Shown here: positions 1 through 64,000 of the stretch, piece after piece
How the letters are laid out: every line of letters starts with the position of its first letter
How positions within the stretch are numbered: the stretch's first letter is position 1
DNA from: SAR202 cluster bacterium
GTDB taxonomy: Bacteria; Chloroflexota; Dehalococcoidia; Lucifugimonadales; GCA-2712585
DNA length: 64,000 nt
Reading direction: 5' to 3'
Assembly (NCBI GenBank): GCA_016872285.1
Contig: VGZZ01000004.1
Coordinates: 1-64,000 of the forward strand
Translations under genes and position numbers: made by a program
Notes under the pieces: generated by a model
Told to the model about the DNA's origin: nothing
The model's database searches: none
The model's input: the letters and a program-made list of their open reading frames with translations, nothing else

Positions 1-2
1 AG

Positions 3-1085
3 CTCAAGCGCAACGGCGGCATCATGATCGGCAAGACAAACCTCACCGAATTCGCTATGGCCTACACCTATCACTACCCCTTCGGGGTGCCTCGAAACCC
101 GTGGAACCTGAAGCACATGCCGGGCGGCTCCAGCGCCGGCTCAGGCTCCGCCACCGCCGCGTATATGTGCGCCACCGCCCTGGGCGAAGACACCGGCGGC
201 TCCATTCGAGGCCCTGCCTCCTACAACGGCATCGTGGGCCTGCGGCCCAGCCAGGGGCGCGTCAGCAGGCACAACATCATCGGCTCCTGCTGGTCCATGG
301 ACACCGTCGGCCCGATGTCTCGCACAGTAGAAGACTGCGCCATGACCCTCCAGGCCATCGCGGGCTACGACCCTAAGGACCCCCACTCCTGGAAACGCCC
401 TGTGCCTGATTACGTAAGGTCTCTGGAGGGCGGCATCAAGGGGCTTCGCATCGGCATATTAAAAGAGAAACTCTACGCCAAAAATATAGAGAAGGAAGTT
501 GAGGACGCCACTCTCAAGTCGGCCGAGGTCCTCCAGGAACTGGGCGCCGAGGTCCGGGACGTATCGCTCCCCATGTCCGTCCACGACCGCGCCCTATACA
601 GCCCCATTGTTTACCTGGAAGGCTCCATGGTCCACCACAAGACGGTCCGGGAGCGCCTTAAGGACTACGACCATAACATGCAGATCACGCTGCTAGTTGG
701 CAGCATCATGCCTTCGCAGGTCTATTACAAGGGGCAGCGATTGCGTCACATGCTTCGCGCCCAGTACATGGAGCTTATGAAGACGGTGGACGTGCTCATT
801 TTCCCTACCGCCGCCGCACCCGCTCCCCTCATTGTAGACAAGCCCGGCCTAGGCACCAAAGAGGAGTTCAAGCGGGAGACCATCAACACACGCCGTACTC
901 TTACCGGCCTGAGTAACGTGGTGGGCGCGCCGGCCCTTTCTGTGCCCAGCGGCTTTTCCAAGACCAAGCTGCCCCTAGGCTTACAGATCCTCGGTAGGCC
1001 CTTTGAGGAGGACACGGTGCTGCGGGTGGGCTTCGCTCATCAGGAAGCCACCGACTGGCATAACCGCAGGCCGCCTATTTCCTGA
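3..1085 (+). CDS. Amidase signature family hydrolase (5' truncated by window edge)
   Basis: The reading frame is open from base 3, before the first ATG at 24, and the sequence upstream of that ATG (LKRNGGI) aligns with the paralogue at 8008-9426, so the gene begins outside the window. The amidase signature is present: a GGSSAGSGSA loop carrying the cis-serine and a GEDTGGSIRGPA loop carrying the nucleophilic serine. The catalytic lysine of the Lys-Ser-Ser triad lies in the missing part. The family hydrolyses carboxamides and also includes GatA; with no gatB or gatC nearby a catabolic amidase is more likely. It converges on the regulator at 1147-2319, with a strong hairpin between them. The substrate cannot be read from the sequence. 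Confidence 0.9.
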   Translation, partial: LKRNGGIMIGKTNLTEFAMAYTYHYPFGVPRNPWNLKHMPGGSSAGSGSATAAYMCATALGEDTGGSIRGPASYNGIVGLRPSQGRVSRHNIIGSCWSMDTVGPMSRTVEDCAMTLQAIAGYDPKDPHSWKRPVPDYVRSLEGGIKGLRIGILKEKLYAKNIEKEVEDATLKSAEVLQELGAEVRDVSLPMSVHDRALYSPIVYLEGSMVHHKTVRERLKDYDHNMQITLLVGSIMPSQVYYKGQRLRHMLRAQYMELMKTVDVLIFPTAAAPAPLIVDKPGLGTKEEFKRETINTRRTLTGLSNVVGAPALSVPSGFSKTKLPLGLQILGRPFEEDTVLRVGFAHQEATDWHNRRPPIS

Positions 1086-1109
1086 CACCCCTGCAGCCGC
1101 CGATGTCAG

Positions 1110-1140
1110 CCCTTTAGGCCGCGCCGCGCGGCCTAAAGGG
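1110..1140. terminator. Perfect hairpin between convergent genes
   Basis: Bases 1110-1123 are exactly complementary to 1127-1140 (14-bp stem, CCG loop). It sits between the amidase stop at 1085 and the regulator stop at 1147, so it can serve both strands. There is no U tract, so the termination role is inferred from stem strength and position. Confidence 0.6.
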
Positions 1141-1146
1141 GATGCG

Positions 1147-2319
1147 CTAGTGTGCCTGAGGAACGCCAACTCCGGGTGTCATTTGTGCTTTTTCTATGCC
1201 GCTCTGCAAGTCGCCTTCTACATTCAGCTTGCTTACGTTCACGCCCATGGATACCAGGACGGCAGTGCAGTCGGAGCTTAAACCCGTGATGATCATTCGG
1301 GCCCCCAGAAGACGGGAAGCCTCAATGGTATTGATCAGATGATTGGCCGCGTCCTGGTCTATAAGAGCCATGCCGCTCATGTCCAGTACCACCGATTTAG
1401 CGCGATGGGTACGGATGGCGTTTAAGAGCTGCCCCGTCAATAGCCTGGCCCTCTGCCGGTTGAGCGCGCCAATGAGGGGCAGAAGGAGCAGCCGGCTTCC
1501 AATGCGCAGAATGGGCATGGAGAGCTGCGTTATGACCTCCTCCCGTCTTTTTAGCTCTTCCTCCGCCTGCTTGCGCTCGGTAATGTCCTCCATCATGCCC
1601 AGGACATGCGGGTCGCAGCTTGTTGAGTCGATGAGCTTTGTTATGCTGAACTGCATCCATCGCACTTCGCCGGACTTGGTAACGCAGCGCTGCTGATGCT
1701 TGGTGTTCGGCATGGTCCCTTGAGCTATCTGCAGGGCCAGCGAGAGGCTCTCAGGCAGGTCGTCCGGATGGGTGATGTCGGACAAAGCACCCTCCAGGAG
1801 TTCCTTCCGGCTGAATCCCAGTATGTCGCACAGTGACCGGTTGACCTCCAGGATGCGAAAGTCCGGCGCCAGGATAATCATACCCAGGGGGGCATCCTCA
1901 AAGGTTCGTCGGAACCTTTCTTCGCTCTCCTGAAGCCTCTTCTCCATGCTCCGGTAGGTCAGCACCACCTCCAGGGTGGCCCTAATAGTGTTCTCATCAA
2001 AGGGTTTGATTAGATAGCCCAGGGGATAAGTGGCGGAAGCTTTTTTCACAGTTTCAGTGTCGGCCTGGGCCGTGATGTAAATCACCGATGACCTAGTCCG
2101 CTGTCTCACAGCCTGCGACGCTTGTATCCCATCCATCTCCCCCTGCAGCCTGATATCCATCAGCACCAGGTCAGGCTCAAGGGCCTGGGCCTGCTCAATG
2201 GCCTGTCTGCCGGTAGCGGCATGACCAACAGCTTCATAACCCAACCTCTTCAAAATATCCATGATATAAGTGGCGACAATAGCCTCATCTTCCACAACCA
2301 GGACTCTTGCGCGGGCCAT
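1147..2319 (-). CDS. Response regulator with REC, PAS and STAS domains
   Basis: 390 aa. REC domain (about 4-120) has the acidic pair at E10/D11, phospho-acceptor D55 in LMDIR, T83 and K105-P106. A PAS domain follows (about 131-255, ending MEDITERKQAEEEL), then a STAS domain (about 265-380) of the RsbR/stressosome type, with DMSGMALIDQDAANHL. The combination suggests a phospho-relay or redox/ligand-sensing regulator feeding a stressosome-like partner-switching system, but no kinase, RsbS or RsbT gene is in the window. Positions that carry the phosphorylated threonines in Bacillus RsbR appear to be Q322 and a hydrophobic residue. The ATG has a good Shine-Dalgarno (AAAGGAG). Function is inferred from domains only. 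Confidence 0.85.
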   Translation of the reverse strand: MARARVLVVEDEAIVATYIMDILKRLGYEAVGHAATGRQAIEQAQALEPDLVLMDIRLQGEMDGIQASQAVRQRTRSSVIYITAQADTETVKKASATYPLGYLIKPFDENTIRATLEVVLTYRSMEKRLQESEERFRRTFEDAPLGMIILAPDFRILEVNRSLCDILGFSRKELLEGALSDITHPDDLPESLSLALQIAQGTMPNTKHQQRCVTKSGEVRWMQFSITKLIDSTSCDPHVLGMMEDITERKQAEEELKRREEVITQLSMPILRIGSRLLLLPLIGALNRQRARLLTGQLLNAIRTHRAKSVVLDMSGMALIDQDAANHLINTIEASRLLGARMIITGLSSDCTAVLVSMGVNVSKLNVEGDLQSGIEKAQMTPGVGVPQAH

Positions 2320-2675
2320 TTCTCACTCCTTTATTTATGGTTAAATACTGATCTCGGATACGCGCTATCCCAACCCCTATACGGGACTAACATTGACATT
2401 TGACGCCGCGGGTCCAATTCCGTGAAACTCAAGACCTGACGGCTGTTTAGAAAGGCTTATCAGCTTAGAATTCAACATGAAAATGCGCCGCTAACGCTGC
2501 TCAAAGCGCGGCATTCCACGGCGGCAATAATAGGCTTCTCAGTGACGGCGAAGACTTTCCGCGCCAGCCCGTCCTCCACCCCATTGTCACCTCCGCCCCG
2601 TCCTTGTTATGTGAAACAGCAGGCTGGCATTATAGAAATCGCAATCTTTTCCGCGAGACGGAAGAACGTTCGGCG
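2320..2675. other. Intergenic, possible gene remnant
   Basis: 356 bp between the SDR stop and the regulator start, presumably holding the regulator promoter (not confidently located). On the minus strand an open stretch 2606-2472 translates to a peptide containing FAVTEKPIIAAVECRAL, reminiscent of the KPVIAAVNGxALGGG region of enoyl-CoA hydratases, followed by a stop. No start codon with a ribosome site is visible. Confidence 0.3.
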
Positions 2676-3431
2676 TTAATACGCCATCATCCCGCCGTCC
2701 ACCACAATCTCCGCGCCCGTCATGTAGGAAGACTCGTCTGAAGCTAGGAACAGCACGGCGTAGGCCACGTCCTCCGACTGACCGATGCTGCCCAGGGGTA
2801 TACGACTCTGAGAGCGGGCCCTGGCTTCCGGATCGCGATAGCTCTCCTCAGTCATCGGCGTGTCGATAGGCCCGGGGTGGATGGAGTTGACGCGGATGTT
2901 CTCCTTGGCGTAGGTGATAGCCGCAGTCTTGGTCATAACTCGAGTCGCGCCCTTAGACGCGTCGTAAGCGGCGTTGCGGCCCCGGCTGCCGATGATGCCC
3001 ACCAGCGACGATATGTTGACTATGGCGCCGCCGCCCACCTGCCGCATGGCCGGTATAGCGTACTTCATGCCAAGAAAGGTGCCCTTGGCGTTGATGGCCA
3101 GCACACGGTCGTAGTCCTCTTCAGTTATGTTTACCAGGTCCTTCAACTCGCCGCGAATGCCCGCGTTGTTGACCAGGATGTTCAGCCTGCCGAACCGCTT
3201 TTCGATGGCTTCCATGGCTTTTCGCCAGTCCTGGCTTTTGGCGACGTCCAGGTGAAGGTAGACGGCGTCGTGTCCGTTCTTGGACAGCTCCTTCTCCAGC
3301 GCGCCGCCCTCTTTGTCCAGAATGTCCGCTATGGCGACCTTGGCCCCCTCTTTGGCGAACATCCGGGCTTCTACCGCGCCCATGCCCCTGGCGCCGCCGG
3401 TGATCAGAGCCACCTTGTCTTTAAATCTCAT
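2676..3431 (-). CDS. Short-chain dehydrogenase/reductase (classical SDR)
   Basis: 251 aa, the usual classical SDR length. It has the nucleotide-binding TGGARGMG (11-18), D36 at the end of the second strand (favouring NAD over NADP), NNAG (88-91), a catalytic serine in NISS (about 141-142), Y156 and K160 in YDASK, and the C-terminal VDGG motif. It is expected to oxidise or reduce a hydroxyl/keto group on an unknown small substrate. It lies 24 bp downstream of a related SDR on the same strand; the two are probably co-transcribed and arose by duplication. A GGAGGAG stretch precedes the ATG. Confidence 0.9.
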   Translation of the reverse strand: MRFKDKVALITGGARGMGAVEARMFAKEGAKVAIADILDKEGGALEKELSKNGHDAVYLHLDVAKSQDWRKAMEAIEKRFGRLNILVNNAGIRGELKDLVNITEEDYDRVLAINAKGTFLGMKYAIPAMRQVGGGAIVNISSLVGIIGSRGRNAAYDASKGATRVMTKTAAITYAKENIRVNSIHPGPIDTPMTEESYRDPEARARSQSRIPLGSIGQSEDVAYAVLFLASDESSYMTGAEIVVDGGMMAY

Positions 3432-3455
3432 AGGTCCTTCTACTCCTCCTGGGGT

Positions 3456-4208
3456 CTACTGCGCCAGCCAGCCGCCGTCGATAGCCAGTTCAATGCCGGT
3501 GATCCACTTGGACTCGTCTGAGGCCAGATACAGTACGCCGTAGGCCACTTCCTCCGGACGCCCGTGACGGCCCAGGGGCACCTGGGCCTGTATCCGTTCG
3601 TTGAAACCGGGGGTGCGCCTCCTGGCCTCGTTGCCGGGGGTGGCGATAGGCCCGGGGTGGACTGAATTGCATCTAATCTTGTCTTTGGCGTGGTGGACCG
3701 CTATGGCCTTGGTGAAGGCGCGAATGGCGCCCTTGGATGCGGTGTAGATGGGGTGGCCAAACTCGGACCCGACGATGCCCATTTGCGACGAGATGTTGAT
3801 TATGGAGCCGCCTCCGGCTTTCCGCATGGCAGGGATGGCCGCGCGAGTGCCCAGCATGCAGCCCATGGCGTTGGTGCCGACTATCTTGTTCCAGACCTCC
3901 ACGCTCATCTCGCCCATCCACTGGACGCCGCTGATGCCCGCGTTATTCACCAGCACGTTCAGCTTGCCGAATCGTTGCAGCGTGGCGTCCACGGCCCGCG
4001 ACCAGTCGGCTTCGTTGGTCACGTCGAGTTTGAGAAATACGGCATCGCCGCCCTGCTCGTTTATCGCGGCCTCCACCTGCCGGCCTTCCTTCTCCAGCAC
4101 ATCGCCAATGACAACCTTGGCGCCCTCCTTGGCGAAGAGCCGCGCGTCCGCCTCGCCAATTCCACGAGCGCCGCCGCTAATAAGCGCAACCTTGCCTTCC
4201 AATCGCAT
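3456..4208 (-). CDS. Short-chain dehydrogenase/reductase, tandem paralogue
   Basis: 250 aa counted from the ATG at 4208, which has GGAGGA four bases upstream. A GTG at 4220 in the same frame would add four residues but has no ribosome site, and MRLEGKVALI is a typical SDR start. Motifs are SGGARGIG (11-18), D36, NNAG (88-91), S141, Y155 and K159 (YTASK) and a terminal IDGGW. First gene of a two-SDR transcript with 2676-3431. NAD-dependent oxidoreductase; substrate unknown. Confidence 0.9.
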   Translation of the reverse strand: MRLEGKVALISGGARGIGEADARLFAKEGAKVVIGDVLEKEGRQVEAAINEQGGDAVFLKLDVTNEADWSRAVDATLQRFGKLNVLVNNAGISGVQWMGEMSVEVWNKIVGTNAMGCMLGTRAAIPAMRKAGGGSIINISSQMGIVGSEFGHPIYTASKGAIRAFTKAIAVHHAKDKIRCNSVHPGPIATPGNEARRRTPGFNERIQAQVPLGRHGRPEEVAYGVLYLASDESKWITGIELAIDGGWLAQ

Positions 4209-4531
4209 CCAGTCCTCCACGTCGGCTTACCTAATTTTTAGTCGGAGGGAGTGTAGGTTGCCGAATAGGTCATGTCAATGGAGTCTATAAGTGGAATTCC
4301 ATCTTGCGAATCCAGATCCCATTGCGACAGTTAAAAATGCTCCGGGTATGTTATCACTATCGTTGGACTCTTACGCATAAATCTACGGCAAGTACTTAGG
4401 AGGCGATCATTAGCGCATTTATATGCTTCCTTAGCAAGACAAGTAGCCTGCATTCGTAACATATCCTTGACAAGGCTAGGGCCAAGTGGTAGTTTGCGTC
4501 TCGCTCAGGAAAGCCATTAAGGAGGCAGCCC
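4209..4531. promoter_or_regulatory. Divergent intergenic region with a candidate promoter for the binding protein
   Basis: This holds the upstream signals of the SDR pair (minus) and the solute-binding lipoprotein (plus). A TTGACA at 4467-4472 with TAGTTT at 4490-4495 (17-bp spacer) is a possible plus-strand promoter, but the -10 is weak. The stretch 4387-4406 closely resembles the ribosome-site region of the hydrolase gene at 53927 (shared GATCATTAGC followed by RCAT). Confidence 0.35.
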
Positions 4532-6361
4532 ATGGGCAACGGTTTACGGCTAGGACGCATATCAAGCCTTGGCATACTAGCCCTGGCGGCGCTATTCACG
4601 CTCTTCATCCTTGCCTGCGGTGAAGATGAGGAGGGCACGCCGGCCCCCGGACAGACCGCCGGCGCAACGTCCACTTCCAGGTCGTCCCCCACGCCCACGG
4701 CCAGAGCAAGCGTTCCCGTGCAACCCCGGCTACGGGTAGCCGTCCCGCCTCCCGGCGAGCAGTTCACTGTGCCTTACACGCAGACTCAGACCTCCGAAAA
4801 GATTATGCCTTCCTACGAGCATCTGGTGGGACGGGACATTCGCACCAATGTTGAGGTGCCGCAGCTTGCCAGCAAGTGGGCGGTTGCCGCTAACGGCAAG
4901 GACTGGACCTTCGATTTGAGGCAGGGCGTTCCTTTCTACAGAGACGGCAAGGCCTTCAATAACTACACCTTCAGCGCCAGGGACGTAGTGCTTACCTGGG
5001 ACCTCTTAAACGGAGAGGAAGGCGCGGTTAAAACTTCCAAGGCCAAAAGCCCCGGCGAATGGAATAACCGTCTGGGTTCCGGCGCGGGCAACTGGGAAGT
5101 TGTCAACGACAACCGTGTAATCCTCCATTCCCCCAAAGTATGGCTGGACGCCGCCTTCTTCTTCTCGGACGAGTGGGAGTCCGGTATCGTGAGCAAGCAG
5201 CACTGGGATGCGGTGGGCGGGGAAGACGGCTACATGGCAAACCCCATTGGCAACGGCCCCTGGAGCTATGTCAGCCACTCCGCCAACCAGAACTTCCTCC
5301 ACAAGGCAGTAAAGGGTCACTATAGGCAGACCCCGGAGTTTGACGAACTCCAGATACTCTTTGTGCAAGAGGCTGCTACGCGGCTGGCCCAGCTTTTGGC
5401 TAAAGAAGTGGACATCATCCCCCTGCTGCGCTCGCAGCGCCAGCAGGTGGAAACTTCAGGCTTCAAAACCGTGAAGAGCACTCTGCCGGGACTCCATAGC
5501 TCGCTCCAGATCATGTACTACAGGCAAAACGCCTACTGCGTCAACGGCACGCCTCTTCCTGGAGCCGGCGCACCCTGCGGCCCCTCCAAGGCTTACGACG
5601 TCAACGACCCGACCCGGAAGCCCGCCGTCCGCCGAGCCTTGAACCTGGCCATCAACCGTGACGAAATCAACAAGGTCTTTTTTGACGGAAAGGCGTTCCC
5701 GGCTGTCAGCTACTTCCCGCCCTGGCGCGACGACTGGAAGGACGAATGGGCTCCTATCCCCGGCCCTGAAGGCAAGACGGGCAAGGACGGCGGTTATCCC
5801 TACCCCTATGATCCCGCCGCCGCTTCGAAACTGTTGGCTGATTCCGGTGTGCCCGACGGGTTCGAGATAACGCTGACCTGCTTCCGGGTACATCAGACCG
5901 TGCCTGAGTGGCCGGACATGTGCGAACGCTTTGTTCAGCACTTTAATGCCATCAAAGTCAGGTCAAAGCTGGAGTTTGTGAACAGCTTTGGCGAGTTCCG
6001 GACAGTGGCGCGGGCCAGGGAGCGCAGTCAATGGCTCAGAACGGCCGCCGAGTCTCTGGACCCCATATGCGCGGCGGTAGCCTTTGCCCACGTATGGGAG
6101 CTTGGTATTGGCTACATGGAGCACGAGCCTATCTCCGACTTCTGGAAGAAATGCAATGAGATAGCCAGCCTGGATGAGCGCCGCAAGCTGGCATCAGACC
6201 TGGGCACCCTCTGGTTGAAGGAGTCTTACAGCGTTCCCCTCCTCTGGATTTTCGGAGAGGCTGCTATAAACCAGAGCGTCGTTGAAGACTACGCGGTAAA
6301 TCAGCTTCACATGGGACCCATCAGATACCACGAGTACACTAAGGCCGTGCAGAAGCGGTAA
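4532..6361 (+). CDS. ABC transporter substrate-binding lipoprotein, family 5 (peptide/nickel type)
   Basis: 609 aa. The N-terminus is a lipoprotein signal: basic start, hydrophobic core, lipobox ILAC with the modified cysteine at C29, then a Gly/Thr/Ser/Pro-rich linker to about residue 65. The rest matches the extracytoplasmic SBP_bac_5 fold (for example VVLTWDLLNGEE, VRRALNLAINRDEIN and YDPAAASKLLADSGVPDG), which binds oligopeptides or other large solutes. No permease or ATPase gene is adjacent, so it must work with a transporter encoded elsewhere or as a stand-alone receptor. The start ATG has AAGGAGG seven bases upstream. A strong terminator follows the stop. Confidence 0.9.
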   Translation: MGNGLRLGRISSLGILALAALFTLFILACGEDEEGTPAPGQTAGATSTSRSSPTPTARASVPVQPRLRVAVPPPGEQFTVPYTQTQTSEKIMPSYEHLVGRDIRTNVEVPQLASKWAVAANGKDWTFDLRQGVPFYRDGKAFNNYTFSARDVVLTWDLLNGEEGAVKTSKAKSPGEWNNRLGSGAGNWEVVNDNRVILHSPKVWLDAAFFFSDEWESGIVSKQHWDAVGGEDGYMANPIGNGPWSYVSHSANQNFLHKAVKGHYRQTPEFDELQILFVQEAATRLAQLLAKEVDIIPLLRSQRQQVETSGFKTVKSTLPGLHSSLQIMYYRQNAYCVNGTPLPGAGAPCGPSKAYDVNDPTRKPAVRRALNLAINRDEINKVFFDGKAFPAVSYFPPWRDDWKDEWAPIPGPEGKTGKDGGYPYPYDPAAASKLLADSGVPDGFEITLTCFRVHQTVPEWPDMCERFVQHFNAIKVRSKLEFVNSFGEFRTVARARERSQWLRTAAESLDPICAAVAFAHVWELGIGYMEHEPISDFWKKCNEIASLDERRKLASDLGTLWLKESYSVPLLWIFGEAAINQSVVEDYAVNQLHMGPIRYHEYTKAVQKR

Positions 6362-6379
6362 TTCACGCTAAGACGCAAG

Positions 6380-6410
6380 AAAAAGCCCTCCCAAAATGGG
6401 AGGGCTTTTT
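6380..6410 (+). terminator. Rho-independent terminator
   Basis: 14-bp stem (6380-6393 with 6397-6410), loop AAA, ending in a run of five T. It lies 18 bp after the binding-protein stop and has A/T tracts on both sides. Confidence 0.9.
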
Positions 6411-6722
6411 CTTTGCCGCGTTCCACGCATCTTATGGATAGTCCTTTTAGATGCAACGTCAGGGAAAATTTTAAGCCGATAAGCGATCCAGGCGGCGCTT
6501 CTGCCCCTCAGCGGCGTTCTGCTATCGCTAGTTATTGGATTGTGTGCATTCTGTCCCTTACAAATCTCATGCAAACGGATATTTCTAGTAGTCTCCACGA
6601 ATAGCTTTGGGTTGTCGCTTTGATGGATGGGACGCGGCGTGCTCGCTGATAAGGTAAGTCTCGATAGAGAATTTCACCTCTCCCCAAACGCTACGGCTGA
6701 ATGCAGCCTGAAGGAGGCTACT
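6411..6722. other. Intergenic stretch without recognisable gene
   Basis: About 310 bp between the terminator and the small membrane protein. Open frames on either strand show no motif, start signal or hydrophobic pattern. It probably holds the promoter for 6723-6887, which I could not pinpoint. Confidence 0.4.
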
Positions 6723-6887
6723 ATGGCAGGAATCCTTTGGTTGATTTTCATAGTGCTAATAGTGCTATGGCTTGTAGGGTTTGCGGTGAACTGGGGAGCC
6801 TTTGTATGGCTTCTGCTGATAGCCGCTGCGGTAGTGCTGCTGATAAACCTCATAGGTTCGTTTTCAGGGTCCAGGCACAATCACTAG
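6723..6887 (+). CDS. Small two-helix membrane protein, Lmo0937 family-like
   Basis: 54 aa. The ATG at 6723 is preceded by AAGGAGG; an upstream in-frame ATG at 6627 lacks a ribosome site and would add an unlikely hydrophilic extension. Two hydrophobic helices (about 2-21 and 25-44) are separated by NWG and followed by a short polar tail. The pattern LWLVGF then LLLIAAAVVLLINLIG resembles the Lmo0937/DUF5670 small membrane proteins, whose function is not established. A perfect hairpin follows the gene. Confidence 0.75.
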   Translation: MAGILWLIFIVLIVLWLVGFAVNWGAFVWLLLIAAAVVLLINLIGSFSGSRHNH

Positions 6888-6895
6888 ACGACAGG

Positions 6896-6935
6896 TCTAG
6901 GGTAGCGGCCCGCTGAGGCGGGCCGCTACCCTAGA
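6896..6935. terminator. Perfect 18-bp hairpin
   Basis: 6896-6913 pairs exactly with 6918-6935, loop TGAG. It is located 9 bp after the small membrane gene. No U tract. The loop-proximal sequence (GC-TGAG-GC) resembles that of the hairpin at 14625-14673. Confidence 0.65.
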
Positions 6936-7150
6936 CAGTTATCAGCGGTTGGATTGAATTGCGCTTCAGATAAGTTTTAGCGTACGCATGGCAGTGGGGT
7001 GGCTGTGATGAGGAGGAGGGCCTGCCAAACATTGCGGATTGAATTAAACGCACTCGCCGGCTGAGATCGCTTTGGCATTACAGGATGCCCGCATCTTGAA
7101 TCTCATCACACCCGCTTCCAGCCGGGCTTTAGCTTATGGAGGAACATCAG

Positions 7151-8011
7151 ATGCCGCCACATTGTGAAAGATCACGCGCCGGGCCGGAGCAGCAAGCCCC
7201 GGAGGAGCGGCCCGGCATCGAAGAGCAGGCAAGGAGCAACCGCGAAGCCTTCGAAGACGACAGAGAAGGCCAGGAGATGCGTCGGGACACCCCGTTCAAG
7301 AAAGAGTGGGACGAGCGGACTCCTAGAAGAGACATGGATACCGCTGACGAAAACCCTGTGGAATCCAAAGAAAGCGACGCTCATGAGCAAGCGGATATTT
7401 CAGACACGAGACCGGGGTCAACTGGGGAAGTCGTGCGGGAGAGAGGGGGCGAAAAGGGGAAAGAAGACGCGTACACCCACCAGCCCGGCCAGATGAGCCG
7501 GCGGGCGCCCTCAGACCGCAACCAGGCCAAACAGCTAGCCCATGCCCTCCTGGGACGGCTGCCCGTCATCTACGGCGGCGGTATCTTCCGGGGCGTGGCC
7601 CACCGATGGAAGACCCAGCTTAACGAGAACGCCAAGGTCTGGAGCATGTGGGACGTCATTCCGGAGATAAATCATAACGCCGTGGTCGGCTACGCCCAGC
7701 CCGACGCTGTCCGAAGACTGGCCGTGGCCGTGCTGCTAAAGCCTCAATATCTGCACGATAGAGTCGCCTTGCGCTACCAACTGACCAGTGATGTCTTGAA
7801 CGCCCATGGCGTCGAGTCCATCACCGTCCAAGGTCAAGGCCGGTCGCCCATCGCCCAGGTACTCCTCACCACCCTGCTGGGCGATTATGTAAGCTACTAC
7901 CTGGCGTTGCTGCAAGGCATTGACCCCTCTCCCACCCAAGCCATCGACACTATCAAAATCCGCCTGAAACAGCCTGCCAACGGCGCAGCCATTCCCGCCC
8001 CCGTCCTCTAA
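7151..8011 (+). CDS. Stand-alone C-terminal phosphoglucose/phosphomannose isomerase domain with charged N-terminal region
   Basis: 286 aa from the ATG at 7151, which has GGAGGAA six bases upstream (an ATG at 7136 lacks one). Residues 1-125 are hydrophilic and rich in E, R, D and K, and are probably disordered. Residues 126-286 match the second SIS domain of bifunctional PGI/PMI: LPVIYGG, HRWKTQLNENAK with E159, and PEINHNAVVGY with H175 (equivalents of the catalytic Glu and His), then GQGRSPIAQVLL, DYVSYYLALLQGIDPSP and AIDTIKIRL. The first SIS domain, which supplies the phosphate-binding Ser/Thr residues, is absent, so normal isomerase activity is doubtful. It may be a regulatory or partner-dependent derivative. 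It overlaps the convergent amidase by 4 bp. Confidence 0.8.
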   Translation: MPPHCERSRAGPEQQAPEERPGIEEQARSNREAFEDDREGQEMRRDTPFKKEWDERTPRRDMDTADENPVESKESDAHEQADISDTRPGSTGEVVRERGGEKGKEDAYTHQPGQMSRRAPSDRNQAKQLAHALLGRLPVIYGGGIFRGVAHRWKTQLNENAKVWSMWDVIPEINHNAVVGYAQPDAVRRLAVAVLLKPQYLHDRVALRYQLTSDVLNAHGVESITVQGQGRSPIAQVLLTTLLGDYVSYYLALLQGIDPSPTQAIDTIKIRLKQPANGAAIPAPVL

Positions 8012-9426
8012 CCCACCGGCGGCCTTCGCTCGTGCCAGTCCGTCGCCTGCTGGTAGGTGTGCCCCACCCGCATCACCATCGCGTCCGACATGGGCCGCCC
8101 GATGATCTGCATCCCTATGGGCAGCCCCGACTCGCTGAACCCGCACGGCACCGACAGCCCGCAGGCGCTGGCCAGGTTCACCGGATGCGTAAAGCTGCGG
8201 CGTCCGTACAGGTCCGCCTTGGCGTCAGCCTTGTTTTGCAAGCCTGTCGGCGGCGGCGCCGGCGGCGCCAGGGACGGGCTGGTCGGGTATACCAGCACGT
8301 CGTACTTCCTAAGGGCCCCCAGCATCTGCTGCCGCCACATCTCCCGCAGCTTCTGCGCCTTGTAGTAGGTCTGCCCTGGCATCACCATCCCCACCTGCTG
8401 CACCAGCCGCAGCTCGTGCTGATAGTCGTTCAGTCTGTCAGGAATATACTGGCGATGCGCCGCCGCCCCTTCCACCAGGCACACCGTCATCGAAAACGCC
8501 GCCGAGTGGACAATCATCGGCAGCGACACCTCTTCCACGTCCGCCCCCAGCTCCCCCAGCACGCCAATGCCCTTGCTCACCGCCTTTCGCACCTCCGGCG
8601 CCGCATCGTCGGTATGAATACGCTCCTTCACCACCCCCACCTTCAGCCCCTTGATGCCGCCGTCCAGCGCGCGGACGTAGTCGGGCACTCGCACCTTCCA
8701 CGTCGAGTCATCCTTGGGGTCGTAGCCCGCGATGGCCTGGAGCGTCATCGCGCAGTCTTCCACCGTCCTCGACATCGGCCCGGCGATGTCCATGGACCAG
8801 GCCGCGCCCAACAGCCCGTACCGGCTCACCAGCCCCCAAGTGGGCCGAAGCCCCGCCAGCCCACTCACCGCCGCCGGCCCGCGTATGGAGCCGCCTGTGT
8901 CCTCACCTATAGACGTTGCGCACATAAACGCCACTGTTGCCGACGCCGATCCGCCGCTGGAGGACCCCGCGAACCGGCTGGTGTCCCACGCGTTGGTGGT
9001 CATACCGTAGGGGAAGTGGTGGTTGGTAGTGATAGCGAACTCGGTCATGTTGGTCTTGCCGATGATAATGGCCCCCGCCCGCTTCAGCCGGCTGATAAGC
9101 GTGGCGTCCTCCTCCGGCACCCAGTCCTTCAGTATCAGAGACCCCGCCGTGGTGCGGACACCTCGAGTCAGCACCTGGTCCTTCACCGCCACCGGTATGC
9201 CGTGCATGGGCCCCCGATACTGCCCCTTCCCTATCTCCCTATCCGCCCGAGCGGCGGCTTCCAACGCCTCGTCGGCGCTGACGGTGATGTAGGAGTTCAG
9301 CAGCGGGTTCAGCTTGGCGATGCGCGCCAGGTATGCCTCCACCGTCTCCACCACCGACACCTGCCGGTTCTTAATCCGCCTCGATAGCTCCATGGCAGTC
9401 AGGAAGGGGATGTTGGACTTTTTCAT
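8008..9426 (-). CDS. Amidase signature family hydrolase
   Basis: 472 aa, full length. The triad is complete: K82 in PVAVKDQ, cis-S156 in AGSSSGGSA and nucleophile S180 in EDTGGSIRGPA. It is closely similar to the truncated amidase at the left edge, including the stretch AMTLQAIAGYDPKD. GAGGAG precedes the ATG. It is the last gene of a minus-strand run with LLM, two deacetylases, VOC and YkgJ-like genes, separated from the latter by a hairpin repeat. Without gatB/gatC beside it and in a catabolic setting, hydrolysis of a small amide is more likely than tRNA amidation. Confidence 0.9.
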   Translation of the reverse strand: MKKSNIPFLTAMELSRRIKNRQVSVVETVEAYLARIAKLNPLLNSYITVSADEALEAAARADREIGKGQYRGPMHGIPVAVKDQVLTRGVRTTAGSLILKDWVPEEDATLISRLKRAGAIIIGKTNMTEFAITTNHHFPYGMTTNAWDTSRFAGSSSGGSASATVAFMCATSIGEDTGGSIRGPAAVSGLAGLRPTWGLVSRYGLLGAAWSMDIAGPMSRTVEDCAMTLQAIAGYDPKDDSTWKVRVPDYVRALDGGIKGLKVGVVKERIHTDDAAPEVRKAVSKGIGVLGELGADVEEVSLPMIVHSAAFSMTVCLVEGAAAHRQYIPDRLNDYQHELRLVQQVGMVMPGQTYYKAQKLREMWRQQMLGALRKYDVLVYPTSPSLAPPAPPPTGLQNKADAKADLYGRRSFTHPVNLASACGLSVPCGFSESGLPIGMQIIGRPMSDAMVMRVGHTYQQATDWHERRPPVG

Positions 9427-9440
9427 TCAGTTCTCCTCTT

Positions 9441-9486
9441 TGTCATTCTGAGCGAAGTCCGTACTCGGACGTAGTTGAAGAATCTG
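9441..9486. repeat. Hairpin repeat, TGTCATTCTGAG family, copy A
   Basis: Outer inverted repeat ATTCT (9445-9449)/AGAAT (9479-9483) and inner stem GTCCG/CGGAC around TACT (9457-9470). Same layout as 50297-50342, with changed but still complementary inner stems. Confidence 0.85.
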
Positions 9487-9513
9487 TTTTGTCTGCAAAC
9501 TCGTTTCCACAGT

Positions 9514-9912
9514 TCAAACGCCAGGGCCCTTTACCTTCTCTAGAGTTAATAATCCAACCTCGCCATCACCCGTCTGCCACCCCGATATCGCGCATCCAGG
9601 CGTGGGGGCCTCTGGGAAGGCACGGCAGCGATGAGGCCGGTCATTATAGATTCGACAGGCAGAGGTAACGTCGTCCAGCATGGGGCAGCGCTCCCCTGCA
9701 TGGTCAGCAAAACGGACCCAGCCAGCGCCATCAGGGGCCTGGGTAATCTTTACCGCGACACCCAGCGCCGCGGCGTGACTGCGGAAGGCCGCCGTCTCTT
9801 CGCGAGTCAGGCGAAGTATTATCGGGCCGCGACAGCACATCGCCTTGCATTGGCGCATACAGATGTGACTAGCGGCCTTCGGAGTCAGGCCTGCTATTAA
9901 GTTCGGAGACAT
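9514..9912 (-). CDS. YkgJ-like cysteine-cluster protein
   Basis: 132 aa. It has the CxxxCxxxCC signature (C18, C22, C26, C27) followed by C76, C86, C96 in CRIYNDRPHRCRAFP and C107. This is the layout of the UPF0153/YkgJ family, thought to bind zinc or an iron-sulfur cluster; no enzymatic role is established. It sits 21 bp downstream of the VOC gene in the catabolic run, so it may serve as a metal-handling accessory. Only small basic and acidic stretches otherwise. Confidence 0.8.
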   Translation of the reverse strand: MSPNLIAGLTPKAASHICMRQCKAMCCRGPIILRLTREETAAFRSHAAALGVAVKITQAPDGAGWVRFADHAGERCPMLDDVTSACRIYNDRPHRCRAFPEAPTPGCAISGWQTGDGEVGLLTLEKVKGPGV

Positions 9913-9933
9913 CAGTCCTCTGTTTTAATAGCG

Positions 9934-10296
9934 CTAAAGCTCAATCAAATATCCGTCAGGGTCCTTCACATAGGCGTAAGGGTGGCCGGGCTGGTGCTCG
10001 CCTCGCTGGACAAGTTTGCCGCCTGCTTTTACCACATCCGCCACCGCTTCGTCCAATTTTGATTTGTCCTTCAGCCCAAAACCAAAATGCCCCACGCCCC
10101 CAGGCCCTACCGCTTCCCCCTTCTCTGCCTGCCTCAGCGTAATAAGATCTGAACCGCCCGGCGTGCTCAAAAAGACCATGCTAGGGCCGTCCCAAAACTG
10201 CTCCTTCAGGCCAAAGGCTCGCTCATAGAACTTGATGGAGCGCTTCAGGTCTTCAACCGCTATGTGTATATGGCTCAGTCCCTTATATTGCGCCAT
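9934..10296 (-). CDS. VOC (glyoxalase/dioxygenase) fold protein
   Basis: 120 aa, a single VOC module pair. LSHIHIAVEDLKRSIKFYERAFGL opens the first beta-alpha-beta unit, GHFGFGLKD the second, and the protein ends DPDGYLIEL with the family's metal-ligand glutamate (E119). Such proteins use a divalent metal for isomerisation, ring cleavage or thiol transfer. It starts 8 bp after the stop of the deacetylase at 10305 and is probably translated from the same mRNA. Substrate unknown. Confidence 0.85.
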   Translation of the reverse strand: MAQYKGLSHIHIAVEDLKRSIKFYERAFGLKEQFWDGPSMVFLSTPGGSDLITLRQAEKGEAVGPGGVGHFGFGLKDKSKLDEAVADVVKAGGKLVQRGEHQPGHPYAYVKDPDGYLIEL

Positions 10297-10304
10297 GTAC
10301 TACC

Positions 10305-11219
10305 TCACTTCTTCATCTGCTTCCTATACGCCTCCACCACCTCCCCACCCGTCGCCGACCACACCCCGCCCCGCGCCGTCATGTGCGCCAGCGCCTCCTC
10401 CAGACAGCCGATTCGATACGGCTGTCCGATAACCCACGGGTGCAGGTTCAGCGCCAGCAGCCGGCCGCTTTCGGCCCCATCCGCGTACATCTTTTCGAAG
10501 GCTTCCTTCAGCATCTGGCTGTACCGCGACGCCGGTATCTTCCGATACCACAGCGCCTGGAGGTCGTCTAGCTCCAGCATCAGCGGCAGGCTGTACATCT
10601 CGCCCTTCGATGTGGTCATGGGGTAAGGCTGCTCGTCGTTGGGCCAGTCGCAGACGTATCGAATCCCCGCCTCGGCCAGAAGCTGCGGCGTCCGAGTGGA
10701 CTCGCCGTACTCCGGGCTGAACCACCCCTGCGGCTTCTTCCCCGTGGCCTCAGCGATGGCATCGATGGACTCTTTTATGTAAGCCCGCTCCTGCGCCGCC
10801 GTCATCTTGGACGTAATCATCCTGCTGGCCGCGACGCCGTGGGCGATGATTTCGCATCCTCGCTGTAAACAATGCTCCACCAGGAAGGGGTAGTGCTGCG
10901 CCGTCATGGCGTCCATGGCCACGGTGGCCTTGATACCCCGCTCCTCCAACGCGTCCAGCACCCGGAAAATGCCTATCCGATGCCCGTAGTCCCGGTGTCC
11001 ATATCGAGCGTAGTCCGGCCAGGGGCGGGGCGTCAGTCCCCCCGCCATGTTCGGCGCTTCGTAGGCTCCCGACGGCGTCTTCCAGTCCATGTGCTCCAGG
11101 TTCACCACCACGCACAGCGCCAGTCTCGACTTGTTGGGCCACCGCAGCGCCTTCCGCTCCGGCAGCGTCGACCATTTGTGGTGCGGGTGGTCCAGCCCGT
11201 ACTTTCGATTAGCGGGCAT
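10305..11219 (-). CDS. Polysaccharide deacetylase family (PuuE/NodB-like) hydrolase
   Basis: 304 aa from the ATG at 11219, which has a GGGGGG ribosome site. An upstream in-frame start at 11282 would add 21 residues (containing PLDRLRAG) that are only the translation of an inserted repeat. The NodB-homology barrel is recognisable: VVVNLEHMDW, a metal-site-like IAHGVAASRM, then GWFSPEYGESTRTPQLLAEAGIRYVCDW and LNLHPWVIGQPYR. The TPxLLAEAGIxYxxDW region resembles allantoinase PuuE and related cyclic-amide hydrolases more than chitin deacetylases. It overlaps the end of its upstream paralogue by 11 bp, so the pair may act on one pathway. Confidence 0.85.
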   Translation of the reverse strand: MPANRKYGLDHPHHKWSTLPERKALRWPNKSRLALCVVVNLEHMDWKTPSGAYEAPNMAGGLTPRPWPDYARYGHRDYGHRIGIFRVLDALEERGIKATVAMDAMTAQHYPFLVEHCLQRGCEIIAHGVAASRMITSKMTAAQERAYIKESIDAIAEATGKKPQGWFSPEYGESTRTPQLLAEAGIRYVCDWPNDEQPYPMTTSKGEMYSLPLMLELDDLQALWYRKIPASRYSQMLKEAFEKMYADGAESGRLLALNLHPWVIGQPYRIGCLEEALAHMTARGGVWSATGGEVVEAYRKQMKK

Positions 11220-12192
11220 GGCGGCCCCCCTTTCTGGCCCCGGCCCTGGGCCTGCTCTGAGCCTGTCGAGCGGGCTCACCATCGCCGTACCTGGCCGCCC
11301 GGTTCACGAACTCATCGTAATAATTCTCGATGAAATGCTCGGCGATTTCGTCGGCAGTGCATTGCCACACGCCGTCGTGGGACATGATGTAATCGAAGGT
11401 CTCCTCCAGGTATTTCACACGATGCGGCTGGCCGATGAGGAAGGGGTGCAAGGGTATGCACAACACCATGCCGCCGTAGCGGTCCGCGTCTTTGTACAAC
11501 CGGTCGAATTGGTCTTTGCACGTCTGGACAAAGTACTCGCCCTCGTAGTGGTTAGTGAAGATGATGTGATCGTTCAGCTCCACCGAGTACGGCACCGACA
11601 CCAGCTTGCCCTTCTTCACCTTCAGCGGCACCGGCTGGTCGTCATGCATCCAGTCCGTGTAGTAGATAAGCCCAGCTTCCGCCATTAGGTCCGGCGTGTG
11701 CTCCGACCCCGATATCGCTGGACTGAGCATGCCTTTCAACTGCTTCCCCGTGTGCTTCTTCAGCGTGCGAATGTTGTCCTTGTAAAACTCCCGCTCCTCC
11801 GCCACCGAGGTGTGGGTGCCTATGTATCGGGTGTTATAGATGCCATGGGACATGAAGTCCCAGTTCCGCTCCACCATCGCTTTCCCCACCTCGGGGAAGT
11901 GTTCCAGCACGGCCATATTCAGCGAAACGGTGCATCGGATCTTGTACTTATCCATAGGCTCCAGCATCCGCCAGAACCCCACCCTGTTCCCGTAGTCTCG
12001 GTAGGCGTACTGCTGCACGTCCGGGTGCGGCGTCCTGGGCCACGGGTTCCGCGCCGACACCAGGTCCACCGTGTACTCGTAGTGCTCCACGTTAGGCACC
12101 ACCCAGAAGGCTATCTTCGCCTTCTTCGGCCACTCTATGTGCGGCCTATCCACGATAGGCAGATAATCATACATATTCGGCGGCAGCGTCAT
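11209..12192 (-). CDS. Polysaccharide deacetylase family (PuuE/NodB-like) hydrolase, paralogue
   Basis: 327 aa. Opening IAFWVVPNVEHYEY, then FMSHGIYNTRYIG, MLSPAISGSEHTPDLMAEAGLIYYTDWMHDD and CIPLHPFLIGQPHR match the sister gene and the PuuE-like branch of the NodB fold. GGGGAGG lies five bases before the ATG. The last about 25 residues (after VNRAARYGDG) are encoded by an inserted repeat fragment, so the native protein probably ended near there. First of two tandem paralogues; likely cytoplasmic, as no signal peptide is seen. Predicted C-N bond hydrolase; actual substrate unknown. Confidence 0.85.
   Translation of the reverse strand: MTLPPNMYDYLPIVDRPHIEWPKKAKIAFWVVPNVEHYEYTVDLVSARNPWPRTPHPDVQQYAYRDYGNRVGFWRMLEPMDKYKIRCTVSLNMAVLEHFPEVGKAMVERNWDFMSHGIYNTRYIGTHTSVAEEREFYKDNIRTLKKHTGKQLKGMLSPAISGSEHTPDLMAEAGLIYYTDWMHDDQPVPLKVKKGKLVSVPYSVELNDHIIFTNHYEGEYFVQTCKDQFDRLYKDADRYGGMVLCIPLHPFLIGQPHRVKYLEETFDYIMSHDGVWQCTADEIAEHFIENYYDEFVNRAARYGDGEPARQAQSRPRAGARKGGRHAR
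11232..11282. repeat. Repeat fragment at the junction of two deacetylase genes
   Basis: Contains CTGAGCCTGTCGAGCGGGCT, related to the CCTGAGC...TCGAAGGA core found between other genes. Read on the minus strand it extends the C-terminus of the upstream gene and forms an apparent N-terminal PLDRLRAG extension of the downstream one. Confidence 0.55.
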
Positions 12193-12208
12193 GACAACCT
12201 CCCCAATT

Positions 12209-12237
12209 TGTCATTCTGAGACGCAGTCGAAGAATCT
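12209..12237. repeat. Hairpin repeat, TGTCATTCTGAG family, copy B (short form)
   Basis: TGTCATTCTGAG then ACGCAGTCGAAGAATCT. It retains the outer ATTCT/AGAAT pair but lacks the inner stem-loop of copies A, C and D. Lies between the LLM gene and the deacetylase gene. Confidence 0.8.
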
Positions 12238-12272
12238 AATCGCCGTGTCTGCTGTCACGTCTCGCCCTGGCT

Positions 12273-13133
12273 TTAATTCTTCAAATGCTTCTTTAGCTTC
12301 CTCGCGTACTCCTCCAGCTCCTTAAACCCCTCCTTCCTCCCCGTCGGCGGCTCCAGGCGCACCACCATCCGCTTCGCCCCCGCCTTCTCGAACTCCTCCG
12401 TCTGGCCGATGTCCAACCCCGGCCCGAAGGCCGTAATCTCCACCGTCGACGGGTTCCTGCCTATCGCCTTGCACTCCCTCTCTATCTCCGCCTTCCCATC
12501 CCTAATCATCTCCGGCGTGGCGTGGGAAGGCATCCACCCGTCGCACAGGGCCGCGACGCGCTTAAACACGTTCTTGGCCGTGCCTCCCATAATCATGGGC
12601 GGGTGCGGACGAGAGAAGGGCTTGGGGTACATCCTTACAGGCGGGAAGTTGTAGTACTTGCCGTGGAACTCCGCCGCCTCCTTGGTCCACAGCTCCTTCA
12701 GCACCAGGATGCACTCGCGAGTCTGTGCCCATCGATGCTCCCAGTCCACCTTCATAATCTCTCCTTCCTCCTGAAGCCAACCCGTGCCCATCCCGAACAG
12801 AAACCGCCCCCGAGAGAAGTAGTCCAGCGTCGATATTCTCTTCGCCAGTACCAGCGGGTTGTGTTCCGGCACCAACGAAATGCTGGTTCCAAGCAAAACG
12901 TGCTTCGTTACCGCAGACGCCCTCGCCAGCCCCACGTACGGGTCCATAAACTCTTCCATAATCGACGGTATCTTCCCGTCCGACGCCCCGTAGTACGCCG
13001 ACTTGGGCTGCACAGGATACAGAATGTGCTCCGGCAGCCAGAAGGACTCGAACCCCAATTCCTCAACCCGCCGTGCGACATCGGCAACGTCGAGGTCTGG
13101 TTTGAACGTTGTGACATTGACGCCAAATTTCAT
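12273..13133 (-). CDS. LLM-class (luciferase-like) F420-dependent oxidoreductase
   Basis: 286 aa from the ATG at 13133, chosen because AAAGGAGG lies upstream and MKFGVNV is a typical start; the longer frame to 13184 has no such site. Family motifs include VEELGFESFWLPEHI, PLVLAKRISTLDYFSRGRFLFGMGTGW, the AEFHGKYYNFPPVRMYPKP segment and IMGGTAKNVFKRVAALCDGW. This matches the TIGR03619-type F420 branch rather than the three shorter FMN-like paralogues at 48-51.7 kb. It heads the minus-strand catabolic run and is divergent from the SDR at 13235. F420 versus FMN use is inferred. Confidence 0.85.
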   Translation of the reverse strand: MKFGVNVTTFKPDLDVADVARRVEELGFESFWLPEHILYPVQPKSAYYGASDGKIPSIMEEFMDPYVGLARASAVTKHVLLGTSISLVPEHNPLVLAKRISTLDYFSRGRFLFGMGTGWLQEEGEIMKVDWEHRWAQTRECILVLKELWTKEAAEFHGKYYNFPPVRMYPKPFSRPHPPMIMGGTAKNVFKRVAALCDGWMPSHATPEMIRDGKAEIERECKAIGRNPSTVEITAFGPGLDIGQTEEFEKAGAKRMVVRLEPPTGRKEGFKELEEYARKLKKHLKN

Positions 13134-13234
13134 AGCCAGCCTCCTTTCGGAGATGGCCCAAATGTTAGCAATAATTCTGTGCAATGGCTATGCTTGATGC
13201 CATCTTGCGCAAAACCCCTCTAAGCGAGGACTCT

Positions 13235-13999
13235 ATGCCAAACGATTTTCGACTCGACGGCCACGTCGCCATCGTCACCGGCGCGGCCCAGGGCATCGGA
13301 AAGGGCATCGCCCTGGTGCTGGCCGAGGCTGGCGCCTCCATCGTCATCGGCGACCTCCAGGACGCCAAGGGCACCGTCAAAGAGATAACCTCCGTCGGCG
13401 GCAAGGCCGTCAGCACAGTCATGGACGTCAGCCGCTCCCGCGACGCCGACGCCCTGGTGGCCCTAGCCATGAAAGAGTTTGGCCGCCTCGACATCCTGGT
13501 CAACAACGCGGGTATCGACGCCCCCGTGGGCAATTCCTGGGACCTCCCCGATTCCGAGTGGCAGCGCGTCATTGACGTCAACCTCAACGGCGCCTTCTAC
13601 TGCTCCCGCGCCGCTCTCAAGCCTATGCTGGCAGCGGGACATGGCGGCATCGTCAACATAAGCTCCCAGGCCGCGCGAGTCGCCGGCAGCAAAAGGGGCT
13701 CGCCGGCCTACAACGCCTCCAAGGCCGGGCTCCTGGGCCTGACGGTAGCCATGTCCGCCCAGGTGGCAGATCGGGGCGTCCGGGTCAACGCCATCATGCC
13801 CGCCCTTATCGAATCGCGCGACTTCGGCTGGACGCCTGAAGAGCGGGCGACGCGCATCGCCGAATACCCCCTGGGCATCGGCTCCATTCGAGATGTTGGA
13901 CAAGCCGTGCTTTATCTAGCCAGCCCCGCCGCGCGCTGGGTCTCCGGCACCGCCCTCCACGTCACCGGCGGATACCAGCGCCCCGGCCCCTGGTATTAG
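13235..13999 (+). CDS. Short-chain dehydrogenase/reductase
   Basis: 254 aa from the ATG at 13235 (CGAGGA upstream); the in-frame ATG at 13184 would add 17 residues overlapping the divergent gene's leader and has no ribosome site. Motifs are TGAAQGIG (15-22), D40 ending the second strand, NNAG (90-93), S144, Y159 and K163. The C-terminus GTALHVTGGYQRP is typical. NAD(P)-dependent oxidoreductase of unknown substrate, transcribed divergently from the LLM gene. It is not closely related to the SDR pair at 2.7-4.2 kb. Confidence 0.88.
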   Translation: MPNDFRLDGHVAIVTGAAQGIGKGIALVLAEAGASIVIGDLQDAKGTVKEITSVGGKAVSTVMDVSRSRDADALVALAMKEFGRLDILVNNAGIDAPVGNSWDLPDSEWQRVIDVNLNGAFYCSRAALKPMLAAGHGGIVNISSQAARVAGSKRGSPAYNASKAGLLGLTVAMSAQVADRGVRVNAIMPALIESRDFGWTPEERATRIAEYPLGIGSIRDVGQAVLYLASPAARWVSGTALHVTGGYQRPGPWY

Positions 14000-14155
14000 G
14001 CGAATACTGGGACTCTTGTTACCTTTAGATATTCCGTTTTAGACGTTTCTAAAACACTTGACTTTTCCACGCCTGTGAGTGTAGCTTTGCCCTGGTTACA
14101 AACGGGTTCGCTCGAAACCCGTGCCAAGCCATGAATCTTTAAAAAGGAGGCAAAC

Positions 14156-14590
14156 ATGGCAACTCACGAGTCTGATGGCGGCGGTGGGCGTGTAAAAGGG
14201 GGAATGGACCAGATGCAGTGGCTGGCGAGCGTCGCGGCCGCCATCTCTTTCATCGCGGGCTACGTCCTATCGGTCATTGCGGGCATAGCCAATGATGATA
14301 TTAGCGGCAGCGTCTCCCTGGCTCTAGTGATTATGGGTCTCCTGGTAGGCCTCTTCAACATCACCGGCAAAGAGATCATCCCCTACCTGGTCGCGGCCAT
14401 AGCCTTAGTCCTTGTCGGCACCGCCGACCCCTTCACCACCCTAAATGACGTCGCAGGCGGCTTTGGCGACCACCTCAACCTCATCGTCAGCTACATGGCC
14501 ATATTCACCGCTCCGGCGGCGGTTATCCAGGCCATCAAAGCCGGCATCATCCTGGCCCGCCCCGGCGACGACCACCAGGCTAAAGCCTAA
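14156..14590 (+). CDS. Four-helix membrane protein of unknown function
   Basis: 144 aa. After a polar Gly-rich start (1-19) there are four predicted membrane helices (about 21-43, 52-70, 76-90 and 106-131) and a short polar tail. I do not recognise the family. AAAAAGGAGG lies six bases before the ATG, a strong ribosome site. Possible promoter TTGACT at 14058-14063 with TGTAGC at 14080-14085 (16-bp spacer), weak. The gene is monocistronic and closed by the strong bidirectional hairpin at 14625-14673. Confidence 0.7.
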   Translation: MATHESDGGGGRVKGGMDQMQWLASVAAAISFIAGYVLSVIAGIANDDISGSVSLALVIMGLLVGLFNITGKEIIPYLVAAIALVLVGTADPFTTLNDVAGGFGDHLNLIVSYMAIFTAPAAVIQAIKAGIILARPGDDHQAKA

Positions 14591-14624
14591 AAACCGCGGC
14601 CCTGGACGTCAGGTCTAAAGCCGA

Positions 14625-14673
14625 AAAATGTAAGCGGGCGGTCCGCCTGAGGCGGACCGCCCGCTTACATTTT
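14625..14673. terminator. Bidirectional terminator, perfect 23-bp stem
   Basis: 14625-14647 pairs exactly with 14651-14673, loop TGA. The stem is flanked by A on the left and T on the right, so it can terminate both the membrane-protein transcript (plus) and the secD-secF operon (minus). Confidence 0.9.
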
Positions 14674-14716
14674 GACCCGTTGCTATCGCTGTAAGTCGTC
14701 TATTGGCCTGGCGCTT

Positions 14717-15658
14717 CTACGCTTTTTGCGAAGCCGCCGCAGCCCGCGCCCGCCGGGGCCGCAAGAAGCGGAACGCCCTGCCCACCTCTCCTTGCTCCCA
14801 TAGCACCAGGAACTGGCTGGCGATGAATATGGCGCTGTATGTGCCCGCCACCAGGCCGATGAGGAACACCAGCAAGAACTCCCTCAGGGTCGAACCGGTA
14901 AAGACCATGATAGCCACCAGGGCAACGAGCGTGGTCATGCTGCTGCCCATGGTCCTGCCCACCGATTCAAGAATGCTTATGTTTACGGTCTCGGCAAAGG
15001 GACGGTTCACGTCCCTGGCTACGTTCTCCCTGATCCGATCGAATATCACTATGGTGTTGTTCACGCTGTAGCCCACCACTGCCAGCACTCCCACCACGAA
15101 CATGGCGTTAACCTCGGTATCCATCACCTTCCCCAATATGGAGAAGACCCCCAGGATTACCAGCACGTCATGGATTACCGCCAGTATTGCTGCTATCCCG
15201 TAGCGATAGGACCCCGGCACGTTGCGGAAGGCCCACCAGATAAAGAACAGGATGGCTATGGTGGACAGGACAACGGCAATGATAGCGTTCCGCACAGTGG
15301 CTCCGGCCACCTCCGCCGATACTGTGTCGATGCTGGAGAACGTGCCCTTATCGCCGAGCCTTGCTTGAAAGGCCTCTTCTATCCTCTGTCGGTCGCCTTC
15401 CCTCAGCTCCTTGGTCCGGACAAAGACCTCGTTGAAGTCAATTTGCTGGACCCGCGCATTTTCATGACCTGCCGTCCCCAGGGCGCCCCGCACGTCCTCC
15501 ACTGCCACCTCCGCTGGAAAGGTGACATCGAAGGCCGAACCGCTGGAAAAGTCTATACCTGCCTTCAGCGGCGGAGGTATCAACAACGATACGATGCCCG
15601 GCACTATGACCAGCGCGGACAGCAGAAAGTACCAGCCTCGCTTGCCGACTATATCCAC
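14717..15658 (-). CDS. secF: Protein-export membrane protein SecF
   Basis: 313 aa. It has the SecF opening (GIDFSSGSAFDVTF), a small extracytoplasmic domain (VEDVRGALGTAGHENARVQQIDF) and the RND-like helices with VGYSVNNTIVIFDRIREN, the SecF counterpart of the conserved permease motif. With SecD it forms the proton-driven complex that assists late Sec translocation. It begins 2 bp after the secD stop and is the last gene of the minus-strand block. Poly-basic C-terminal tail (RPRRARAAAASQKA) on the cytoplasmic side. Confidence 0.95.
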   Translation of the reverse strand: MDIVGKRGWYFLLSALVIVPGIVSLLIPPPLKAGIDFSSGSAFDVTFPAEVAVEDVRGALGTAGHENARVQQIDFNEVFVRTKELREGDRQRIEEAFQARLGDKGTFSSIDTVSAEVAGATVRNAIIAVVLSTIAILFFIWWAFRNVPGSYRYGIAAILAVIHDVLVILGVFSILGKVMDTEVNAMFVVGVLAVVGYSVNNTIVIFDRIRENVARDVNRPFAETVNISILESVGRTMGSSMTTLVALVAIMVFTGSTLREFLLVFLIGLVAGTYSAIFIASQFLVLWEQGEVGRAFRFLRPRRARAAAASQKA

Positions 15659-15660
15659 GT

Positions 15661-18381
15661 TTATCTCTCTCCCCCCTGAGCGGGTACGGGGACTGCGGAT
15701 GGCCGCTCCAGGCTCTCAGGTGTGAATAAATTGAGCTTGCGTCCCACCGGCGTGAACACCATCAGGTTCATGAAGTTCCTGGTGATAGTAATAGCCGTGA
15801 ACATGCTAAGGGCAGTGCCTATACCCAGTGTGATGGCGAACCCTGTAATCTTTGGCTCGCCTAGCTCGCGGCCAAAGAAGAACAGAATGGCGGAGCTTAT
15901 AAAGGTGGCTATGTTGCCGTCTCGAATGGCCGGCCACCCCCTCCTGAACCCTATCTCCATGGCCGACAGCAGGCTGCGTCCCGCCCGCAGCTCCTCCTTC
16001 AGCCGCTCAAATATCACTATATTCGCGTCCACCGCCATGCCTATCGACAGTATGATGCCGGCGATTCCTGAAAGGGTCAGCGTTATCGGCACCGTCTTGA
16101 AGATAGCCAGCGCCATAATGACGTAGACCACCAGCGCTGCTGACGCCATAAGTCCTGCCATACGGTAGTAGACAATCATGTATATCGCTACCAACAACAG
16201 GCCTAGTACCCCCGCCTCCAGGCTGGCCTTGAGAGTCTCGTCGCCCAAAATGGACTCTACCGTCGTCTCCCTCACCAGGTCCAGCGACACCGGCAGGCTG
16301 CCAGACTGAAGCTGTATCGATAGCGTCCTCACCCTATCGAAGGTGAAGTCCTGACCTTCTATGAAGCCGCTGCCGTTGGTTATGGGCTGCCGCACCACCG
16401 GGCACACAATGCTCTCCCCGTCCAGCACGTGGGCTACGCATTTGGTGGTGTCTCCGGCAATGCGGTCCGTAAGCTCCCGGAAAATGCGGGTGCCGGTGCC
16501 GTCGAAGACAAAGTTGACTATAGGCGCGCTCGTAGTGGGATGGGTTCCCGGAAACACGCTGACTAGCCTGTCGCCGGTAAGGGACTCGCCGGAACGGCCC
16601 ACGGCCTCCTTGTCGGTAAACTGCGTGCAGTTCAGGTCCAGGCAGGTCCGTTCCTTGATAACCAGCTGTGCCGTTTGGCCTATGAGCTGCTTGGCCTGCT
16701 CCACGCCGCCGGTCACCCTGAATCCCACGACCGACCCAAAGGCTGCCGCCAGGTCTGAGCGCAGCCTCTCCTGCTCTGAAGCGGTCTGGGTAGGCACTCG
16801 CACCCGGAAGGACGTGCTCTGCGCCCGCGTAATCACCGGATTCGTGATGCCCTGCTCCGACAGCAGCGCCCGAAGGTCCGTGGTGGACACCTGCTGTCCA
16901 AAGACTACCTGTATGCTGTTGGCCGCCTGGTTGTAGTTGTAGTTCTGCAAAGCGCCGAACTTGTCTGTTAAGGCGGTCCGAATCTTCTCCGTATTCTCCT
17001 CGGTAAGCCCAGCCGCGATTATCAAGGCCGAGTTGGGAATAGGCGAACCCTGGATGCTTTCTACGCTGCTCTTGCTGAAACCCAGCTCTTTAAGCTTTTG
17101 CTCCAGCGAATCTCTAGTTATAACCGAAGCAAACCCCACCTCTATATGGGTGTCCTCCACGCCCGGCAGCTGGACTATGACGCGGTCGTCGCCCAGCCTC
17201 TGCACCACCGGCTCCGTAACGCCGAAGGCGTCAACGCGCCGCTCGATGGTGTCGATCACCCCCTCCATCCGCTCGGATGTGGGGTCATCCCGCTGCAGAC
17301 GGAAGCCGCCCGCTGCTATCGGCCCCACCCTGCTGGCAAACTCGCCTTCAATGGCCAGGTCCCGCTCTGGCGCCAGGGCCGCCAGGTCTACAGAATAGTT
17401 TGTGCCCTTGGCCGAAACGACCAGAGCGTTGTCAAAATTCAGCTCCGTCAGCACGTTCTCCAGCGTGCCCTGGTCAATGCCCGTCTGGAAGGTTAAGTCT
17501 AAAATCGCCGCCTCAATTTTGGACGTCTTCACCTCTTCTATGGCCGGCATCTTCTCTTTAAGGTCCGTCACCAGCTTGGCCTGGCCCGCTTCGTCCAGGG
17601 CCTCAATGGCTGTGGTGAAGGCCCTCCCATCCTCCGTAATCACGGGCGCCCGCGTGTGATTCAAGTCCTCCAGGACGCCCTGTATAGTCCCCTCCACCGG
17701 AATGGGCTGAAAGACTACGTAGCCCTCCTTATGGTTCTCATCGGCCTGGGAGTCCAATAGTTGGAAAGTCTGGACCGGGTAAAGCCGCTCCAGTGCGTCC
17801 TTCAGCGCCTTCTCAGCGTCCGCGTTTATGTCCTCGGGCAGTTTGAGGATAGCGAAGAACTGGCTGGCGACGGTCTGGATCTCGGCGTCGGGGTAATTTA
17901 AGGCAGCGGCCGCCTCTTTAATCCGGCCTTCGTTAGGTTCAGGCTTAGCGAGGATCTCGAGACGCGTGCGGTCTTCCCTCGTCGGCGTCGCCGCCGTGAT
18001 ATCCGAAGTCTTGGATTCCATCTCCTGGATAAACCCGTCGACTCTATCGGCCGCCAGGCCAGGCAGTTCTATCACAAAATTCTGTTTCGTGAATGAGGTC
18101 ACCTGCGCCGCGCCTAGGCCCATCCCCGTCAGCCCCTGTCGCAGCGTCTCCTCCGCCACCGGCTCAGCGAACGTGATATCCAGCTTTACGGGCCGCTGCG
18201 CCTGATACACCAGGTGGGCGCCGCCCCGCAGGTCCAGACCCAACACCAGCCCCATAGGGCCGGTGCCGCCGCGGTCCAGTTCATCGCCTGGCAGGTCTAT
18301 ATCCCGGTAGCCTATGACCAGCCCCGCCAGAGCCGTCATTAAGAACAGAAAAAGAAATATTCTGAGATTATGCCTACGCAA
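15661..18381 (-). CDS. secD: Protein-export membrane protein SecD with enlarged extracytoplasmic region
   Basis: 906 aa; many SecD proteins are roughly 400-620 aa. One N-terminal helix (about 7-24), the D1 motif LGLDLRGGAHLVYQ (47-60), the P1 head element GGFRLQRDDPTSERMEGVIDTIERRVDAFGV (358-388, shown here only as a landmark), and the C-terminal permease part with GMAVDANIVIFERLKEE (781-797). Between D1 and the permease are about five alpha-beta modules (near 65-125, 142-200, 290-335, 415-478 and 487-550) that resemble the single module of SecF. The start is TTG at 18381, overlapping the cca stop by 8 bp, which suggests translational coupling. Confidence 0.93.
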   Translation of the reverse strand: MRRHNLRIFLFLFLMTALAGLVIGYRDIDLPGDELDRGGTGPMGLVLGLDLRGGAHLVYQAQRPVKLDITFAEPVAEETLRQGLTGMGLGAAQVTSFTKQNFVIELPGLAADRVDGFIQEMESKTSDITAATPTREDRTRLEILAKPEPNEGRIKEAAAALNYPDAEIQTVASQFFAILKLPEDINADAEKALKDALERLYPVQTFQLLDSQADENHKEGYVVFQPIPVEGTIQGVLEDLNHTRAPVITEDGRAFTTAIEALDEAGQAKLVTDLKEKMPAIEEVKTSKIEAAILDLTFQTGIDQGTLENVLTELNFDNALVVSAKGTNYSVDLAALAPERDLAIEGEFASRVGPIAAGGFRLQRDDPTSERMEGVIDTIERRVDAFGVTEPVVQRLGDDRVIVQLPGVEDTHIEVGFASVITRDSLEQKLKELGFSKSSVESIQGSPIPNSALIIAAGLTEENTEKIRTALTDKFGALQNYNYNQAANSIQVVFGQQVSTTDLRALLSEQGITNPVITRAQSTSFRVRVPTQTASEQERLRSDLAAAFGSVVGFRVTGGVEQAKQLIGQTAQLVIKERTCLDLNCTQFTDKEAVGRSGESLTGDRLVSVFPGTHPTTSAPIVNFVFDGTGTRIFRELTDRIAGDTTKCVAHVLDGESIVCPVVRQPITNGSGFIEGQDFTFDRVRTLSIQLQSGSLPVSLDLVRETTVESILGDETLKASLEAGVLGLLLVAIYMIVYYRMAGLMASAALVVYVIMALAIFKTVPITLTLSGIAGIILSIGMAVDANIVIFERLKEELRAGRSLLSAMEIGFRRGWPAIRDGNIATFISSAILFFFGRELGEPKITGFAITLGIGTALSMFTAITITRNFMNLMVFTPVGRKLNLFTPESLERPSAVPVPAQGGER

Positions 18382-19840
18382 GGGTGTCTTCTAGCCCCCT
18401 CTCTTTTGCAAGCTCCGCCTTCATCCACTCCAAAGCCTCAACCCTATCCCTGACCTCCCCCATCGCCTGAGCCTCCTCTACACCTTCCAGCAAAGTCTGG
18501 AACATAGGCCCTGGCCGAAGCTGAAAGGCCTCAATCAGGTCGTGTCCCGTGACAAGCCGCTCCTTTCGCTCGGGAGCCTCCTCACGCCTCTTGTTCTCCA
18601 GCACGTGGTTGACCTGGGCCACGCGATTCCGCCACTCCTCCACCTCCAGCCGCGGCCCCCGCGCCGCGACATAGTCCGCCAGGCTGAGGTACAGGACCGA
18701 CACCGCCGTGTCTCCCAACTCGCGATAGAATCGATGCGTCGCCCGCGCCGTCGGCGTCTCCACCCCCTGGGACATCTGGGTGGGCCGAAGGTGGTGCTCC
18801 ACCATTAAGCCAACGCTCTTTACGCTTCGCGCGCTCATGCGCAGCGCTCGCAGGCGTTTCTGGGCCATGGACGCCCCCAGGACAGGGTGCCCCAGAAAAC
18901 GGGTGCGCCCCGTGGCGTCGACGGCCTTGGTCTGCGGCTTGGCTATATCGTGAAAGAGGGCCCCCAGCTTCAACAGCGTCCGCCGCGTGTGCCCGTCCCC
19001 CACATGTTCGCCGAAATACGACGACACGTCATCTCCCCCGTAAACGTCCTGGGCCAGCGCGTCGTCCGCCCGCGATGATGTAATACGCTCCGCCGCCTTC
19101 ACCGTCTGCATTGTATGTTCAAAAACGTCCCAGTAGTGTTCTTTGGGCTGGCTGACCCCTTTCGCCAGGGCCAGCTCGGGAATTATATAGTCTAGAAGGC
19201 CCAGGCCGTCCAATCTTCCCAGGCCCTCATAAGCGCCATCCGGGGAAATGAGGGCCAAAAACTCGTCCCGCACCCGCTCGGCGGAGACCTGCGCCAGCCG
19301 GGCCGTGTCCCGTCTAACCTGGCCCTCCGTGGCCTCTTCGATTTGAAAACCCAGGCGATGCGCCAGTCGGAGCGCCCGCAGCAGTCGCAAGGGGTCTTCT
19401 TTGAATACGTCCCGCGCCGTCATGCGGATTAACTTCAGCGACATGTCCCTGCGTCCGCCCAGCGGGTCCAATACTTGTTCTCGCCAGCCCAGTTCCTCCA
19501 TATCGCCCAGTGGCAGCGCCATAGCATCAATGGTGAAGTCGCGGCGAGCCAGATCTTTCAAGATATCGCCTTCGTAAGTGGACACGTCCACCACAAGGCC
19601 GCTTTCCACAAACACCACGCGGGCAATGCCTCGCTCCGTGTCCAGGCCCACAAAAGCGCCGCCCATGCTGTCCGCCAGCTCCCGCGCCAGGACCACGGCG
19701 TCCCCCTTCACCGCCACGTCGATATCCTTGCTGTCCAGACCCAACAGCGAGTCCCGAAGGTACCCGCCCACCAGGTAGGCGGCCGCACCTTGCGAGGCAA
19801 AAAAGGCCTTAAGCGAGTCTAAAGTCGGTGGGGTCTTCAT
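18374..19840 (-). CDS. cca: CCA tRNA nucleotidyltransferase / poly(A) polymerase family with HD domain
   Basis: 488 aa from the ATG at 19840; a TTG eight codons upstream is in frame but less likely. Class II nucleotidyltransferase head with GGYLRDSLLG and metal-binding D39/D41 in KDIDVAV, the RRDFTIDAMAL segment, and the RMTARDVFKEDPLRLLRALRLAHRLGF helix. The C-terminal half carries an HD-type motif (LGALFHDIAKPQTK). Adds or repairs the 3' CCA of tRNA. Both tRNA genes in this window appear to encode CCA. Its end overlaps secD by 8 bp. Confidence 0.9.
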   Translation of the reverse strand: MKTPPTLDSLKAFFASQGAAAYLVGGYLRDSLLGLDSKDIDVAVKGDAVVLARELADSMGGAFVGLDTERGIARVVFVESGLVVDVSTYEGDILKDLARRDFTIDAMALPLGDMEELGWREQVLDPLGGRRDMSLKLIRMTARDVFKEDPLRLLRALRLAHRLGFQIEEATEGQVRRDTARLAQVSAERVRDEFLALISPDGAYEGLGRLDGLGLLDYIIPELALAKGVSQPKEHYWDVFEHTMQTVKAAERITSSRADDALAQDVYGGDDVSSYFGEHVGDGHTRRTLLKLGALFHDIAKPQTKAVDATGRTRFLGHPVLGASMAQKRLRALRMSARSVKSVGLMVEHHLRPTQMSQGVETPTARATHRFYRELGDTAVSVLYLSLADYVAARGPRLEVEEWRNRVAQVNHVLENKRREEAPERKERLVTGHDLIEAFQLRPGPMFQTLLEGVEEAQAMGEVRDRVEALEWMKAELAKERGLEDTLA

Positions 19841-19907
19841 AAGAGTAGTAACCAAGGGAGTCAAATGCGTTGTTTCGATAGTAATTGTAGCAGGATACCA
19901 GTCCTAG

Positions 19908-20432
19908 CTAAGAAGCCTTCGGAGCCTCAGCCTCGCCGCCATCCTCCGCCTCCTCCTCTTCGCTGACCTTGACCAGGCCATTTTTGTCGACCAGGTGAGT
20001 GACGTAAAGGACTCCATTGAGGTGGTCCGTCTCGTGTTCCAGCGCCTCGGCCAGCAGGTCATTCTCAGCCTTAATCTTAATTGGCTTGCCGTCGACGCCC
20101 AGCGCCTTCACATGCACCTTCACCGACCGCCTGACCAGCCCTCGATAGCCCGGGATGCTCAGGCACCCTTCATCCACTTCCCTAACACCCTCACGCTTTA
20201 CCACCTCCGGATTAATCAGCACCGTGGCCTTCTCATCTTCCGGCAACTGGATCACCGCCACCCGCAGCGGCACCCCTATCTGGTTGGCCGCTAAGCCCAC
20301 GCCGCTGGCGGCAATCATAGTCTCAACCATATCATCCAATAGCTTATGAAGTGAGGCATCAATGGCCTTAACACGAACCGTTTTTCTATTCAAAATAGGG
20401 TCTGGCGCATGGACAATGGGGCGGACAGCCAC
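19908..20432 (-). CDS. def: Peptide deformylase
   Basis: 174 aa. All three motifs are present: GVGLAANQIG (44-53), EGCLSIPG with the metal ligand C90, and HETDHLNG with H133, E134 and H137. Removes the N-formyl group from nascent proteins. An acidic tail of about 25 residues (VSEEEEAEDGGEAEAPKAS) extends beyond the usual end. The start is GTG at 20432. It lies between priA and cca on the same strand. Confidence 0.95.
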   Translation of the reverse strand: MAVRPIVHAPDPILNRKTVRVKAIDASLHKLLDDMVETMIAASGVGLAANQIGVPLRVAVIQLPEDEKATVLINPEVVKREGVREVDEGCLSIPGYRGLVRRSVKVHVKALGVDGKPIKIKAENDLLAEALEHETDHLNGVLYVTHLVDKNGLVKVSEEEEAEDGGEAEAPKAS

Positions 20433-20511
20433 AGGACAAGGACCTCATAATTACGGGATTCGTCGATTATAGTCAGCGTATATAAAAGTGTAAAGCTGAC
20501 TCGTGTTTACT

Positions 20512-22938
20512 TCACAACACTGACACCGGGTCCACATCTACCGTCCAGTCCTTCGGAATCGCCATCGTCTCCAATAGCGCATGGGGGTTGACGCCTCGCA
20601 GCAGCAAATGCCACCGGTAGCGCCCCCGCACCCTGGACGGACACCCCGGCGCCGGCCCCACCACCTCCAGCCCCGCCAGCCCCTGCGACTGTACGCTGGT
20701 GCGCATCTCATCCGCAAATCGAGCCGCCTCCAATCTGCACGACTCCTCGTTCGTATGGTGATATATCATATGCACAATGCGGCTGAAGGGCGGGTTCCCC
20801 TGCTCCTGGCGCATCCCTATCTCCTTCTCGTACATGCCTTTATAGTCCTGCCGCGACGCCGCCTGAATGGCGTAGTTGTCCGGGCTGTAGGTCTGAATGA
20901 TAACGCGCCCGGGAACAAGCCCCCGCCCCGCTCGGCCCGCCACCTGGCACAGCAGTTGAAAGGCCCGCTCCCCTGACGTAAAGTCCGGCATATAAAGCCC
21001 CACGTCCGCCAGCACCACCCCCACCAGGCTCACCTTCGGCACGTGTAGCCCCTTGGCGATCATCTGCGTCCCCACCACCACCTGCGAGTGGCCACTGGTG
21101 AACTCCTCCATCAGCGCCTCGTGCCCCCCCGCTTCCCTCACGGCGTCTGCGTCCCACCGCATCGTCGCCGTCGTAGGCAGTAATGCCGTTAGCTCTTCCG
21201 ACACCTTCTGCGTTCCCAGCCCTAGATAATGGACCTTCGGCCCCTTACAGTTTGGACACGCCCCAGGTTGTTTCTGCCGTCGATTGCATCGATGGCACAA
21301 TAGCCCTACGGTTCGATGATATGTCAGCGACACGTCGCAGCTCCGGCACCGCAGCACGTGGCCGCAGTCGCGGCACTGCACCAGGGTAGCCGCGCCTCGT
21401 CGATTCAAAAATAATATCGCCTGCTCACCCTTCGATACACACTCTCGCAGCGCCTGGGATAACATTCGGCTGAAGGAGCTATAGTTCCCGTCCTTTAGCT
21501 CCTCCCGCATGTCCACCACCTGTACGCTGGCCAGCCCCGCCCCTCCGCCCTGGGCCTTAACCCCCACGCCGACTCTGTAAGACAGTTCGTGCAAATGATG
21601 CCTCCCCCGCAGCGCCCTGCGATAGCTGGCGATGTCCGGAGTCGCGCTGCCCAGCACCACCGGCGCACCCGCCAACTGCCCCAGCTTCAGCGCCACATCC
21701 CGCGCATGGAACCGTGGCGATCTCTCCTGCTCCTTATAGCTGGCGTCATGCTCCTCATCCACCATAATCAGCCCTAACCGGGGCAAGGGCATGAATAAAG
21801 CGCTGCGAGGCCCCACCACCACGTCGAAAGCCCCCTCGCACGCCTGCCACCACACCTCGGATTGCTGCCTGGCGCTTAGCCGGCTGTGAAACACCCCCAC
21901 TCGACCTGGAAACCTGGCGTTCAGTCGATGCAGCGTCTGCGGCGTCAAGGATATCTCGGGCACCAGCATAAGCCCCTGCCAGCCCTTCGCCACGCACCGT
22001 TCCAGCGCTCGCAGGTACACTTCCGTCTTGCCGCTGCCTGTGACGCCGTGGAGGAGAAAAGTCCTCGGACCATCGCCCTTACCCTCTAGCGCCGCCGTGA
22101 TCGCGTCCACCGCGCCGGACTGCTCCCCGGTCAGAATGATCGGCCCCTCATCCTCCGGCTTGTCGACTCGAAACACCGCCTCCTCCCTTACCCACTCCTG
22201 CCCCGCCAGCCCACGTTCCAATAACCTCGCCACTGTCTCTCTGCCAAACTCTTTCCTGGCTACAGCCATGTCCAGCCTGGAAGTTGCGAGAGCCCTCAAA
22301 AGGGCCGCCTCCATTAGGGCCCGCTTGGTCTTTTTGGCGGGTGAGGCAGCTAACGCCTCTTCGGTCCTGGCATCAGGCAAAGCGGCTACCAGGTAAGTGT
22401 CATACCGCACAGGCGGCGCATGGTTCGGAATGCGCCACACACGCCGCAAGAATCCCCGGCGCGCCAGCCGGTCAATCGACGCTCGCGCCTTCGCCCCCAA
22501 ACTCGACAGCGCCTCCCGCTCCAACACCTGTCCCCGCTGCGACACCAGCCTTCTCAAAGCGGCGTCGACTTCTGAAAGCGATTCCGCCTCGCCCTCTACA
22601 TGCTCCAAATAAACGTTCACATGGTCTCGAAAACCCGGGGGCAGCATCAGGCAGGCCGCTTCAAACAGCGACGATATGTAGTACCGGCTAATCCACCGCG
22701 CCATCTCCAAAGAAGCCGTCGACAATAACGGCGACGGCTCTATGGTGGATATGATGTCGCGAACTGAATCAAGAGGAGTCTGGGCGGCTACTGAAAATAC
22801 TACTCCCTGTACCGGCCGTTGGCCCAAAGGGACCCATACCATCTGCCCGGGCACGGGGTGGATATGTTCCGGCGCGGCGTAGGTAAGCGTACGATTGACA
22901 CCCAACGGGGCGTCCACCGCAACCTCGACGTACTTCAT
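20512..22938 (-). CDS. priA: Primosomal protein N' (replication restart helicase PriA)
   Basis: 808 aa, full length. N-terminal 3'-DNA-binding domain (VDAPLGVNRTLTYAAPE, VWVPLGQRPVQGVV), Walker A GVTGSGKT (298-305), DEEH box (394-397), GSATPD motif (430-435) and the eight-cysteine zinc cluster (CRDC, CRSC, CHRC, CPNC) inserted in the C-terminal helicase lobe. It reloads the replisome at stalled forks. It is followed at 79 bp by def on the same strand, and preceded by rplS with a short hairpin (22942-22960) between them. Confidence 0.96.
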   Translation of the reverse strand: MKYVEVAVDAPLGVNRTLTYAAPEHIHPVPGQMVWVPLGQRPVQGVVFSVAAQTPLDSVRDIISTIEPSPLLSTASLEMARWISRYYISSLFEAACLMLPPGFRDHVNVYLEHVEGEAESLSEVDAALRRLVSQRGQVLEREALSSLGAKARASIDRLARRGFLRRVWRIPNHAPPVRYDTYLVAALPDARTEEALAASPAKKTKRALMEAALLRALATSRLDMAVARKEFGRETVARLLERGLAGQEWVREEAVFRVDKPEDEGPIILTGEQSGAVDAITAALEGKGDGPRTFLLHGVTGSGKTEVYLRALERCVAKGWQGLMLVPEISLTPQTLHRLNARFPGRVGVFHSRLSARQQSEVWWQACEGAFDVVVGPRSALFMPLPRLGLIMVDEEHDASYKEQERSPRFHARDVALKLGQLAGAPVVLGSATPDIASYRRALRGRHHLHELSYRVGVGVKAQGGGAGLASVQVVDMREELKDGNYSSFSRMLSQALRECVSKGEQAILFLNRRGAATLVQCRDCGHVLRCRSCDVSLTYHRTVGLLCHRCNRRQKQPGACPNCKGPKVHYLGLGTQKVSEELTALLPTTATMRWDADAVREAGGHEALMEEFTSGHSQVVVGTQMIAKGLHVPKVSLVGVVLADVGLYMPDFTSGERAFQLLCQVAGRAGRGLVPGRVIIQTYSPDNYAIQAASRQDYKGMYEKEIGMRQEQGNPPFSRIVHMIYHHTNEESCRLEAARFADEMRTSVQSQGLAGLEVVGPAPGCPSRVRGRYRWHLLLRGVNPHALLETMAIPKDWTVDVDPVSVL

Positions 22939-22941
22939 CGA

Positions 22942-22960
22942 AGCCCCCTTTGCCGGGGCT
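22942..22960 (-). terminator. Short hairpin between rplS and priA
   Basis: AGCCCC (22942-22947) pairs with GGGGCT (22955-22960). It may attenuate or end the rplS transcript; there is no U tract and the stem is only 6 bp. Confidence 0.35.
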
Positions 22961-22981
22961 ATGAGAACAAGGGGCTAGAGC

Positions 22982-23368
22982 CTAGGACTGCTGAGGCTCG
23001 GTGTCTTTGCCGTCCTGGGCGACGACAAACCGGCTGCGCTCTTTGATGCGCGCAGCCTTGCCGGAACGGCCTCGCAGGTAGTAGATGCGCGCGCGACGCA
23101 CGTTGCCCCGCCGCAGCACTTCCACCGACTCGATGAGGGGGGAACCCAGGGGGAAAGTTCGCTCAATGCCTATGTTCTGTGTGATGCGGCGCACGGTGAA
23201 GCTCTCGGTGGGCCCGCCGCCCTGCCGCTTGATCACCACACCCTGGTAGGCCTGAATGCGCTCCCGATCGCCCTCGCGGACTCGGAAGTTCACCTTTACC
23301 GTATCGCCAGCGCCAAACTCCTGGATCTTGGGGTTGGCCTTCACAGTAACATACTTATGAGCGTGCAT
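22982..23368 (-). CDS. rplS: 50S ribosomal protein L19
   Basis: 128 aa. Matches bL19 throughout: [85 protein letters not shown] (given in parts as landmarks). It sits at the 30S-50S interface near bridge B6. The usual rimM-trmD-rplS grouping is partly kept: trmD lies upstream, with one unknown gene in between. Slightly long acidic/glutamine tail. Confidence 0.96.
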
Positions 23369-23458
23369 GGGAAGAAAATCTCCTGTTTTCGTAACCGAGC
23401 TATTTTACAGCGTTGGTGCCAGAATGGGCAAGAGCCAGTAATCAGACCTTCGGCCCCT

Positions 23459-24061
23459 TTAGGAAGCCACCCCCAACGCGGGGGTCTTGGAGGCAATGGC
23501 CGTCTCAAGCCCTTTGGCGTGCCCCTGAATCTCCGAGCAGACCCATCGCACCAGGCTCTTGGACCTCGGCTTCAAATCACCAGACGCGACAAAAATGAGG
23601 GCTGAAATCAGCAGCTCGATTTTTTGAAGACCCCAAAACCTGTCTAAGTAAAGCGACATGGATGATGCCCGATCCGTAGGCGCCAGTTCTCTAATCATGG
23701 TGTTAAAGTCATCCCGTGTTCTGAGGGCCTTGTTTAGAGTAACCAGGTCCTTTGTCGACAATAGCCTGATGGCGCCCTTAACAAGACTGTTGAACACCGC
23801 TTCTTTTACCTGGTAATCCCCCGACTCTTGCGTGGCTTCGACCGCGATTTGAAACGTCTCAGCCCTCATGGTTATCTGGTTAAACGGAATGAACGCGACG
23901 ATCGCCTCTTCGACAGCCCCGTGAAGCTCTCCTCTCGTCTTGGACTGCGTCAGCGGTGTAAGCAGCTCAAACCATCTATCAATCAACGGGCCGGAAGAAT
24001 CGGCCTCTTTTTCTTGTAAGACCAGAGCCGCCGGTCTCGGAATCTTAAAAGCAGTTGCCAT
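23459..24061 (-). CDS. Conserved-looking hypothetical protein between trmD and rplS
   Basis: 200 aa, mostly helical by composition, with neither signal peptide nor membrane helix. Notable segments are RWFELLTPLTQSKTRGELHGAVEEAIV and a central run of alternating charged and hydrophobic residues. I do not recognise a family. It is on the same strand as its housekeeping neighbours but is spaced by 86 bp from trmD and 90 bp from rplS, and its codons are slightly less GC-rich, so it may be an insertion into an otherwise conserved gene order. No function is proposed. Confidence 0.65.
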   Translation of the reverse strand: MATAFKIPRPAALVLQEKEADSSGPLIDRWFELLTPLTQSKTRGELHGAVEEAIVAFIPFNQITMRAETFQIAVEATQESGDYQVKEAVFNSLVKGAIRLLSTKDLVTLNKALRTRDDFNTMIRELAPTDRASSMSLYLDRFWGLQKIELLISALIFVASGDLKPRSKSLVRWVCSEIQGHAKGLETAIASKTPALGVAS

Positions 24062-24147
24062 TTCACTAATAGTTGCCTAGTAGGCTTGCTATATAAAAAG
24101 CATAACCTAAATAGCACAGATAATCTATCAGGCCCTATCTAAATCCG

Positions 24148-24906
24148 TTATTTTGCCTCTGACTTCCTCCACCCCAACCCCTCCAAAAACCTCACCTCCT
24201 CCGCCGTCAGTGCCACCCTCGACAGCAAGTCAGGCCGATGCCGCAGCGTCCGCTCCAGCGACTGCCGCCGACGCCACTTCTCAATCTCCCCATGGTTCCC
24301 CGACATCAGCACCGGCGGCACGCCCCAGTCTCGAAACTCGGCGGGACGAGTGTACACGGGGTGCTGCAGCAGCCCTGTGGTGATGGAATCGCTCTTGACA
24401 CTCTCCTCACTCCCCACCACCCCTGGCACCAACCTCGACACCGCGTCCACTATCACCATCGCCGGCAGCTCTCCCCCAGTCAGCACGTAGTCGCCGATGC
24501 TCACCTCGTCGGTGGCCAGATGCTCCCGCACCCGCTCGTCCACACCTTCGTAATGGCCGCATATGATAAGCAAGTTCCGCCGTGACGACAGCTCCTCCGC
24601 CATCGACTGGCTGAACAGCCTCCCCTGTGGCGAGGTCAGCACCACCGGCGCCTCCGCACGTTCCTCCTGGGGCAGCGTGTCCAGCACCGACTCCACCGCC
24701 CTGAATATCGGCTCTGGCTTCATCACCATTCCCGCGCCGCCGCCGAACTGGTAGTCGTCGGTGGTCTTGTGCCGGTCGTGGGCAAAGTCGCGAATGTCAT
24801 AGACTTGGATATGCACCTTCCCATCCTCCACCGCTCGTTGGACAATACTGTGGTCAAAAGGCCCCTGGAACATCTCAGGGAACAGCGTGAAGATGTGGAT
24901 GCGCAT
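24148..24906 (-). CDS. trmD: tRNA (guanine37-N1)-methyltransferase
   Basis: 252 aa. SPOUT trefoil-knot enzyme: N-terminal RIHIFTLFPEMFQGPFDHSIVQRA, the DDYQFGGGAGMVMKPEPI loop, LIICGHYEGVDERV and the knot segment SIGDYVLTGGELPAMVIVDAVSRLVPGVVG (in parts). It methylates G37 next to the anticodon to prevent frameshifting. It starts 4 bp after the mog-like stop, so the two are co-translated. Confidence 0.95.
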   Translation of the reverse strand: MRIHIFTLFPEMFQGPFDHSIVQRAVEDGKVHIQVYDIRDFAHDRHKTTDDYQFGGGAGMVMKPEPIFRAVESVLDTLPQEERAEAPVVLTSPQGRLFSQSMAEELSSRRNLLIICGHYEGVDERVREHLATDEVSIGDYVLTGGELPAMVIVDAVSRLVPGVVGSEESVKSDSITTGLLQHPVYTRPAEFRDWGVPPVLMSGNHGEIEKWRRRQSLERTLRHRPDLLSRVALTAEEVRFLEGLGWRKSEAK

Positions 24907-24910
24907 GGGC

Positions 24911-25420
24911 CTACGACCCTGTGGGATGCCCCTGGGCCTGCTCCTTCAAAAGCTGCAAAGCGTGGGACAGCACCGGCTTGACCACCTCCAGGCACTCCCG
25001 CACCGCCTTGGGACTCCCAGGCAGCGTCACGATAAGCGTCCGCCCTCGAATTCCCGCCACAGACCTGCTTAGCATCGCCATCGGTGTTTTCTCCATGGTC
25101 TTGGCCCGCATGGCCTCCGACAACCCCGGGGCCAACCGGTCGCATACCGCCAGGCACGCCTCCGGCGTCACGTCGGTAGGCGCAAAACCCGTTCCGCCGG
25201 TGCTAACGATAAGATCCAACCTATCTCTATCCGACCACTCCTTAAACCGCGTCTCTATCGTCCTCCTGTCATCCGGGACAATCTCATACTTTCGCGATTC
25301 GTACTCCGGCGGCGCCAGGATTTCGCTGATAGCCTTGCCGCTGGTGTCCTCTCGCTGGCCGTGAAAGCCGCTGGTGCTGACGGTGAGTATGCCTAGAGTG
25401 AACATGGCTTTGCGCGGCAT
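24911..25420 (-). CDS. Molybdopterin adenylyltransferase / MogA-MoaB family protein
   Basis: 169 aa. Carries the family signature STGGTGFAPTDVTPEA and a C-terminal LIVTLPGSPKAVRECLEVV. MogA adenylates molybdopterin before metal insertion; MoaB homologues do so in organisms lacking MogA. No other moa/moe gene is adjacent. Gap of 24 bp to the permease gene upstream and 4 bp to trmD downstream. An internal ATG six codons in (MFTLGILTVS) is an alternative start. Confidence 0.88.
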   Translation of the reverse strand: MPRKAMFTLGILTVSTSGFHGQREDTSGKAISEILAPPEYESRKYEIVPDDRRTIETRFKEWSDRDRLDLIVSTGGTGFAPTDVTPEACLAVCDRLAPGLSEAMRAKTMEKTPMAMLSRSVAGIRGRTLIVTLPGSPKAVRECLEVVKPVLSHALQLLKEQAQGHPTGS

Positions 25421-25444
25421 AGTAGCACAGCCCTCCTATCCACG

Positions 25445-26731
25445 CTACCGCAGAAGCCCCAGTTCCCTCTCCAGTATCAATATCCCCATAGACGCCGCTA
25501 CCGTCAGCGCCGTCACCACCACACCCACCCGGGCGAACTCTCCAAACTTCACCTCCACACCCTGCCGGTACGCCTGCTCCGCCACGATAATATTCGCCAC
25601 CGCGCCGATGAGCGTGGCGTTGCCTCCCAGCGTCGAACCCGCCGCCAAACTAATCCACAAAGCGTCGCCCGGTACATTTTCGATGACCGGAATCGTGATA
25701 ACTGTCAGCGGCACGTTGCTCACTACCTGCGACACCACCGTGCTGAATATGTGCATAGACACAATGCCGCTGGCATCAGGCTCCAGGCTCACTCTATCGA
25801 GAAAAAAGTCCAGCACGCCCGCCTCCCGCGCCCCACCCACTACCACAAAAAGCCCGCCAAAAAACACCAGCAGCGGCCAGTCGACGCTTCGGACCGCGTC
25901 TGAGGGCCGGATGCCGCTTATCAGCACCGCCGCAGCGCCGCCCGCCAGGGCCACCACCGTCACATCCACGTCGATGACGCTGGATAAAAAGAAGCCGGCG
26001 ATGGTCAGAGCCAATATAGGCGCCGTACGATACAACAGGCTTCGGTCCACTTTAACGCCTATCTGAGGCTCTGGATCGTCGGGCGACGCCCCGCCGACTG
26101 CGGGAACGGCTATCGGTTGACTGTCCGAAACCTTTAGCTTCCCTCTATAGAAAAGGAATACGACGGCGAGAAGTATCGCTGTGCTGACGGCGGCCACCGG
26201 CGCTAGGTATAGGAAGAAACGAGTGAATGATATTCCCGACGTGACGCCGATGATGGCGTTCTGCGGGTTGCCCACAATCGTCGCCGTGGAGCCGATGTTG
26301 GACGCCATGGCCTCGGCCACCAGGTACGGCACGGGGTTGACCCTCATCATCCGGCACGCCTGGATAATCACTGGCGTGAACAGCAGCACCACCACGTCGT
26401 TGACCAGAAAGGCGCTGCACACCGCCGTCACCGCCACCACCGCCACCAGCAGCCGCCACGGATTCGTCGCCACCGCCACCGACTGCGACGCCAGCAGCCC
26501 GAAGAGCCCCGCCCGTTGCAGCACTACAATCAGCAGCATCATGCCCAGCAGCAACGCCAGGGTGTCGAAGTTCACCGCGCCCACCGCCTCGCTAAAGGTC
26601 AGCACCCCCGCCACTATCATAAGAATGGCGCCCGCCATAGCCGCTATGGTGCGGTCGAAGTTAATCCTCGGCAGGCGGGTGAAGATAATTCCGAGATATG
26701 TAAAGACCAGGATAAGGATGGCAGCCGCCAT
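25445..26731 (-). CDS. ArsB/NhaD superfamily membrane transporter
   Basis: 428 aa with about eleven hydrophobic helices. Key segments are SAFLVNDVVVLLFTPVII and the re-entrant ASNIGSTATIVGNPQNAIIG, repeated in the second half as LAAGSTLGGNATLIGAVANIIVAEQA. These are diagnostic of the ion transporter superfamily that includes ArsB, NhaD and citrate/anion permeases. Substrate (arsenite, Na+/H+ or organic anion) cannot be decided; there is no arsR or arsC nearby. First gene of the minus-strand block ending at secF. Confidence 0.88.
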   Translation of the reverse strand: MAAAILILVFTYLGIIFTRLPRINFDRTIAAMAGAILMIVAGVLTFSEAVGAVNFDTLALLLGMMLLIVVLQRAGLFGLLASQSVAVATNPWRLLVAVVAVTAVCSAFLVNDVVVLLFTPVIIQACRMMRVNPVPYLVAEAMASNIGSTATIVGNPQNAIIGVTSGISFTRFFLYLAPVAAVSTAILLAVVFLFYRGKLKVSDSQPIAVPAVGGASPDDPEPQIGVKVDRSLLYRTAPILALTIAGFFLSSVIDVDVTVVALAGGAAAVLISGIRPSDAVRSVDWPLLVFFGGLFVVVGGAREAGVLDFFLDRVSLEPDASGIVSMHIFSTVVSQVVSNVPLTVITIPVIENVPGDALWISLAAGSTLGGNATLIGAVANIIVAEQAYRQGVEVKFGEFARVGVVVTALTVAASMGILILERELGLLR

Positions 26732-27006
26732 CTAGATCGCCGTCCCCGATAAAAATGTCTCCGATTATACGCCGCCTCGATGGCCTGAAGCTGTAAGTCT
26801 ACGCGCCTTATCCAGGTAAATCAGGGACGACGTTATGCTCCAGAAACTTTAAACTTTTCTTAGAAATTATCCATAATATATGAAGGACATGCCCCTAACC
26901 CTGCATCTGCTCTTGCTAGCAGGCCGTTTTGTATCGATTCCTGTCTATGATTTTATGTATACTAAAACAAAAATCATCTAAAATTTTAAAAATAGTTCGA
27001 AAAATA
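26732..27006. other. AT-rich divergent intergenic region
   Basis: Distinctly AT-rich compared with its surroundings, especially 26850-27006 with runs of A and T. No gene is seen. It probably provides the promoter for the permease on the minus strand and UP-element-like sequence for the rsmH leader promoter. Confidence 0.5.
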
Positions 27007-27007
27007 C

Positions 27008-27036
27008 TTGAATTTAGTAAATCGATGTGGTAACCT
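27008..27036 (+). promoter_or_regulatory. Promoter for the rsmH-ftsA-ftsZ leader
   Basis: TTGAAT (27008-27013), 17-bp spacer, TAACCT (27031-27036), downstream of an AT-rich tract. The predicted start is near 27043, about 258 nt before the rsmH ATG. Confidence 0.55.
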
Positions 27037-27042
27037 TCCGCA

Positions 27043-27300
27043 ATCATCTAGGGGGTGGGGCCTGGTGCTACATGGGCAACACCCCCTAACTTTCTCGGGC
27101 GGCATGGCTGCCCGGCCCTTCGGGCCCCTACCCGGGCCCCTCAATACAGGCTCCAGGCCTCCGGCCTTGGGGCGCCCCCGGGTTTTACCCAAGGGGCGCC
27201 GGCGGCCCAGGAGCACCCATCTCGTCGAGGAGGGCCGGTGCTGGCTACGCTTTCATATGGGTTGGCGGTTGAAACAGCTCAAACCGAGCTGCGGTGGCTT
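27043..27300 (+). ncRNA. Candidate structured leader or ncRNA upstream of rsmH
   Basis: Very GC-rich, with successive potential helices: GGGGGTG (27051-27057)/CACCCCC (27080-27086); a CGGGC/GCCCG stem at 27096-27114; GGCCC-TTC-GGGCC (27114-27126); CCAGGCC/GGCCTTGG (27153-27170); and GGCGCCCC (27171-27178)/GGGGCGCC (27193-27200). An open frame through it exists only because stops are rare in GC-rich DNA. It does not match SRP RNA, tmRNA, RNase P or any riboswitch I know. Either a regulatory leader for the division operon or a separate RNA. Confidence 0.4.
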
Positions 27301-28260
27301 ATGACGCTAATTCCCTACCACCAGCCCGTCATGGTCCAGGAAGTGCTCCAGGCCCTCCAGGTCCAGCGCGGCGGCCTCTATATCGACTGCACCGCCGGCG
27401 AAGGCGGCCACACCCAGGCTATCCTCCAACACTCCCTCCCCGGTGGCCGCGTCCTCGCCCTCGACGCCGACCCCGCCGCTATCGACGCCATTAACCTACG
27501 CCTCCAGGCCTTCCTCCCACACCTGGTCGCCGTCCACAGCAGCTACACCAAAGTGGAGTCCGTGGCCTCGCACCACGGCTTTGTCCCCGCCGACGGTATG
27601 CTTATCGATCTGGGCCTTTCCTCTATGCAATTGCAGGCCTCGGGCCGCGGCTTCAGCTTCCAGCGCGACGAGCTCCTGGACATGCGCTTCGACTCATCCC
27701 AACCTCTGACGGCGGCGGATATCGTCAACACTTACACCCAGGAAGAGCTGGCCGACCTCATCTGGACCCTGGGTGAGGAGCGCCGCTCCCGCCCCATCGC
27801 CCGGGCCATCATCGCCGCCCGGCCCATCCACACCTCTGCCCGTCTGGCCGAGGTCATCGCCCGCGCCGCCGGAGGCCGTCGAGAGGGCATCCACCCCGCC
27901 ACCCGCGCCTTCCAGGCCCTTCGCATCGCGGTCAACAAAGAGCTGGAAAACCTCCAGTCCTGGCTCTCCCAGACCCTTCGTATCCTCAAGCCTGGCGGCA
28001 GGATGGCCGTCATCAGCTATCACAGCCTGGAGGACCGGCTGGTCAAAGAGTTCCTCCGCCGCGAGTCTCGCGACTGCCTCTGCCCTCCCGCCACACCCCT
28101 TTGCGTCTGCGGCCACAAAGCCGCTCTTCGACTGGTCAATAAAAAAGTCATCACCCCATCCCGGGAAGAAATTGCCCGGAATCCCCGCAGCCGCAGCGCC
28201 AAACTGCGGGTCGCGGAGCGTCTCCCCCTCGCGGACCAACAACTTTCAACTACTAATTAG
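27301..28260 (+). CDS. rsmH: 16S rRNA (cytosine1402-N4)-methyltransferase RsmH (MraW)
   Basis: 319 aa from the ATG at 27301 (YHQPVMVQEVLQAL is the family's standard start); upstream in-frame codons belong to the structured leader. SAM-binding DCTAGEGGHTQAIL, DLGLSSMQLQASGRGFSF, the RFDSSQPLTAADIVNTY region and VISYHSLEDRLVKEF are all present. It methylates C1402 in the ribosomal P site and is a marker of division gene clusters. ftsA follows at 11 bp with its own ribosome site. Confidence 0.96.
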   Translation: MTLIPYHQPVMVQEVLQALQVQRGGLYIDCTAGEGGHTQAILQHSLPGGRVLALDADPAAIDAINLRLQAFLPHLVAVHSSYTKVESVASHHGFVPADGMLIDLGLSSMQLQASGRGFSFQRDELLDMRFDSSQPLTAADIVNTYTQEELADLIWTLGEERRSRPIARAIIAARPIHTSARLAEVIARAAGGRREGIHPATRAFQALRIAVNKELENLQSWLSQTLRILKPGGRMAVISYHSLEDRLVKEFLRRESRDCLCPPATPLCVCGHKAALRLVNKKVITPSREEIARNPRSRSAKLRVAERLPLADQQLSTTN

Positions 28261-28271
28261 GAGGCAGCGGC

Positions 28272-29507
28272 TTGGCTAAAGACGTTTTCTACACAGCAAT
28301 AGATATAGGGACCAGCAAGATATCCACCCTGGTGGCCCGGGTGGGACAGGAGGGAGAGCTCAAGATCGTCGGCGCGGGATATGTGCCTTCCCAGGGCGTC
28401 AACCGGGGCCGTATTGTCAACATGGCGGAGATCCAGGAAGCCCTTCAGGCCTCCCTTTCGGAAGCCCAGAAATACCTCGGCGGCCAGCTTCCTCCCGCCT
28501 TCGTGGGCGTCACCGGAGATAACATCACCTGCGTCAACACCACCGGCACTACTCAGGCCCTCAACCCCTCCGGCTCCATCAGCGCCTCGGACGTCAACCA
28601 TGTCCTGGAACTCTCGGTGCCCAGGCCCGCTGAGGACAAGGAGATCCTCCACCTCTACCCGAGAAACTTTATTATCGATGGCAATCAGAGCGTGCGGGAT
28701 GCGATTGGCCTTCACGCCACCAAGCTCGAGGTCGAGTCCCACGTCGTCCTGTCCGACAAGTCGTCGGTGGAAGATATCAAGCGGGCGGTGGAAAGCTGCG
28801 GCGTCCCCGTTCGAGGCGTCGCCCTCAATGCCCTGGCCGCCAGCGAGGCCGTGCTGACCGAAGGCGAGAAGGAGGTCGGCGTCGTCTTGATAGACATCGG
28901 CGCCGGCATCACCGACGTCGCCGTCTTCCGCAACGGCAACCTCTGGTACAACACCTGCCTGCCCGTGGGCGGACGCCTGGTGTCCCGCGACCTCTCCATT
29001 GCCCTTAGCATCCCCTTCCATTATGCCGAAGAGCTGAAGCTCAAGTGGGGCCACGCCATGCTCGGCCCCAAGGATGGCGATGAGGAGATCCTTATGCCTA
29101 GCTTCCAGGGCCGGCCAAAGGCCATGGTCAAACGCTCTATGGCCTGCCGCCCCATCTCCGAGCGGTTACAAGAGACCCTGGGCCTAGTCATGATGAAAGT
29201 GCAGCAAGCCGGCATGACCAGAATGCCCCCCGGCGGCGTGGTCATCACTGGCGGCACCGCCGAAATGGCGGGCATTGAGCAGCTAGCTAAGTTTCTCTAT
29301 AGCTGCCCCGTCCGCATCGCCGGTCCCACCAGCGTGCCGGGACTTTCGGCGGATGAGAAGAAGCCCCCCTACTCCGTAGTGGTGGGCCTCCTCCTCTGGG
29401 GCATCAACCATCTAAACGAGAAGAAGCACAAGGCCGGCGCGGAGAAGAGTCCCGGCCAGCAGGGCTCCCTTTTCCAGCGGATCAAGAAGGTCATAGAAGC
29501 TAAGTAA
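28272..29507 (+). CDS. ftsA: Cell division protein FtsA
   Basis: 411 aa. Actin-fold protein: phosphate 1 loop AIDIGTSKISTLVA, the 1C-domain GRIVNMAEIQEAL, phosphate 2 VVLIDIGAGITDVAVF and adenosine motif VVITGGTAEMAGI. The C-terminus SLFQRIKKVIEAK is the expected amphipathic membrane-targeting helix. It anchors FtsZ filaments to the membrane. The start is TTG at 28272 with AGGAGG seven bases upstream. It lies between rsmH and ftsZ in one operon. Confidence 0.93.
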   Translation: MAKDVFYTAIDIGTSKISTLVARVGQEGELKIVGAGYVPSQGVNRGRIVNMAEIQEALQASLSEAQKYLGGQLPPAFVGVTGDNITCVNTTGTTQALNPSGSISASDVNHVLELSVPRPAEDKEILHLYPRNFIIDGNQSVRDAIGLHATKLEVESHVVLSDKSSVEDIKRAVESCGVPVRGVALNALAASEAVLTEGEKEVGVVLIDIGAGITDVAVFRNGNLWYNTCLPVGGRLVSRDLSIALSIPFHYAEELKLKWGHAMLGPKDGDEEILMPSFQGRPKAMVKRSMACRPISERLQETLGLVMMKVQQAGMTRMPPGGVVITGGTAEMAGIEQLAKFLYSCPVRIAGPTSVPGLSADEKKPPYSVVVGLLLWGINHLNEKKHKAGAEKSPGQQGSLFQRIKKVIEAK

Positions 29508-29544
29508 CCTCGGCAACAAAAGGAATTCCTTAAAGGAGGAATAG

Positions 29545-30687
29545 ATGCAGTTCCAAGAGCAGGTCCCTTCGGACGATGTCTCCACAAGCTTTGTTCCTAA
29601 CCAGGTAAAACCCTACGGCAGCCCTATAATTCGAGTCCTCGGCGTCGGCGGCGGCGGGAGCAACGCGGTCAACCGCATGTACAAGGACAAACTCCCAGGG
29701 GTGGACTACTTTGTTATCAACACGGACGCCCAGCATCTTTCACGATGCGACGTTCCCAACAAACTGGCCATCGGCCATAACCTCACCCGAGGTCTGGGCG
29801 TCGGCGGCAACCCGGACATCGGCCGCCAGTCGGCGGAGGAGAGCAGAGAGCAGCTTCAGAAACTGGTCCAGGGCGCTGACATGGTCTTCCTGGCCGCCGG
29901 CATGGGCGGGGGCACAGGCACCGGCTGCGTCCCCGTGGTGGCGCAGCTGGCCAAGGAGGCCGGCGCCCTCACCATAGCCGTCGTCACCAAGCCCTTCGGT
30001 TTTGAAGTCGCCCAGCGCCGCCGCAACGCTGAAGAGGGTTTGACCCGCCTCAAAGAGCACTGCGACACCCTCATCACTGTGCCAAACGACGCCCTTCTCA
30101 AAATGAACGCCAACGACGCCAACAAGTCCTGGGAGGACGCCCTGAAAATGGCCGACCAGGTCCTCCAGCAGGGCATCGCCTCCATCGCTGAAATCGTCAC
30201 CGTCCCCGGCGAGATCAACGTCGACTTCGCCGACATCCGCTCCATCATGCGCGACGCCGGCCAGGCCTGGCTCGCCATCGGCAAGGGCAAGGGCGAGAAC
30301 CGCGCCGTCGATGCCGCCAAAATGGCTACCCAGAGCCCCCTCCTGGACATCGCCATCGAAGGCGCCAAGCGCGTCCTCTTCGTCATCAGCGGCGGGCCTT
30401 CCCTCACCCTCAAGGAGGTCCAGCAGGCCGCCGAGGTTATCCATGACCTGGTGGACGAGGACGCCAACGTCATCTTCGGCACCTCCAAGGACTCCAAGCT
30501 AGACGACGAGGTCCGCGTCACCCTGGTGGCCGCCTCCTTCCCCATGCAGCAGGAAAACCTCCAGCAGAAGCAGGAGGAACTGCGCACCCTCCTCCGCGAC
30601 ACCGTAGCCAGCAACGGCGACGAACTGGAAATACCCAGCTTCCTGCGCAAAGAAGCCAAAGCCAGGGGCCGGGGACTCTTCGGCTAG
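29545..30687 (+). CDS. ftsZ: Cell division protein FtsZ
   Basis: 380 aa. Tubulin-fold GTPase with GVGGGGSNAVNRM, tubulin signature GGGTGTG (121-127), and the T7 synergy segment INVDFADIRSIM. It has a somewhat long N-terminus (about 25 residues before the fold) and a short linker to the C-terminal peptide EIPSFLRKEAKARG, which should bind FtsA. AAAGGAGGAAT precedes the ATG. A strong terminator follows at 30769. Confidence 0.97.
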   Translation: MQFQEQVPSDDVSTSFVPNQVKPYGSPIIRVLGVGGGGSNAVNRMYKDKLPGVDYFVINTDAQHLSRCDVPNKLAIGHNLTRGLGVGGNPDIGRQSAEESREQLQKLVQGADMVFLAAGMGGGTGTGCVPVVAQLAKEAGALTIAVVTKPFGFEVAQRRRNAEEGLTRLKEHCDTLITVPNDALLKMNANDANKSWEDALKMADQVLQQGIASIAEIVTVPGEINVDFADIRSIMRDAGQAWLAIGKGKGENRAVDAAKMATQSPLLDIAIEGAKRVLFVISGGPSLTLKEVQQAAEVIHDLVDEDANVIFGTSKDSKLDDEVRVTLVAASFPMQQENLQQKQEELRTLLRDTVASNGDELEIPSFLRKEAKARGRGLFG

Positions 30688-30768
30688 ACCTTGATTAACT
30701 CTGAGTAATATTCCCGGGGCCATGGACTCTTCCTTCTTTATAAACCGATAAGGCGCCGGGAACCATCT

Positions 30769-30804
30769 GAGACCCCCCGACTAATCGGGGGGTCTCTCTG
30801 TTTT
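30769..30804 (+). terminator. Terminator after ftsZ
   Basis: GAGACCCCCCGA (30769-30780) pairs with TCGGGGGGTCTC (30785-30796), loop CTAA, followed by TCTGTTTT. Confidence 0.9.
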
Positions 30805-30963
30805 GCCGTGCTCTTGGTTTCATCCTGACATTATTTTAATTGTTAAGGTCGAATATCCCTTCTTTAGATTGGGAAGCAGCAGTATCGCGAGTCCTTTTTG
30901 TTTACAACGCCTGCAATGTTGATATCGATGAAGGAGCCGCCTGGCCCCTTCCCCTCAGGTACT

Positions 30964-31018
30964 CCCTCTTCTCCTATTGAAAAGGAGAAGAGGGATAAAG
31001 GGTGATGAGGGTGTCCCG
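30964..31018. repeat. Intergenic hairpin repeat with conserved tail (R1)
   Basis: 12-bp stem 30964-30975/30983-30994 (CCCTCTTCTCCT), followed by ATAAAGGGTGATGAGGG and TCCCGCTTA. Corresponds to the second hairpin and tail of the larger copies at 42547 and 46091. Confidence 0.75.
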
Positions 31019-31144
31019 CTTATGGCAAGGTGTCGCGAGTCAGGGCCGAAGCCCCCCGCCGCCAGGCCGCCCTCAGCCACCCCTCACCCCTCCTGAACCC
31101 CTTAAAAATTGCTAAAAATCTCCCCAAATTTCTTCCCCCTCCCC

Positions 31145-31179
31145 TTGACACGGAAAAAATGCGATACTATATATTGTGT
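31145..31179 (+). promoter_or_regulatory. nrdR promoter overlapped by an NrdR box
   Basis: TTGACA (31145-31150), 17-bp spacer and TATATA (31168-31173) form a strong promoter. The -10 lies inside ATACTATATATTGTGT (31164-31179), which fits the NrdR box consensus acaCwAtATaTwGtgt. This predicts repression by the adjacent nrdR product of a transcript that probably reaches nrdJ. Confidence 0.8.
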
Positions 31180-31228
31180 CCTGCGCTAACAGTTATACAA
31201 AAGGTAGGCCATTTCGGGAAATTGCCTC

Positions 31229-31777
31229 ATGCAATGCCCTTACTGTGATAATCCTGACTCCAAGGTCACCGACTCCCGCGCCCTAGGCGACTCCATCCGC
31301 CGCCGGCGGGAATGCGTTCGATGCGGCCTTCGTTTCACTACCTATGAGCGGGTACAGACCGCCGCTTTGCTGGTAGTGAAGAAGGACGGTCGCCGCCAAG
31401 AGTTCGACCGCAATAAGCTCCTGTCCCGCATTATCACCGCCTGCGCCAAGCGCCCCATCTCCTCCCAGCAGATCGAAAAGATGACCCAGGACATAGAAAG
31501 CCAGCTACTCTCCACCGGCAAGGCAGAGGTCCCATCCTACATCATCGGTGAGATGGTCATGGAGCGCCTGCGCAGCCTGGACCGGGTGGCCTACGTCCGG
31601 TGGGCCAGCGTCTACAAAGACTTCAAAGACGTAGAGAGCTTTGAGCAGGTTGTAAAAGACCTGCGAGAGGGGCGCCCCAAGGAGGACTCTACCCAGCTCT
31701 CCCTCCTTAAGGACGACTTCCCCATGAAACGACCGCAGCAAGGCAGGGGCCGGCGGCGCAGCCGCACCCCTGCTTAA
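31229..31777 (+). CDS. nrdR: Transcriptional repressor NrdR
   Basis: 182 aa. Zinc ribbon with C3, C6, C29 and C32 (CPYC...CVRC) followed by an ATP-cone domain (VVKKDGRRQEFDRNKLLSRI to about 135). It represses ribonucleotide reductase genes in response to ATP/dATP. The C-terminus is longer than usual by about 25 residues and ends in a basic run (RPQQGRGRRRSRTPA). It is upstream of a winged-helix gene and nrdJ, with a matching NrdR box over its own promoter. Confidence 0.95.
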   Translation: MQCPYCDNPDSKVTDSRALGDSIRRRRECVRCGLRFTTYERVQTAALLVVKKDGRRQEFDRNKLLSRIITACAKRPISSQQIEKMTQDIESQLLSTGKAEVPSYIIGEMVMERLRSLDRVAYVRWASVYKDFKDVESFEQVVKDLREGRPKEDSTQLSLLKDDFPMKRPQQGRGRRRSRTPA

Positions 31778-31827
31778 CCCGCCCGTCCCCTTTCTGTCCC
31801 CACCTCTCGACTAAAGGAACCGCTGGA

Positions 31828-32076
31828 ATGAATATTGAACGTCTGGCCGTTATCGACACCATGATTCCCCTGGTGACCCCGCCGGACGGCATCACCAGAG
31901 GCCAGCTAGCTCGGCTGCTCAAGATCACCTACCCCCAGGCTACCCAGGCCCTGGAGCGGCTGCGGGAGCGCCGCCTGGTGAAACGTTCCATCCGCCAGTC
32001 CCAGTACGTCTATCGCCTCACCGCCTCTCGCCAGGCCCTATCGGTAGGCGCCATGGGCGTCATCTGCCTGAACTAG
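31828..32076 (+). CDS. Small winged-helix DNA-binding protein
   Basis: 82 aa. A single helix-turn-helix unit, TRGQLARLLKITYPQATQALERLRERRLVKRS, followed by a wing-like YVYRLTASRQAL, similar to MarR/ArsR cores. AAAGGA lies 9 bases before the ATG. It is 50 bp after nrdR and upstream of nrdJ, so it may be co-regulated with dNTP synthesis. Its target is unknown. Confidence 0.75.
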   Translation: MNIERLAVIDTMIPLVTPPDGITRGQLARLLKITYPQATQALERLRERRLVKRSIRQSQYVYRLTASRQALSVGAMGVICLN

Positions 32077-32405
32077 AGGGAAATGTCCAACAGCCGCCGA
32101 ATACCAAGCGCAAGAGTCCGAAAAGGGCCAAGACCCCTGCGATGGAGGCGCTGGGGAAGTTCTTTCAGGGAGAGTCTAGAGAGCGCCAAATCCTTAGAAT
32201 CTGACCCGAGCCTGGTCGAGGGGATAGTAGACTCCGAGGCAACCCTCAGGTCCCTTCCCCCCTTGAGGGGGAAGGTTAGGATGGGGGGTCGGGGTGGAGA
32301 GGTAGAGGGAGATGGTATCCAAGCAGGAGAAGGCCCCATTTCTAGTACCCGCACCGCCGCCAATATTTAATAAAGGACAAAAAAGAGAAGGGGAGGCATA
32401 TATTA
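32077..32405. other. Intergenic region before nrdJ
   Basis: About 330 bp without a credible gene; the 95-codon open frame here includes the translated repeat and lacks a ribosome site. The last 15 bp hold GGGGAGG before the nrdJ start. Confidence 0.5.
32253..32295. repeat. Intergenic hairpin repeat, CCTTCCCCC type
   Basis: 9-bp stem 32253-32261/32267-32275 (CCTTCCCCC), loop CTTGA, then TTAGGATGGGGGG. The same unit recurs at 42885-42919 between the two tRNAs. A fragment CCTGAGCCTGGTCGAGGGGAT precedes it. Confidence 0.7.
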
Positions 32406-34682
32406 ATGACCACACTGCAGCTCACTAAAAACGCTGAAATCGTCCTCAAGACCCGCTACCTTATAGGCGGCGAGACCCCGGAGGGCCTTTTCACCCGCGT
32501 CGCCAAAGCCCTGGCGCAGCCCGAGGCCGACAAAGCCCATTGGCAAGAGGTCTTCCTCGACATGATGGCCTCCTGCCAGTTCATGCCCAACTCTCCCACC
32601 CTCTTCAACGCCGGCACCGGCCAGGGCACCCTCTCCGCCTGCTTCGTCATCCCTGTGGAAGACACTATGTCCAGCATCATGAAAGCCGCCACCACCAGCG
32701 CCATGATCCAGAAGTTCGGCGGCGGCATCGGCTACAGCTTCTCCAAGCTGCGCCCTCGCGGCAGCAAAATCGCCACCACCCAGGGCAAGGCCTGCGGCGC
32801 CGTAGCCGTCCTCAAAATGCTCAGCGGCCTCAGCGACATGATTACCCAGGGCGGCAAGCGCCACGGCGCTAACATGGGCATCCTCAGCGTCTCCCATCCT
32901 GAAATCCTGGACTTCATCCACCTCAAGGACACCAACAAAGAGGCCCAGAACTTCAACGTCTCCGTGGCCATTACCGACGATTTTATCCGGGCCGTGGACC
33001 AGGGCAAGGACTGGCAGCTCATCGACCCCCGCACCAAGCAGGTGGTCCGCACCCTCCCTGCCAATCAGATCTGGAACGACATCATCGACTCCGCCTGGAA
33101 GACCGGCGACCCCGGCCTCTACTTCATTGACCAGGCCAACCGTCACAATCCCACCCCCCACCTGGGCAACCTGGACAGCACCAACCCCTGCGGCGAGGTC
33201 CCCCTCCTGGCCCACGAGGCCTGCAACCTGGGCTCCATCAACCTGGCCAAGTTCGTCCATAATGGCAGGGTGGACTACAAGGGGCTGGAGGACCTGACCC
33301 GCAACGCCACTCGATTCCTGGACAACGTGGTCACCATCAACATGTTCCCCGTCCAGGAGGTCACCGACGCCGTCCACGCCACCCGCAAGATTGGCCTGGG
33401 CGTCATGGGCTGGCACGATGCCCTTATTAAGATGGGCATCCCCTACGACTCGCCTCAAGCCCTGGGAGTCGCCGATGAGGTCATGCGGCTAATCAACGAC
33501 ACCGCCCGCGAGACCTCCTTCGAGCTGGCCCGCGAGCGGGGCTCCTACCCCGCCTGCCGAGAAAGCATCCCCGTCCGCAACGCCACCCGCACCTGCATCG
33601 CTCCCACCGGCAGCATCAGCGTCATCGCCGGCGCTTCCAGCGGCATAGAGCCTATCTTCGCCGTCGCCTTCGTCAAAAATGTCCTGGACGGCAAGCAGCT
33701 TACCGAGGTCAACCCCTACTTCGAGGAGATCGCCAAGGAGCGCGGCTTTTACAGCAAGGAGCTCATGGACGAAGTGGCGCGCACCGGCTCCGTCCAGAAG
33801 ATCGACACCGTGCCCCAGGACGTGAAGGCCCTCTTCAAGACCGCCCTGGAAATTGACTACCAGACCCACGTTAAGATGCAGGCCGTCTTCCAGAAGCACA
33901 CGGACCTGGCCGTCAGCAAGACCATCAATATGCCTAACTCCGGCACTCGCGACGACATTGAGCAAGCCTATCGAATGGCCTTCGACCTCGGCTGCACCGG
34001 CATCACCATCTATCGAGATGGCTCTAAGCCTACCCAGGTGTTGGAAGTCAAGTCCTCCAAGCCTGTCCTGAGCGCAGTCGAAGGAAAGTCCGCCGATGCC
34101 AAGCCCGCCGTCGTGGAAGCCGGCAGGTCCTCGGTGACTCTCACCCCCAGGGAGCGCCCCGCCCACATGACCGGCGTCACCGACCGCGTCCGCACCGGCC
34201 ACGGCAACATGTACGTCACCATCAACTTTGACGACAGCGACAAGGCCTTCGAGGTCTTCTCCACCCTCGGCAAGTCGGGAGGCTGCGAGTCCGCCAGCCT
34301 GGAGGCCATATCCCGCCTCATCTCCCTGGCCCTCCGCTCTGGCGTCGACCCCCAGGCTATCGTCGAGCAGCTTCGCGGCATCACCTGCGTCCCCGCCTGG
34401 GACCAGGGCGTCCTGGTGGGTTCCCCCGCCGACGCCGTGGCCCTGGCCATGGAGCGTCGAATCACCGGCGGCCTGAGAAGCGGACACAAGCAGCCCGTGG
34501 CAGCCCAGCTTAAGTTGGAGACTAAGGACCCCCAGGCCCCCAAAATGCTGTCCAACGGCAACGGCCACAGCCGCCACGACTCCAAAGGCTCCGGCCTTCG
34601 ATGCCCCCACTGCAACTCCGGCCTGGTCTTCCAGGAAGGATGCCTGGCCTGCCTCTCCTGCGGCTGGAACAAATGTGAGTAG
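32406..34682 (+). CDS. nrdJ: Adenosylcobalamin-dependent (class II) ribonucleotide reductase
   Basis: 758 aa. Catalytic barrel with redox cysteine C79 (LSACFV), the active-site triad N260, C262 and E264 in NPCGE, C273, and GGGIGYSFSKLRPRGS. C-terminal TSCPD-like segment (GNMYVTINFDDSDKAFEVF, ESASLEAISRLISLAL) and a four-cysteine zinc ribbon (CPHC...CLACLSCGW). It reduces ribonucleotides without oxygen or a partner subunit but needs B12. Residues about 553-561 (PVLSAVEGK) are encoded by an inserted repeat core in the linker before the C-terminal domain. Regulated by NrdR, by inference. Confidence 0.95.
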   Translation: MTTLQLTKNAEIVLKTRYLIGGETPEGLFTRVAKALAQPEADKAHWQEVFLDMMASCQFMPNSPTLFNAGTGQGTLSACFVIPVEDTMSSIMKAATTSAMIQKFGGGIGYSFSKLRPRGSKIATTQGKACGAVAVLKMLSGLSDMITQGGKRHGANMGILSVSHPEILDFIHLKDTNKEAQNFNVSVAITDDFIRAVDQGKDWQLIDPRTKQVVRTLPANQIWNDIIDSAWKTGDPGLYFIDQANRHNPTPHLGNLDSTNPCGEVPLLAHEACNLGSINLAKFVHNGRVDYKGLEDLTRNATRFLDNVVTINMFPVQEVTDAVHATRKIGLGVMGWHDALIKMGIPYDSPQALGVADEVMRLINDTARETSFELARERGSYPACRESIPVRNATRTCIAPTGSISVIAGASSGIEPIFAVAFVKNVLDGKQLTEVNPYFEEIAKERGFYSKELMDEVARTGSVQKIDTVPQDVKALFKTALEIDYQTHVKMQAVFQKHTDLAVSKTINMPNSGTRDDIEQAYRMAFDLGCTGITIYRDGSKPTQVLEVKSSKPVLSAVEGKSADAKPAVVEAGRSSVTLTPRERPAHMTGVTDRVRTGHGNMYVTINFDDSDKAFEVFSTLGKSGGCESASLEAISRLISLALRSGVDPQAIVEQLRGITCVPAWDQGVLVGSPADAVALAMERRITGGLRSGHKQPVAAQLKLETKDPQAPKMLSNGNGHSRHDSKGSGLRCPHCNSGLVFQEGCLACLSCGWNKCE
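34064..34090. repeat. Repeat core inside nrdJ
   Basis: TGTCCTGAGCGCAGTCGAAGG followed by AAAGTC, the core of the TGTCATTCTGAG family, inserted in frame and translated as PVLSAVEGK in a flexible linker. Confidence 0.75.
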
Positions 34683-34700
34683 CGGATAGGGAGGTTGGGA

Positions 34701-34883
34701 ATGGCTAAAACAGAAAAAGGTCAGAAGTTTATCCGAATCGATTCCTATACAAAAAAGGACGGCACCAAAGTCCCAAAGCATATCCGTTCCACGCCCTGCC
34801 CTATGCCTGAGAAGAAATCTAAGTCAGCCTCCGCTGGCAAAAAGGCATCCACGGGAACAAAATCGGGTGGTCTTACGTCATAA
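34701..34883 (+). CDS. Small lysine-rich protein of unknown function
   Basis: 60 aa from the ATG at 34701 (GGGAGG upstream). FIRIDSYTKKDGTKVPKHIRSTP followed by a Lys/Ser/Ala-rich tail. It is strongly basic and probably binds nucleic acid, but no family is recognised. It lies 18 bp after nrdJ and before a strong terminator, so is likely the last gene of the nrd transcript. Confidence 0.65.
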   Translation: MAKTEKGQKFIRIDSYTKKDGTKVPKHIRSTPCPMPEKKSKSASAGKKASTGTKSGGLTS

Positions 34884-34934
34884 ATACAGTTGATCCTCCT
34901 TGCTACCCTGGACTGCTCCCTCCACGGTAGTCAC

Positions 34935-34969
34935 AGCGCCCCGGCCACCCTCGGGGCGCTTTTGTTTTT
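34935..34969 (+). terminator. Terminator of the nrd region
   Basis: AGCGCCCCG (34935-34943) pairs with CGGGGCGCT (34952-34960), followed by a T-rich tail to 34969. Confidence 0.92.
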
Positions 34970-35032
34970 CAAGGTGTCTATGTGAGCGTGGTGCTTTACT
35001 GTGGCAAACGAAGGGCAAGGCTCCCATCCGGT

Positions 35033-35185
35033 TCTCCCCTTCTCCTATTGCAAATGGGAAGAGGGAGTTAGACGCCGTCCTGAGCCTGGCCGAAGGAGGG
35101 GGAATTGGTGCTCTATATTTCTCTTCCCCTTCCAGCAGAAGGGGCTAGGGGATGGTATCCCTAGTAAAGAAACGCTGGCTTTTCA
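35033..35185. repeat. Double-hairpin intergenic repeat (R2)
   Basis: Imperfect first hairpin (35033-35067), AGTTAGACGCCGTCCTGAGCC module ending CCGAAGGAGG, second hairpin CCCCTTC/GAAGGGG (about 35127-35144), and the tail GGGGATGGTATCCC. The tail is followed by TAGTAAAGA. Confidence 0.85.
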
Positions 35186-35222
35186 CGAACGCCTCTTTGG
35201 GGATATCGGGACACTCGCCATT

Positions 35223-35570
35223 TCAGCGCTCCGGTATCGCACCCTCCTCTATCCTATCCCTTATTGCCTGCACCACATTGGCCACGGAGGAAAATTTATC
35301 CATATCTGATCTCTCAATGGCCTTCCTAATGGAGATACGCTGGTCTTTATACTGGACCTCCTGGTCCCCAGCGCACTGCAGCACATCCTCTTTTGTAGCG
35401 GGAAATTCCACCCCTTCCATCGCCTCCACTACCGAGGCGATGAACGGCGCGGCCTCCATGGGCGACTCAGGCTTATCGTAGCCCATTCCCCGGCCTTGTC
35501 CCTCGGTTGTAGGATTGTGCTGTCCTTCCATTGCGCCTTCCTCCTGTTCCTGCCTCCTCATTTCGGCCAT
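35223..35570 (-). CDS. DUF2795-like small protein
   Basis: 115 aa from the ATG at 35570, which has GGGGGAGG four bases upstream. The open frame extends to 35990, but its first part translates the R3 repeat and has no ribosome site. The N-terminus (1-40) is polar and Gln/Glu-rich. The C-terminal part, AAPFIASVVEAMEGVEFPATKEDVLQCAGDQ onward, resembles the DUF2795 fold in which a GVxFPATKEDLI motif recurs. No function is known. It is isolated and flanked on both sides by double-hairpin repeats. Confidence 0.6.
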   Translation of the reverse strand: MAEMRRQEQEEGAMEGQHNPTTEGQGRGMGYDKPESPMEAAPFIASVVEAMEGVEFPATKEDVLQCAGDQEVQYKDQRISIRKAIERSDMDKFSSVANVVQAIRDRIEEGAIPER

Positions 35571-35780
35571 GATACCTCCCCCACTTCCAGGATTGCCCTC
35601 ATCATCAAACAAGAGTACTAGGCCTTCTACCTCCCAAATGATTAGTCCAACAAATCCTTTGTGAAATTCGGGAAGTATATCCCTCTTCAACTCCGCTAAG
35701 GTTACGAAGATACACCTGTAATGCGCTTCGCTAGGACAGCTCATCTCATACCAGCCTGAACTCTCCTTTGAGAATGCGGT

Positions 35781-35930
35781 CTCCCCTCGGCCCGGGCCGA
35801 GGGGAGAGTTAGACGCCGTCCTGAGTCCGCCTCTGGCGGATCGAAGGAGGGTTTGTGGTGGAGTATTTTCTCTTCCCCTTCTTTCCGCTGAAAGAAAGAG
35901 ATAAAGAGGATGATGGTATCTCATGCGCAC
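35781..35930. repeat. Double-hairpin intergenic repeat (R3)
   Basis: Perfect 26-bp palindrome 35781-35806 (CTCCCCTCGGCCC and its complement), then AGTTAGACGCCGTCCTGAG with an extra TCCGCC/GGCGGA hairpin inside the module, CGAAGGAGG, a degenerate second hairpin and GATGATGGTATCTC. Confidence 0.85.
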
Positions 35931-35983
35931 AGCGAGGCTGGCTTTCCATGGACGCCAATCTGACAGGGACTTGTCCCTCACGC

Positions 35984-36012
35984 CTGCCACCGGCCCCTCA
36001 GAATGTTATAAT
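35984..36012 (+). promoter_or_regulatory. proC promoter
   Basis: Perfect TATAAT at 36007-36012 with CTGCCA at 35984-35989 (17-bp spacer), 30 bp upstream of the proC start. Confidence 0.55.
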
Positions 36013-36041
36013 CCCTTGATGTACCCACCAGGAATCTTTTC

Positions 36042-36845
36042 ATGAAACTCGCGTTTATAGGCGGCGGCGCCATGGCTGAGGCCATCATCAAAGGCGCACT
36101 CTCGGCCTCTATGGCCAAGCCCGAAGAGATAACCGTCGGTGAGGTTGTCGAAGAGCGATGCCGCTACCTAGCCAACCAGTACCGAATCCTTGCCACACCC
36201 AGCAACGCCAAAGCCGTCCGCAGCGCGGACCTGGTCATCCTCGCTGTCAAACCCCAGAGCCTCAATGACGTCGCCGCGGACCTCAAGCCCTCCCTCAAGC
36301 CCAACCACACCGTCCTCTCCATCCTGGCGGGCACAAGAATGGCCGCCCTCACCAAAGGCCTCGGCCACAACGGCGTCATCCGAGTTATGCCCAACACCCC
36401 CGCCCAAATCGGCGCCGGCATGAGCGTCTGGATGACCTCCCCTGGCGTCGATGAAAAGGTCGCCAAAGAGGCCCAGGCCATCCTCAAGACCCTCGGCGAG
36501 GAGATCCGCGTCCATAACGAGAAGTACATCGACATGGCCACCGCCCTCAGCGCCAGCGGCCCAGCCTTCATCTTTCTCTTCATCGAATCCCTCATCGATT
36601 CCGGCGTCCTCATCGGCCTGCCCCGGCCCATGGCCCGCACCCTGGCCCTTCAGACCGTCCTAGGCAGCGCGCGGCTGGTCAAAGAGACCGGCAAGCACCC
36701 GGCGGAGCTGACGGATATGGTCACATCGCCCGGCGGCACCACCGTGGCGGGCCTCCTGGCCCTGGAGGACGCCAGCTTCAAGGCCGCCGTCCTCAACGCC
36801 GTTCAGGCCGCCTATCAAAAATCCATTGCTTTAGGGGAGAACTAG
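36042..36845 (+). CDS. proC: Pyrroline-5-carboxylate reductase
   Basis: 267 aa. N-terminal NAD(P)-binding GGGAMAEAII, VKPQSLNDV, RVMPNTPAQIGAGMSVW and the C-terminal substrate-binding VTSPGGTTVAGLLALE. It catalyses the last step of proline synthesis. Its stop TAG shares a base with the GTG start of the yggT-like gene, a tightly coupled pair. The -10 box TATAAT lies 30 bp upstream. Confidence 0.95.
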   Translation: MKLAFIGGGAMAEAIIKGALSASMAKPEEITVGEVVEERCRYLANQYRILATPSNAKAVRSADLVILAVKPQSLNDVAADLKPSLKPNHTVLSILAGTRMAALTKGLGHNGVIRVMPNTPAQIGAGMSVWMTSPGVDEKVAKEAQAILKTLGEEIRVHNEKYIDMATALSASGPAFIFLFIESLIDSGVLIGLPRPMARTLALQTVLGSARLVKETGKHPAELTDMVTSPGGTTVAGLLALEDASFKAAVLNAVQAAYQKSIALGEN

Positions 36846-37123
36846 TGGGATTTATCGGAGCTGAAACCACCGGCGGCGACGTCATCGCCTATTTTGTGTA
36901 TTTCTTGCAGATCGCCGTCCTGGCCCGGGTTCTCATGTCCTGGGTCAGCCCCATGGGCCAGTCCAACAACATATTCGTAAACCTCGTATACCAGCTCACC
37001 GAACCTATCCTGGCCCCCCTCCGCAAAGTCATACCCCGCGTCGGCCTCTTTGACTTCACTCCTATGATCGCTATCATCGTCCTGGGCATCATCGCGGAAA
37101 TCTTCAGACAGGCCGCCGGTTAA
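36845..37123 (+). CDS. YggT family membrane protein
   Basis: 92 aa with two hydrophobic helices (about 11-28 and 70-88) separated by the conserved VLMSWVSPMGQSNNIFVNLVYQLTEPILAPLRKVIP segment (landmark pieces). YggT proteins often neighbour proC and are implicated in membrane or division-related processes, with no proven activity. The start is GTG at 36845, overlapping the proC stop by one base. Confidence 0.9.
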   Translation: MGFIGAETTGGDVIAYFVYFLQIAVLARVLMSWVSPMGQSNNIFVNLVYQLTEPILAPLRKVIPRVGLFDFTPMIAIIVLGIIAEIFRQAAG

Positions 37124-37183
37124 CTTGACCTGCCCAACCCCTGGGCCTTAAATTTGTCCTATTCCTCCGCCGAGGGGACTGAC

Positions 37184-37528
37184 ATGTCGCAAAAAGAGAT
37201 GCTGAAGGGCAACACGGAGACCCTTCTTCTATCCATCATCGCCCGGGAGCCTATGCACGGCTACCGCATAGTCCGCGAGATCGAAAGCCGCAGCCGCGGC
37301 TACTTCCAATTCAAGGAAGGCACCCTCTATCCCGCCCTCCACCGCCTGGAGGCCGGCGGCCTCATCCGCGGAGACTGGGGCCAGGGCGTCAACCACACCT
37401 CGCGACGCTACTACGCTATCACCGCCAAAGGCCGGCGAGTCCTGGAGCAGCGCCTTGAGGAGTGGCGCCGCTTCGCCGACGCCGTCAACATGGTCATGCC
37501 AGCGCTAGATTCCCAGCCCGCTTCCTGA
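37184..37528 (+). CDS. PadR family transcriptional regulator
   Basis: 114 aa from the ATG at 37184 with GAGGGGA upstream (a TTG at 37154 is less likely). Winged helix with the PadR pattern LLLSIIAREPMHGYRIVREIE, FKEGTLYPALHRLEAGGLIRG and RRYYAITAKGRRVL. PadR repressors usually control an adjacent membrane or efflux gene; the next gene, 7 bp downstream, fits this role. Confidence 0.92.
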   Translation: MSQKEMLKGNTETLLLSIIAREPMHGYRIVREIESRSRGYFQFKEGTLYPALHRLEAGGLIRGDWGQGVNHTSRRYYAITAKGRRVLEQRLEEWRRFADAVNMVMPALDSQPAS

Positions 37529-37535
37529 GGCGTTC

Positions 37536-38540
37536 ATGGACCACCAGATCCAGAAATATCTCTTCGGCCTCGCCAGGCGGCTCAAGCTAGACCCGCGCAC
37601 CAAAGATAACATTCTCAAAGAGCTTCAAAGCCACATCGAAGAGCGCGCCGGCGAATTGGAGCGCGATGGCCTCCCCTCCACCCAGGCGTACCGCAGGGCC
37701 ACCCAGGAGCTGGGCCGCCCCGACCTCCTCGCCGACGACCTTTACGCCGTCCACAGCCGCGGCACCTGGATGGAGGTCCTCCTCGCTGCCCTGCCCCATC
37801 TGCTGCTGGCCGCCCTCTTTGCCATGCATATCTGGAACAACTACCTGGTCCTGCTGGTCGCCATACCTTCCGTCAGCTTCATCGCCTACAAGGGCTGGCG
37901 CAGCGGTCGCGCCAAGTGGGCCTACTCCTGGCTCGGCTACTCCCTGGCCGCCCCCGCCATCTCCTGGCTCTTCTCCCTCTTCGCCCTGGGCTATGCCGCC
38001 TGGACCTTTGTCACCACCGGCGTCCTGCCCTTCGGCGTGCCCCTCTTCATACTCTTAGTCGCCTACGTCCCCTTCAGTCTCTGGCTTCTGGCCCGCGTCA
38101 CCAGGGGAGTAGTCAAGCGGGACTGGCTCATGGCCTCCCTCACCGCCCTCCCCTTTCCCTTCCTGACTTCGTGGATCCTCTTCCTTAACTGGCAGGGCGG
38201 GTTCTGGGCTGGCTCCCCCCGCGTCCAGGAGACCGACGGCGACCGCGCCCTTATCTTTCTCGCCATGGCCCTCACTACTGCCGTTTTCTTCAAGGTGGGA
38301 AGGCGCGCGCTTCAGATCGGGCTGCTCACCGCGTCCACCGCCCTGCTGGTGGTCTATACCACCGTCGCCATACCTATCAGCTTCGGCTTCCTGGCCGCTA
38401 TTCTAATCTTGCTGTCGTCCATAGCCTTCCTCCTAAGCCCCGCCTTCCTGGAAGCCCGATTCAGAAAGCGCCGCCCCGCGGTGGATGACGCGGACGCCAA
38501 GGAGGAAGTGGTGACCCATTGGTTCTCCAGCGTCGCCTAG
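37536..38540 (+). CDS. HAAS (DUF1700-like) domain membrane protein, PadR partner
   Basis: 334 aa. The N-terminal soluble part (1-75) has the signature LKELQSHIEERAGELERDGLPSTQAYRRATQELGRPDLLADDL of the permease-prefix/HAAS domain (described here by its core). About eight membrane helices follow from residue 80. Such proteins are typically encoded directly after PadR regulators. Its 3' end overlaps the degV-family gene by 22 bp. Role unknown, possibly membrane-stress sensing. Confidence 0.8.
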   Translation: MDHQIQKYLFGLARRLKLDPRTKDNILKELQSHIEERAGELERDGLPSTQAYRRATQELGRPDLLADDLYAVHSRGTWMEVLLAALPHLLLAALFAMHIWNNYLVLLVAIPSVSFIAYKGWRSGRAKWAYSWLGYSLAAPAISWLFSLFALGYAAWTFVTTGVLPFGVPLFILLVAYVPFSLWLLARVTRGVVKRDWLMASLTALPFPFLTSWILFLNWQGGFWAGSPRVQETDGDRALIFLAMALTTAVFFKVGRRALQIGLLTASTALLVVYTTVAIPISFGFLAAILILLSSIAFLLSPAFLEARFRKRRPAVDDADAKEEVVTHWFSSVA

Positions 38541-39385
38541 CCATAGTCACCGACAGCAGCTGCTGCCTCCCTAAAGACCTCCAGGAGACCTGCGGGCTTT
38601 TTGTCGTCCCCCATCAGCTCGTCATCGGCGGCCGCGCCTCTCTGGACGGCGTGGACATCGATCCTGTGCGCTTTTACCAAATGCAGCGCCGCGGCGTTAC
38701 CGCCACCACTTCCGGCCCCTCTCCTAACGCCTTCCTCCAGGCCTTCCTCAAAGCCGGCGCTCTATGCAAACAAGTCCTCTGCCTGACCCTGTCCCCACGA
38801 TTCAGCGCCACCACCTTCGACTCCGCCCAGATCGCCGCCCGAATGGCTAAAGACGAATCGCCCTCCTTGGATGTGCGCGTGATGGATACCCAGGCCGCCG
38901 CCGGCGCCCAGGGCCTCATGGCCCTGGGCGCCGCCCGCCTAGCGTGGCAGGGCGCAAGCCTTGACCAGACCGCCGCCAGGGTGGAAGCCCTTATGCCAAA
39001 GGTCCAGCTTTTAGCCTTTCTGGACACCCTCCAATACCTGGGAAAAAGCGGCAAGATTCCAAAAGTGGCCGCCTGGGCCGGCTCCCTCCTGGGCTTCAAA
39101 CCCCTCACCGAGATGAGCCAGGGCGAGGCCCGCCTCATCGCCAAACCTAGAAGCCGCGCCAAAGCAATGGAGCAGATGCTTCAGACCGCCTGCCAGCGCC
39201 TGAACGGCAAGCCCGCCCACGTTAACATCATGCACGCCGCCGCTCCCGACGATGCACGAGAGTTGCGTCTTCGTGCCCAGGCCTCCATCAACTGCCTGGA
39301 AGTCTTTATCAGCGAATTCACACCCGTCATGGGCGCCCACACCGGCCCGGGCCTCCTGGGCCTCGCCTTCTACACCGAGGACTGA
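38519..39385 (+). CDS. DegV family fatty acid-binding protein
   Basis: 288 aa. Opens LAIVTDSSCCLPKDL, has TSGPSPNAFLQAF (the TSQPxP-type motif), and YLGKSGKIPK near the middle, then ISEFTPVMGAHTGPGLLGLAF at the C-terminus. DegV-type proteins bind fatty acids; in Firmicutes the FakB members serve a fatty acid kinase, but no fakA is seen here. The start is TTG at 38519 inside the end of the previous gene. It converges with the methyltransferase, overlapping by 16 bp. Confidence 0.9.
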   Translation: MVLQRRLAIVTDSSCCLPKDLQETCGLFVVPHQLVIGGRASLDGVDIDPVRFYQMQRRGVTATTSGPSPNAFLQAFLKAGALCKQVLCLTLSPRFSATTFDSAQIAARMAKDESPSLDVRVMDTQAAAGAQGLMALGAARLAWQGASLDQTAARVEALMPKVQLLAFLDTLQYLGKSGKIPKVAAWAGSLLGFKPLTEMSQGEARLIAKPRSRAKAMEQMLQTACQRLNGKPAHVNIMHAAAPDDARELRLRAQASINCLEVFISEFTPVMGAHTGPGLLGLAFYTED

Positions 39386-40056
39386 CGGTCAATATCCCTA
39401 GGGTATCCCCACCCGTCAAACACCATATAGGACTTATTCAGCCCCTTGAACTTCTCCGGCAGAATAGTCGCCCCAGGAAACATCCGGCTCAGCTCCCCCT
39501 TGGTCACTAACCGTATCGTTCCCACTGACTCTTTGCCAAACCAGCCCAGCTTTACGCTGCCCGCCACGCCCCTTTGCAGGCCCCGCGGCATAAACTGAAA
39601 AAACGGTGTCAGGTAGTGCGGCTCCACCGGGAAGTACCGATTTGGCGTCTGCAGGAAATACCGCTGGCCCACGCGCCTGACCTCCTGCGCCATTCGCGTC
39701 TGGTCCGACAGCCCGCCCACGTGTTCCAGCACTGAGTTCGAAAACACGACATCAAACTCTCCGTCCCTGAACTGCCTCATATCCCTGCCATCGCCAACAC
39801 CGCATGTCACATTTGGATACCTGGATGGACCAACGGACAGGTTCACGATGTGGAACTCCATTCCAGGTTCCCGGACCATACCCATATTTTCCCAGAAACT
39901 CTGATTACCACCTACATCCAAAATCCTGCACGGCCTCGGTATAGATTCCATCAACGAATGAAAAAGAGCAAACCGTTTGCGGCGCAGCCTGTTTGCCAGC
40001 GAGTCGGCTGTGCTCGTATCGGTAAGATGCCTAAACACCCCTATCCTCCCCACCAC
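39370..40056 (-). CDS. Class I SAM-dependent methyltransferase
   Basis: 228 aa. Methyltransf_11-like: motif I is RILDVGGNQSFW, acidic loop DGRDMRQF, and FDVVFSNSVLEHVGG marks the post-I region. The C-terminal part (RYFPVEPHYLTPFFQFMPRGLQR) resembles methyltransferases that act in cell-surface glycan or lipid biosynthesis, but no glycan genes are adjacent. It is lone on its strand, and its 3' end overlaps that of degV by 16 bp. Confidence 0.82.
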   Translation of the reverse strand: MVGRIGVFRHLTDTSTADSLANRLRRKRFALFHSLMESIPRPCRILDVGGNQSFWENMGMVREPGMEFHIVNLSVGPSRYPNVTCGVGDGRDMRQFRDGEFDVVFSNSVLEHVGGLSDQTRMAQEVRRVGQRYFLQTPNRYFPVEPHYLTPFFQFMPRGLQRGVAGSVKLGWFGKESVGTIRLVTKGELSRMFPGATILPEKFKGLNKSYMVFDGWGYPRDIDRQSSV

Positions 40057-40192
40057 GTGCGGCTATAAATTGTGTAGCTGATTCGCCGGGCCTGCACCAT
40101 CCGTCTGACTTAGTCGATATCCGTCCGATTTCTTTAGGACTAGTCCTTTTAGCGCCAGCTTATACCCATTCAACCGCCCCTTCAAAACAAAG

Positions 40193-40798
40193 ATGCATCA
40201 TAACCCCGCCATGCCCTCCGACCTCTCCATCCTCCAATCCGCCCTCGCCGACCTCCCGCCACCGGCCCCCAGGCCCATCCTCGTCCTCGTCTGCGGCCTC
40301 CCCGGCAGCGGCAAGTCCTACTTCACCCGACGCCTCATCGAAGAAGTCCCCCTCGCCTGCGTCCAGTCCGACGTTATGCGCAAGGCCCTCTTCCCCCGTC
40401 CCATATACTCGGAACAGGAAAGCGCCCGCCTCTTCCCGGCCCTCCACCTCCTCATCCACCGCCTCCTCCAGCGCCGCATCCCTGTCCTTTTCGACGCCAC
40501 CAACCTTAACGAGCGCAACCGCGCACCCCTCTACCGCCTCACCGACGAGCTGGATGCAAAACTCTTCATCGTCTTCACCACCGCCCCTCAGAATGTGATC
40601 AAAGCCCGCCTCGATACACGCGAAAAGGGCAGCCTGGAAGCCGCCTGCTCTGACGCCAGCTGGACCGTTTATCTAAAAATGCTCCCCGGCGTCCAACTCC
40701 CCAAGCGGGATCACCTGCTGGTGGACACTTCTAAAGACATCACACCGACTGTAGAAAAACTGGCTCATCGACTGCGAGAAGTCTTGCCTTTGACCTAA
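40193..40798 (+). CDS. P-loop kinase-like ATPase
   Basis: 201 aa. Walker A VCGLPGSGKSYFTRRL, then a Walker B-like VLFDATNLNERNR in which the DATN motif recalls polynucleotide-kinase/zeta-type kinases that act on small molecules, tRNA or RNA ends. A lid region follows (ARLDTREKGSLEAACSDASW). The start is either ATG 40193 or ATG 40211 (MPSDLSIL). No toxin-antitoxin partner is visible beside it. Probably a small-molecule or nucleic-acid kinase. Confidence 0.82.
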   Translation: MHHNPAMPSDLSILQSALADLPPPAPRPILVLVCGLPGSGKSYFTRRLIEEVPLACVQSDVMRKALFPRPIYSEQESARLFPALHLLIHRLLQRRIPVLFDATNLNERNRAPLYRLTDELDAKLFIVFTTAPQNVIKARLDTREKGSLEAACSDASWTVYLKMLPGVQLPKRDHLLVDTSKDITPTVEKLAHRLREVLPLT

Positions 40799-40928
40799 CA
40801 GTCCTGCTCCAATGTGCTGCGTTGCACACCCCGACTGGCACCCTCCACCAAAATTCTTTATCATTCCATCCCAAGACAACCCTGTCCTTATTTCCAATCC
40901 CTAAAGCCCCCACCCTAAAGGAGACCCC

Positions 40929-42449
40929 ATGCCCAACATCATCGATATCAAAGTCATCCGCGACGACGTCACCAAGGTTAAGACCCCCGCCCTTATCGTC
41001 AATCTCTTCGACGGCGTCAAGAATCCCGGCGGCGCCACCGGCGCTGTCGACAAAGCCCTGGGCGGCGCCATTACCCAGCTTATTGCCGACGGCGAAATCA
41101 AGGGCAAAAGCGGCGAGCTAACCCTTATCCACACCTTCGGCAAAATCGGCCCCGCGCGAGTCCTCGTCGCCGGCCTCGGCAAACAGGACAAGTTCACAGC
41201 CAACACTGCCCGCGAGGTGATAGGCAGCGCCGCCCGATTCCTTCGAGGCAAAGGCGTCACCTCCGCCTGCACCATTGCCCACGGCGCGGGCATCGCCGGC
41301 CTCGACCCCAAGGCCGCCGGCCAAGCCATCGCTGAAGGCGCCATCCTCGGTATATACCGCTTCCGCGAGTACCTCGCCAATAACGGCGACTCCAAAGACT
41401 TGAACGATCTCACCATTGTGGAAGGCGACGCCGCCAAGATTCAGGCCCTCAAAGACGGCGTGACCCTGGGCAAGACCATCTCGGAAGGCGTCTGCCTCTC
41501 CCGCGACATGGCCAACGAGCCCGCCAATGCTATGACACCCACCCGCATGGCCCAGATTGCCCGCCAGGTCGCCGATGCCGAAGGCCTGGAAGTGGACATC
41601 CTGGAGCGCAAGGACATGGAGGCCCTGGGCATGGGCGCGTTAGTAGGCGTCGCCAAGGGCAGCCACCAGCCTCCCAAACTCATCGTCCTCAAATACAAGG
41701 GCGACCCTTCCAATCCCGACAGCGTCCTGGGCTTCGTCGGCAAAGGCATCACCTTCGACACCGGCGGCATCTCCCTCAAGCCCGCCCTGGGCATGGAGAA
41801 CATGAAGGGCGACATGACCGGCGGCGCCTCGGTCATCGGCACCATGAAGGTCCTGGCCAAGCTTCGACCCAAAATCAATGTCACCGGCATCATTCCCGCC
41901 ACCGAAAACATGCCCGGCGGCGAGGCCCAGCGCCCGGGCGACGTGGTCCGCGCCATGAACGGCAAGACCATCGAGGTTATCAACACCGACGCCGAGGGCC
42001 GCCTAATCCTCTCCGACGCCATGTGCTACGCCCGCGAGAAGTGCGGCGTCACCCGCATTGTCGACATCGCAACCCTCACCGGTGCCATCGTCATATCCCT
42101 GGGCCGGGTCTGCACCGGCGTTTTCGGCAACAATCAGGAATGGACGGACAAGGTCATGGCCTCGGGCAACGGCGTCGGCGAGCGCGTCTGGCAGCTCCCC
42201 ATGTTCGACGAGTACAAAGACGCCCTCAAGAGCAACGTTGCCGACATGATGAACGTGGCCGGCAATCGAGACGCCGGCTCCATTGTCGCCGCCAAGTTCC
42301 TCTCCGAATTCGCCGGCGACACCCCCTGGGTCCACCTCGACATCGCCGGCACCTACCGCAGTGAGGGTGACAAAGGCTGGCAGGTCAAAGGCTCCACCGG
42401 CGGCCCCGTCCGCACCCTGGTCAACCTGGCCTTAAGTGAGGCAAAGTAA
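40929..42449 (+). CDS. pepA: Leucyl aminopeptidase (M17 family)
   Basis: 506 aa. The C-terminal catalytic domain has FVGKGITFDTGGISLKP, KGDMTGGASVIGTM, NMPGGEAQRPGDV and the family signature NTDAEGRLIL, supplying the two-metal site and bicarbonate-binding arginine. The N-terminal regulatory domain (1-165) is typical. It removes N-terminal residues from peptides. AAAGGAG precedes the ATG. Monocistronic. Confidence 0.96.
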   Translation: MPNIIDIKVIRDDVTKVKTPALIVNLFDGVKNPGGATGAVDKALGGAITQLIADGEIKGKSGELTLIHTFGKIGPARVLVAGLGKQDKFTANTAREVIGSAARFLRGKGVTSACTIAHGAGIAGLDPKAAGQAIAEGAILGIYRFREYLANNGDSKDLNDLTIVEGDAAKIQALKDGVTLGKTISEGVCLSRDMANEPANAMTPTRMAQIARQVADAEGLEVDILERKDMEALGMGALVGVAKGSHQPPKLIVLKYKGDPSNPDSVLGFVGKGITFDTGGISLKPALGMENMKGDMTGGASVIGTMKVLAKLRPKINVTGIIPATENMPGGEAQRPGDVVRAMNGKTIEVINTDAEGRLILSDAMCYAREKCGVTRIVDIATLTGAIVISLGRVCTGVFGNNQEWTDKVMASGNGVGERVWQLPMFDEYKDALKSNVADMMNVAGNRDAGSIVAAKFLSEFAGDTPWVHLDIAGTYRSEGDKGWQVKGSTGGPVRTLVNLALSEAK

Positions 42450-42546
42450 CCCGTACCTTTAGTGAATCCTTAAATAGGCAAGGCTCGATTCGCTTTGCCA
42501 AGCTTGGTTATCTTTAGCAGGGCTGAGGTGGGTCGTCTTTCTGGCC

Positions 42547-42680
42547 CTCCCTCTCCTCCTTGGCAAGGAGGAGAGGGAGATGGAGGGAGAGGTGGTCGCT
42601 TTATTTCTCTTTCCCTCTTCTCCCGACTACGGGAGAAGAGGGATTAAGGGTGATGAGGGCGCCCCGACTAAGACCAAAAT
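42547..42680. repeat. Double-hairpin intergenic repeat (R6)
   Basis: First hairpin 42547-42562/42564-42579 (CTCCCTCTCCTCCTTG), second 42613-42624/42631-42642 (CCCTCTTCTCCC), tail ATTAAGGGTGATGAGGG then CCCCGACTAAGA. The CCTGAGCC module found in other copies is absent. Confidence 0.85.
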
Positions 42681-42723
42681 CAGCTTTTCAAGACAGACCT
42701 GCTGCGCCCAGCCTCCTCCACAA

Positions 42724-42752
42724 ATGACAAAAACTCCTCTCTGCGATATAGT
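42724..42752 (+). promoter_or_regulatory. Promoter for the tRNA pair
   Basis: ATGACA (42724-42729), 17-bp spacer, TATAGT (42747-42752); each matches consensus at 5 of 6 positions. A short CCCCCT/AGGGGG hairpin lies just after the predicted start. Confidence 0.7.
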
Positions 42753-42787
42753 ATTAAAGGCCCCCTCTCTAGGGGGTCGCTTTTCGT

Positions 42788-42865
42788 GGTGAGCGTTGCC
42801 AAGCGGTCTAAGGCGCCTGACTGTGGATCAGGAGATCGAGGGTTCGAATCCCTCCGCTCACCCCA
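42788..42865 (+). tRNA. tRNA-His (GTG)
   Basis: Acceptor GTGAGCG/CGCTCAC with the extra G(-1) at 42788 opposite C73 at 42862. The anticodon arm is CCTGA-CTGTGGA-TCAGG (anticodon GTG), with TTCGAAT in the T loop. CCA is encoded at 42863-42865. Confidence 0.95.
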
Positions 42866-42884
42866 CCAATGACACCTTTATATT

Positions 42885-42919
42885 CCTTCCCCCTTGAGGG
42901 GAAAGACTGGGATGGGGGG
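42885..42919. repeat. Intergenic hairpin repeat, CCTTCCCCC type, between the tRNAs
   Basis: CCTTCCCC-CTTGA-GGGGAAAG (one mismatch), followed by GGGATGGGGGG; same layout as 32253-32295. Confidence 0.65.
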
Positions 42920-42937
42920 CTTCTCTCCCCATCACGC

Positions 42938-43014
42938 GCCCCGGTAGCTCAAGTGGACAGAGCACTTGGCTTCGGACCAAGGGGTTAGGGGTTCGAGTCC
43001 TCTCCGGGGCGCCA
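42938..43014 (+). tRNA. tRNA-Arg (TCG)
   Basis: Acceptor GCCCCGG/CCGGGGC, TA at positions 8-9, anticodon arm CTTGG-CTTCGGA-CCAAG (anticodon TCG), T loop TTCGAGT, discriminator G at 43011 and encoded CCA at 43012-43014. Confidence 0.95.
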
Positions 43015-43144
43015 CTTCTCCTCGCTATCAAGTTATCGACAGGCAAAATGCGTTGGAATCCTCGCTCGACCCCCACGCCCAAACCCTTGACACCCATCGC
43101 GTTTTAGGCCACTCTCACCCCAGCTAAACCCTCAAGGACCCATT

Positions 43145-44616
43145 TTGAGAGAGCCAGCCTCCGACTCTCCCAACAGTCCGGACACCCCTCAAATATCTCG
43201 CCCCGGCGACACCAACCTGCGCGTAGTCCGCATGTTGCGTGTCTATCGACCCCTGGCCCGGGTCCTCCAGTTTAGCGCCAAGCCCTTCCCCAGGCCCCGC
43301 GCCATCGGCGTCATGGGCGTCGTCGTCGGTTTTGCCCTTTTGATCCTTATCGGCACACTCCTCCTGTCCCTGCCCCAGGCCCGCGCGCCAGGCCGCAACC
43401 TGGACCTGTTGGACGCCTTCTTCACCGCCACCTCCGCCGTATGCGTCACCGGCCTGGTAGTCCAGGACACAGGCACCTACTGGACCGGCTTTGGGCAGGG
43501 CGTCATCCTTGCCCTCATCCAGCTTGGCGGCTTGGGCGTCATGACCGCCACTATGTTCGTACTGGTTATTTTCCGACGGCCCGTCTCCCTCAAAGACACC
43601 TTTGAGGTCCACGAAATGTCTAGAGCGGGCGGCGTGCAGAGCGTGACCCGCCTTCTCTGGCTGACTATCCTGCTCACCTTAGCCTTCGAAGCCCTGGGCG
43701 CCTTTGCGTTGTGGGTTCACTTTCGAGACCAGTTCCCGGGGGGGGCGAAAGCCTTTGGGAAAGTGCCTTTCACGCCATCTCCGCTTTCAACAACGCTGAC
43801 TTCGATATTATGGGCGACTACGCCAATCTTGTCCCCTTCAATTCTGAGCCCTTCGTGCTGGCCGTTGTATCCGTCCTCATCATGGCCGGAGGCATCAGCG
43901 TCCTGGTCTTGTTGGACATAGCCTCCAAGCGGAACTGGCGAAGGCTCACCCCCAGCACCAATATAGTCCTCCTCTTCTCCCTTGTCCTGTGGGGCGCTGG
44001 AGCAGGCGGCATTCTCCTGGCCGAGTTTAACAACGACGCTACTCTGGGTTTGCTTAACACTACTGATAAGCTCACCAACTCCTTCTTCCAATCGGTCACC
44101 GCCAGGACCGCGGGCTACAATTCCATATCCATTGGAGACCTCCGAGATGAGACGCTGTTCCTTATCTCTGGCCTTATGTTTATAGGCGGCGTCACCGGCT
44201 CCACCGCGGGTGGCGTTAAGGTTGGCACCTTTGCCCTCCTCATGCTCGCTACCTGGGCCAGCGTTCGAGGTTATGAGCATGGCCAGGCCTTTGGCCGCCG
44301 CTTCGGCCACCGTCTGGTCTATCGCGCCATGGCCATAGTAGCCATGGCTATAATGCTGGTCTTTGCCGCTACCCTCCTCCTCACCTTCACTGAAGACTTC
44401 CTCTTCAGGCAGGTCCTGTTTGAAGTTGTGTCCGCCTTTGGCACCGTGGGCCTGTCCACCGGCATCACCCCGGACATGACCCCCGCTGGAAAGGTTATTA
44501 TTATTGTAGTTATGTTCATCGGCCGCCTCGGCCCCCTCACCCTCGGCTACGCCCTGGCCCGCCAGCACCGCGAGCTTCGATATGAACTGCCCCAAAGAGA
44601 CCTGCCCATCGGCTAA
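43145..44616 (+). pseudogene. trkH: TrkH/KtrB family potassium transporter, frameshifted
   Basis: Two frames together give one TrkH-type protein of about 490 aa. The first (TTG 43145, or ATG 43232) reads through TSAVCVTGLVVQDTGTYW and ends its TrkH similarity at HFRDQFPGG. The second continues from ESLWESAFHAISAFNNADF through TARTAGYNSISIGDL, GGVTGSTAGGVKVGT and SAFGTVGLSTGITPDM, the later selectivity-filter repeats. The shift lies at a run of eight G (43738-43745) and is of one base. It could be an assembly error, a true mutation or slippage. The intact trkA follows 12 bp downstream. Confidence 0.85.
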
Positions 44617-44628
44617 GGAGAGAATTTT

Positions 44629-45312
44629 ATGGCCGTAAGAAGCGTTCTTATACTCGGCCTCGGCCCCTTCGGAGGCCAGTTGGCCGTCGAGCTGACCAGC
44701 TTCGGTTATGAGGTCTTGGGTGTCGACAATGATGAGGACAAGGTGGCTGAAATCTCTGACTCCATCAGCAAGGCCGTCCAGGGCGACGTTACCAGCCCCG
44801 GCCTCTGGCGCGACCTCCCAGTCAAAGACATCGATATCGCTATCGTCGCCTTCAGCTACAACATGGCCGACAACATCCAGACCGTGGTGCTGCTGAAAAA
44901 GGCCGGCGTGCCGCGCATCATCGCCAAGTCGGAAAACGAGTTCCACGCCGAGGTCCTGCGTAGCCTGGGCGTCTCCGCCGTCCTGGAGCCTTACAGGGAC
45001 AGCGTGGCCCGCGCCGTCCACATGATGGGCACCAACCTGGTGGACTACCTTCCCGTGTACAAAGACTTCGGCGTCGCCATCGTCAAGGCCAACTCCAAGC
45101 TAAAGGGCCTCACCGTCCAGAAGCTCTACGACAAATACAAAGCCACCACCCTGATCCTGCGACGCGGCGACAAGATCATTGAGGAGCCGTCCGACCACGA
45201 AAACATCTCCGACGGCGACATCCTGGTCATCTCCGCCCGTGACCGCGACCTGCATGAGCTTCCCGGCGTCGAGGCCCGCCCCGACGACAGGGACAAAAAC
45301 GGCCACACGTAG
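44629..45312 (+). CDS. trkA: TrkA/KtrA potassium uptake regulatory protein
   Basis: 227 aa. RCK_N domain with Rossmann GLGPFGGQLAVEL and VDNDEDKVAEI, IAKSENEFHAEVLRSLG, then an RCK_C domain (SKLKGLTVQKLYDKYKATTLILRRGDKII to GDILVISARDRDL, described by ends). As the cytoplasmic nucleotide-binding ring it gates the TrkH/KtrB channel, whose gene lies directly upstream with a 12-bp gap. The integrity of trkA supports TrkH being functional or only recently interrupted. Confidence 0.93.
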   Translation: MAVRSVLILGLGPFGGQLAVELTSFGYEVLGVDNDEDKVAEISDSISKAVQGDVTSPGLWRDLPVKDIDIAIVAFSYNMADNIQTVVLLKKAGVPRIIAKSENEFHAEVLRSLGVSAVLEPYRDSVARAVHMMGTNLVDYLPVYKDFGVAIVKANSKLKGLTVQKLYDKYKATTLILRRGDKIIEEPSDHENISDGDILVISARDRDLHELPGVEARPDDRDKNGHT

Positions 45313-45363
45313 GGTTAGCCGCCCTCTCAAAACCAGTGTTCACTCTTCATCTCAGGAGACGTA

Positions 45364-45984
45364 ATGGACACCCTTGCTACGAAGCAGTATCCCGCTAAGA
45401 TTCGCGGCCAGCTTGAGGAGCCTATCAGTAGCTGGCTCTTTCTCATAAAGTGGCTCCTTCTGCTTCCCCATTGGGTACTCCTTATCTTTCTCTACATCGG
45501 CTTCATCTTTAGCTGGCTCGGCTCCATGATCGCCATCGCCTTCACCGGCAAATACCCCCGCGCCCTCTTCGACTACAACGTCGGCGTCATACGATGGGGC
45601 TGGCGCGTCGGCTTCTACAGCTACCAGGCCATGGGCACCAACAAGTACCCGCCCTTCTCCCTTCAGCCCCTGGACTCCTACCCCGCCGACATCACCATCG
45701 ACTACCCCGAAAAGCTCCACCGAGGTGTTGTCCTCATCAAGTGGTGGCTCCTGGCCCTGCCCCACTACGCCGTCGTCGCCTTGCTTGTCGGCGGCGCCGG
45801 CTATCGATTTGGCGGCCTGCAAATCCTCCTGGTCCTATTCGCCACCGTCGGCAACCTCTTCAACAAGTCCTACCCCAAAGACCTCTGGGAACTCGTTATG
45901 GGCATCAACCACTTAGTCTACCGCGTCTTCGCCTACGCCGCCCTCACCACCGACGAATACCCACCCTTTAGGCTGGGGGAGTAG
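45364..45984 (+). CDS. DUF4389 domain membrane protein
   Basis: 206 aa containing two similar halves. Each begins YPxxI and continues to SWLFLIKWLLLLPHWVLL or VLIKWWLLALPHYAVV, then YP(R/K)xL(F/W) and a conserved WxxRVxxYxYxxxTxxYPPFxL end. This matches the duplicated DUF4389 layout with about four membrane helices. Function unknown. TCAGGAG lies before the ATG. It follows trkA at 51 bp and may share its transcript. Confidence 0.88.
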   Translation: MDTLATKQYPAKIRGQLEEPISSWLFLIKWLLLLPHWVLLIFLYIGFIFSWLGSMIAIAFTGKYPRALFDYNVGVIRWGWRVGFYSYQAMGTNKYPPFSLQPLDSYPADITIDYPEKLHRGVVLIKWWLLALPHYAVVALLVGGAGYRFGGLQILLVLFATVGNLFNKSYPKDLWELVMGINHLVYRVFAYAALTTDEYPPFRLGE

Positions 45985-46090
45985 TCCCCATGCATTCTTG
46001 CAAGTTGCCTCTTTAGGTAGAGATACCTAAGGGGTGTCGGGATTCCTATGACCCTTCCGGGGTACCTGGGGATGTCCATCTCATCCGGTT

Positions 46091-46240
46091 CTCCCTCTTT
46101 TCCTCGTGAGGAAAAGAGGGAGTTAGACGCCGTCCTGAGCCTGTCCGAAGGAGGGGGAATTGTGCAACCGTTTTCTTTCCCTCTCTTCCTGCAGGAAGAG
46201 AGGGATTAAGGGTGAGATGGTATCCCGATTAAAGACAGGA
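46091..46240. repeat. Double-hairpin intergenic repeat (R4)
   Basis: First hairpin 46091-46105/46108-46122 (15 bp), AGTTAGACGCCGTCCTGAGC module ending CCGAAGGA, second perfect palindrome 46179-46204 (CCCTCTCTTCCTG), tail ATTAAGGGTGAGATGGTATC then CCGATTAAAGACA. Confidence 0.88.
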
Positions 46241-46263
46241 TTGACTTCCAGTACGAATCCCAC

Positions 46264-47445
46264 CTACACCCTATACCTCTCCTCCATCACCCCCTCCAGC
46301 AGCCCTAGCTCCGCCCTCCCCACCACCTCCAGCGTCCGGTCCGCGTTCGGCGGCATCAGCGTGCACGTCCGCACGTCACGAAACAGCCGCTCCAGCGGGT
46401 ACCTCTTATGCGCCACCCGCCCCCCGCACACCTGCAATGCGCGAGACGTCACCATCAGCGCCGCCTCCGTCGCCCGGTTCTTAGCCCGGCTCCCCAGCGT
46501 TAGCATTAGCAGCGGGTCCGGCCCCTCCGGCCACCGATACGCCGACTCATGCATCACCAGCCTCGCCGACTCCACCACCAGCCCCATCTCCGCCACGTGC
46601 CGCTGAATAATCGAGTTGTGGGACATAGGCGCCGGGTCCGGGTCGAACCTGTTCTTCTTTACGAACTCCTTGGTGTAGTCCAGCGCCCGCTGCGCCGCCC
46701 CAATGAACACCGCCGCGTACCCCATGGCGAAATGCAGCCCCAGCCCCGCCCTCTCGCTGTCCCCTGGCTTGCCCAGCACGCACTCCTTCCTCACCGGGCA
46801 CTCCTCAAAGGTTACGCTGGGGCTTACCGTCCCCCGCATCCCTAGTGTGTCCCAGCCCCCCGTAATCGTCAGCCCAGGACTGTCCCTGGGGACCAGCGCC
46901 ATAGTCGCACTCTTCTCCGCCTGGTACCCCTCCATGGCGCAATGGATCATGTACCGGTAGGCCCCACCCGCCATGGTGCAAAAATGCTTCGGCCCGTTGA
47001 TCACATAGCCATCATCACGAGGACTCAAAATCGTGTTCGCGACGCCCGACCCTCCCCGCCTCGACGGCTCGCTCCCCCAGCTCCCAAACAGCCTCCCGTG
47101 CTCCACCACGTCAGGATAAAACGACGCCTTCTGCTCCGCCGACCCTAACTGGTCGATATACTTCTGCACTATCGAGTGCATGTGCACCGTCATGGCCGTG
47201 TTGGCGCAGCCCCACGCCAGCTTTTCGATGACCATGACGTAGGTCAGCATGTCCAGCCCCAACCCGCCGTACGACTTCGGTACCGTGGTGGCCAGCAGCC
47301 CCGCCTTCCACACCTCTCGCCACCCCTCCACGGGATGCGTCGCCCGGGCGTCCACCTCCGCCGCGCGAGGCTCCAGCCCCTCCCTTGCCACCCCCTCCGC
47401 CCTGGCGACGATTTCTTCCTGCTCCCTCGTCAGCCTGAAATCCAT
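46264..47445 (-). CDS. Acyl-CoA dehydrogenase-like flavoprotein
   Basis: 393 aa from the ATG at 47445 (MDFRLTREQEEIV is the standard opening; GGAGG upstream). N-terminal helices, the FGSWGSEPSRRGGSG flavin/substrate loop and the C-terminal helical bundle ending RDVRTCTLMPPNADRTLEVVGR are recognisable. The usual catalytic-base region (YEGTxEIQ) is replaced by LMPPNADRTLEV, so it may not be a simple beta-oxidation dehydrogenase; the same fold includes DszC-type flavin monooxygenases. It is divergent from three LLM oxidoreductases. Confidence 0.85.
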   Translation of the reverse strand: MDFRLTREQEEIVARAEGVAREGLEPRAAEVDARATHPVEGWREVWKAGLLATTVPKSYGGLGLDMLTYVMVIEKLAWGCANTAMTVHMHSIVQKYIDQLGSAEQKASFYPDVVEHGRLFGSWGSEPSRRGGSGVANTILSPRDDGYVINGPKHFCTMAGGAYRYMIHCAMEGYQAEKSATMALVPRDSPGLTITGGWDTLGMRGTVSPSVTFEECPVRKECVLGKPGDSERAGLGLHFAMGYAAVFIGAAQRALDYTKEFVKKNRFDPDPAPMSHNSIIQRHVAEMGLVVESARLVMHESAYRWPEGPDPLLMLTLGSRAKNRATEAALMVTSRALQVCGGRVAHKRYPLERLFRDVRTCTLMPPNADRTLEVVGRAELGLLEGVMEERYRV

Positions 47446-47527
47446 TAAACGCGACACCTCCAAGTCCGCCCCAGTATAGCGCCTCACTCCCGTCGACGCA
47501 GTGCTAGGTCTGTAGGTGTAAGGGATT

Positions 47528-47580
47528 TGTCATCCTGAGCAAAGTCCCGATGTACTCGTCGGGACGCAGTCGAAGGATCT
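47528..47580. repeat. Hairpin repeat, TGTCATTCTGAG family, copy C
   Basis: Outer stem ATCCT (47532-47536)/AGGAT (47574-47578) replaces the ATTCT/AGAAT of other copies with complementary changes. The inner stem GTCCCGA pairs with TCGGGAC around TGTACTCG. Confidence 0.85.
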
Positions 47581-47622
47581 ATGCCCACTACCCAGGTTGC
47601 GCTGAGTCGGCCACCCCTCCGG

Positions 47623-47748
47623 TCATTCACCACGCATCTCCTTCACCAACTCGTCAGGATCCTTTCCCGCCAGCTCTTTTAGATATCCCCTATACTTCTC
47701 AAACGGCGACGCCGGCGCGCGCTTACTTACGCGCTTAGGTGTGGTCAC
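47623..47748 (-). CDS. Possible small basic protein
   Basis: 41 codons from a GTG at 47748. After a basic start (TTPKRVSKRAPASP) comes FEKYRGYLKELAGKDPDEL and a final VKEMRGE. The amphipathic helix pattern and codon choice look coding, and the frame stays open for 18 lysine-rich codons upstream without an ATG or a good ribosome site. It may be a small DNA-binding or antitoxin-like protein, or a gene remnant. Confidence 0.35.
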   Translation of the reverse strand: MTTPKRVSKRAPASPFEKYRGYLKELAGKDPDELVKEMRGE

Positions 47749-47980
47749 CTTATCTCTTTTGGTCTTTTTAGCCTTACCTATATCGTCCCCTTTATTATTG
47801 GTTTAGTCATCGCCTGACTTTAATCCATGATTGTCTCTCGATACAACTGTTATCCCCTCAAAATCCCCTCCCTACCCTCCCACCCCTCCCGATGCTACAA
47901 TGCGCCACGAACCAGCATATAATCGGCGCAGGCCGACGTGTCGGCCCGCCCCCAGCAACCCACGCCCCCAGGAGCCGCTA

Positions 47981-49024
47981 TTGGACGTAGGCATCTTCAT
48001 GGAGTTCCCCCGCCCCAAAGGCGCCACCGACGCCCAGGTCTTTGACCGCGCCTTCAAAATCATCGACCTGGCCGAGTCCTCCGGCCTCCATTCCGTCTGG
48101 CTCGCCGAGCTCCACTTCGAGCCTGAGCAGTCCGTCCTCTCCTCCCCTGTCGTCGTGGCCGCAGCAGCCGCCTCCCGCACCCAGCGGCTTCGCATCGGCC
48201 TTGCCGTCGCCGTCCTCCCCCTCTACAACCCCCTCCGCCTCGCTGAGGACGTCGCCACCCTCGACCACATCGCCGGAGGCCGCATCGACTTCGGCGTCGG
48301 CCGCAGCGCCGCCCCTCGAGGCTACATCGGCATGAACATTCCCTATGCCGAAAGCCGCCAGCGTTTCTCCGAGTGCCTCCAAGTCATTCAAAAAGCCTGG
48401 ACTCACGATACCTTCTCCCACCACGGCCAGTTTTACCACTACGATGACGTGCGCGTCGTCCCCCGCCCCTTCCAGCAGCCCCACCCGCCCATCCGCATCG
48501 CCACCAATTCCCCAGGCACCTACCTCTTCTCCGGCAAAGCCGGCATTCCTATCTTCCTCAGCGTTCGAGGCGTCCGAAGCCAGCTCGTCGAGCACGTCGC
48601 CAGCTATTGTGAGGCCTGGGAGTCCGCCGGCCACCCGGGCAAGCCCCACCTCTCCCTCCGTATCCCCGTCTACGTCCATGAGGACCGGCGCCGCGCCCTG
48701 GAGGACCCCAAAGCCAGCGCCATGAACTTCTATCGACAGCTTATCGAGACCGTCGGCACGCCTATCCCCAGCCTGTCCGACGAGGAGAACCGAGAGCGCG
48801 CCGAGCGCGGCCAGCGCCTCCGCTCCATCACCTACGACGACATCCTCAAGACCGACCTGGCCTACGGTACCCCCGATGAAGTGACCGAAAAGCTTCTGGA
48901 ACTAAAAGAGACCTTCAACCTCTCCTGCGTCATCGCCGAACCCAACTTCGGCCGCCTCATCCCCCAAGACAAAGAACTCGCCTCCCTCCAACTCTTCGCA
49001 GAAAAAGTCGCCCCCAAGCTGTAA
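47981..49024 (+). CDS. LLM-class flavin-dependent oxidoreductase 1 of 3
   Basis: 347 aa from the TTG at 47981, which has AGGAG six bases upstream and aligns with the ATG starts of the two following paralogues (LDVGIFMEFPRP versus MEIGVYFEFPRG). Bacterial-luciferase fold: LHSVWLAELHFEPEQSVLSSP, RIGLAVAVLPLYNPLRLAEDVATLDHIAGGRIDFGVGRS (as landmarks), and an HHGQFYHYDDVRVVPRPFQQPHPPI segment. Likely an FMNH2-dependent monooxygenase. The trio may oxidise related recalcitrant organic compounds. Confidence 0.88.
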   Translation: MDVGIFMEFPRPKGATDAQVFDRAFKIIDLAESSGLHSVWLAELHFEPEQSVLSSPVVVAAAAASRTQRLRIGLAVAVLPLYNPLRLAEDVATLDHIAGGRIDFGVGRSAAPRGYIGMNIPYAESRQRFSECLQVIQKAWTHDTFSHHGQFYHYDDVRVVPRPFQQPHPPIRIATNSPGTYLFSGKAGIPIFLSVRGVRSQLVEHVASYCEAWESAGHPGKPHLSLRIPVYVHEDRRRALEDPKASAMNFYRQLIETVGTPIPSLSDEENRERAERGQRLRSITYDDILKTDLAYGTPDEVTEKLLELKETFNLSCVIAEPNFGRLIPQDKELASLQLFAEKVAPKL

Positions 49025-49086
49025 CCTACTCTCCATTTTTATGTAGGGGCGAGGTCGCCGCGCCCTTGTTCTCCCTCTTCTCCGTC

Positions 49087-49106
49087 ATTCCGGCGGAAGC
49101 CGGAAT
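49087..49106. repeat. REP-like palindrome
   Basis: ATTCCGGC-GGAA-GCCGGAAT, an 8-bp stem with a GGAA loop, preceded by GTC and followed by CCAG. It resembles the widespread TTCCGGC...GCCGGAATCC palindromic repeats. Confidence 0.7.
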
Positions 49107-49244
49107 CCAGCCCTTCCTTAGTTCGCGGCAAGAGAGTCGCTAGCCTTTCACATCCGCCTCTCTAACCCTTCACATAGCGTATGGCCTTCTCCGGTGCTAC
49201 AATTCCCCCAACCTCATCCCAATATCCGCACCGCGGAGGCGTCC

Positions 49245-50291
49245 ATGGAGATCGGCGTCTATTTCGAGTTCCCTCGAGGCAACGGCAAGTCTGAGCACCA
49301 GGCCTTCGAGGAGGAGTTCCAGCACATCCAGCTAGCCGAAAAGGTCGGCTTCGACATCGCCTGGCTCGCCGAGCTCCACTTCTCCCCGGAACGCTCCGTC
49401 ATCTCCGCCCCCCTCATCGCCGCCGCCGCCATCGCCAACCGCACCAAGAAAATCAAAATCGGCACCGCCGTCAGCGTCCTCCCCCTCAACAACCCCGTCC
49501 GCATGGCCGAGGACATGGCCACCCTTGACCACGTCACCAACGGGCGGTTCGAGCTGGGCATCGGACGCAGCGGCGCCCCACGAGGGTACGTCGGCTACGG
49601 CATCCCCTACCCCGAAAGCCGCCCCCGATTTCGCGAGTGCCTGGAAGTGATAAAGAAAGCCTGGACTGAGGAGCGGTTCTCCTACCACGGCCAGTTCTAC
49701 AACTATGACAACGTCTGCGTCATCCCCAAACCCCTCCAGAAGCCCCACCCCGCCATCCGAAACGCCGCCTCCTCCGCCGGCTCCTTCCCCTTCTCCGGCC
49801 AGATGGGCTTTCCCATCTTCATCGGCCTCCGAGGCGTCCTCGACTCCGCCAAGGAGCGCGTCGACAGCTACAAAGACGCCTGGCGAAAGGCTGGCCACTC
49901 AGGCCAGCCCAACATCTGCATCCGCGTTCCCACCTATGTGGCCGACACCACCGAAAAAGCCCACCGTGAGGCCGAGCCCAGCGCCATGAACTGGTATAAA
50001 AACCTGGTCCCCACCCTGGGCGAACCCCTCCCCGGCCTCTCCGACGAGGAAAACGCCGACCGCGCCGCCCGCTCCAAACGCTTCCAGTCCATGAGCTACG
50101 ACGAGTTCCTAGAGACCGATTCCGCCTTCGGCTCCCCTGAAGCCGTCGCCGACCGTCTGCAAGAGCTAAAAGAGACCTTCAGTCTCACCGGCGTCATGAT
50201 GGAGGCCAACTTCGGCGGCATGATCCCCAAAGACAAAGTCCAGCGCTCCCTAACTCTCTTCGCCGAAAAAGTCGCACCACGGTTGAAGTGA
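49245..50291 (+). CDS. LLM-class flavin-dependent oxidoreductase 2 of 3
   Basis: 348 aa from the ATG at 49245 (GGAGG five bases upstream); the in-frame ATG at 49194 adds 17 residues without a ribosome site. Same length and block order as its neighbours: FDIAWLAELHFSPERSV, KIGTAVSVLPLNNPVRMAEDMATLDHVTNGRFELGIGRSGAPRGYVGYG and FSYHGQFYNYDNVCVIPKPLQKPHPAI (landmarks). Highest similarity is to copy 1. Probable FMN-dependent monooxygenase; substrate unknown. Confidence 0.88.
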   Translation: MEIGVYFEFPRGNGKSEHQAFEEEFQHIQLAEKVGFDIAWLAELHFSPERSVISAPLIAAAAIANRTKKIKIGTAVSVLPLNNPVRMAEDMATLDHVTNGRFELGIGRSGAPRGYVGYGIPYPESRPRFRECLEVIKKAWTEERFSYHGQFYNYDNVCVIPKPLQKPHPAIRNAASSAGSFPFSGQMGFPIFIGLRGVLDSAKERVDSYKDAWRKAGHSGQPNICIRVPTYVADTTEKAHREAEPSAMNWYKNLVPTLGEPLPGLSDEENADRAARSKRFQSMSYDEFLETDSAFGSPEAVADRLQELKETFSLTGVMMEANFGGMIPKDKVQRSLTLFAEKVAPRLK

Positions 50292-50296
50292 TGCTC

Positions 50297-50342
50297 TGTC
50301 ATTCTGAGCGAAGTCGGTACTCCGACGAAGTCGAAGAATCTG
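50297..50342. repeat. Hairpin repeat, TGTCATTCTGAG family, copy D
   Basis: Outer ATTCT/AGAAT, inner GTCGG-TACT-CCGAC. Compared with copy A the inner stem is changed from GTCCG/CGGAC with pairing kept. Confidence 0.88.
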
Positions 50343-50628
50343 TTATGACTGCTGCCCAGTCTGGCGAACCGAGTTACTCTCCATTGTCAAGAATCTCCTT
50401 TCTCTGGATGATGGCTATTACCAGTCCAGGTTCTACGTGCGCTGAAAGGATTGACCGCCATCGAGAAAATCCCTTCTCCCTTGATGGGAGAAGGCGAAGG
50501 ATGAGGGTGAAACACTGGCACCACAATCCTTTATCACTACTGCCTTCCACGCTACGAATTCTCCCTTTCCCCACTTCCTGCAGGGGAGGGGAAGAGGATG
50601 AGGGCCATTCCCCCAGAAGGAGCCCCCT
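50343..50628. other. Intergenic region with degenerate hairpin repeats
   Basis: Between LLM copies 2 and 3. A hairpin CCTTCTCCC (50472-50480)/GGGAGAAGG (50486-50494) is followed by CGAAGGATGAGGGTGAAAC, and a weaker CTTTCCCC...GGGGAGGGGAAG pair lies near 50575-50595. No gene is supported. AAGGAG before 50629 is the next ribosome site. Confidence 0.5.
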
Positions 50629-51675
50629 ATGGAACTAGGCCTCTTCTTTGACCTCCCGCCCCGCGACGGCGACTCCCACGCCCCCACCTTCGCCGAAGCC
50701 CTCCGCCACGTGGACATTGCCGAGTCCTGCGGCCTCGACAGCGTCTGGATCGCCGAGCGCCACTTCCAGCCCAACCGCTCCCTCTGCTCCGCACCTATGG
50801 TCCTGGCCGCCGCCGTGGCCGGCCGCACCAAACGCATAAAAATCGGCACCGCCGTCAACGTCCTCCCCCTCTACAACCCCGTCCGCCTCGCTGAAGAAGT
50901 CGCCACCCTGGACAACCTCTGCCAGGGCCGCTTCGAATTCGGCGTCGGGCGTAGCAGCGGCGAGGGCGCCTACAAAGGCTTCAAAGTCCCCTATATGGAA
51001 AGCCAGCATCGCTTCGACGAGTGCCTGGACGTGCTCATCAAGGCCATGACCACCGACCGCCTCACCCACAAGGGCGCCTTCTACGCCTTCGACAACATCG
51101 CCGTCGTTCCCAGGCCCCTGCAGAAGCCCCATCCGCCCATGCGCATCGCCGTCACCTCGCCAGCCTCCTTCGCTTGGGCCGGCCAGCGGGGCCTTCCTAT
51201 CTTCCTCGGCCTCAACGCTCCCTCCGCTGTCCTCAAACCTCGCATCGAGTCCTACAAGCAGGCATGGCACGACGCCCAGCGCCCCGGCGCGCCTGACGTC
51301 TGCCTCCGCCTCCCAGTCCACGTTGCCCCCACCACGCAAGCCGCCCTGGACGAGCCCAAAGACAGCGCCATGAACTTCTACACCAAAATCATGCCCGCGC
51401 AGAACACGCCCATCGCCGGCCTATCCGACGAGGAGAACCTCCAGCGCGTCGCCCGCGCCGACAAGCACCGCGCCATGACCTACGACGACGTGCTGCGAAA
51501 TCACCTAGTCGCGGGCACGCCGGAAGGCGTGGCGGACCGCCTCCTCGCCCTCAAAGAAGAACTAAGCCTCAGCAGCGCCATCGCCGACGTAAACTTCGGC
51601 GGTATGATCCCCGGCCCAGCCCTGGACCGCTCCTTCCGCCTCCTGGCTGAACACGTCACCCCAAAACTTAAGTAA
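50629..51675 (+). CDS. LLM-class flavin-dependent oxidoreductase 3 of 3
   Basis: 348 aa; AAGGAG six bases before the ATG. It shares all blocks with copies 1 and 2: LDSVWIAERHFQPNRSL, KIGTAVNVLPLYNPVRLAEEVATLDNLCQGRFEFGVGRSSGEG, and PRPLQKPHPPMRIAVTSPASF. It is the most divergent of the three (ELGLFFDLPPRD start; loop GRSSGEGAYKGF). Probable FMN-dependent monooxygenase, cytoplasmic. Each copy is separated by repeats rather than an operon-like gap, so they may be transcribed separately. Confidence 0.88.
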   Translation: MELGLFFDLPPRDGDSHAPTFAEALRHVDIAESCGLDSVWIAERHFQPNRSLCSAPMVLAAAVAGRTKRIKIGTAVNVLPLYNPVRLAEEVATLDNLCQGRFEFGVGRSSGEGAYKGFKVPYMESQHRFDECLDVLIKAMTTDRLTHKGAFYAFDNIAVVPRPLQKPHPPMRIAVTSPASFAWAGQRGLPIFLGLNAPSAVLKPRIESYKQAWHDAQRPGAPDVCLRLPVHVAPTTQAALDEPKDSAMNFYTKIMPAQNTPIAGLSDEENLQRVARADKHRAMTYDDVLRNHLVAGTPEGVADRLLALKEELSLSSAIADVNFGGMIPGPALDRSFRLLAEHVTPKLK

Positions 51676-51700
51676 GGAGTTGGGGATGCCTCCTCAGGTT

Positions 51701-51820
51701 CTCCCCCTTTTCCTCGTGAGGAAAAGGGGGAGTTAGAGGGGGAATTTGGTGTAATTTTTATCTTCCCCTTCTTCCAGCAGGAAGAAGGGGCCAGGGGATG
51801 AAGGTATCCCGCTTAAAGAT
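51701..51820. repeat. Double-hairpin intergenic repeat (R5)
   Basis: First hairpin 51701-51715/51718-51732 (15 bp), then AGTTAGAGGGGGAATTTGG with no CCTGAG module, second hairpin 51765-51775/51780-51790 (CCCCTTCTTCC), tail CCAGGGGATGAAGGTATCCC then GCTTAAAGATA. Confidence 0.88.
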
Positions 51821-51857
51821 AAGGGTGGCTTAATATAAACCAGGACCCGCGAAAGGG

Positions 51858-52982
51858 CTACTTCCTCGGCCCCACCAGCGACGACAACTCCAGCACCCTC
51901 ATCACATCTCCCCTCGACACCATCCCCACCGGCTTCCCGTTCTCCAGCACCGGCAGCTGATGGAACTCCCCCGCGCTCATCTTCTGCATCGCCGCCTCCA
52001 GAGGGTCATCAGGGCTGACGAACGCAATGTTCGGCGGCCTCACCATAATCTCAGTCACATACTTGCTATGCCGTTCCTCCGGCGGAACCAGCGCCACGTC
52101 CGCTGCGCTCACCAGCCCGTGTACCGTATCCCCCAGCACCACCAGGTACGTCCGCTCGAAACCCCTGGCCATATACTCGTCTACCAGCCGCTGCACCGAT
52201 ATCCCCGGCGGCGCCGACGGGTACCCCGACCGCATGGCATCCCGCACCCTGCGGCCCGAAAGGTGCGCCCGCACCGCCTCCTGCCGCCGTGTCGAAGACG
52301 CGGCGGACATCAGGAACCAGCCAATTAGCACCAGCCACAGCCCGCTCCAGGAGTCCCAGATAAACGCCAGGCCCAGGCCCCCTGCCATCATCAAAAACGC
52401 CACCACCATCCCGGAACGGGACGCCACCCGCGTCGCCCGGCTAACGCTGCCGGTGGCCCGCCACACCGCCGCCTTCAACACCCGACCGCCGTCCATTGGG
52501 TATCCCGGAATCAGGTTGAACACTCCTAGCGCCAGGTTAATAAAACTCAGATACGCGCTTAAGGCATGCACATAGTCATTGACGCCCTCCGTCTGCCAGG
52601 CCAGCAGGTAGAACACACCGCCCAGGAAAAAGCTGGACAGCGGCCCCACAAAGGCAATCCAGAACTCCTCCCCGGGTTTGTGCGCCTCCTCCTCTATCTC
52701 CGACACCCCGCCGAGAATAAAGAGCGTGATGCCCCGAACCTTATGCCCTCGTACCATGGCCAGAATGGAATGGCTCAGCTCGTGGAATAGGACGGAGCTA
52801 AAAAGAAGGATGCTTCCAAGAATTCCTAGACCCCAGCGGACGTTCACTCCCCAATCCGGGTAGTCCGTCTTGAATTCTGTATTGGCCAAAGACCACGCTA
52901 CAAGAATAAAGATCAACACCCATGAGAAGTGGATCTTTATATCGATGCCGAAAATTCGGCCTATTACAATAGTTCCGCCCAT
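51858..52982 (-). CDS. Site-2 protease (M50) with two CBS domains
   Basis: 374 aa. Catalytic HELSH (H67, E68, H71) lies in the second hydrophobic segment, and NLIPGYPMDGGR supplies the third metal ligand. About six membrane helices up to residue 240 are followed by two CBS repeats (MRSGYPSAPPGISVQRLVDEYM and IMVRPPNIAFVSPDDPLEAAMQKM regions) on the cytoplasmic side. It is of the class III intramembrane protease type, cutting membrane-bound regulators, with CBS domains sensing adenine nucleotides. Target unknown; no sigma/anti-sigma pair is near. Confidence 0.93.
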   Translation of the reverse strand: MGGTIVIGRIFGIDIKIHFSWVLIFILVAWSLANTEFKTDYPDWGVNVRWGLGILGSILLFSSVLFHELSHSILAMVRGHKVRGITLFILGGVSEIEEEAHKPGEEFWIAFVGPLSSFFLGGVFYLLAWQTEGVNDYVHALSAYLSFINLALGVFNLIPGYPMDGGRVLKAAVWRATGSVSRATRVASRSGMVVAFLMMAGGLGLAFIWDSWSGLWLVLIGWFLMSAASSTRRQEAVRAHLSGRRVRDAMRSGYPSAPPGISVQRLVDEYMARGFERTYLVVLGDTVHGLVSAADVALVPPEERHSKYVTEIMVRPPNIAFVSPDDPLEAAMQKMSAGEFHQLPVLENGKPVGMVSRGDVMRVLELSSLVGPRK

Positions 52983-53240
52983 TTGCCCTCGGTTGCGAAA
53001 GTGATCTGCCTGACTACTTCAATGTTAACACTCGACGGTTGTGCCTGAACAGAAAGATTTCTATATGCGGCTGCTCAGGCCGCAAGGCCGTGGACACTGG
53101 TTCTTTAACGGGCCCTTCAGGAAAGGCAGGTATGGTTAATAAGCAGCCGTAAAACTGTCCGCTATGCCCAAGGTTGAAATATTCTTATAAAATTTTAATC
53201 CTGTGCGCCATTTCTTATGTCCACTGCATAGCCATGTCCC

Positions 53241-53639
53241 TTATTTATACCCCTCCGGGTGGCATTTCAGCTCAATAGTATTCCCATCAGGGTCCTTGAT
53301 ATACAGCGACACGCCCCAGCCCTGGGCGCCCCACCGCCGCCCCGGCGTCCCCGTTACCTCTACGCCCTTCTCTTTAAGCCCAGCTGCCAGCCCCTCCAGG
53401 TCTGTGGGTTCGATGACCAGGCAGAAGTGGTCGACGTTCTGTCCGCGTCGAGGCTCCTTGCTCCGCACTATGTCGATGACCGACGTGGCCGACAGCCGCA
53501 CCGACGGAAATGGCGCCTCCCCACGCCGGTATTCCTCCACCCGCAGCGCTTCTAAGCCCAGCACGTCCTGGAAAAACCTTAAAGACCGGTCCACGTCCCG
53601 CACGCTTAATACCAGGTGGTCAAAGCCTTTTACCTTCAT
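53241..53639 (-). CDS. VOC family protein
   Basis: 132 aa from the ATG at 53639 (GGAGG upstream; the start at 53651 is less likely). FDHLVLSVRDVDRSLRFFQDVLGLEALR opens the fold, VDHFCLVIEP the second module, and it ends DPDGNTIELKC with the family's metal-ligand Glu. Resembles fosfomycin-resistance/glyoxalase-type VOC proteins, but no specific activity can be assigned. Divergent from the MBL hydrolase with a structured intergenic region. Confidence 0.85.
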   Translation of the reverse strand: MKVKGFDHLVLSVRDVDRSLRFFQDVLGLEALRVEEYRRGEAPFPSVRLSATSVIDIVRSKEPRRGQNVDHFCLVIEPTDLEGLAAGLKEKGVEVTGTPGRRWGAQGWGVSLYIKDPDGNTIELKCHPEGYK

Positions 53640-53708
53640 GATAGCCTCCATTTCGTCTCTATTTAGCTAATTTTCTTAAAATAAGATAAGAATTTTCATA
53701 AAAAACTA

Positions 53709-53736
53709 TTGACACTTCTAAATTTTATGTTATCTT
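53709..53736 (+). promoter_or_regulatory. Promoter upstream of the MBL-fold hydrolase
   Basis: TTGACA (53709-53714), 16-bp spacer, TATCTT (53731-53736), in an AT-rich stretch. GTTATCT (53729-53735)/AGATAAC (53745-53751) overlaps the -10 and could be an operator. Confidence 0.65.
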
Positions 53737-53742
53737 ATCAAC

Positions 53743-53926
53743 CTAGATAACACTATCCAAATGGATTAGTCCAATTGATAGTGCGCAGGGCGGGAGAGTC
53801 CAATAGGCCCTGCAGGAAGGGAGGCAGCTTTCAAGGGTTTATCTCGTCTCGCCCATTCAACCCCTTTTGCACGCGGATTACTAGCATTTTCTATTACTTT
53901 TAAGACAGGGGGGTGATCATTAGCAC
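53743..53926 (+). promoter_or_regulatory. Long structured leader of the MBL-fold hydrolase
   Basis: Predicted transcript leader of about 185 nt. Helix 1: CACTATC (53751-53757)/GATAGTG (53777-53783), extended inward by CAAATGGA-TTAG-TCCAATTG with one mismatch. Helix 2: GCAGGGC (53785-53791)/GCCCTGC (53807-53813) closing a GGGAGAGTCCAATAG loop. It may be a cis-regulatory RNA; I could not match it to a known riboswitch class. Confidence 0.4.
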
Positions 53927-54757
53927 ATGATGACCACATCTATACGGTTAATTAGTGACGGGACAATGAAGCGGGACGGCGGCTGTATGTTCGGACAGGT
54001 CCCTAAAGCGGTCTGGGAAAATAGAATCGTCACAGACCGCAGAAACCGCATGACTCTGAATCTCAACTGCCTCCTGATTCAGCTCGCCGGCAAGAATATT
54101 CTGGTGGATACGGGAATAGGTTCCAAAGAGGTGGAGGGCCTTAGGGACGAGTACGGCCTGGGCCCCAGCCGTCTGGTCAAAAGCCTCAAAGCCCTGGGCG
54201 TGTCGCCGAATCAGATCGATATCGTTATACTTACTCATCTTCATTTTGAGCACACCGGCGGCTGCACCAAGCTCGACAGGACCGGCGACCTCATTCCCAC
54301 CTTTCCCAGGGCCACCCACTTCATGCAGCGCAAGTGCTGGGAAGAGGCCCAGCAGCCCAACGAGCGTTTCCAGAGCGTATACTTCGAGGACGATTTCCTT
54401 CCCATCGAGGAGTCCGGCAAACTTCAGCTTCTGGACGGCGACGAGGAGATCCTCCCCGGCCTCTCCGTCATCGTCACAAATGGCCCCTCCAAGGGCCATC
54501 AGATCGTAGTGACCAACCACGGCGGCGAAAAGGTAGCCTTCCTGGGCGATCTGGTCCCCACCGCCCACCACCTGGACCTGGCGGCCATTCCAGCCCTGGA
54601 CCATTCTCCGGAAGACTCCCTGCAGCAAAAGCGGGAAATCCTGCACCAGGCGGAAAGGGACGGCTGGCTCCTGGTCTTTTCCCACGGCATGGACCGCAAA
54701 GCCGGATACCTGGAGCGATACGACCAGTTGACCCGCCTCCGCCCCATCGACCTCTAG
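53927..54757 (+). CDS. Metallo-beta-lactamase-fold hydrolase (lactonase-like)
   Basis: 276 aa. Metal motif HLHFEH (H104, H106, E108, H109), VDTGIG upstream, FLGDLVPT with a metal-bridging Asp, and FSHGMD near the end. The third motif position is Glu in place of the Asp of the classical HxHxDH, which could alter the second metal site. Closest in layout to AHL-lactonase/AttM-type hydrolases that act on lactones or esters. An alternative ATG is one codon later. The gene has a long leader and its own terminator. Confidence 0.85.
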   Translation: MMTTSIRLISDGTMKRDGGCMFGQVPKAVWENRIVTDRRNRMTLNLNCLLIQLAGKNILVDTGIGSKEVEGLRDEYGLGPSRLVKSLKALGVSPNQIDIVILTHLHFEHTGGCTKLDRTGDLIPTFPRATHFMQRKCWEEAQQPNERFQSVYFEDDFLPIEESGKLQLLDGDEEILPGLSVIVTNGPSKGHQIVVTNHGGEKVAFLGDLVPTAHHLDLAAIPALDHSPEDSLQQKREILHQAERDGWLLVFSHGMDRKAGYLERYDQLTRLRPIDL

Positions 54758-54777
54758 ACTCCGCACAGACCTAATCA

Positions 54778-54812
54778 GAAGCCCCCCAAGAAATCAGGGG
54801 GCTTCTTTTATT
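54778..54812. terminator. Bidirectional terminator
   Basis: GAAGCCCCC (54778-54786) pairs with GGGGGCTTC (54797-54805), followed by TTTTATTTT. It serves the hydrolase on the plus strand and lies right at the 3' end of mtaB on the minus strand. Confidence 0.9.
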
Positions 54813-56121
54813 TTGTCACCTCGCCCACGACCCATTCCCCCTCCTCCGCCGCCATCCGCGCCTGCGTTATCCTATTACCCAGCGCCGACTCACTCTCTGT
54901 CCTTACCCTCAGATAATGGTCCGTAAGTCCCTCGTACCAGCCCTTCTTCTTGCGCATCTCCCACAACACCGGCCGCACCTCTCCTACCGCACCCCTGCGG
55001 AAGGCCGACGCCTTGTCCCGCGCCAGGGCCAGCATCCTTCCCATCCTCTCCGCCTTCGCCGGGGCGGACACCTGCCCCCGCATATGCGCCGCGCTGGTCC
55101 CGCCCCGGACCGAGTATTCAAAAACATGCAAGCCGGCAAAAGGCATCTTCTCGCAGAAGGCCAAGCTCTCCTCAAACTCAGCGTCGCTCTCCCCCGGGAA
55201 CCCGACGATGACGTCCGCCGTCACCGACGCCTGCGGCGCGGCCCGTCTTATCTCCTCTACGGCAAAAGCATACTCCCCTGACGTATATCGGCGTCGCATC
55301 CTCCCCAGCACACCGTCGCTGCCGCTTTGCAGGGGCATGTGGAAATGCGGGCACAGCCGGCTGTCCCGCCACAGGCCCAGCAGGCCCGGCGTTACCTCCT
55401 GCGGCTGCAAAGACGAAACTCGCAGCCGCTCTATCCCCGTCCTCTCTAATATCAGCCCAATCATAGATTCCAGGCTTGCGCCCTCTAAATCAAACCCGTA
55501 GGATCCCAGCTGCGTCCCCGTCAGCACCACCTCCCTGTACCCCTCCGACACGCATCGCTCCACCTGTCGCACCAGTTCCTCCACAGGCACGCTGCGCTCG
55601 CGGCCCCGCACCCTGGGCACAATGCAGTAGGCGCAGACCTGATTGCACCCCTCCTGTATTTTTATGAACGCGCGAGTCCTCCCTGACACGCCCGGCCCCA
55701 GTCCGGGCTCTTCATCCATGGCGCAGGGCGTCTCGGCCTGCCCCCGGGCCGACAGGGTCAATACCACCAGCCCCGGTTTCTGGAAGTTCGTGACTACTAG
55801 CCCCACACCGGTTATCGACGCCAGTTCTTGCGGCGCTCGCTGGGCATAACAGCCCGTCGCCACCACTACGGCCCCCGGGTTGCTTCGATGGGCGTTCCGC
55901 AGCGCCTGCCGCGCCTTGGCGTCCGCCTCGTGGGTCACGGTGCAAGAGTTGAGAACAAACACGTCCGGCCCCTCATCCGGCTCCACCAGCCGGTACCCCG
56001 CCTGGACAAACTGCCGCGCTATCTCGTCGCTGTCCGACTTGTTCAGCTTGCAGCCGTGGGTGACTATTGCCACCGTGCCGCCCTTATTCCCCAGACCCTC
56101 AATGATAGATAATGGCTCCAT
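54808..56121 (-). CDS. mtaB: tRNA methylthiotransferase MtaB-type (radical SAM)
   Basis: 437 aa. N-terminal UPF0004 domain with cluster cysteines C24, C60 and C91 (THGCKLNKSDSDE, NSCTVTHEADAKAR, TGCYAQ), and radical SAM CxxxCxxC at C159, C163 and C166 (CNQVCAYC), then GFPGESDAEFEES and a TRAM-like C-terminus. THGCKLN and NSCTVT mark the MtaB subgroup that makes 2-methylthio-t6A37 in tRNA. The first motif carries Thr-His-Gly-Cys-Lys. A TATAAT 7 bp before the ATG implies a leaderless transcript. Confidence 0.93.
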   Translation of the reverse strand: MEPLSIIEGLGNKGGTVAIVTHGCKLNKSDSDEIARQFVQAGYRLVEPDEGPDVFVLNSCTVTHEADAKARQALRNAHRSNPGAVVVATGCYAQRAPQELASITGVGLVVTNFQKPGLVVLTLSARGQAETPCAMDEEPGLGPGVSGRTRAFIKIQEGCNQVCAYCIVPRVRGRERSVPVEELVRQVERCVSEGYREVVLTGTQLGSYGFDLEGASLESMIGLILERTGIERLRVSSLQPQEVTPGLLGLWRDSRLCPHFHMPLQSGSDGVLGRMRRRYTSGEYAFAVEEIRRAAPQASVTADVIVGFPGESDAEFEESLAFCEKMPFAGLHVFEYSVRGGTSAAHMRGQVSAPAKAERMGRMLALARDKASAFRRGAVGEVRPVLWEMRKKKGWYEGLTDHYLRVRTESESALGNRITQARMAAEEGEWVVGEVTK

Positions 56122-56128
56122 AGGTGCT

Positions 56129-56158
56129 ATTATAGGCGCCGCCGCAAAACACCCTCAA
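56129..56158 (-). promoter_or_regulatory. mtaB promoter (predicts leaderless mRNA)
   Basis: On the minus strand TTGAGG (56158-56153), 18-bp spacer and TATAAT (56134-56129). Seven bases then remain before the ATG at 56121, so transcription should begin at or within a base or two of the start codon. Confidence 0.6.
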
Positions 56159-56172
56159 CGCAGGACTGCCCT

Positions 56173-56790
56173 ATGCGTATTCACGACATCTCCCTTCCTC
56201 TATCGCCTGACACACCCATCTACCCGGGAGACCCGCCCTTTCGCCTGCGATTCCACCAGCGATTGGAGAAGGGCCATCCCTACACCTTGAGCAGCATCTT
56301 CATGTCGAGCCATACCGGCACGCACATCGACGCCCCCAGCCACTTCATCCAGGACGCCGGCTCCGTCGAAACCTTGCCCCTGAATGCGCTCATCGGGCCA
56401 GCTTATGTATGCCGTGTCGGCCCCGGCCCCATATCCAGCGCCACATTGGAGTCCCTAGGCATACCTCAAGCGACCCAGCGCCTCCTCCTCCGAACTCGTT
56501 TGTCAGGCTGGGGATCATCAACAGAAAGCGAGTCGGGGCTTCTAGCCGACGCCGCCCAATGGCTCGTCGAGCGCGGCGTCAATCTGGTCGGCATCGACCA
56601 GCTATCCATCGAAGGCTCCTCGGCCGGCGACCGGGGCTATCCAGCGCATCATCTTTTGCTCGGCGCTGGCATTGTTATCCTTGAGGGCCTGGACCTGTCC
56701 TCCGCGCCTTTGGGCCTTCGCACCCTCTACTGCTTGCCGCTCAAAATCTTAAAAGCGGAGGGCGCGCCCGCCCGGGCCGTCCTGGTTTAA
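56173..56790 (+). CDS. Cyclase family protein (kynurenine formamidase-like)
   Basis: 205 aa. Signature HTGTHIDAPSHF with metal ligands H47, H51 and D53, preceded by DISLPLSPDTPIYPGDPPF. The C-terminus has LVGIDQLSIEGSS and LEGLDLSSAPLGLRTLYCLPLKI, typical of the KynB/cyclase fold, which hydrolyses N-formylkynurenine or other amides and esters. Other kynurenine-pathway genes are not in the window, so the substrate is open. It is divergent from mtaB. Confidence 0.87.
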   Translation: MRIHDISLPLSPDTPIYPGDPPFRLRFHQRLEKGHPYTLSSIFMSSHTGTHIDAPSHFIQDAGSVETLPLNALIGPAYVCRVGPGPISSATLESLGIPQATQRLLLRTRLSGWGSSTESESGLLADAAQWLVERGVNLVGIDQLSIEGSSAGDRGYPAHHLLLGAGIVILEGLDLSSAPLGLRTLYCLPLKILKAEGAPARAVLV

Positions 56791-56843
56791 GAGTGATTTG
56801 CGCCAGCTTTGTAGGTAAACCGCTTACTTTGCTGCGACCGCTA

Positions 56844-56912
56844 TTTATACGCCACGCCCTGCCATGTATAATAGCCTTTAATATTCATAGCCCCTCCAAG
56901 GTGCCTGGGGCT
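56844..56912 (+). promoter_or_regulatory. Promoter and leader hairpin of the radical SAM gene
   Basis: TTTATA (56844-56849), 17-bp spacer, perfect TATAAT (56867-56872). In the predicted leader, AGCCCC (56889-56894) pairs with GGGGCT (56907-56912), 35 bp before the start codon. Confidence 0.65.
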
Positions 56913-56946
56913 CTGGGGTGGTGGAAAAAAAGGCGGAGGTTCCCTA

Positions 56947-58566
56947 GTGTCTAGATTCAAAAAAGTAGTCCTTGTCCAGCCCAGGTCGCCAGGGGGCAAC
57001 TTCGAGTACGTAGCCATACCCAGGCAGGGCATGTTATTTCTCTCCGGCGCCCTGCAGCAGTGGCAAGGCCCCAACCTCTATGAGCGCATGATCTGGTTCG
57101 AGGACCGCAGCGGCAAAATCGACCCACAGAAAGACCTGGAGGACGCCGATGTCCTCCTCATATCCGCCCTCATCAATGAGGCCCCCAGGGCCTACGAGAT
57201 CGCTCGCGAGGCTAAAGAGCGCCACCCCAAAATCGTCACCATCGGCGGCGGCCCCCACATGAGCCCACTGGCCGACGAGGCCATTCGCGAAGGCGGCTTC
57301 GATGTCATTGTCCAGCGCGAGGGCGAGGATATCATAGGCCAGCTCTGCGATGTGCTGCTGGCCTACAAAGGTCAAAACCGCCTCCAAGAGCTCAAGAAGA
57401 TACCCGGCATCGCCTTCATGGAGAACGGCGGGCTGGTCCAGACCACCCGGCGCGGCCTGGTGGAACCGGACTTCGTCGAACTTCCGGACTTCTATTCCAT
57501 CAAAGACCTCACCCCCTCAAAGCCCCTCATGGGCGGTGTCATGGAGACCGTCCGAGGCTGCACCGAGAAGTGCAGCTATTGTCAGGTCATTCAGCAATTC
57601 CTCGGCTATCGGATGGTCAAGCGGGAGACGGAACTCAAGCGCCTGGCCCAGCTAAGCCAGATGGCCGCCGACGGCCTCATCGCCACCAACCGCGACGGTC
57701 GTTTCAGCATCTTTGTATCCGATGACTTGCACCCGCCGCCTCTTCGCGCCGTCAAGTACCGCAACGAGCGCCTGGAGCGCATCAAGGCCTGGAAGGGCCA
57801 CACCGACGACATGTACCTCATCTGCCAGACCAGGGCGGAGATAGGGCAGGACCCTGAGCTGGCTGATGCCCTTCGTAACATCAACATGGAAATGCTCTAT
57901 GTCGGCGTCGAGTCCTCCAACGCCGACAACCTCAAGGCGGTCAACAAGCGCCAGGACCCGGGCCAGATGCATAAAGGCCTCACCAAGCTCAACGAGCTTG
58001 GCTTTGCCATTGTCGCCATGACCATCATCGGCCTCCCCTACGACACCGAGGAAGGCATCATGGAGATGGCGGACTGGGTCACCCAGGTCAGCAAGTACCA
58101 GACCGCGAACCTCCTCACGCCTCTGCCCGCCACCTCCAACTGGGAAGGCCTGGTCCCCCTGGACGCCAACGGCGATGTGCTTCAGGAAGGTGAAATGCGC
58201 CCCTACCACCTCTACACCGGACGCCAGTTCGTCCATCAAGACCCGCGATGGGGCATGGAGGAATCTCGCCGCCTCTTCAACCGCTACCACGCCAAGCTAA
58301 ACCCGGTCGATAACCTCTACGCCCGCCTATTCCGCGTGGTGGAGAGGTATCGCATCAGATTGACTAACACAGGCCAGGAGATCTCTGAGTCCCTAGCCTA
58401 TAAAAAGCGCGACCTGGCGGCGGTCAAGAAAGAGATCGCCGAGTCCATCTCCAGTCGCGTCAACAACCTGGGAAGCACCCTGAAAGACCGCTTGGACACC
58501 TCCGCCAAGCTCCTAGGCAAGAACTCCCTCCGCGTCTTGCCTCCCAGGCCTGAAGCTGGCCCGTAG
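56947..58566 (+). CDS. B12-binding-type radical SAM protein
   Basis: 539 aa. Residues 1-190 form a cobalamin-binding-like Rossmann domain (IPRQGMLFLSGALQQ, DADVLLISALINEAPRAYEIA, VTIGGGPHMSPLADEA), but no DxHxxG motif is seen. Radical SAM motif CTEKCSYC follows (about 206-213), with VGVESSNADNLKAVNKRQ and TIIGLPYDTEEGIMEM in the barrel. It belongs to the class B-like group that includes many methyltransferases and lipid/hopanoid enzymes; the substrate is unknown. The start is GTG with GGAGG seven bases upstream. Confidence 0.85.
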   Translation: MSRFKKVVLVQPRSPGGNFEYVAIPRQGMLFLSGALQQWQGPNLYERMIWFEDRSGKIDPQKDLEDADVLLISALINEAPRAYEIAREAKERHPKIVTIGGGPHMSPLADEAIREGGFDVIVQREGEDIIGQLCDVLLAYKGQNRLQELKKIPGIAFMENGGLVQTTRRGLVEPDFVELPDFYSIKDLTPSKPLMGGVMETVRGCTEKCSYCQVIQQFLGYRMVKRETELKRLAQLSQMAADGLIATNRDGRFSIFVSDDLHPPPLRAVKYRNERLERIKAWKGHTDDMYLICQTRAEIGQDPELADALRNINMEMLYVGVESSNADNLKAVNKRQDPGQMHKGLTKLNELGFAIVAMTIIGLPYDTEEGIMEMADWVTQVSKYQTANLLTPLPATSNWEGLVPLDANGDVLQEGEMRPYHLYTGRQFVHQDPRWGMEESRRLFNRYHAKLNPVDNLYARLFRVVERYRIRLTNTGQEISESLAYKKRDLAAVKKEIAESISSRVNNLGSTLKDRLDTSAKLLGKNSLRVLPPRPEAGP

Positions 58567-58671
58567 ATTTCGCCTAAAACTCTGGCAATAGCGCCGTCCA
58601 ACAGGTAAAATCTACCGAGTATTATGTCGCCTTGCGATATTGCCATCAGCCAATCTGTTTGGAGGCCCTAA

Positions 58672-59916
58672 CTGACTACCCGCGTTTTTATTACAGGCAT
58701 AGGCGTTATCAGCCCTCTGGGGCTTAACGCCTCCTCCACCTGGGAGGCCCTCAAAAGCGGATGCTCCGGCGTCGATCTTATCCAGTCCTTCGACACTACT
58801 AACTTCGAGACCCGTATCGCCGCCGAGGTCAAGGGCTTCGACCCTGTCGCCCACCTCGGCCCCAAAGAGGCCCGCCGCACAGACCGCTTTGCCCAGTTCG
58901 CCGTCGCCGCCTGCAAAGAGGCTATGGCCCAGGCGCAGCTTGACGTCTCCAAGGTCGACCGCTACCGCGTCGCCGTCCTTGTGGGCAGCGGCATCGGCGG
59001 CCTCCTCACCATCTCTCAGCAGCACGCCAACCTCCTGGAAAAAGGCCCCAATCGGGTTTCCCCCTTCCTCATTCCCATGATGCTGGGTGACATGGCCTCA
59101 GCCCAGATATCCATGCTCAGCGGCGCCCTGGGTCCTAATTTCTGCGCCGTCTCCTCCTGCTCCAGCGGCGCCGACGCCATCGGCAACGCCCTCAAGCTCA
59201 TCCGCGCTGGCGAAGCCGACATCGTCCTCGCTGGCGGTAGCGAGGCCCCCATCTGTCCCATCGCGGTCGCCGGGTTCGGCGCCATGAAAGCCCTCTCCCG
59301 ACGCAACGACGACCCCCAGAAGGCCAGCCGGCCCTTCGACGCCACGCGCGACGGCTTCGTCATGGGCGAAGGCTCCGCCATCCTGGTCCTGGAAAGCCAC
59401 GAGAGCGTCATCCGGCGCGGCATCCAGCCTCTAGCCGAGTTGGCGGGCTACGGCTCCACCTCCGACGCCTTCCATGTCACCGAGCCTGCCCCGGAGGGTG
59501 AGAGCGCCGCCAAGGCCGTCAAGCGCACCCTTAAAAACGCCGGCCTTGAACCCGCCGATATCGACTACATCAACGCCCACGGCACCTCCACCCCTCTGAA
59601 CGACAAGCTGGAGACCAAGGCTCTCAAACTAGCCCTGGGCGAAATCGCCTATAAGATTCCCGTCAGCTCCACAAAATCGATGACCGGCCACCTTCTGGGC
59701 GCAGGCGGCGCCGTCGAGGCCGCCATGTGCGTCCTGGCCCTCCGAGAAGGCGTTGTCCCGCCCACCATAAACCACGAAAACCCCGACCCAGAATGCGACC
59801 TGGACATAGTCCCCAACGCTGCGCGAAAAAAGGACCTCCAAGCCGTCCTCAGCACCTCCTTCGGCTTCGGCGGCCACAACTCCGTCCTCGCCTTCACCCG
59901 CGCCAACGGCGCCTAG
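58672..59916 (+). CDS. fabF: 3-oxoacyl-ACP synthase II (FabF), CTG start codon
   Basis: 414 aa when read from the CTG at 58672, which directly follows an in-frame TAA and has GGAGG six bases upstream. The first ATG (58924) would remove 84 residues including TRVFITGIGVISPLGLNASSTWEALKSG (N-terminal part of the thiolase fold). From CTG the active-site residues number C163, H303 and H340, identical to E. coli FabF. Elongates acyl-ACP in fatty acid synthesis. No acpP or fabD is next to it; recJ follows. Confidence 0.93.
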   Translation: MTTRVFITGIGVISPLGLNASSTWEALKSGCSGVDLIQSFDTTNFETRIAAEVKGFDPVAHLGPKEARRTDRFAQFAVAACKEAMAQAQLDVSKVDRYRVAVLVGSGIGGLLTISQQHANLLEKGPNRVSPFLIPMMLGDMASAQISMLSGALGPNFCAVSSCSSGADAIGNALKLIRAGEADIVLAGGSEAPICPIAVAGFGAMKALSRRNDDPQKASRPFDATRDGFVMGEGSAILVLESHESVIRRGIQPLAELAGYGSTSDAFHVTEPAPEGESAAKAVKRTLKNAGLEPADIDYINAHGTSTPLNDKLETKALKLALGEIAYKIPVSSTKSMTGHLLGAGGAVEAAMCVLALREGVVPPTINHENPDPECDLDIVPNAARKKDLQAVLSTSFGFGGHNSVLAFTRANGA

Positions 59917-59976
59917 TTTGGCGGTCTCTGCCGCTCCTGGGTTCCCTCCTGCCTCCTATCCTGCTAAAGTCATCTT

Positions 59977-61653
59977 ATGCAGAAAACCTGGAAGCTCCGC
60001 GCCCTGTGCCCTGAAGGCCTCGCCGCCTCCCTCAACCTCCCTCCCATCGTCGCCCAGGTCCTCTACAATCGAAATCTCGCCTCATCGGAACTGGCCCGCG
60101 CCTTCACCTCCCACGCCCCCGCCCAGCTTCACGACCCCTTCCTCCTCCCCGGCATAGAGCGTGCCGTCGAAAGGCTGGCGCAGGCTATCCAGCGCCGCGA
60201 GACCATCGGCATCTTTGGCGACTTCGATGTCGACGGCGTCACCGCCACCACCCTCCTTACCCAAGCGCTGGAACCCCTTGGCGTCCGTGTCGCTCCCTAC
60301 ATTCCCCATCGTGTAACGGAAGGCCACGGCCTTAATAGCGAGGCTGTATCGGCCATGAAAAAGTCCGGCGTCTCCCTCCTCGTCACCGTGGACTGCGGCA
60401 TCTCTTCATATGACGAGGTAGTCCAGGCCGTCGATTCAGGCATGGACGTTATCATCACCGACCACCACATGCCGCCTCCCACCCTTCCTCCCGCCCTTGC
60501 CCTGGTGGACCCTAAAGTCCCCGGCTCTACCTACCCCTTCGTAGAGCTTACCGGCGCCGGCCTTGCTCTAAAACTAATCCAGGGCCTCTATCAGTCCCTG
60601 GATAAGCCCCTACCTCCCAGCCTCATAGCCCTGGCCGCCCTGGGCACCGTGGCCGACCTGGCGCCCCTTCTCGATGAGAACCGCGCCATCGTCAAGGCAG
60701 GCCTGGTCGAGCTTCGCAAGACCAACAACCTGGGACTCCAGGCCCTCTATAAACGCGCCGGCCTCCGCCCCCAAACCCTCAGCGCCGAATCCATCGCCTT
60801 CGGCATCGCCCCCCGCCTTAACGCCTCGGGCCGGGTTAAGCACGCCGAGGCCAGCTTCAACCTGCTCAACAGCCGCACCGAATCTGAAGCTGAAGCCTTG
60901 GCCCAGGAGATCGAGCAGTACAACTACAACCGCCGCAAGGCCACCGACGACGCCTACGCCCTGGCCCTCGCCAAAGCCCCCGCTGACCTGCCGCCCATCA
61001 TCCTGATGGTCGATGAGTCCTTCTCGCCAGGCATCAACGGCCTGGTAGCGAGTCGCCTTGCCGAAGAATTCTACCGGCCCGCGATAGTCATGTCCCCGGA
61101 CGAAGGTCTCCTTCGGGCCAGCGGACGCAGCATCCCGGACTTTGATCTCGTCAAAGCGCTTTACCAGTGCCAGGACCTGTTCAGCCGGGTCGGCGGCCAT
61201 CCCATGGCGGCGGGCTTCGTCATGGAACATGGAAACCTGCCAGCCCTGGAAGAGCGTCTTTTAGCCGCCGCCCACGCCCAGCTAAAAGACCTGGACCTCA
61301 CGCCCACCCTTTGGGTCGACGCCGAAGCCCCGCCCCATAAGCTCATGGGCGATTGCTACCGGCTCCTGACCACCCTGGAACCCTTCGGCGCAGGCAACAG
61401 GGAGCCTCTATTTCTCGCGCGAGGCCTGCGCATCGACCGCAGCCGCGCCATGGGCAGCCAGGACCAGCACCTTCGATTTAAGCTCCACGACGGCCGCGCC
61501 ACCTGGGACGCCATCGCCTTTCGCCAGGGCAACGGCAGGCTCCCCGAGACCCAACGCATCGACGCCGTCTACTGCCTCAAAACCGACGTGTGGGACGGGC
61601 GCCAGCTATTAGCTATGCGTCTGGTGGACTTCCGGCCCAGCCAGTCCCCTTAG
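59977..61653 (+). CDS. recJ: Single-stranded-DNA exonuclease RecJ
   Basis: 558 aa. DHH phosphoesterase motifs: GDFDVDGVTAT (D82, D84, D86), the TEGHGLNSEAV loop, VDCGISS and TDHHMPP, then a DHHA1 domain with GRSIPDFDLVKAL and GGHPMAAGF, and an OB-like C-terminus. Degrades ssDNA 5' to 3' in recombination and mismatch repair. The 3' end overlaps the convergent lgt by 4 bp. Confidence 0.95.
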   Translation: MQKTWKLRALCPEGLAASLNLPPIVAQVLYNRNLASSELARAFTSHAPAQLHDPFLLPGIERAVERLAQAIQRRETIGIFGDFDVDGVTATTLLTQALEPLGVRVAPYIPHRVTEGHGLNSEAVSAMKKSGVSLLVTVDCGISSYDEVVQAVDSGMDVIITDHHMPPPTLPPALALVDPKVPGSTYPFVELTGAGLALKLIQGLYQSLDKPLPPSLIALAALGTVADLAPLLDENRAIVKAGLVELRKTNNLGLQALYKRAGLRPQTLSAESIAFGIAPRLNASGRVKHAEASFNLLNSRTESEAEALAQEIEQYNYNRRKATDDAYALALAKAPADLPPIILMVDESFSPGINGLVASRLAEEFYRPAIVMSPDEGLLRASGRSIPDFDLVKALYQCQDLFSRVGGHPMAAGFVMEHGNLPALEERLLAAAHAQLKDLDLTPTLWVDAEAPPHKLMGDCYRLLTTLEPFGAGNREPLFLARGLRIDRSRAMGSQDQHLRFKLHDGRATWDAIAFRQGNGRLPETQRIDAVYCLKTDVWDGRQLLAMRLVDFRPSQSP

Positions 61654-62621
61654 GAAGTCGCCCCCGGTCTCTCGGTCACAGGCGCAGGCGTCGGCGACTC
61701 CGGCGCCGCGGGGCGCCTCACCGGCGGCTTCACCAATCGAGCCTTGGATATCAGCAGCGTAATCGTAATAATCATCGTTATCAACGATATTATCTGCGCC
61801 TCATCCAGCCCTACCACCCATATCCGGTCCTCTCGAATGAAGCTGATGAAGAACCGGCCCAGCGAGTACAGCGCCAGGAACAGCACAAAGGTCATACCGT
61901 GCGGCAGCAACCGCTTGCGGAAGAACCAGAGGATTCCAAAAATCGCCACGTCCCATATCATCTCGTACACCACCGCTGGATGCGACGGCGCCAGCGACAA
62001 ATGGCTTGCCCCCAGGTCAACGTAAAGCTGCTGCGTCTGGGGGTGCGTGTATACAAATCCCCATGGTACGCTGGTGACCTGGGCAATATGCTCGCCGTTA
62101 ATGATGTCTCCGATACGGCCCACTGCCATCGCTAGAATTAGAGCCGGCGCTGTCAGGTCCGCCATCCGGCCTATCGAAGGCAGTTGCACCTTTTGCAGGC
62201 GTCCCAGCCAGAAGAGCCCCTTGTTCCAAAAATTAATCACTCCGTCCTTGTTGCGAAGCAGAAGGTAAAGCGAACCGCCTATAAAGCCTCCTAGCACGGC
62301 GCCCAGAATGGCGATGCCGCCTTCCCACACGTAGAAAATGCTGATGGGATCGTGTTTGTAGCTGCGAGACCAGAAGTCAATGACGTGTACGATTCTCGCG
62401 CCGATAACGCCGCCCAAAATCGCCCAGATAGCTATCGAATAGACTGTGTCAGGCTCAATCTCTTCCTTCTTCGACCAGTGCGCCGTCAGCGCCACCGCCA
62501 GAGCGACACCGATAAAGGTAAAGAAGCCATGCCAGGTTAGAACAAACCCGCCTGCGTCCACCAGGTCGGGGTCCATCCCTATGCGTATTACACTCAAGAT
62601 ACCAGGCACTATATCCAGCAT
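61650..62621 (-). CDS. lgt: Prolipoprotein diacylglyceryl transferase
   Basis: 323 aa with about seven membrane helices. Key segments are LTWHGFFTFIG, GARIVHVIDFW, the signature GRIGDIINGEH and HPAVVYEMIWD. It adds diacylglycerol to the lipobox cysteine; its presence agrees with the lipoprotein at 4532-6361. A Pro/Ala/Arg-rich C-terminal tail is unusually long. GGAAC precedes the ATG. Probably part of an rsmA-ispE-lgt run on this strand. Confidence 0.94.
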   Translation of the reverse strand: MLDIVPGILSVIRIGMDPDLVDAGGFVLTWHGFFTFIGVALAVALTAHWSKKEEIEPDTVYSIAIWAILGGVIGARIVHVIDFWSRSYKHDPISIFYVWEGGIAILGAVLGGFIGGSLYLLLRNKDGVINFWNKGLFWLGRLQKVQLPSIGRMADLTAPALILAMAVGRIGDIINGEHIAQVTSVPWGFVYTHPQTQQLYVDLGASHLSLAPSHPAVVYEMIWDVAIFGILWFFRKRLLPHGMTFVLFLALYSLGRFFISFIREDRIWVVGLDEAQIISLITMIITITLLISKARLVKPPVRRPAAPESPTPAPVTERPGATS

Positions 62622-62696
62622 TAGTTCCTCTCTCGCTAGGAGTAGTCCCTCAAGACTATCAGCTATAAATATTACGTTTGCTAGTCTATGTGGGGT

Positions 62697-63560
62697 TCAC
62701 GGGAGCGTCAAGACGGGCGATTTTGCCACCGTAGTCAGACTGTACGCCCTCAATCCCATGCCCCGCAGCTTGTCAGCCATACGGCGCGCCGCTATCCGGT
62801 TATCGACCAGCGAAAACAGCGCCGGCCCCGACCCGGACAGGCTCACCGTCCCCGCCCCGGCCTCTTCCATCCCCCTCATGACCGCGTCCAGGCCTGGAAA
62901 CGCGTCAAAAGCCACCTGCTCAAAGACGTTAAATATCAGATGCGGGGAGAAGCGTCCCCTGCCCAGGGCGTCGGCAAAGGAGCGCGTCGCGTGCCCGTCC
63001 GTATAGGCGCTGGGCTTGAGCATAGAGTACAACCGGCCTGTCTTCCCCTGAATCGAAATCTCAGGGCACACCATTACCAGCGCCTGCTCCTCCAGGCTCG
63101 GAAGCGGCGTCAGAACCTCTCCCCGTCCCTCCCCCAGGGCCGCCCCACCCTTCACAAAAAACGGCACGTCGGAGCCTATAGATGCGGCGATTTCACAAAG
63201 CTGCTCCTCGATAAGACCCAGGCCCCACAGCCTGTTCAGCGCCACCAGCGCCGCCGCCGCGTCCGAGCTTCCTCCCCCCAGCCCCATCGCCTCCGGTATC
63301 CGTTTCTCGATAAATATCTTCGCGCCCTTTTTATAACCTGCCTTCTCTTTCAATGCCAGCGCAGACTTATAAGCCAGATTCTCCGGCCCCGACAAGTGAG
63401 GGACTGAGCAATGGACCGATATTCCCTCCGCCAGCCCAATCTCCATCGCGTCGCTCAGGTCGATGGTATGCAGCACCGTCACGACATCATGGTAGCCGTC
63501 CGGGCGGCGCCCCAGCGCCTCCAGGCCCAGATTGACCTTGGCGTAGGCCTCAGCGCGCAC
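62697..63560 (-). CDS. ispE: 4-diphosphocytidyl-2-C-methyl-D-erythritol kinase
   Basis: 287 aa. GHMP kinase: AYAKVNLGLEALGRRPDGYHDV at the N-terminus, the ATP loop IPEAMGLGGGSSDAAAAL, IGSDVPFFVKGG and the C-terminal LSGSGPALFSLV. Fourth enzyme of the MEP isoprenoid pathway. The start is GTG at 63560 and overlaps the rsmA stop by 11 bp. No other isp gene is in the window. Confidence 0.95.
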   Translation of the reverse strand: MRAEAYAKVNLGLEALGRRPDGYHDVVTVLHTIDLSDAMEIGLAEGISVHCSVPHLSGPENLAYKSALALKEKAGYKKGAKIFIEKRIPEAMGLGGGSSDAAAALVALNRLWGLGLIEEQLCEIAASIGSDVPFFVKGGAALGEGRGEVLTPLPSLEEQALVMVCPEISIQGKTGRLYSMLKPSAYTDGHATRSFADALGRGRFSPHLIFNVFEQVAFDAFPGLDAVMRGMEEAGAGTVSLSGSGPALFSLVDNRIAARRMADKLRGMGLRAYSLTTVAKSPVLTLP

Positions 63561-64000
63561 CGACGCCCTCCGCGGCGTTAGACCGATACAGGCACGCCCA
63601 CTCGTCCATCCTCAGCGTCGCCGGCCGCCGCGCAGGATCGATGCCGCACCGCGACAGCAGCCCATCCACCTCTGCCGCCGCCACCTTCAGCCCAATAGCC
63701 AGCGAGTTCCGAATCTGCTTCCTCGGTGCCGCAAAGCCTGCATGCGCCAGCTTAAAAAAGGCGTTGGCGTTATCCACCTCCACCGCCGGTTCCGCCAGAA
63801 TGTCTATCCTCAGCACCGACGACGTAACCTCCGGCGGAGGGTTAAAGGCCTCGGGCGGCACGTGGCAGACCAGCCTGGGCGCGCCATAAAACTGCATCGC
63901 CACCGACAGCATGGACATCTCACCCGGCTCCGCGACGATAGCCTCCGCCACCTCCTTCTGCACCATGACGACCATAAGCAAAGGCTTGTGTTCCGCCTCC
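63550..64000 (-). CDS. rsmA: 16S rRNA dimethyladenosine transferase RsmA (KsgA), N-terminus beyond the window
   Basis: C-terminal 150 residues; the frame remains open to the window edge (EAEHKPLL precedes the first visible candidate start). MVVMVQKEVAEAI, SMLSVAMQFYGAPRLVCHVPPEAFNPPPEVTSSVLRI (as landmarks) and the helical domain FFKLAHAGFAAPRKQIRNSL identify KsgA. It dimethylates two adenosines near the 3' end of 16S rRNA. It overlaps ispE, as is common for this pair. Confidence 0.94.
   Translation of the reverse strand, partial: EAEHKPLLMVVMVQKEVAEAIVAEPGEMSMLSVAMQFYGAPRLVCHVPPEAFNPPPEVTSSVLRIDILAEPAVEVDNANAFFKLAHAGFAAPRKQIRNSLAIGLKVAAAEVDGLLSRCGIDPARRPATLRMDEWACLYRSNAAEGVGAR

Follow-up and report, generated by a model that had tools for sequence, protein, structure and literature searches.

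A 25-nt hairpin module of a SAR202 cluster bacterium is either precisely present or precisely absent in many repeat backgrounds, is present at fixed sites in repeat families other than the double-hairpin repeat in which it was noticed, and has an orientation that is tied to the strand of the GC skew, with no such tie to the genes. On balance, this module is probably an independent, non-autonomous, miniature mobile hairpin that passes through a single-strand step at replication forks.

Five copies of the double-hairpin repeat named in the sequence-only reading (46091, 51701, 35033, 35781 and 42547) were read directly in the window, which is the whole 64-kb stretch of DNA that was analysed, and they carry or lack the module as claimed. 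These copies and the related features of the window are:

46079..46230, + strand: double-hairpin repeat with type C hairpin 1 and with module (covariance model, 159 bits); hairpin 1 at 46091-46122, hairpin 2 at 46178-46205, tail hairpin ending at 46230
46128..46152, + strand: 25-nt module CGCCGTCCTGAGCCTGTCCGAAGGA, inside the 46091 copy
51688..51814, + strand: double-hairpin repeat, type C, empty, with the GAGTTAGA/GGGGG site at 51737/51738
35021..35165, + strand: double-hairpin repeat with module at 35073-35097 (read directly, and by covariance model)
35766..35926, + strand: diverged double-hairpin repeat with a 35-nt module at 35814-35848
42534..42669, + strand: double-hairpin repeat with a divergent hairpin 1 (CTCTCCTCCTTGGCAAGGAGGAGAG), without module
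30949..31021, + strand: fused single-hairpin copy (covariance model, 42 bits), in which the 5' half of hairpin 1 is joined to the 3' arm of hairpin 2 and the tail
32258..32290, + strand: second host family CCCCCTTGAGGGGGAAGGTTAG^GATGGGGG, empty, with filled relatives at C8:5762 and C20:33376
42889..42920, + strand: second window copy of the CCCCCTTGAGGGG..GATGGGGG host family, empty
9438..9496, + strand: TCATTCTGAG..GAAGAATCTG family (third host), empty, filled elsewhere at GTCGAA^GAATCT
50294..50352, + strand: second window copy of the TCATTCTGAG family, empty
34060..34084, + strand: module-like AGCCTGTCCTGAGCGCAGTCGAAGG in a ribonucleotide-reductase ORF, with the frame open and PVLSAVEG in a linker

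In the 46091 copy, the module CGCCGTCCTGAGCCTGTCCGAAGGA (46128-46152, 25 nt) stands between GAGTTAGA (46120-46127) and GGGGGAATT. In the 51701 copy, GAGTTAGA (51730-51737) runs straight into GGGGGAATT, with no module between them. The boundary of the module at 46128 is ambiguous by one base, as ACGCCG..GAAGG is equally valid, and the junction A is common to both versions. Among ten type C copies, the 46091 copy is the only filled one. The extra TCCGCC/GGCGGA hairpin noted in the 35781 module is indeed present and lies in the module loop (35814-35848) as a perfect hairpin, TCCGCC-TCT-GGCGGA (TCCGCCTCTGGCGGA); the same loop is found in other filled copies. The clean presence or absence of the CCTGAG module is far beyond chance, as its core, with up to three mismatches, has 83 matches in the genome versus 1 for a reversed control pattern.

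The source genome, from one species and 95.6% complete, totals 2.61 Mb in a fragmented 83-contig assembly. A covariance model built from 22 copies gave at least 150 significant double-hairpin matches across the 2.61 Mb (best E 1e-47). The copy counts given here cover about 0.85 Mb of the 2.61 Mb, in stretches chosen around copies, in which 174 distinct double-hairpin copies (matches of about 42 bits or higher) were retained. Both hairpins are maintained by compensatory changes, with double changes in 10 of the 20 consensus pairs. Hairpin 1 occurs as backbone A (CTCTTCTCC..GGAGAAGAG), B (CCCTTCGGCCTGGAAGGCGAAGGG), C (TTTTCCTCGTGAGGAAAA) and E (CTTCTTCTCC..GGAGAAGAAG), alternative forms of hairpin 2 and the tail also exist, and the optional parts are found in 62 distinct combinations among the 174 copies. 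The copies are mostly intergenic, and their flanking genes occur in all four arrangements (60/37/31/26). The loops and the tail can also house further short hairpin cassettes. With regard to the terminal inverted repeats and target duplication of a MITE, ends resembling ACGCGTGATGCA..TGCATCACGCGT occur in at most seven copies. The copy at C6:41567 is bounded on each side by CAGCAG and is located within the CAGCAG loop of a different hairpin 2.

The module is present in 84 of the 174 double-hairpin copies and absent in 90, a tally that takes in a few copies without an assignable backbone. By hairpin-1 class, the filled and empty copies number 41 and 42 (B), 20 and 21 (A), 9 and 8 (E) and 1 and 9 (C), and both states are found with all hairpin-2 types and every other optional part. 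The module consists of a 7-nt lead (ACGCCGT or AGCCTGT) and an imperfect hairpin, XCCTGAG-loop-CGAAGGX. Its version follows the host backbone: the ACGCCG.. version, with a unit of 25 nt (ACGCCGTCCTGAG-loop-CGAAGG), is found in A/B/C backbones, and the AGCCTG.. version, with a unit of 24 nt (AGCCTGCCCTGAG-loop-CGAAGG), in A'/E backbones. The length varies by one base in either direction with the length of the loop, and reaches 33-35 nt when the loop carries an extra hairpin. In the double-hairpin repeat, the module is always located 3' of T-A-G at the hairpin foot and without target duplication; the foot is TTAG, CTAG or ATAG, lies outside the module unit and is followed by the 7-nt lead. The hairpin predicted for the module as DNA is weak, at about -1 kcal/mol with standard energies. 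The stem has a conserved GAG/CGA core, and a core of this kind is able to form tandem G-A (sheared) pairs.

Ragged junctions, which would point to ordinary decay, were sought in all 174 copies, and nearly all junctions proved precise. With a strict pattern, about 165 of the 174 are clean, a number that is approximate because five "filled" calls matched a related insert in the loop of hairpin 1. Of the nine junctions outside the strict pattern, three are clean by eye and the others are point-mutated, truncated or chimeric. A filled copy minus its module equals an empty site, and such pairs are at most 95.8% identical outside the module. For example, with its module left out, the filled 46091 copy matches the empty copy at C41:8972 at 117 of 129 positions.

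The module is also placed at fixed points in at least four other repeat families, as well as in its own loop. In the TCATTCTGAG family, it is found at GTCGAA^GAATCT in seven copies, and in the CCCCCTTGAGGGGG..GATGGGGG family it follows GGTTAG or GCTTAG, with the window copies at 32258 and 42889 being empty. In addition, a CTCTCCCCCCTTGAG^AGGGAGAG hairpin carries it in its loop, a GGGGAGAACAG^ family also contains it, and a module occupies the loop of another module at C20:33376 and C29:12184. The proposed kinship of the core with the TGTCATTCTGAG family is real, as both are hairpins of the XXXGAG-loop-CGAX'X'X' plan. Further GAG/CGA-core hairpins have the compensated arms ATTCT, ATCCT, GTCCC, GTCCT, GCCCT, ATTCC and ATTTC. 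No short motif except GAG/CGA is constant across all families. In L118, a contig from a different Chloroflexi bacterium, the order hairpin-GAGTTAG-module recurs with a different hairpin 1, and so does the nesting of the module in TTCTGAG. This single contig match has the repeat in common with the source genome, and its flanks are unrelated, with no flanking synteny. Within the class, the module core was found in 114 of 294 genomes, and the reversed control once in the listed counts.

The strand polarity of the repeats was absent from the sequence-only reading and is their strongest property. With GC skew as a proxy for the replication strand, 172 of the 174 double-hairpin copies are concordant with the local skew, their forward sequence being on the C-rich strand; of the two discordant copies, one adjoins a switch in the skew and the other lies at the end of a contig. 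An artefact of the skew caused by the repeats themselves was rejected, as the same lock is observed with skew from coding DNA only (166 of 169 copies). When each contig is counted once, 41 of 44 are fully concordant (p=1.6e-9), and within C7 and C18 the orientation of the repeat flips where the skew flips. The modules within double-hairpin copies are all concordant (82/82), as are 41 of the 47 modules outside them; none of the six discordant ones has the 7-nt lead, five are in ORFs, and they are read as chance matches. The TTCTGAG family is concordant in 17 of 17 cases, in the same sense as the module and the double-hairpin repeat. The genes have no strand bias relative to the skew (329 vs 347), and on this ground and that of the mixed flanking arrangements, orientation driven by transcription was rejected. 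A leading or lagging call from marker genes was contradictory, with dnaA on the G-rich strand and rpoB and rplB on the other. In G004, a complete genome from the same family but a different genus, 40 of 40 GAG/CGA hairpins are concordant. In more distant genomes, the concordance is 8/8 (G282), 11/12 (G106), 12/17 (G244) and 3/7 (G312), and as it weakens further out, the polarity is a property of the lineage.

A Y1 transposase of the IS200/REP type (PF01797) had no matches in the source genome (95.6% complete), and PF01797 is absent from most high-copy relatives in the class. Mobilisation by a resident Y1/RAYT enzyme was therefore rejected for the source genome. Y1 is present in 7 of 19 high-copy and 2 of 17 low-copy genomes, with G004 counted as high-copy and G038 as low-copy, so that the link between Y1 presence and repeat copy number in the class is weak at most. 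The lack of a Y1 gene in the source genome and in many high-copy relatives counts against the reading as a mobile hairpin, as do the weak predicted hairpin of the module, the module version that follows the backbone, the polarity that is not universal in the class and the contradictory marker genes.

According to the proposed mechanism, the module would insert precisely and without target duplication, either just 3' of the T-A-G foot of another hairpin or within the loop of one, and the double-hairpin repeat would be one of several module hosts. Its spread or its retention would depend on a single-strand step at the replication fork, where the insertion step may see single-stranded DNA exposed on one fork strand, as for IS200/IS605 and REP. 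The enzyme may be supplied in trans or may since have been lost, and filled copies would probably spread on through movement of the whole repeat and gene conversion.

The sequence-only reading had left a choice between one repeat inserting into another and precise loss of modules. The presence of the module at precise sites in several unrelated hosts supports insertion, and part of the pattern must be due to copying or gene conversion of filled copies, since the module version tracks the backbone, as is expected if a filled copy may spread with the larger repeat or by conversion; fresh insertions may therefore be few. The same tracking would also fit a module that was ancestral in each backbone and underwent repeated precise loss, through replication slippage or bypass of the hairpin, or whose states were swapped by gene conversion. 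This alternative is possible, if rather doubtful. It is in agreement with the 62 combinations of optional parts, as exchange between copies would give, and with the fused single hairpin at 30949, which is a recombinant. However, the junctions share only 1-2 identical bases, which is too little for base-exact repeated slippage, and the module at fixed sites in unrelated repeats and the module within a module are left unexplained. As an account of the pattern within the repeat, precise loss is a real rival to insertion, but it is not one for the module in unrelated repeats.

Other explanations concern the orientation. It is unlikely that the repeats serve as functional polar marks of the replichores (FtsK-guiding, Chi-like or for lagging-strand priming) that are oriented by selection and not by insertion bias. 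The near-absolute polarity (172/174), common to several families and another genus, and the compensatory changes that preserve both hairpins would suit such marks, but composition and length are highly variable, modules are optional, insertions are nested, fused remnants occur, polarity does not hold in every module-carrying lineage of the class, and as a short motif only GAG/CGA is constant across families. Less likely still is survivorship, in which both orientations insert and the wrong one is deleted, because the stabler hairpin would then lie on the fork strand that is skipped. The G-A core does make the two strands unequal hairpins (GAG/CGA vs CTC/TCG), and orientation follows skew and not genes; however, the predicted strand differences of the module are small and inconsistent in sign, under energy parameters in which sheared G-A pairs may go uncredited, and hairpins 1 and 2, which are near-perfect and hence almost symmetric, are strand-locked to the same degree. 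That ordinary RNA structures, such as terminators or 3' UTR elements, are oriented by transcription is very improbable: the double hairpins are stable and mostly intergenic, but the four arrangements of flanking genes and the genes without strand bias argue against it, no T-run follows directly after the hairpins, and an Rfam search of window positions 30000-53000 gave nothing above the gathering score other than two tRNAs.

The mobile hairpin proposed here can be compared with known systems. A literature search by sequence string and by encoded peptide gave nothing relevant. Cyanobacterial SDRs, from the work of Elhai et al. in 2008, are reportedly 21-27 nt long and nested. The module is similar in being 24-25 nt long and located at exact positions, also within other repeats. 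SDR5 of cyanobacteria is reported to be inserted precisely within HIP1 (PMC4390886). The module differs in phylum and sequence, and its host is a hairpin with a T-A-G foot, whereas that of SDR5 is HIP1. Replication-strand polarity is not known as a feature of SDRs. IS200/IS605 elements enter on the 3' side of a short T-rich target, which is not duplicated. The module likewise follows a short guide (TAG^) without duplication, which is seen in the double-hairpin repeat only, and it shares with these elements the hairpin ends and an orientation that follows the replication strand, for which GC skew is the proxy here. The orientation of IS200/IS605 recapitulates the direction of replication (PMC5371812, PMC6006769). 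In contrast to these elements, the module is without transposase, has 25 nt instead of hundreds of bases and has a nearly absolute polarity. REP elements are intergenic, high-copy hairpins of 20-40 nt with a tetranucleotide at the foot, which form mosaics and have occasional in-frame copies in genes (PMC6006769, PMC3733652). The module resembles them as a short imperfect palindrome with many intergenic copies, but its foot is TTAG, CTAG or ATAG outside the unit and not GTAG or GTGG, it enters other repeats at fixed points, and the source genome is without RAYT. Streptococcal BOX and enterobacterial BIME are modular intergenic hairpin repeats with optional parts. Unlike in these, each part of the present repeats is a repeat of its own that also occurs singly and within other families, and the orientation of all of them follows the replichore. 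The best reading is that the element works like an IS200/REP- or SDR-type one, yet it lacks those defining features of REP/RAYT that were tested.

More tentatively, and with rather low confidence, a transposase-less superfamily of hairpins with tandem G-A pairs may spread in Chloroflexota as single-stranded DNA into hairpins at the fork, by a mechanism not yet described. If true, the repeats would be nested and combinatorial, and their orientation would record the direction of replication almost perfectly. At about 25 nt, such mobile repeats belong to the smallest known. The approximately equal numbers of precise filled and empty sites, the many hosts and the near-absolute polarity in more than one genus open their mechanism to testing. 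In fragmented metagenome assemblies, repeat orientation can be used as a marker of replication direction, and the pattern as a whole suggests a very small mobile DNA whose insertion takes place at replication forks.

Among all 174 copies of the double-hairpin repeat, the module (the CCTGAG..CGAAGG hairpin) is more common in those with an GTACTCAGTCCCGATG insert in the loop of hairpin 2, being present in 25 of 31 such copies (p=0.00016 versus the others). In the copies from the window, the hairpin-2 stem co-varies with the tail sequence, for example at 46178-46230, 51765-51814 and 42603-42669, and the observed stem and tail pairings are GGAAGAAGGGG with GGGGATGAAGG and GGAAGAGAGGG with GGGTGAGATGG. 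It is as if the tail were a mirror-form copy of the hairpin-2 stem.

The window also contains the following related or neighboring features:

30949-31021, fused single-hairpin repeat, left half of hairpin 1 joined to right half of hairpin 2
34060-34084, module-like AGCCTGTCCTGAGCGCAGTCGAAGG, in frame within the ORF at 32406-34682, which encodes the large chain of ribonucleotide reductase
47831-51675, tandem array of three ORFs for luciferase-like monooxygenases, between the repeat copies at 46091 and 51701

The fused repeat looks like the product of recombination between the stems of hairpins 1 and 2. AGCCTGTCCTGAGCGCAGTCGAAGG is translated as PVLSAVEG and is positioned in the linker preceding the TSCPD domain. 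The luciferase-like ORFs, of which the first and third were covered by the Pfam search, form D1/D2 repeats with a DNA identity of 62-76%.

Elsewhere in the genome, at about 15500-16100 of stretch L140 (contig C6, 41300-41900), the CAGCAG loop of one copy's hairpin 2 holds another whole repeat, which has the ends ACGTGTGATGCA..TGCATCACGCGT and CAGCAG on either side. This flanking sequence resembles a target duplication, as if made by the larger element, the inserted whole repeat.

In another contig, GC skew and repeat orientation flip together twice inside 34 kb:

Contig C7 (stretches L119-L122), about 5 kb and 38-40 kb, flip points of GC skew and repeat orientation

This double flip could reflect either a chimeric contig or a local inversion, in which the repeats were carried with the inverted segment.
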